Shown here: one piece after another, positions 1 through 10,447 of the stretch
Layout of the letters: the number at the start of each line of letters is the position of its first letter
Numbering within the stretch: position 1 is the stretch's first letter
Assembly (NCBI GenBank): GCA_009392775.1
Contig: VFFT01000061.1
Coordinates: forward strand, 1 to 10,447
Source: SAR202 cluster bacterium
GTDB taxonomy: Bacteria > Chloroflexota > Dehalococcoidia > UBA3495
DNA length: 10,447 nucleotides
Direction of reading: 5' to 3'
Made by a program: the position numbers and the translations under genes
The notes under the pieces: model-generated
What the model was told of the DNA's origin: nothing
Database searches by the model: none
What the model saw: the letters and a program-made list of their open reading frames with translations, nothing else

Positions 1-1512
1 CTTCATTTGGGGTTTGACTACGCCGGCGAGCACAAAATGGGTCCTTTATCTATAGCCATGTTCTTGGTTAAACAGAATAATGGTTTGGCGGTCCAAGCAT
101 CTTTAAGCGTAGCCAGAGCAAAAACCATAGAAGGCCAATATAAAAATACTGGTATGGTCACGATCGGACCTTCACTACACGGGAAAAGCACATTGACTAT
201 TATGATAGAACTCGCCAATAGTGCTCTTGGAGAACTCCTGAATCTCCAGCCCGATTCATCGGAGGGAGTATACCCGATGAACGACGATATTGTACTTCTC
301 CAACCCCTGTCAGAGCCCATTGAAACAACCAGAGGAGAGAACCGCATTAGGATATCTCACGGAATCGATGGAACAGAGAACAATTTTTATGCAGTGCCAT
401 TTGGACTGACGCGTGAGGACGATCCTATAACTTATGACGTAGTACGAGGCACTATAGAATCCCCTAATCCTCAAGAGACCCTAGAAAACGTTCCCATACA
501 TACATCCGATCGTACTCCCAATTATTTGGAAAATCCCGTGAGAAACATGCGGATGATCTTGTCCAGATCACGCTTACTAGCTCGTAAAGGCACAGATAAG
601 CTTCTTAGTTCTATGACCCAAGGCAACGTGTCTGACTCAGTTCACGTTCCTATGGACCACACAGACCAAGTTTTCTTTCAAGCAGTAATGCGGCAAAACA
701 CCATCATCCCACCTCTCAGAAAGCTGAATCTGGATCAATATATTCGAGTATTGATGTATGGTGAAGCGGTCCAAATGGGAGCAGCCATTGGGGCTATTGG
801 ACAACCGTATGTCGAATACTTTTCAGATCCTTTCATAATCGGGCTGGAAGATGAGAACGCCAACCTAATGTACTACATACTCCAACAGATGGAACGTGGC
901 GGATTACCGCATAGCTATTATGTTTTTAACACTGGTGGAGTAGGGGCGGACTCAAACGAGCAAGCCACTGGAGATAAGTACAAGAAAATTCCCAGGGAAC
1001 TCACTTTAATGCTTCAGGAGGCTGTCCTAAGAGAAGCAGTTAAGTTCCAATATGATGCCTCTTTAGGGTCTGAGGTAGCAGTAGCAATCGTAAATGAATC
1101 TGGTAATGAGATCATGGATCTTCGGAAAGACTGGCTACCAATAAACATATACGGAGAATCTGATTACACTGAGAGAGTAACTCAACTTCGCAGAAGGCGT
1201 TACTACGGCTTGGATTCCTCGGATAAAGCCGGCATATTAAGATATACCAAAGTTACAGATACACTTATGGACTTGAGTGATATACCAGAGCCACAAAACG
1301 AACGGGAACTAGCGTGGCTGTTATCCTTCTCCTGGAACGTTGACGAGGCATACAACTCGCTAAAAGAACTTTCAGAGCACCTATCTGAAGGGTATAAACC
1401 TATCCCACATTTGCTAAGAGAACTACGTAGCAAGTATGAGTCTGGCCTACAATCAGGATTAGAAATATCTAGCACGGGCCAAACAACCCTATCACAGCTC
1501 GGCCTTATATAG
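1..1512 (+). CDS. ATP-type phosphoenolpyruvate carboxykinase-like protein, 5'-truncated by window edge
   Basis: Family role: PEPCK (ATP) interconverts oxaloacetate plus ATP with PEP, CO2 and ADP in the cytoplasm. The frame is open to base 1, so the first in-frame TTG (base 7) is probably internal; the family is usually 520-600 aa with the P-loop near residue 250, whereas here it is near residue 54. Numbering from TTG: Walker-A GPSLHGKST (54-62), paired acidic residues NDD (92-94) where the family has its metal-binding Asp pair, LENV (159-162), a Pro-Asn-Tyr...Asn-Pro-Val-Arg stretch (171-179) resembling the substrate-Arg region, the PPLRKLNLDQY segment (235-245) and NTGGVG (308-313). The classic HGW.DDGVFN and GLSGTGKT signatures are altered, so it is a divergent member; decarboxylating function is inferred, not certain. 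The stop TAG is 23 nt before the next gene, so the two are likely co-transcribed. Confidence 0.7.
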   Translation, partial: LHLGFDYAGEHKMGPLSIAMFLVKQNNGLAVQASLSVARAKTIEGQYKNTGMVTIGPSLHGKSTLTIMIELANSALGELLNLQPDSSEGVYPMNDDIVLLQPLSEPIETTRGENRIRISHGIDGTENNFYAVPFGLTREDDPITYDVVRGTIESPNPQETLENVPIHTSDRTPNYLENPVRNMRMILSRSRLLARKGTDKLLSSMTQGNVSDSVHVPMDHTDQVFFQAVMRQNTIIPPLRKLNLDQYIRVLMYGEAVQMGAAIGAIGQPYVEYFSDPFIIGLEDENANLMYYILQQMERGGLPHSYYVFNTGGVGADSNEQATGDKYKKIPRELTLMLQEAVLREAVKFQYDASLGSEVAVAIVNESGNEIMDLRKDWLPINIYGESDYTERVTQLRRRRYYGLDSSDKAGILRYTKVTDTLMDLSDIPEPQNERELAWLLSFSWNVDEAYNSLKELSEHLSEGYKPIPHLLRELRSKYESGLQSGLEISSTGQTTLSQLGLI

Positions 1513-1535
1513 TGATCTGCTAATAGGAATACGTT

Positions 1536-2426
1536 ATGACAGAGAGATTTACAGGCGTGCACTGGATGCTAGCGACCCCATTTAACGACGATGAAACTAT
1601 AGATCTAGCTTCTATAGAAAATCTTCTGGAAGAAGCTCGATCTAGTGGTTGTGAGGGCGTAGTTGCCCTCGGAGTCACAGGAGAGGCTGCACGAATGACC
1701 GACCAGGAACGGACCGCGGTAGCCAAAAAGGTTATAGATAGCGCAAATGGCATGCCTGTCACCCTAGGTGCCACAGCCCCCGGCACTAAATCCACTATCG
1801 ACTATTGCGTACAAGCACAAGAGATAGGAGCTGCGGCAGTGATGGTTTCGGCCCCAAGTATGGGGAAACCAAACCTCGACTCTTTATTAACTCATTATGA
1901 GAGGATCGCCGAGGCAATAAATATACCGATTGTTGTTCAAGATTATCCGCAAACTTCTGGGGTACACATGCCTCCAGCCTTTTTTGGCCGCGTGGTTGAT
2001 ACTATCCCTCAAGCAAATTATCTGAAACTTGAGGATCCTCCTACTCCAACGAAAATAACAGCGATTAAAGATATAATAGGCGACAAAATGTCTATTTTTG
2101 GCGGACTGGGAGGTGTGTTTTTACTGGACGAATTACGTAGGGGATCATCCGGAGCAATGACCGGCTTTGCATACCCTGAAGTTCTAGTATCCATCTGTAA
2201 TTATATGTATGCTGGAGACATATCGTCTGCTGAATCCATATTCCGGAAACATTTGCCAGCGTTTTTGTTCGAATTCCAGGAAGGAATAGGGGTAGCCATA
2301 AGAAAACAATCACTGTTCGAACGAGGTCTGATCAAATCACCAAGAGTGCGTCACCCAGGCCCTCAGATAACTAGCGCTACAAAAACCGAATTAATAGAAC
2401 TGCTAACCAGTGTTGGTCTCAGATAA
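1536..2426 (+). CDS. DHDPS/N-acetylneuraminate-lyase family aldolase (DapA-like)
   Basis: A 296-aa class I aldolase-fold protein, the usual length for the dihydrodipicolinate synthase/NAL family. These cytoplasmic TIM-barrel enzymes form a Schiff base with a keto-acid, often pyruvate. Visible motifs: GVTGEA (46-51) in place of the usual GTTGE phosphate/carboxylate loop, the catalytic-type Tyr in QDYP (Y137), the Schiff-base Lys in YLKLEDP (K164), and GGLGG (189-193). AGGA at 1525-1528, 7 nt from the ATG, supports this start. True DapA normally has the pyruvate-binding TT pair; here the second-position Thr is Val-Thr, and a lysine-pathway role is not supported by the neighbours. With the PEPCK-like gene just upstream, a catabolic keto-acid lyase acting on an unknown substrate is more likely. 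The gene ends facing the convergent transporter gene 43 nt away. Confidence 0.85.
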   Translation: MTERFTGVHWMLATPFNDDETIDLASIENLLEEARSSGCEGVVALGVTGEAARMTDQERTAVAKKVIDSANGMPVTLGATAPGTKSTIDYCVQAQEIGAAAVMVSAPSMGKPNLDSLLTHYERIAEAINIPIVVQDYPQTSGVHMPPAFFGRVVDTIPQANYLKLEDPPTPTKITAIKDIIGDKMSIFGGLGGVFLLDELRRGSSGAMTGFAYPEVLVSICNYMYAGDISSAESIFRKHLPAFLFEFQEGIGVAIRKQSLFERGLIKSPRVRHPGPQITSATKTELIELLTSVGLR

Positions 2427-2469
2427 ACACCCCAATCAATTCTTTGCGATCTAATTGCTCTAAGCCAAG

Positions 2470-3714
2470 CTACTTTGATGGACGTTTCGCTGAAAGTCCC
2501 ATTAAAACTGTGATTCCGCCGAGAACGGCAAATCCGTAGAATGCTGACATGTACGTTCCTGTAACATCAAAAACATAACCGGACAACACTGCGCCAATCG
2601 CTTGCCCACCGGCCAACATAGACTCGGTAACTCCTCTTATTGCACCCAGAGAACTTCGACCGAAGTAATCAGCATATGCCACTGGTGGTACCACGAGCAT
2701 ACCGGCAACTCCGACTCCGAATAGCCCTGCATATACCAAGGCCTCTATATTTGTGTCGGCTTGAGGGAACAATCCTATAGACACTGCTATAACCAATGCC
2801 ACTGCAGCAAAAGCAAATCTGACTGGAACTTTTTCCGATAACCATCCCCAAGCTAAAGTCCCAACCCCAGCCATAACCCCACTACCGCTAACCGCCAGTG
2901 CCGATATCTTCAGGCTTAGGCCTTGATCAATGAAATACGCGCCTTGATGCATATTAGTACCAGACTGAATCAAATACAGGAATCCAGTACCTATAGCTAA
3001 TAACCACAACGACTTGGTTCCAATAGCCTCTTTAACGTTCCACCTCGGCTCTTCACTATTTACCTGGGCGACTGCATCATCCGATTGATGAGCAGTATCG
3101 CCATCTGGGAGCAAACCCAAATCCTCAGGGCTTTGGCGAATGAATATTAATACTGGCAATAGAGCAAACACCCAAACCATGGCGCCTAATAAGATCCATG
3201 CCTGTTGCCACCCTCTAGACTGAATAAAAATAAATGCAACATAGGGAAATACCGCCATGCCCACAGCATGGCAGAAAAACAAAATACCATTTGCCCTCCC
3301 CCTCATCTTTACGAACCATCTCGATACAACCACCGACGCACCTATTGGAATAGGACCAGTAAAAAGCAATCTTCCTAATCCAAACGCTGCATAGAACGCT
3401 ACCAATAAGGTTGCCCATGACAGGGAAATAGTAGTTATACCCAATAAAAACACACCCACAAGTAAAACCCATCTAACACCGAACTTATCGCACGCCCACC
3501 CAGTCACAGGTGCACCTACGATCGAGAGAAGCCCTCCTAAACTTGCAGCCCCGGCTATCTCTGTTCTAGACCAACCTAGATCAGCTTCCATTGGATATAC
3601 AAACACTGCAATGGTTAAACTTCCTGCAGCATTCCTGACGAACATAGACAAACCAGCAGAAAGTACTATTACCCAACCATAATAAAATGGCAGACGTTTA
3701 CTTAATCGGTTCAA
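2470..3714 (-). CDS. MFS transporter, oxalate/formate antiporter or monocarboxylate type
   Basis: A 414-aa inner-membrane protein with about 12 hydrophobic helices in two halves of six, split by a hydrophilic loop around residues 195-225. The N-terminal FYYGWVIV motif (10-17), the motif-A-like GWACDKFGVRW between helices 2 and 3, and the matching GWLSEKVPVR in the second half are typical of the OFA/monocarboxylate branch of the major facilitator superfamily, which moves small organic acids. The start is TTG at 3714-3712: its first two bases overlap the last two of the upstream TGA (shared TTGA), a GGAAGG sequence lies about 9 nt upstream, and no ATG occurs until codon 24, already inside helix 1. 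Translation is therefore probably coupled to the small membrane protein. Substrate unknown; a carboxylate for the adjacent lyase/PEPCK pair is an inference from location. Confidence 0.88.
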   Translation of the reverse strand: MNRLSKRLPFYYGWVIVLSAGLSMFVRNAAGSLTIAVFVYPMEADLGWSRTEIAGAASLGGLLSIVGAPVTGWACDKFGVRWVLLVGVFLLGITTISLSWATLLVAFYAAFGLGRLLFTGPIPIGASVVVSRWFVKMRGRANGILFFCHAVGMAVFPYVAFIFIQSRGWQQAWILLGAMVWVFALLPVLIFIRQSPEDLGLLPDGDTAHQSDDAVAQVNSEEPRWNVKEAIGTKSLWLLAIGTGFLYLIQSGTNMHQGAYFIDQGLSLKISALAVSGSGVMAGVGTLAWGWLSEKVPVRFAFAAVALVIAVSIGLFPQADTNIEALVYAGLFGVGVAGMLVVPPVAYADYFGRSSLGAIRGVTESMLAGGQAIGAVLSGYVFDVTGTYMSAFYGFAVLGGITVLMGLSAKRPSK

Positions 3715-4091
3715 TCTGCGGGACCTTCCGAAGTATCTACTTCATTTTTTTCACTCTTCAGAGCAGCGTACATTGCCCCTAAGGCGCTCATACTGCCGGA
3801 ATATAGGGTCAGTATGGCCACCATTATCCATACGAAGGCAACTTTATTTGGACCAATATCAAGTACTGCAATTAGCGCAAGTGCGATCATGATGAAAACC
3901 GCGAGGCTAAACACCCCTATCCAAGCCCCATATTTGAGCCCTCTGATAGATGGAGAATCAGTTCTATCTTTAGCAAATGAAATACCCACATAACCGGCAA
4001 TAAATGGGCTGATTGGCCATGTAAAATGTACAACCGGAATCAGAAGATATCCCACAATTATACCCAGCCCGACTAGAACCCCTATACCCAT
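3711..4091 (-). CDS. Small four-helix membrane protein, function unknown
   Basis: A 126-aa protein I do not recognise. Hydrophobic stretches at about residues 1-18, 21-40, 55-79 and 84-110 suggest four membrane helices, with a basic/polar loop at 41-54 (AKDRTDSPSIRG) and a charged, acidic C-terminal tail (SEKNEVDTSEGPAD). The start ATG is preceded by GAGG about 7 nt upstream. It overlaps the MFS gene by 4 nt (TTGA), so the two are co-expressed. A role as accessory subunit or stabiliser of the transporter is possible, but the sequence does not show it. It resembles no classical DctQ/TctB small subunit closely enough to name. Confidence 0.75.
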   Translation of the reverse strand: MGIGVLVGLGIIVGYLLIPVVHFTWPISPFIAGYVGISFAKDRTDSPSIRGLKYGAWIGVFSLAVFIMIALALIAVLDIGPNKVAFVWIMVAILTLYSGSMSALGAMYAALKSEKNEVDTSEGPAD

Positions 4092-4248
4092 TAGCTTCCC
4101 TCGTCATGTATTTAAACTAGCTAAAATGTACTCCGTTTATGTACTTATAATGTTCTCGGTATAACCACAGCATGAAAAAAAGCGCGAGAGTAAGTATACT
4201 TGATTCTTAATAATATTAAGAGCCCTAATTCACATACGGAAACAGGAC
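4092..4248. promoter_or_regulatory. Divergent intergenic region with short repeats and palindromes
   Basis: This spacer separates the leftward membrane-protein/MFS unit from the rightward HAD gene and must hold both promoters. It contains a direct repeat ATGTACT at 4126-4132 and 4139-4145 (13-nt period), a consensus -10 TATAAT at 4146-4151 on the + strand without a convincing -35, a 10-bp perfect palindrome AAGTATACTT (4192-4201), and a 6-bp inverted repeat CTTAAT-AAT-ATTAAG (4206-4220) just before the HAD gene. No binding protein can be assigned. Confidence 0.4.
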
Positions 4249-4953
4249 ATGACTGACATACACAAAGAGCCCATAAACACACTAACGTTTGATATATTTG
4301 GAACAGTTCTTGACTTATCAGGTAGTCTGATACCTCCTACTCACGAATTTTTATCGTCACACAAGTCAAATGTATCAGCACAAATATTTTGGCAAGACTG
4401 GAGGTCTCGTCAGCGTATCGAACAGTATCAAGACAATATTCTCATGCTGGGGCATTCTGGATACCAATACACCTGCCGCCGTGCATTCATATACTGTTTA
4501 AACCTCCATAAAATTCCATTTGAGGAATCTGAAGTAGATCAATTCATGTCTGCATACAGGGACCTGAAACCCTATCCTGATGCTATTGACGGGCTAAAAG
4601 CGCTCTCAGAAAGGTATGAACTAGTAGCTTTATCCAACGGAGAATTAAACTTCCTAGAACATTTAGTGGAAAACAATATCAAAATCCCATTCAAGGCAAT
4701 ATTTTCCGTCGAAAGTGTAGGACAATTCAAACCGAGTCCGGGTATATATCGGTACGCTGCGCAATCACTGCACAAATCACCCGAGGAGATAATGATGGTA
4801 GCCGCGCACGCATTCGATATCCTTGGAGCACAAAGTTGCGGGTACCGCGGTGCATACGTAAACAGATATGACCTTCCTACAGAATATTCACTCTACCAGC
4901 CAGATATAGTGGTCAAAGATTTCCTAGCATTATCAGAGATATTATTATCTTGA
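4249..4953 (+). CDS. HAD superfamily hydrolase, haloacid dehalogenase type II-like
   Basis: A 234-aa cytoplasmic protein of the length and motif order of (S)-2-haloacid dehalogenases. Motif I TFDIFGTVLD gives the nucleophile D15 and T19; W51-R52 matches the WR pair holding the substrate-binding Arg; motif II is SNG (S129, N130); motif III Lys is K161 in FKPSPGIY, with Y167 following; motif IV MVAAHAFDILGA supplies D190. Known L-2-haloacid dehalogenases carry Ser and Asn upstream of that last Asp; here they are Ala and His (AAHAFD), a variant seen in the broader type II group, so dehalogenation is plausible but a phosphatase or another ester substrate cannot be excluded. AGGA lies very close (1 nt) to the ATG, so ribosome binding may be weak or use the GGA at 4238-4240. 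No terminator is seen after it. Confidence 0.82.
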   Translation: MTDIHKEPINTLTFDIFGTVLDLSGSLIPPTHEFLSSHKSNVSAQIFWQDWRSRQRIEQYQDNILMLGHSGYQYTCRRAFIYCLNLHKIPFEESEVDQFMSAYRDLKPYPDAIDGLKALSERYELVALSNGELNFLEHLVENNIKIPFKAIFSVESVGQFKPSPGIYRYAAQSLHKSPEEIMMVAAHAFDILGAQSCGYRGAYVNRYDLPTEYSLYQPDIVVKDFLALSEILLS

Positions 4954-4980
4954 CTCGAGGCGCCAAGACGGCTTAATTAA

Positions 4981-5010
4981 TTGGTAACTGACAATATCAG
5001 GTGTTATACT
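4981..5010 (+). promoter_or_regulatory. Promoter with candidate operator for the Rrf2 gene
   Basis: TTGGTA (4981-4986) and TATACT (5005-5010) are spaced by 18 nt. Between them is the imperfect palindrome CTGACAATATCAG (4988-5000; 4-bp perfect arms CTGA/TCAG). A dyad between -35 and -10 just upstream of a regulator gene suits autorepression; that is an inference. Confidence 0.45.
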
Positions 5011-5042
5011 TCTGTTATAAAGCGACCCTAGGAGAGCTAACT

Positions 5043-5474
5043 ATGCGGATACCTATGAAGGTCGATTATGGCGTGAGAGCACTCATGGAGCTTGCCAGTC
5101 AATACGGGCAGGGCCAAGTGCAAACCGCAGATATAGCAGTAAAACAAGGGATACCTGAATCATATCTAGAGCAACTGATGGCTGCCCTCAGTAAAGAGGG
5201 ACTAGTTGTGAGTCGACGAGGACCGAAAGGTGGCCACTCTCTAAGCATGCCCCCCTCTGAGATCACATTGAGTATGGTAATGGATACACTCGAGCCCAAC
5301 AGTTCTCCACTTGATTGCATCACGTCTCCAGAAGACTGTATGTTTTCCGTAAGCTGCGCTCAACAAGAGATATGGAAATCAGTAGAACAATCCATACACA
5401 ACGTGTTAAGCAGCATTACTTTAGAAAATTTAACCCAAAGGCAAAACTACTTAACTGAAACTGGCATTGCCTGA
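5043..5474 (+). CDS. Rrf2/IscR-family transcriptional regulator with a three-cysteine motif
   Basis: A 143-aa DNA-binding regulator. The opening MRIPMKVDYGVRALMELA matches the Rrf2 N-terminus; the winged helix follows with a recognition-helix region ESYLEQLMAALSKEGLV (39-55) and the wing SRRGPKGGHSL (57-67). Cysteines at 92, 99 and 105 (C-x6-C-x5-C) fall where IscR holds its [2Fe-2S] ligands (Cys92/98/104), which suggests an Fe-S or redox sensor, unlike CymR which lacks this set. The ATG at 5043 is chosen over the GTG at 5001 because AGGAGAG (5030-5036) sits 6 nt upstream and family homology begins there. It lies directly upstream of the MoeB/CysM genes in the same direction, so control of sulfur or Fe-S metabolism and of its own promoter is likely. 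No terminator is evident after it. Confidence 0.88.
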   Translation: MRIPMKVDYGVRALMELASQYGQGQVQTADIAVKQGIPESYLEQLMAALSKEGLVVSRRGPKGGHSLSMPPSEITLSMVMDTLEPNSSPLDCITSPEDCMFSVSCAQQEIWKSVEQSIHNVLSSITLENLTQRQNYLTETGIA

Positions 5475-5532
5475 TTCGTCACCACACATATAACCCTCTA
5501 TCCCAAACCCATTTAAAAAGAATATACTGATC

Positions 5533-5561
5533 TTGACAAGGAATCTTACCCCGGATAGACT
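5533..5561 (+). promoter_or_regulatory. Strong sigma70-type promoter for the cysteine operon leader
   Basis: TTGACA (5533-5538, perfect consensus) and TAGACT (5556-5561) are separated by exactly 17 nt. The expected start site is near A5568, giving only about 4 nt before the leader-peptide ATG at 5572. The -35 box is embedded in the small palindrome CTTGACAAG (5532-5540), which could also be a regulator contact. Confidence 0.75.
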
Positions 5562-5571
5562 CGAAGTAAAG

Positions 5572-5625
5572 ATGAACGTAAAAACATCACATTATAAACA
5601 CTGTTGTAACTGTCCCCGCAAATAG
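5572..5625 (+). CDS. Cysteine-rich leader peptide (MNVKTSHYKHCCNCPRK)
   Basis: A 17-codon ORF, ATG at 5572 and TAG at 5623-5625, containing TGT TGT AAC TGT (5602-5613) for Cys-Cys-Asn-Cys. It begins about 4 nt after the predicted start site of the promoter at 5533-5561, so it would be translated from a nearly leaderless mRNA; there is no Shine-Dalgarno sequence, only an AAG-rich stretch. Its cysteine codons abut the 5' arm of a hairpin and its stop codon shares G5625 with the 3' arm, the placement expected of a sensor ORF in transcription attenuation. The genes downstream make cysteine. Polycysteine leaderless ORFs with this role are known in mycobacteria. The peptide itself probably has no other function, although an HxCCxC metal-binding role cannot be excluded. 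Too short for routine gene callers. Confidence 0.7.
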   Translation: MNVKTSHYKHCCNCPRK

Positions 5626-5659
5626 GGACAGGTTAATACAAACCAAGATACAAGCCTGT

Positions 5660-5700
5660 GCCCGCCCGGATTAATATCCACATAGGAGCGCGGGCTTTTT
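5660..5700 (+). terminator. Intrinsic terminator of the attenuator
   Basis: A 6-bp all-GC stem, GCCCGC with GCGGGC, closes a 24-nt loop that can fold internally (GGAT-TAAT-ATCC at 5668-5679, or TCC-ACATA-GGA at 5677-5687). It is followed immediately by TTTTT (5696-5700). It sits 52 nt before the moeB start rather than after a gene, which supports a regulatory role. Confidence 0.72.
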
Positions 5701-5737
5701 ACTTGTATAGAGTATAACAATTCGACTTAATATGACT

Positions 5738-5743
5738 GGAGGT
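5738..5743 (+). promoter_or_regulatory. Shine-Dalgarno sequence that decides the moeB start
   Basis: GGAGGT, 9 nt before the ATG at 5753, is a near-ideal ribosome binding site. It lies downstream of the alternative in-frame ATG at 5732, so the shorter product is the real one. Confidence 0.8.
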
Positions 5744-5752
5744 AACCTGGAG

Positions 5753-6589
5753 ATGACACAGCAATCCAAACCCCTTACTCCCGACCAAGTAAAGCGCTAT
5801 AGCCGCCACATAATAATGAACGACGTCGGCAGTAGTGGCCAGCGCAAGCTGATGGGATCCAAGGCATTAATCATTGGGGCCGGAGGTTTAGGTTCCCCTG
5901 CAGCTGTATATTTATCCCTAGCAGGTGTAGGCACTGTCGGCATGGTAGATTTTGACGTTGTGGAACTCTCAAATCTGCAAAGACAAATCCTCCACCATAC
6001 CCCAGATGTTGGAAGACCTAAGTTAGAGTCGGGGAAAGACAATCTGTTGGCTTACAATCCCGATGTAAACGTCGTGCTACACGAAGTAAGACTAGAGTCC
6101 GACAATGCCATAGACATTATTAATCAGTACGATCTCGTGATTAACGGAGCCGACAACTTCGCCACCAGGTATCTTGTGAACGACGCCTGTTACCTTTTAA
6201 ATAAACCGCTAGTAGATGGCAGCATACTGATCTTTGATGGCCAAGCAACTGTGTTTGTCCCAGGTGAAGGCTGTTACAGATGCCTGTTCCCATCACCCCC
6301 CCCACCAGGGATGGTCCCGAACTGTGCTGAAGCAGGGGTATTGGGAGCCCTTACAGGACTTGTAGGGAGCATACAAGCGACCGAAGCTTTAAAATATTTC
6401 TTAGGTATTGGAGAAAGCTTAATATCCAGATTGCTTTTGGTAGACGCTCTATCCATGACCTTCAGAGAAGTCAAACTAAAACGCAATCCACAGTGTCCTC
6501 TTTGCGGAGACAATCCTACGGTAACGGAACTGATTGATTACGAAATATTCTGCGGACTGGGAAGCCCTGAGGAGATGGGAGTCGTTTAA
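5753..6589 (+). CDS. moeB: MoeB/ThiF/MoeZ-family sulfur-carrier adenylyltransferase
   Basis: A 278-aa E1-like enzyme that adenylates the C-terminal Gly-Gly of a small ubiquitin-like sulfur carrier in the cytoplasm, allowing thiocarboxylation. Landmarks: LTPDQVKRYSRHIIM opening (8-22), nucleotide-binding GAGGLG (42-47), SNLQRQIL (73-80) with the catalytic-type Arg, DNF.TRYLVND (134-144), CYRC (174-177) and CPLC (248-251) zinc ligands, and C191 in VPNCAEAGVLG where the family has its conserved cysteine. It ends shortly after NPTVTELIDYEIFCG, exactly where MoeZ proteins would continue into a rhodanese domain; that domain is absent. The start at 5753 is set by GGAGGT. It follows the cysteine attenuator and precedes cysM by 56 nt, so its likely partner is a CysO-like carrier for cysteine synthesis, although molybdopterin or thiamine carriers are possible. 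Confidence 0.9.
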   Translation: MTQQSKPLTPDQVKRYSRHIIMNDVGSSGQRKLMGSKALIIGAGGLGSPAAVYLSLAGVGTVGMVDFDVVELSNLQRQILHHTPDVGRPKLESGKDNLLAYNPDVNVVLHEVRLESDNAIDIINQYDLVINGADNFATRYLVNDACYLLNKPLVDGSILIFDGQATVFVPGEGCYRCLFPSPPPPGMVPNCAEAGVLGALTGLVGSIQATEALKYFLGIGESLISRLLLVDALSMTFREVKLKRNPQCPLCGDNPTVTELIDYEIFCGLGSPEEMGVV

Positions 6590-6645
6590 CTCAAACATAA
6601 TCTCTGAATCTGTCAAATATCTGGCTACAATACAATATAGGATGG

Positions 6646-7611
6646 ATGAAACCTTACAAAATGGTAACTAAGCAAAATTATAAAGGCATTCTGTCAACCA
6701 TTGGAAACACTCCGGAAGTGGAATTAGAGAATCTGAGTCCTAACCCGGCAGTCAAGATAATAGCTAAGCTGGAAGGTCAAAACCCCACTGGTAGCGTCAA
6801 AGACCGGATTGCTCTAAGAATGATAGAACAAGCCGAAAGGGCAGGAGATCTCAGTAAAGATAAGACAATCTTAGAACCGACTAGCGGAAATACTGGTATC
6901 TCCCTGGCTATGATCGGTAGGCTAAAGGGATATAAAGTTACCGTGGTCATGCCAGAGAATGTCAGCTCTGAACGTACCCAGTTGCTTGAAGCGTATGGTG
7001 CGGAAATCATATATTCAGAAGGATCACTAGGAACTAACGGCTCCATAGAACGTGCTCATGAAGTTTATCAAAGCCATCCTACTGACTACATCATGATGTA
7101 CCAATACGGTAATGAAGCCAATCCTGAGGCACACTATCATGGCACGGCCTTAGAAATAATTAATAACCACCCAGATATGGACATGTTTGTGGCCGGGCTA
7201 GGAACAGGTGGGACGCTGATGGGTAACGCTAGGAGACTAAAGGAGCATAACCCTGATATAAAAGTCGTCGCTGTTGCTCCCGAGCCAGACGATTTCATAT
7301 CCGGATTACGCAGACTAGAGGATGGTTTCATTCCTCCAATACTAGACATATCACTGCTAGATGCTCGTCTCATGGTGGGCAGCTACGATGCATTCCACAC
7401 CACTAAGCGCTTATTAAACGAAGAAGGCATTTTCGCAGGGGTATCTTCTGGCTCAGTCGTACACGCCGCGATTAAACAGGCCGAACGAGTAGAACAAGGG
7501 AAGATCGTATGCTTACTAGCCGATGGTGGATGGAAATACCTAAGTACAAGTCTTTGGACAAAAGATTACTCTGATCTCGAGCGCGAATCAAAGGGCAAAA
7601 TATGGTGGTGA
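6646..7611 (+). CDS. cysM: CysM-type cysteine synthase, probably O-phosphoserine-dependent
   Basis: A 321-aa fold type II PLP enzyme. K52 in NPTGSVKDR is the Schiff-base lysine, TSGNTG (79-84) the substrate loop, GTGGT (186-190) the PLP-phosphate loop, and SSGS (267-270) lies near the pyridine nitrogen. From memory of Mycobacterium tuberculosis CysM, this protein shares the long blocks ERTQLLEAYGAEII (109-122), YQYGNEANPEAHYHGT (152-167) and GGWKYLST (294-301) and the aromatic C-terminus KIWW. R222 in GLRRLEDGF lines up with Arg220, which selects O-phosphoserine there. CysM of that kind takes sulfur from a thiocarboxylated carrier, fitting the upstream moeB. The ATG at 6646 has only AGG 4 nt before it; the ATG at 6661 is an alternative start that still leaves the fold intact. 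The hairpin at 7731-7755 may end the operon. Confidence 0.9.
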   Translation: MKPYKMVTKQNYKGILSTIGNTPEVELENLSPNPAVKIIAKLEGQNPTGSVKDRIALRMIEQAERAGDLSKDKTILEPTSGNTGISLAMIGRLKGYKVTVVMPENVSSERTQLLEAYGAEIIYSEGSLGTNGSIERAHEVYQSHPTDYIMMYQYGNEANPEAHYHGTALEIINNHPDMDMFVAGLGTGGTLMGNARRLKEHNPDIKVVAVAPEPDDFISGLRRLEDGFIPPILDISLLDARLMVGSYDAFHTTKRLLNEEGIFAGVSSGSVVHAAIKQAERVEQGKIVCLLADGGWKYLSTSLWTKDYSDLERESKGKIWW

Positions 7612-7683
7612 GTACTTATACGTTTTCAGGCCGCTAGGAAATCTATCTTAATACTTCAATCACGCAAATCACCTAGGTAAATC

Positions 7684-7712
7684 TTGAAAGTGCCCCCCCT
7701 CAATGATATACT
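7684..7712 (+). promoter_or_regulatory. Promoter for nusA
   Basis: TTGAAA (7684-7689) and TATACT (7707-7712) are separated by 17 nt. The expected start site is near 7719, about 90 nt before nusA and only about a dozen bases before the hairpin at 7731. The preceding stretch 7612-7683 shows nothing recognisable. Confidence 0.6.
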
Positions 7713-7730
7713 CAGCCAACATAGTTTATT

Positions 7731-7755
7731 AGAAAGCGGGTTAAACCCGCTTTCT
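7731..7755. terminator. Strong symmetric hairpin, intrinsic terminator (possibly bidirectional)
   Basis: A perfect 11-bp stem, AGAAAGCGGGT (7731-7741) with ACCCGCTTTCT (7745-7755), and a 3-nt TAA loop. The core GCGGGT/ACCCGC is flanked by AGAAA on one side and TTTCTT on the other, giving a modest T tract on both strands. It can end the cysM transcript, but it also lies inside the predicted nusA leader, so it may attenuate nusA. Confidence 0.75.
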
Positions 7756-7808
7756 TGCTGGTTGGCGACTACTAACCTAGCTAAATGTGAACATCAGGGA
7801 GTTTGACA

Positions 7809-9458
7809 ATGAAAAGTGACTTCTTAATCGCGTTAACCCAGCTAGCTGCAGAACGCCACCTCCCTAAAGAACAAGTATTATCAGCCATAGAAGTAGCTCT
7901 TGCGTCGGCATTTAAAAAGGATAGCAACGCATCCGGGCAAAATATCACAGTTAATCTAAATCCCAATACCGGAGATGTCAGCGTTTTCGCACTGAAAACT
8001 GTTGTGGATACAGTCGAGGATTCTGACAGAGAAATCACTGTACTCGACGCCCAGTCTATCCATAAAGACGCAATAGTAGGCGAAGAAATTGCCCTTCCTG
8101 AGCCACTACCTCACAATGCCAGTCGCATTGCCGCCCAAACTGCCAAACAAGTCGTCCTCCAAAAACTCAGGGAAGCTGAACGCGAACTATTGTATGACGA
8201 GTTCATCCAACATAAAGACGATATCGTCTCAGGAATAATAGACCAAGTCGATGGCAATCGCAGTGTGCAAATTGATCTGGGCAGAGCCCAAGCTGTTATG
8301 CCTAGCGACGAACAAGTCTTCAGTGAAAGATATCGAAAAGGGCAACGACTGAAAGTGTTTGTCTTAGACGTCAGAACTAGCCCAAAGGGTCCAGAGATAT
8401 TAGTATCTCGTAGCCACAAGAATCTCCTAAAAAGACTATTTGAGATTGAAGTTCCCGAAGTGTACAACGGAGTAGTCGAGATAAAAGCAATAGCCAGGGA
8501 CCCCGGATTTAGAAGTAAGGTTGCAGTCAACTCTACACAAGATGGAATCGATCCAGTCGGTTCTTGTATAGGTGTAAGAGGAAACCGTATACAGAGCATA
8601 GTCAATGAACTACAAGGAGAAAAGATAGACGTAGTACCCTGGGACGATGATCCAAAAGAGTTTATAGCAAAAGCATTAAGTCCCTCCGAAGTAGTCCACG
8701 TAGAACTCGAACCCTCTGAGCAAACCGCAGTCGTAGCGGTGCCAGACCGACAGTTATCGTTGGCTATAGGAAGAGAAGGCCAAAACGCAAGACTAGCTGC
8801 TAGACTCGCAGGTTGGCGGTTAGACATAAAAGGTTTATCGGAATGGGAAGCGTATCAGGAAACGAAACAACTGCAAGCCGTGGAAGAAGAGATAACTGAG
8901 ATACCGTCAGATACCGAAGACGGTATTTTATCCATAGATGACGTCTCTGACGAAGCTATCCTAGTTAACGAGCTAGCAGTTGAAGCGCCCCCGACTCCTG
9001 CTACGGTTGGAATAGATACCACTGAAACCATTTCCGATGAACCGGTGTCTACCTCAGACACCCCGGCGCTCACCGGTCAGGAAGAATCAGCTATCGAGAA
9101 TCAAATAATAGATGAAGATGCCGTTCTGGAGGCTCTGATCAGGGAAGAGGAAATGACAGTAGAGGTCGACACGCCTTCTGCCGATCAGGAATCTGCTCCC
9201 GACCAAAGCCTAAGCGTAGACAGCTTGCAAGAATTTACTTTAGACGACATAAGTTCATCAGATATGGATGTTGAAGAGGACGTTGACTCCGAAGATACTG
9301 ACATACCTGATCTACCTATCCTTACTCCTGATGCGGGTAAAATCCGGTTTGCGGAGGATATAGTACCAGAACAGAGAGGCTCCGGCAGAAGAGACAGGCG
9401 TAACCGACGAAGTGGGGCAGGTGCAAACACGAATCGCCGTGGAGGCTCTGGTAGATAG
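7809..9458 (+). CDS. nusA: Transcription termination/antitermination factor NusA with long acidic tail
   Basis: A 549-aa RNA-polymerase-binding factor that modulates pausing, intrinsic termination and antitermination. The N-terminal domain is about 1-125, opening MKSDFLIALTQLAAERHLPKE; the S1 domain about 134-203; KH1 and KH2 follow, with KH motifs GSCIGVRGNRIQSI (251-264) and AIGREGQNARLAARL (319-333). After the KH core, around residue 345, comes a tail of about 170 residues rich in Asp/Glu/Ser/Thr, then a basic Arg-Gly/Asn end (RGSGRRDRRNRRSG... to 549). Usual Gram-positive-type NusA stops near 350-380 aa. ATG 7809 is chosen over the upstream TTG (7803) because AGGGAG (7796-7801) is 7 nt away and the family begins with MK-S/N. 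rimP, normally upstream, is absent; ylxR appears decayed downstream. Confidence 0.97.
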   Translation: MKSDFLIALTQLAAERHLPKEQVLSAIEVALASAFKKDSNASGQNITVNLNPNTGDVSVFALKTVVDTVEDSDREITVLDAQSIHKDAIVGEEIALPEPLPHNASRIAAQTAKQVVLQKLREAERELLYDEFIQHKDDIVSGIIDQVDGNRSVQIDLGRAQAVMPSDEQVFSERYRKGQRLKVFVLDVRTSPKGPEILVSRSHKNLLKRLFEIEVPEVYNGVVEIKAIARDPGFRSKVAVNSTQDGIDPVGSCIGVRGNRIQSIVNELQGEKIDVVPWDDDPKEFIAKALSPSEVVHVELEPSEQTAVVAVPDRQLSLAIGREGQNARLAARLAGWRLDIKGLSEWEAYQETKQLQAVEEEITEIPSDTEDGILSIDDVSDEAILVNELAVEAPPTPATVGIDTTETISDEPVSTSDTPALTGQEESAIENQIIDEDAVLEALIREEEMTVEVDTPSADQESAPDQSLSVDSLQEFTLDDISSSDMDVEEDVDSEDTDIPDLPILTPDAGKIRFAEDIVPEQRGSGRRDRRNRRSGAGANTNRRGGSGR

Positions 9459-9489
9459 TATTTTGTAACACCGTACGGGAGGTTATCTT

Positions 9490-9753
9490 AAGACACCCTA
9501 TCAGTTTTCGATCCGAACCTGTCTTGGCCAAGATATTAACAAGTAAAGACGAACCCTACCTATAACTAGGACCATGATGATAGACCAGTCAAACAATCAT
9601 CCAGAAAAAGGATGCTATATTAGTAGATTATAGGCATCCCCGCAAAGCCAACAACTTAGAATAGGATTAGTCGACTGTACACATATCTCAGAAGTAGCTA
9701 TATATAGCATAAGACTAAACGTAGTAAGCCAAACTTTACATATAATTGAATAA
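9490..9753 (+). pseudogene. ylxR: Probable ylxR (DUF448) remnant between nusA and infB
   Basis: The nusA-infB interval of 307 nt holds no intact gene, but one frame looks like a decayed YlxR, the small RNA-binding protein normally encoded here. GGGAGG (9477-9482) is followed, 7 nt later, by AAG (9490) where a start codon should be. Reading on: TPYQFSIRTCLG resembles the YlxR opening with its RTC-x-[GA]C motif, then RRTLPITRT, then MIDQSNNHPEKGCYIS, which matches the VDPTGK.PGRGAY-type block in spacing and residues. In-frame stops occur at 9544-9546 (TAA) and 9631-9633 (TAG), and the frame ends at TAA 9751-9753: 87 codons, the normal YlxR length, 12 nt before infB. Identification rests on short motifs, position, length and ribosome-binding site; chance resemblance remains possible. 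A 19-codon ORF from ATG 9574 lies within it and could be translated. Confidence 0.5.
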
Positions 9754-9765
9754 TTAGGATCTGAT

Positions 9766-10447
9766 ATGACCTCTGAAGATAACACACTAAGCCAAGATAC
9801 CAGCCGGCCTAATTCGGGTCGTGAAGCAAGAAAACCTCCAAGTCGCACACTAACCCTTCCGGAAACCCTAAGTGTTAAACAACTGGCAGAGATACTAGAC
9901 GAAAGCGCAATAGACATCATAAAACAGCTGATGCGAAGCGGTATTATGGTATCTATGAACCAGATTATCGACCACCAAGTGGCAACAGTAGCTGCTAACG
10001 CCTTGGGTATACGGACCCGAGTCAATGAAGATGCTGCTAGCGGCGCACATTTATCCAGCGAAACCGGCGTAGCAGTAGACGATACCAATTTGATAACGAG
10101 GCCTCCTGTAGTAACAATATTAGGGCACGTGGATCACGGTAAAACTAGCCTCCTAGACGCTATACGCCAGGGACACGTTGCTGAAAATGAAGCCGGCGGA
10201 ATAACACAACACATCGGTGCTTACCAGATCGAAGCAGGAGGGCAAATTGCAACATTTCTAGATACACCTGGCCATGAAGCCTTCACTGCCATCCGATCAC
10301 GGGGTGCTCGCGTTACTGATATTGCAATACTAGTAGTAGCTGCAGATGACGGTTTAATGCCGCAAACTCTAGAAGCCATTAACCATGCCAAAGCTGCAGA
10401 AGTTCCCATAATAGTAGCTATCAATAAGATGGATTTGCCAGGAGCAG
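9766..10447 (+). CDS. infB: Translation initiation factor IF-2, N-terminal part (runs off the window)
   Basis: The first 227 residues of IF2, the GTPase that delivers initiator tRNA to the 30S subunit. A short N-terminal region (1-30) is followed by the IF2N-type helical module [31 protein letters not shown] (31-61). The G domain starts with [20 protein letters not shown]1 GHVDHGKT (120-127), switch region [10 protein letters not shown] (144-153), G3 DTPGH (166-170), and G4 NKMD (220-223) near the right edge. This is the compact form, without the long repetitive N-terminus of E. coli IF2 alpha. AGGA at 9756-9759, 6 nt before the ATG, fixes the start. The frame has no stop before the window end, so the 3' part is missing. 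Likely co-transcribed with nusA. Confidence 0.97.

Follow-up and report, generated by a model that had tools for sequence, protein, structure and literature searches.

A predicted cysteine-codon transcription attenuator upstream of moeB-cysM in SAR202 bacteria

The leader in front of the moeB-cysM genes of a SAR202 cluster bacterium very probably attenuates transcription by a ribosome-mediated mechanism that responds to charged tRNA-Cys. We obtained its anatomy, its conservation, its alternative folds and its association with a second sulfur gene by computation. The stretch of DNA analysed, referred to as the window, comprises positions 1 to 10,447 of contig VFFT01000061.1 (assembly GCA_009392775.1), and all features described below are on its forward strand. 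A preliminary description of positions 5533-5752, made from the letters alone, had read this region as a cysteine-codon attenuator in an apparently non-actinobacterial lineage. Both parts of this reading are upheld. The source belongs to the Dehalococcoidia of the Chloroflexota, and the MoeB protein encoded in the window shares 97% identity with that of a Dehalococcoidia metagenome-assembled genome (MAG), and 87% and 83% with those of two SAR202 MAGs. The attenuator itself is supported by its recurrence, by Cys codons kept in frame, by its stems and by a second site before a sulfite-reductase-type gene.

Anatomy of the leader and its surroundings

The gene downstream of the leader (5753-6589) encodes a MoeB/MoeZ-type E1 adenylyltransferase (NCBIfam NF004281, 288.6 versus a cut-off of 266; ThiF, PF00899). 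Its reading frame is open from 5732, and the start at 5753 is preferred, with a GGAGG motif at 5738-5742. It is followed by a cysM-type cysteine synthase gene (6646-7611; TIGR01136 cysKM, 357.7 versus a cut-off of 344). A gene encoding an Rrf2-family regulator is located directly upstream of the leader (5043-5474; TIGR00738, 123.7 versus 73.3), but the protein scores below the cut-offs of both IscR and CymR. An Rrf2-family gene is also present just upstream in many relatives, and its product might bind the same promoter. The order rrf2, moeB, cysM is kept in many relatives, often with nusA as the next gene. Between cysM and nusA, the window contains a promoter-like site (7684-7712) matching 10 of 12 positions, with a TG before the -10 box, and nusA may therefore have its own promoter. 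At the other end of the window, the region 1-1512 is an ORF, open at the window start, with a partial match to phosphoenolpyruvate carboxykinase (113 bits versus a cut-off of 369). Across the window, no Rfam family reached its gathering score.

As the preliminary description had stated, the leader is preceded by a consensus promoter (5533-5561), consisting of a -35 box TTGACA (5533-5538), a 17-nt spacer and a -10 box TAGACT (5556-5561). Promoter-like sites alone are unremarkable, since the window contains 15 of them versus 19.6 expected; what counts is therefore the conservation of this promoter rather than its presence. The leader ORF (5572-5625) has 17 codons encoding the 17-residue peptide MNVKTSHYKHCCNCPRK, followed by a TAG stop codon. 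Its ATG lies 10 nt 3' of the -10 box, which would make it practically leaderless and leaves no space for a Shine-Dalgarno site. The predicted regulatory codons, TGT TGT AAC TGT (Cys-Cys-Asn-Cys), occupy positions 5602-5613, so that the ORF and its Cys codons are as previously described.

The leader can form three alternative stems. Arm 1 (5610-5616) pairs perfectly over 7 bp with positions 5625-5631 (-11.3 kcal/mol). The Cys codons are located just ahead of and inside arm 1, the last one overlapping it, and the last base of the TAG stop codon is the first base of arm 2. Arm 2 (5625-5634) serves as the 3' arm of the 1:2 hairpin and also as the 5' side of the antiterminator. If arm 1 is masked and arm 4 has yet to be made, it forms 10 pairs with positions 5653-5663, leaving G5660 bulged. 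Both of these stems had been proposed before, and they are present at the proposed positions. Arm 3 (5652-5663; consensus GCCTGCGCCC in alignment A2) closes the antiterminator with positions 5653-5663 as its 3' arm and, with positions 5652-5663, is also the 5' arm of an intrinsic terminator, whose 3' side (5685-5700) is made up of arm 4 (5685-5697) and a U-run (5696-5700).

The earlier account of the terminator needs correction with respect to its register. The proposed segments GCCCGC (5660-5665) and GCGGGC (5690-5695) are indeed complementary and are followed by five Ts, but this 6-bp register (-10.7 kcal/mol) was rejected in favour of the longer pairing 5652-5663:5685-5697, which has 12 pairs and reaches -23.5 kcal/mol including an inner hairpin. 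The first nine pairs of the latter (5652-5660:5689-5697) correspond to the consensus of the relatives. In the corrected register, nearly the same stretch of arm 3 is used in 2:3 and 3:4, and these two pairings therefore exclude each other. The terminator ends about 40 nt ahead of the moeB GGAGG motif. The leader as a whole (5568-5700) folds with -40.1 kcal/mol (z -4.6), and none of 200 shuffled sequences was equally stable. At equilibrium, the finished RNA of the window favours the terminator even when arm 1 is removed, which implies that antitermination needs a kinetic trap.

Recurrence upstream of moeB and of a sulfite-reductase-type gene

We searched 118 related genomes and found moeB in 107 of them, at 108 places. 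Excluding the one in G107, located at a contig end, and adding two further loci gave the 109 loci (L081-L189) that were analysed. A leader of the form TGY-N3-TGY-...-TAG, encoding Cys-x-Cys (CxC), is present upstream of moeB in the window and at 38 of the 109 related loci. Conservation of the Cys codons, which had been put forward as a check of the attenuator, is thus found in this subset; as these 39 leaders were picked by the CxC motif itself, its presence in 39/39 is by selection. A recognisable leader is absent before moeB in some close relatives (e.g., L099, L113, L124 and L128). When the loci were simply scanned for a Cys leader with a terminator, 37 of the 39 core loci were recovered versus 0.3 expected from dinucleotide shuffles, and a T-run of at least TTT is present at the terminator end in all 39. 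The N-terminal residues of the leader peptides are diverse, and in the moeB relatives the end is usually CxCPx(T/K). At 13 moeB loci (L005, L009, L011, L015, L019, L020, L022, L027, L035, L041, L044, L049 and L059), a start resembling the sulfur carrier CysO, recognised by motif match only, is open straight into moeB, as if the carrier were fused to its own activating enzyme. The C-terminal Gly-Gly of a sulfur carrier should be free.

At E ≤ 0.01, the covariance model R1, built from the moeB leaders, had matches in 34 of 59 relatives, and in many of these it located a second leader site; a weak match to the opposite strand at the moeB site of G011 was left uncounted. Model R2, built from the second sites, matched 37 of the 59 relatives at E ≤ 0.05. 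Three weak R2 matches (L268, L269 and L270), which precede unrelated genes and have no Cys leader, were dropped as chance matches. The second site was found in 32 of the 59 genomes (L249 and L260, two contigs of G036, being counted once, with L249 representing that genome in the frame test below), and in all 32 the next gene is of the sulfite/nitrite-reductase type, beginning 26-107 nt past the end of the model match. The gene following the reductase is hemD in 29 of the 32; in L226, the stretch is too short to tell. One member each of the reductase and HemD was checked against family libraries. The reductase did not reach the cut-off of any named NCBIfam equivalog, and sulfite rather than nitrite is therefore suggested as its substrate by the genetic setting. 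Both sites are carried by 25 of the 59 genomes, or by 26 if a contig-end match in G010 is included.

The sulfite-reductase leaders are richer in Cys than those of moeB, with up to five Cys codons, as in MKLVNGTSCTCCCCPPT (L232) and MLKLDGNLCACCCICPRT (L239). In 12 of the 32, the stop codon is missing at the conserved place and the frame runs on for 4-6 codons (L233, L234, L235, L237, L241, L243, L244 and L261-L265). Since the delayed stop lies within or past arm 2, a ribosome finishing translation could still cover this arm. A search for cysH with a cut-off of E ≤ 1e-40 gave no homologue in the first 24 relatives listed for G002 and eight matches in the other 16. Of the 24 genomes lacking a cysH match (G002, G001 and 22 other near relatives), 16 have a sulfite-reductase gene preceded by the predicted attenuator; organic sulfur compounds may be the source of the sulfite.

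Promoter, reading frame and Cys codons are kept in both sets of leaders. Of the 39 moeB leaders, 37 have TTGACA and, 8-12 nt ahead of their start codon, a -10-type box, which is mostly TAGACT and otherwise TACACT, TAAACT or TAGGCT. The distance from the end of the -10 box to the leader start is 8-12 nt in the moeB set and 5-9 nt in the sulfite-reductase set. As transcription usually starts some 7 nt 3' of the -10 box, a 5' UTR of 1-5 nt is predicted for the moeB leaders. We then took, regardless of frame, the first ATG or GTG located 5-12 nt after the -10 box. This codon is in frame with the Cys pair, and open up to it, in 37/37 moeB and 27/27 sulfite-reductase leaders, where about one third would be expected by chance in either set; 2 of the 39 moeB and 5 of the 32 sulfite-reductase rows, which do not fit the narrow promoter/start pattern, were left out of this test. 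Cysteine accounts for 92 of 635 residues in the moeB leaders and 108 of 516 in the sulfite-reductase leaders, versus 19 of 2345 in seven proteins encoded in the window. Moreover, the in-frame TGN codons 5' of the conserved pair are TGC or TGT in 17 of 18 (moeB) and 57 of 58 (sulfite reductase) cases, in a count that excluded TGA by construction and scanned 12 codons in the sulfite-reductase set. As nearly all are Cys codons and both synonyms are used, the amino acid, and not the RNA alone, seems to be kept. At the conserved Cys pair, which partly overlaps arm 1, RNA and coding constraints are inseparable.

Farther from the core set, most of the class members sampled had no match to the moeB-leader model. 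Among the 71 moeB loci outside the strict set, 64 had enough upstream sequence, and 8 of these contain a Cys leader followed by a terminator versus 0.1 expected from shuffles; two (L111 and L123) are close relatives and the other six are at 64-69% MoeB identity. A class-wide R1 search, strictly filtered and limited to scoring 10 candidates in each genome, matched 4 of 393 genomes at E ≤ 0.01; among them, L252 was counted as false because its motif lacks Cys codons. In G065 (L242; contig C105, about 3600-8106), a leader MCCCTCPP precedes a gene for a TauE-like permease, with a cysH-type gene further on, and a second nearby Cys leader, VCTCRP, precedes a sulfite-reductase gene. G125 and G071 likewise have a Cys leader before a sulfite-reductase gene. 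Relatives of G125 provided 30 sulfite-reductase loci (31 matches, one without a locus), of which L297 and L300 begin inside the gene, making the upstream scan void. A Cys leader plus terminator was found in only two (L271 and L272) of the 28 usable loci, and the device therefore looks lineage-restricted.

Conservation and covariation of the pairings

A 1:2 stem of at least 6 bp, the 2:3 pairing in a simulated stalled state and the terminator in a simulated stop-codon state are all present in 39/39 moeB leaders and 24/24 sulfite-reductase leaders; these simulated states are foldings of cut sequences, not kinetics. The three pairings together were also obtained in 23% of 780 (moeB) and 16% of 480 (sulfite reductase) dinucleotide shuffles. 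Single pairings of at least 6 bp are common in shuffled sequences (45-72%), the rates for the moeB set being 57% for 1:2 and 49% for 2:3. The stalled-state folds are modestly more stable than those of shuffles, with a mean z of -1.1 for the moeB set (-1.6 for the window) and -2.3 for the sulfite-reductase set.

When arms were swapped between genomes, the pairing was weakened. In the moeB set, the z values were -6.4 for 1:2, -4.3 for 2:3 and -2.4 for 3:4, versus 0.0 to -1.4 for the control swaps 1:3, 2:4 and 1:4. The corresponding values for the sulfite-reductase set were -3.4, -1.35 and -5.6, and non-partner arms in both sets gave 0.4 to -1.8. When arms were exchanged between nearest relatives in the moeB set, the cognate arm was not clearly favoured (better/worse counts of 21/18 for 1:2, 17/16 for 2:3 and 20/14 for 3:4).

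In the moeB alignment, RNAalifold predicted nine terminator pairs, two of which have two-sided changes (in one and three sequences, respectively). Alignment A3 contains 24 sulfite-reductase leaders and omits L249 (contig end), L260-L267 (later finds), L242, L242b and L251 (distant) and L252 (false). At terminator pair 81:108, 18 of its 24 rows have A-U and 5 have G-C. For 1:2 and 3:4 together, 90.8% of the cells of A3 are paired versus 30-56% when the arms are slid against each other. The covariation score and the number of doubly changed cells beat all 500 shuffles, but the number of pair types is not above that of the shuffles (405 of 500). The 2:3 pairing of the sulfite-reductase leaders is equally well kept (92.7% paired versus 40-60% when slid), but its covariation does not exceed that of shuffles (345 of 500). 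Hence, the compensatory changes anticipated for all three stems were found for 1:2 and 3:4, where changes on both sides keep the pairing, whereas 2:3 is conserved with mixed covariation. Arms 2 and 3 each have two partners, which may explain why they vary so little.

A cysteine-responsive attenuator: mechanism, alternatives and relatives

From these features we infer a leaderless start, translation of the leader, ribosome stalling, a cotranscriptional choice between folds and a response to cysteine. The transcript would begin a few bases ahead of the leader AUG, with a ribosome initiating at its 5' end. When Cys-tRNA is scarce, the ribosome would stall on the Cys codons and cover arm 1. Arm 2 would then pair with arm 3 as the RNA polymerase passes, arm 4 would be left without a partner, and transcription would proceed into moeB and cysM. 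When Cys-tRNA is ample, the ribosome would either cover arm 2 at the stop codon or leave, allowing 1:2 to form. In either case, arm 3 would be free to pair with arm 4, and transcription would terminate at about 5696-5700. As the controlled genes would make sulfide and cysteine, the loop would close on its own product.

Three other explanations were weighed. An Rrf2-type regulator related to CymR or IscR could control the promoter, in which case the hairpin would terminate constitutively but leakily and the leader ORF would be incidental. The Rrf2 gene directly upstream in the window and in many relatives fits this possibility, and so does the precedent of CymR, which controls cysteine genes in Firmicutes. 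However, it leaves the in-frame Cys codons, the alternative pairings and the second site before the sulfite-reductase gene unexplained, and the protein scores below the CymR and IscR cut-offs; we consider it highly improbable. The attenuator model works without this frequent neighbour, and the Rrf2 protein may act in addition to the attenuator. That the conserved, structured 5' region ahead of cysteine genes acts as a riboswitch for a metabolite or as a Cys T-box, the ORF being a by-product of the RNA sequence, is the least probable of the three and can practically be set aside: no Rfam family reaches its gathering score in the window, and outside the stems the sequence varies while the frame and the Cys codons, including synonymous TGT/TGC, are kept.

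The remaining explanation, to which we give a small but somewhat larger probability, is translational attenuation of the mycobacterial type, in which a stalled ribosome would free the ribosome-binding site of the next gene through a rearrangement of hairpins. The type of leader is alike, being Cys-rich and, as predicted here, practically leaderless, and PMC13236596 describes the cysteine genes of M. smegmatis as being under translation attenuation. In contrast, a T-run ends the last hairpin of all 39 moeB leaders, and the hairpin of the window lies about 40 nt before GGAGG. By this placement, the hairpin would end transcription rather than hide a binding site.

In the well-known trp attenuator, a leader peptide rich in codons for the product amino acid has its stop codon near arm 2, and mutually exclusive 1:2, 2:3 and 3:4 stems precede an intrinsic terminator. 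The leader described here resembles such trp/his-type attenuators in the sequence and folds of its Cys-codon leader peptide, stop codon at arm 2, exclusive stems and intrinsic terminator. The only Rfam match of region 5520-5760 up to an E value of 5 is Trp_leader (RF00513), aligned over its full length with 13.7 bits (E 3.2), which is far below the gathering score of 41. The leader differs from the trp/his leaders in that it is predicted to sense Cys and to be practically leaderless, and in that it occurs in Chloroflexota.

Cysteine leaders have been reported in other phyla. According to PMC8632094, uORFC-8-2, found only before cysS in Rhodobacterales, combines a Cys-codon uORF having two tandem Cys codons in the first of two prominent stems with a terminator-type stem and a U-run, and transcription attenuation by Cys-tRNA was proposed. 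Our leaders share the Cys-codon uORF and the terminator-type stem with U-run; compared by that description, they differ in their CxC arrangement, in the additional conserved antiterminator pairing and in the genes concerned (moeB-cysM and sulfite reductase). The leaderless polycysteine short ORFs of mycobacteria (Canestrari et al. 2020, mmi.14498) are cited in PMC13236596 as a case of translation attenuation, and PMC1262725 records a 2005 prediction of Cys leader peptides before cysteine genes of Actinobacteria, without conserved terminator hairpins (for further references, see PMC9094748 and PMC2965389). The mycobacterial ORFs, leaderless according to the 2020 title, resemble ours in having a run of Cys codons before cysteine genes; unlike them, the SAR202 leaders have a conserved terminator-type hairpin with a T-run (39/39). 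In the literature searched, mostly outside subscription journals, we found no description of a Cys attenuator in SAR202 or other Chloroflexota. This kind of attenuator is already known, but the combination of cysteine, an intrinsic terminator, a near-leaderless start, sulfur-assimilation genes and Chloroflexota appears to be new.

More tentatively, we can imagine a small sulfur regulon comprising moeB-cysM, sulfite reductase-hemD and, in places, cysH and a sulfite/sulfonate permease, under an old leaderless Cys attenuation by termination in Chloroflexota, whose logic would be shared with the leaderless polycysteine ORFs of Actinobacteria through a common ancestor or repeated evolution; we regard this wider picture as possible but doubtful.

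SAR202 bacteria, most of which have yet to be cultured, are abundant in the deep ocean. In the literature searched, mainly the part open without subscription, we found none of their sulfur genes described as being under an attenuator. Cysteine, together with termination at an intrinsic hairpin and a start close to the 5' end, would join the amino acids sensed by trp/his-type attenuators; in the same partial literature we found no such system described for Chloroflexota. If the model is true, the two-operon attenuator regulon would provide a direct signal of cysteine limitation in these bacteria, readable in metatranscriptomes as the ratio of terminated to full-length leader.
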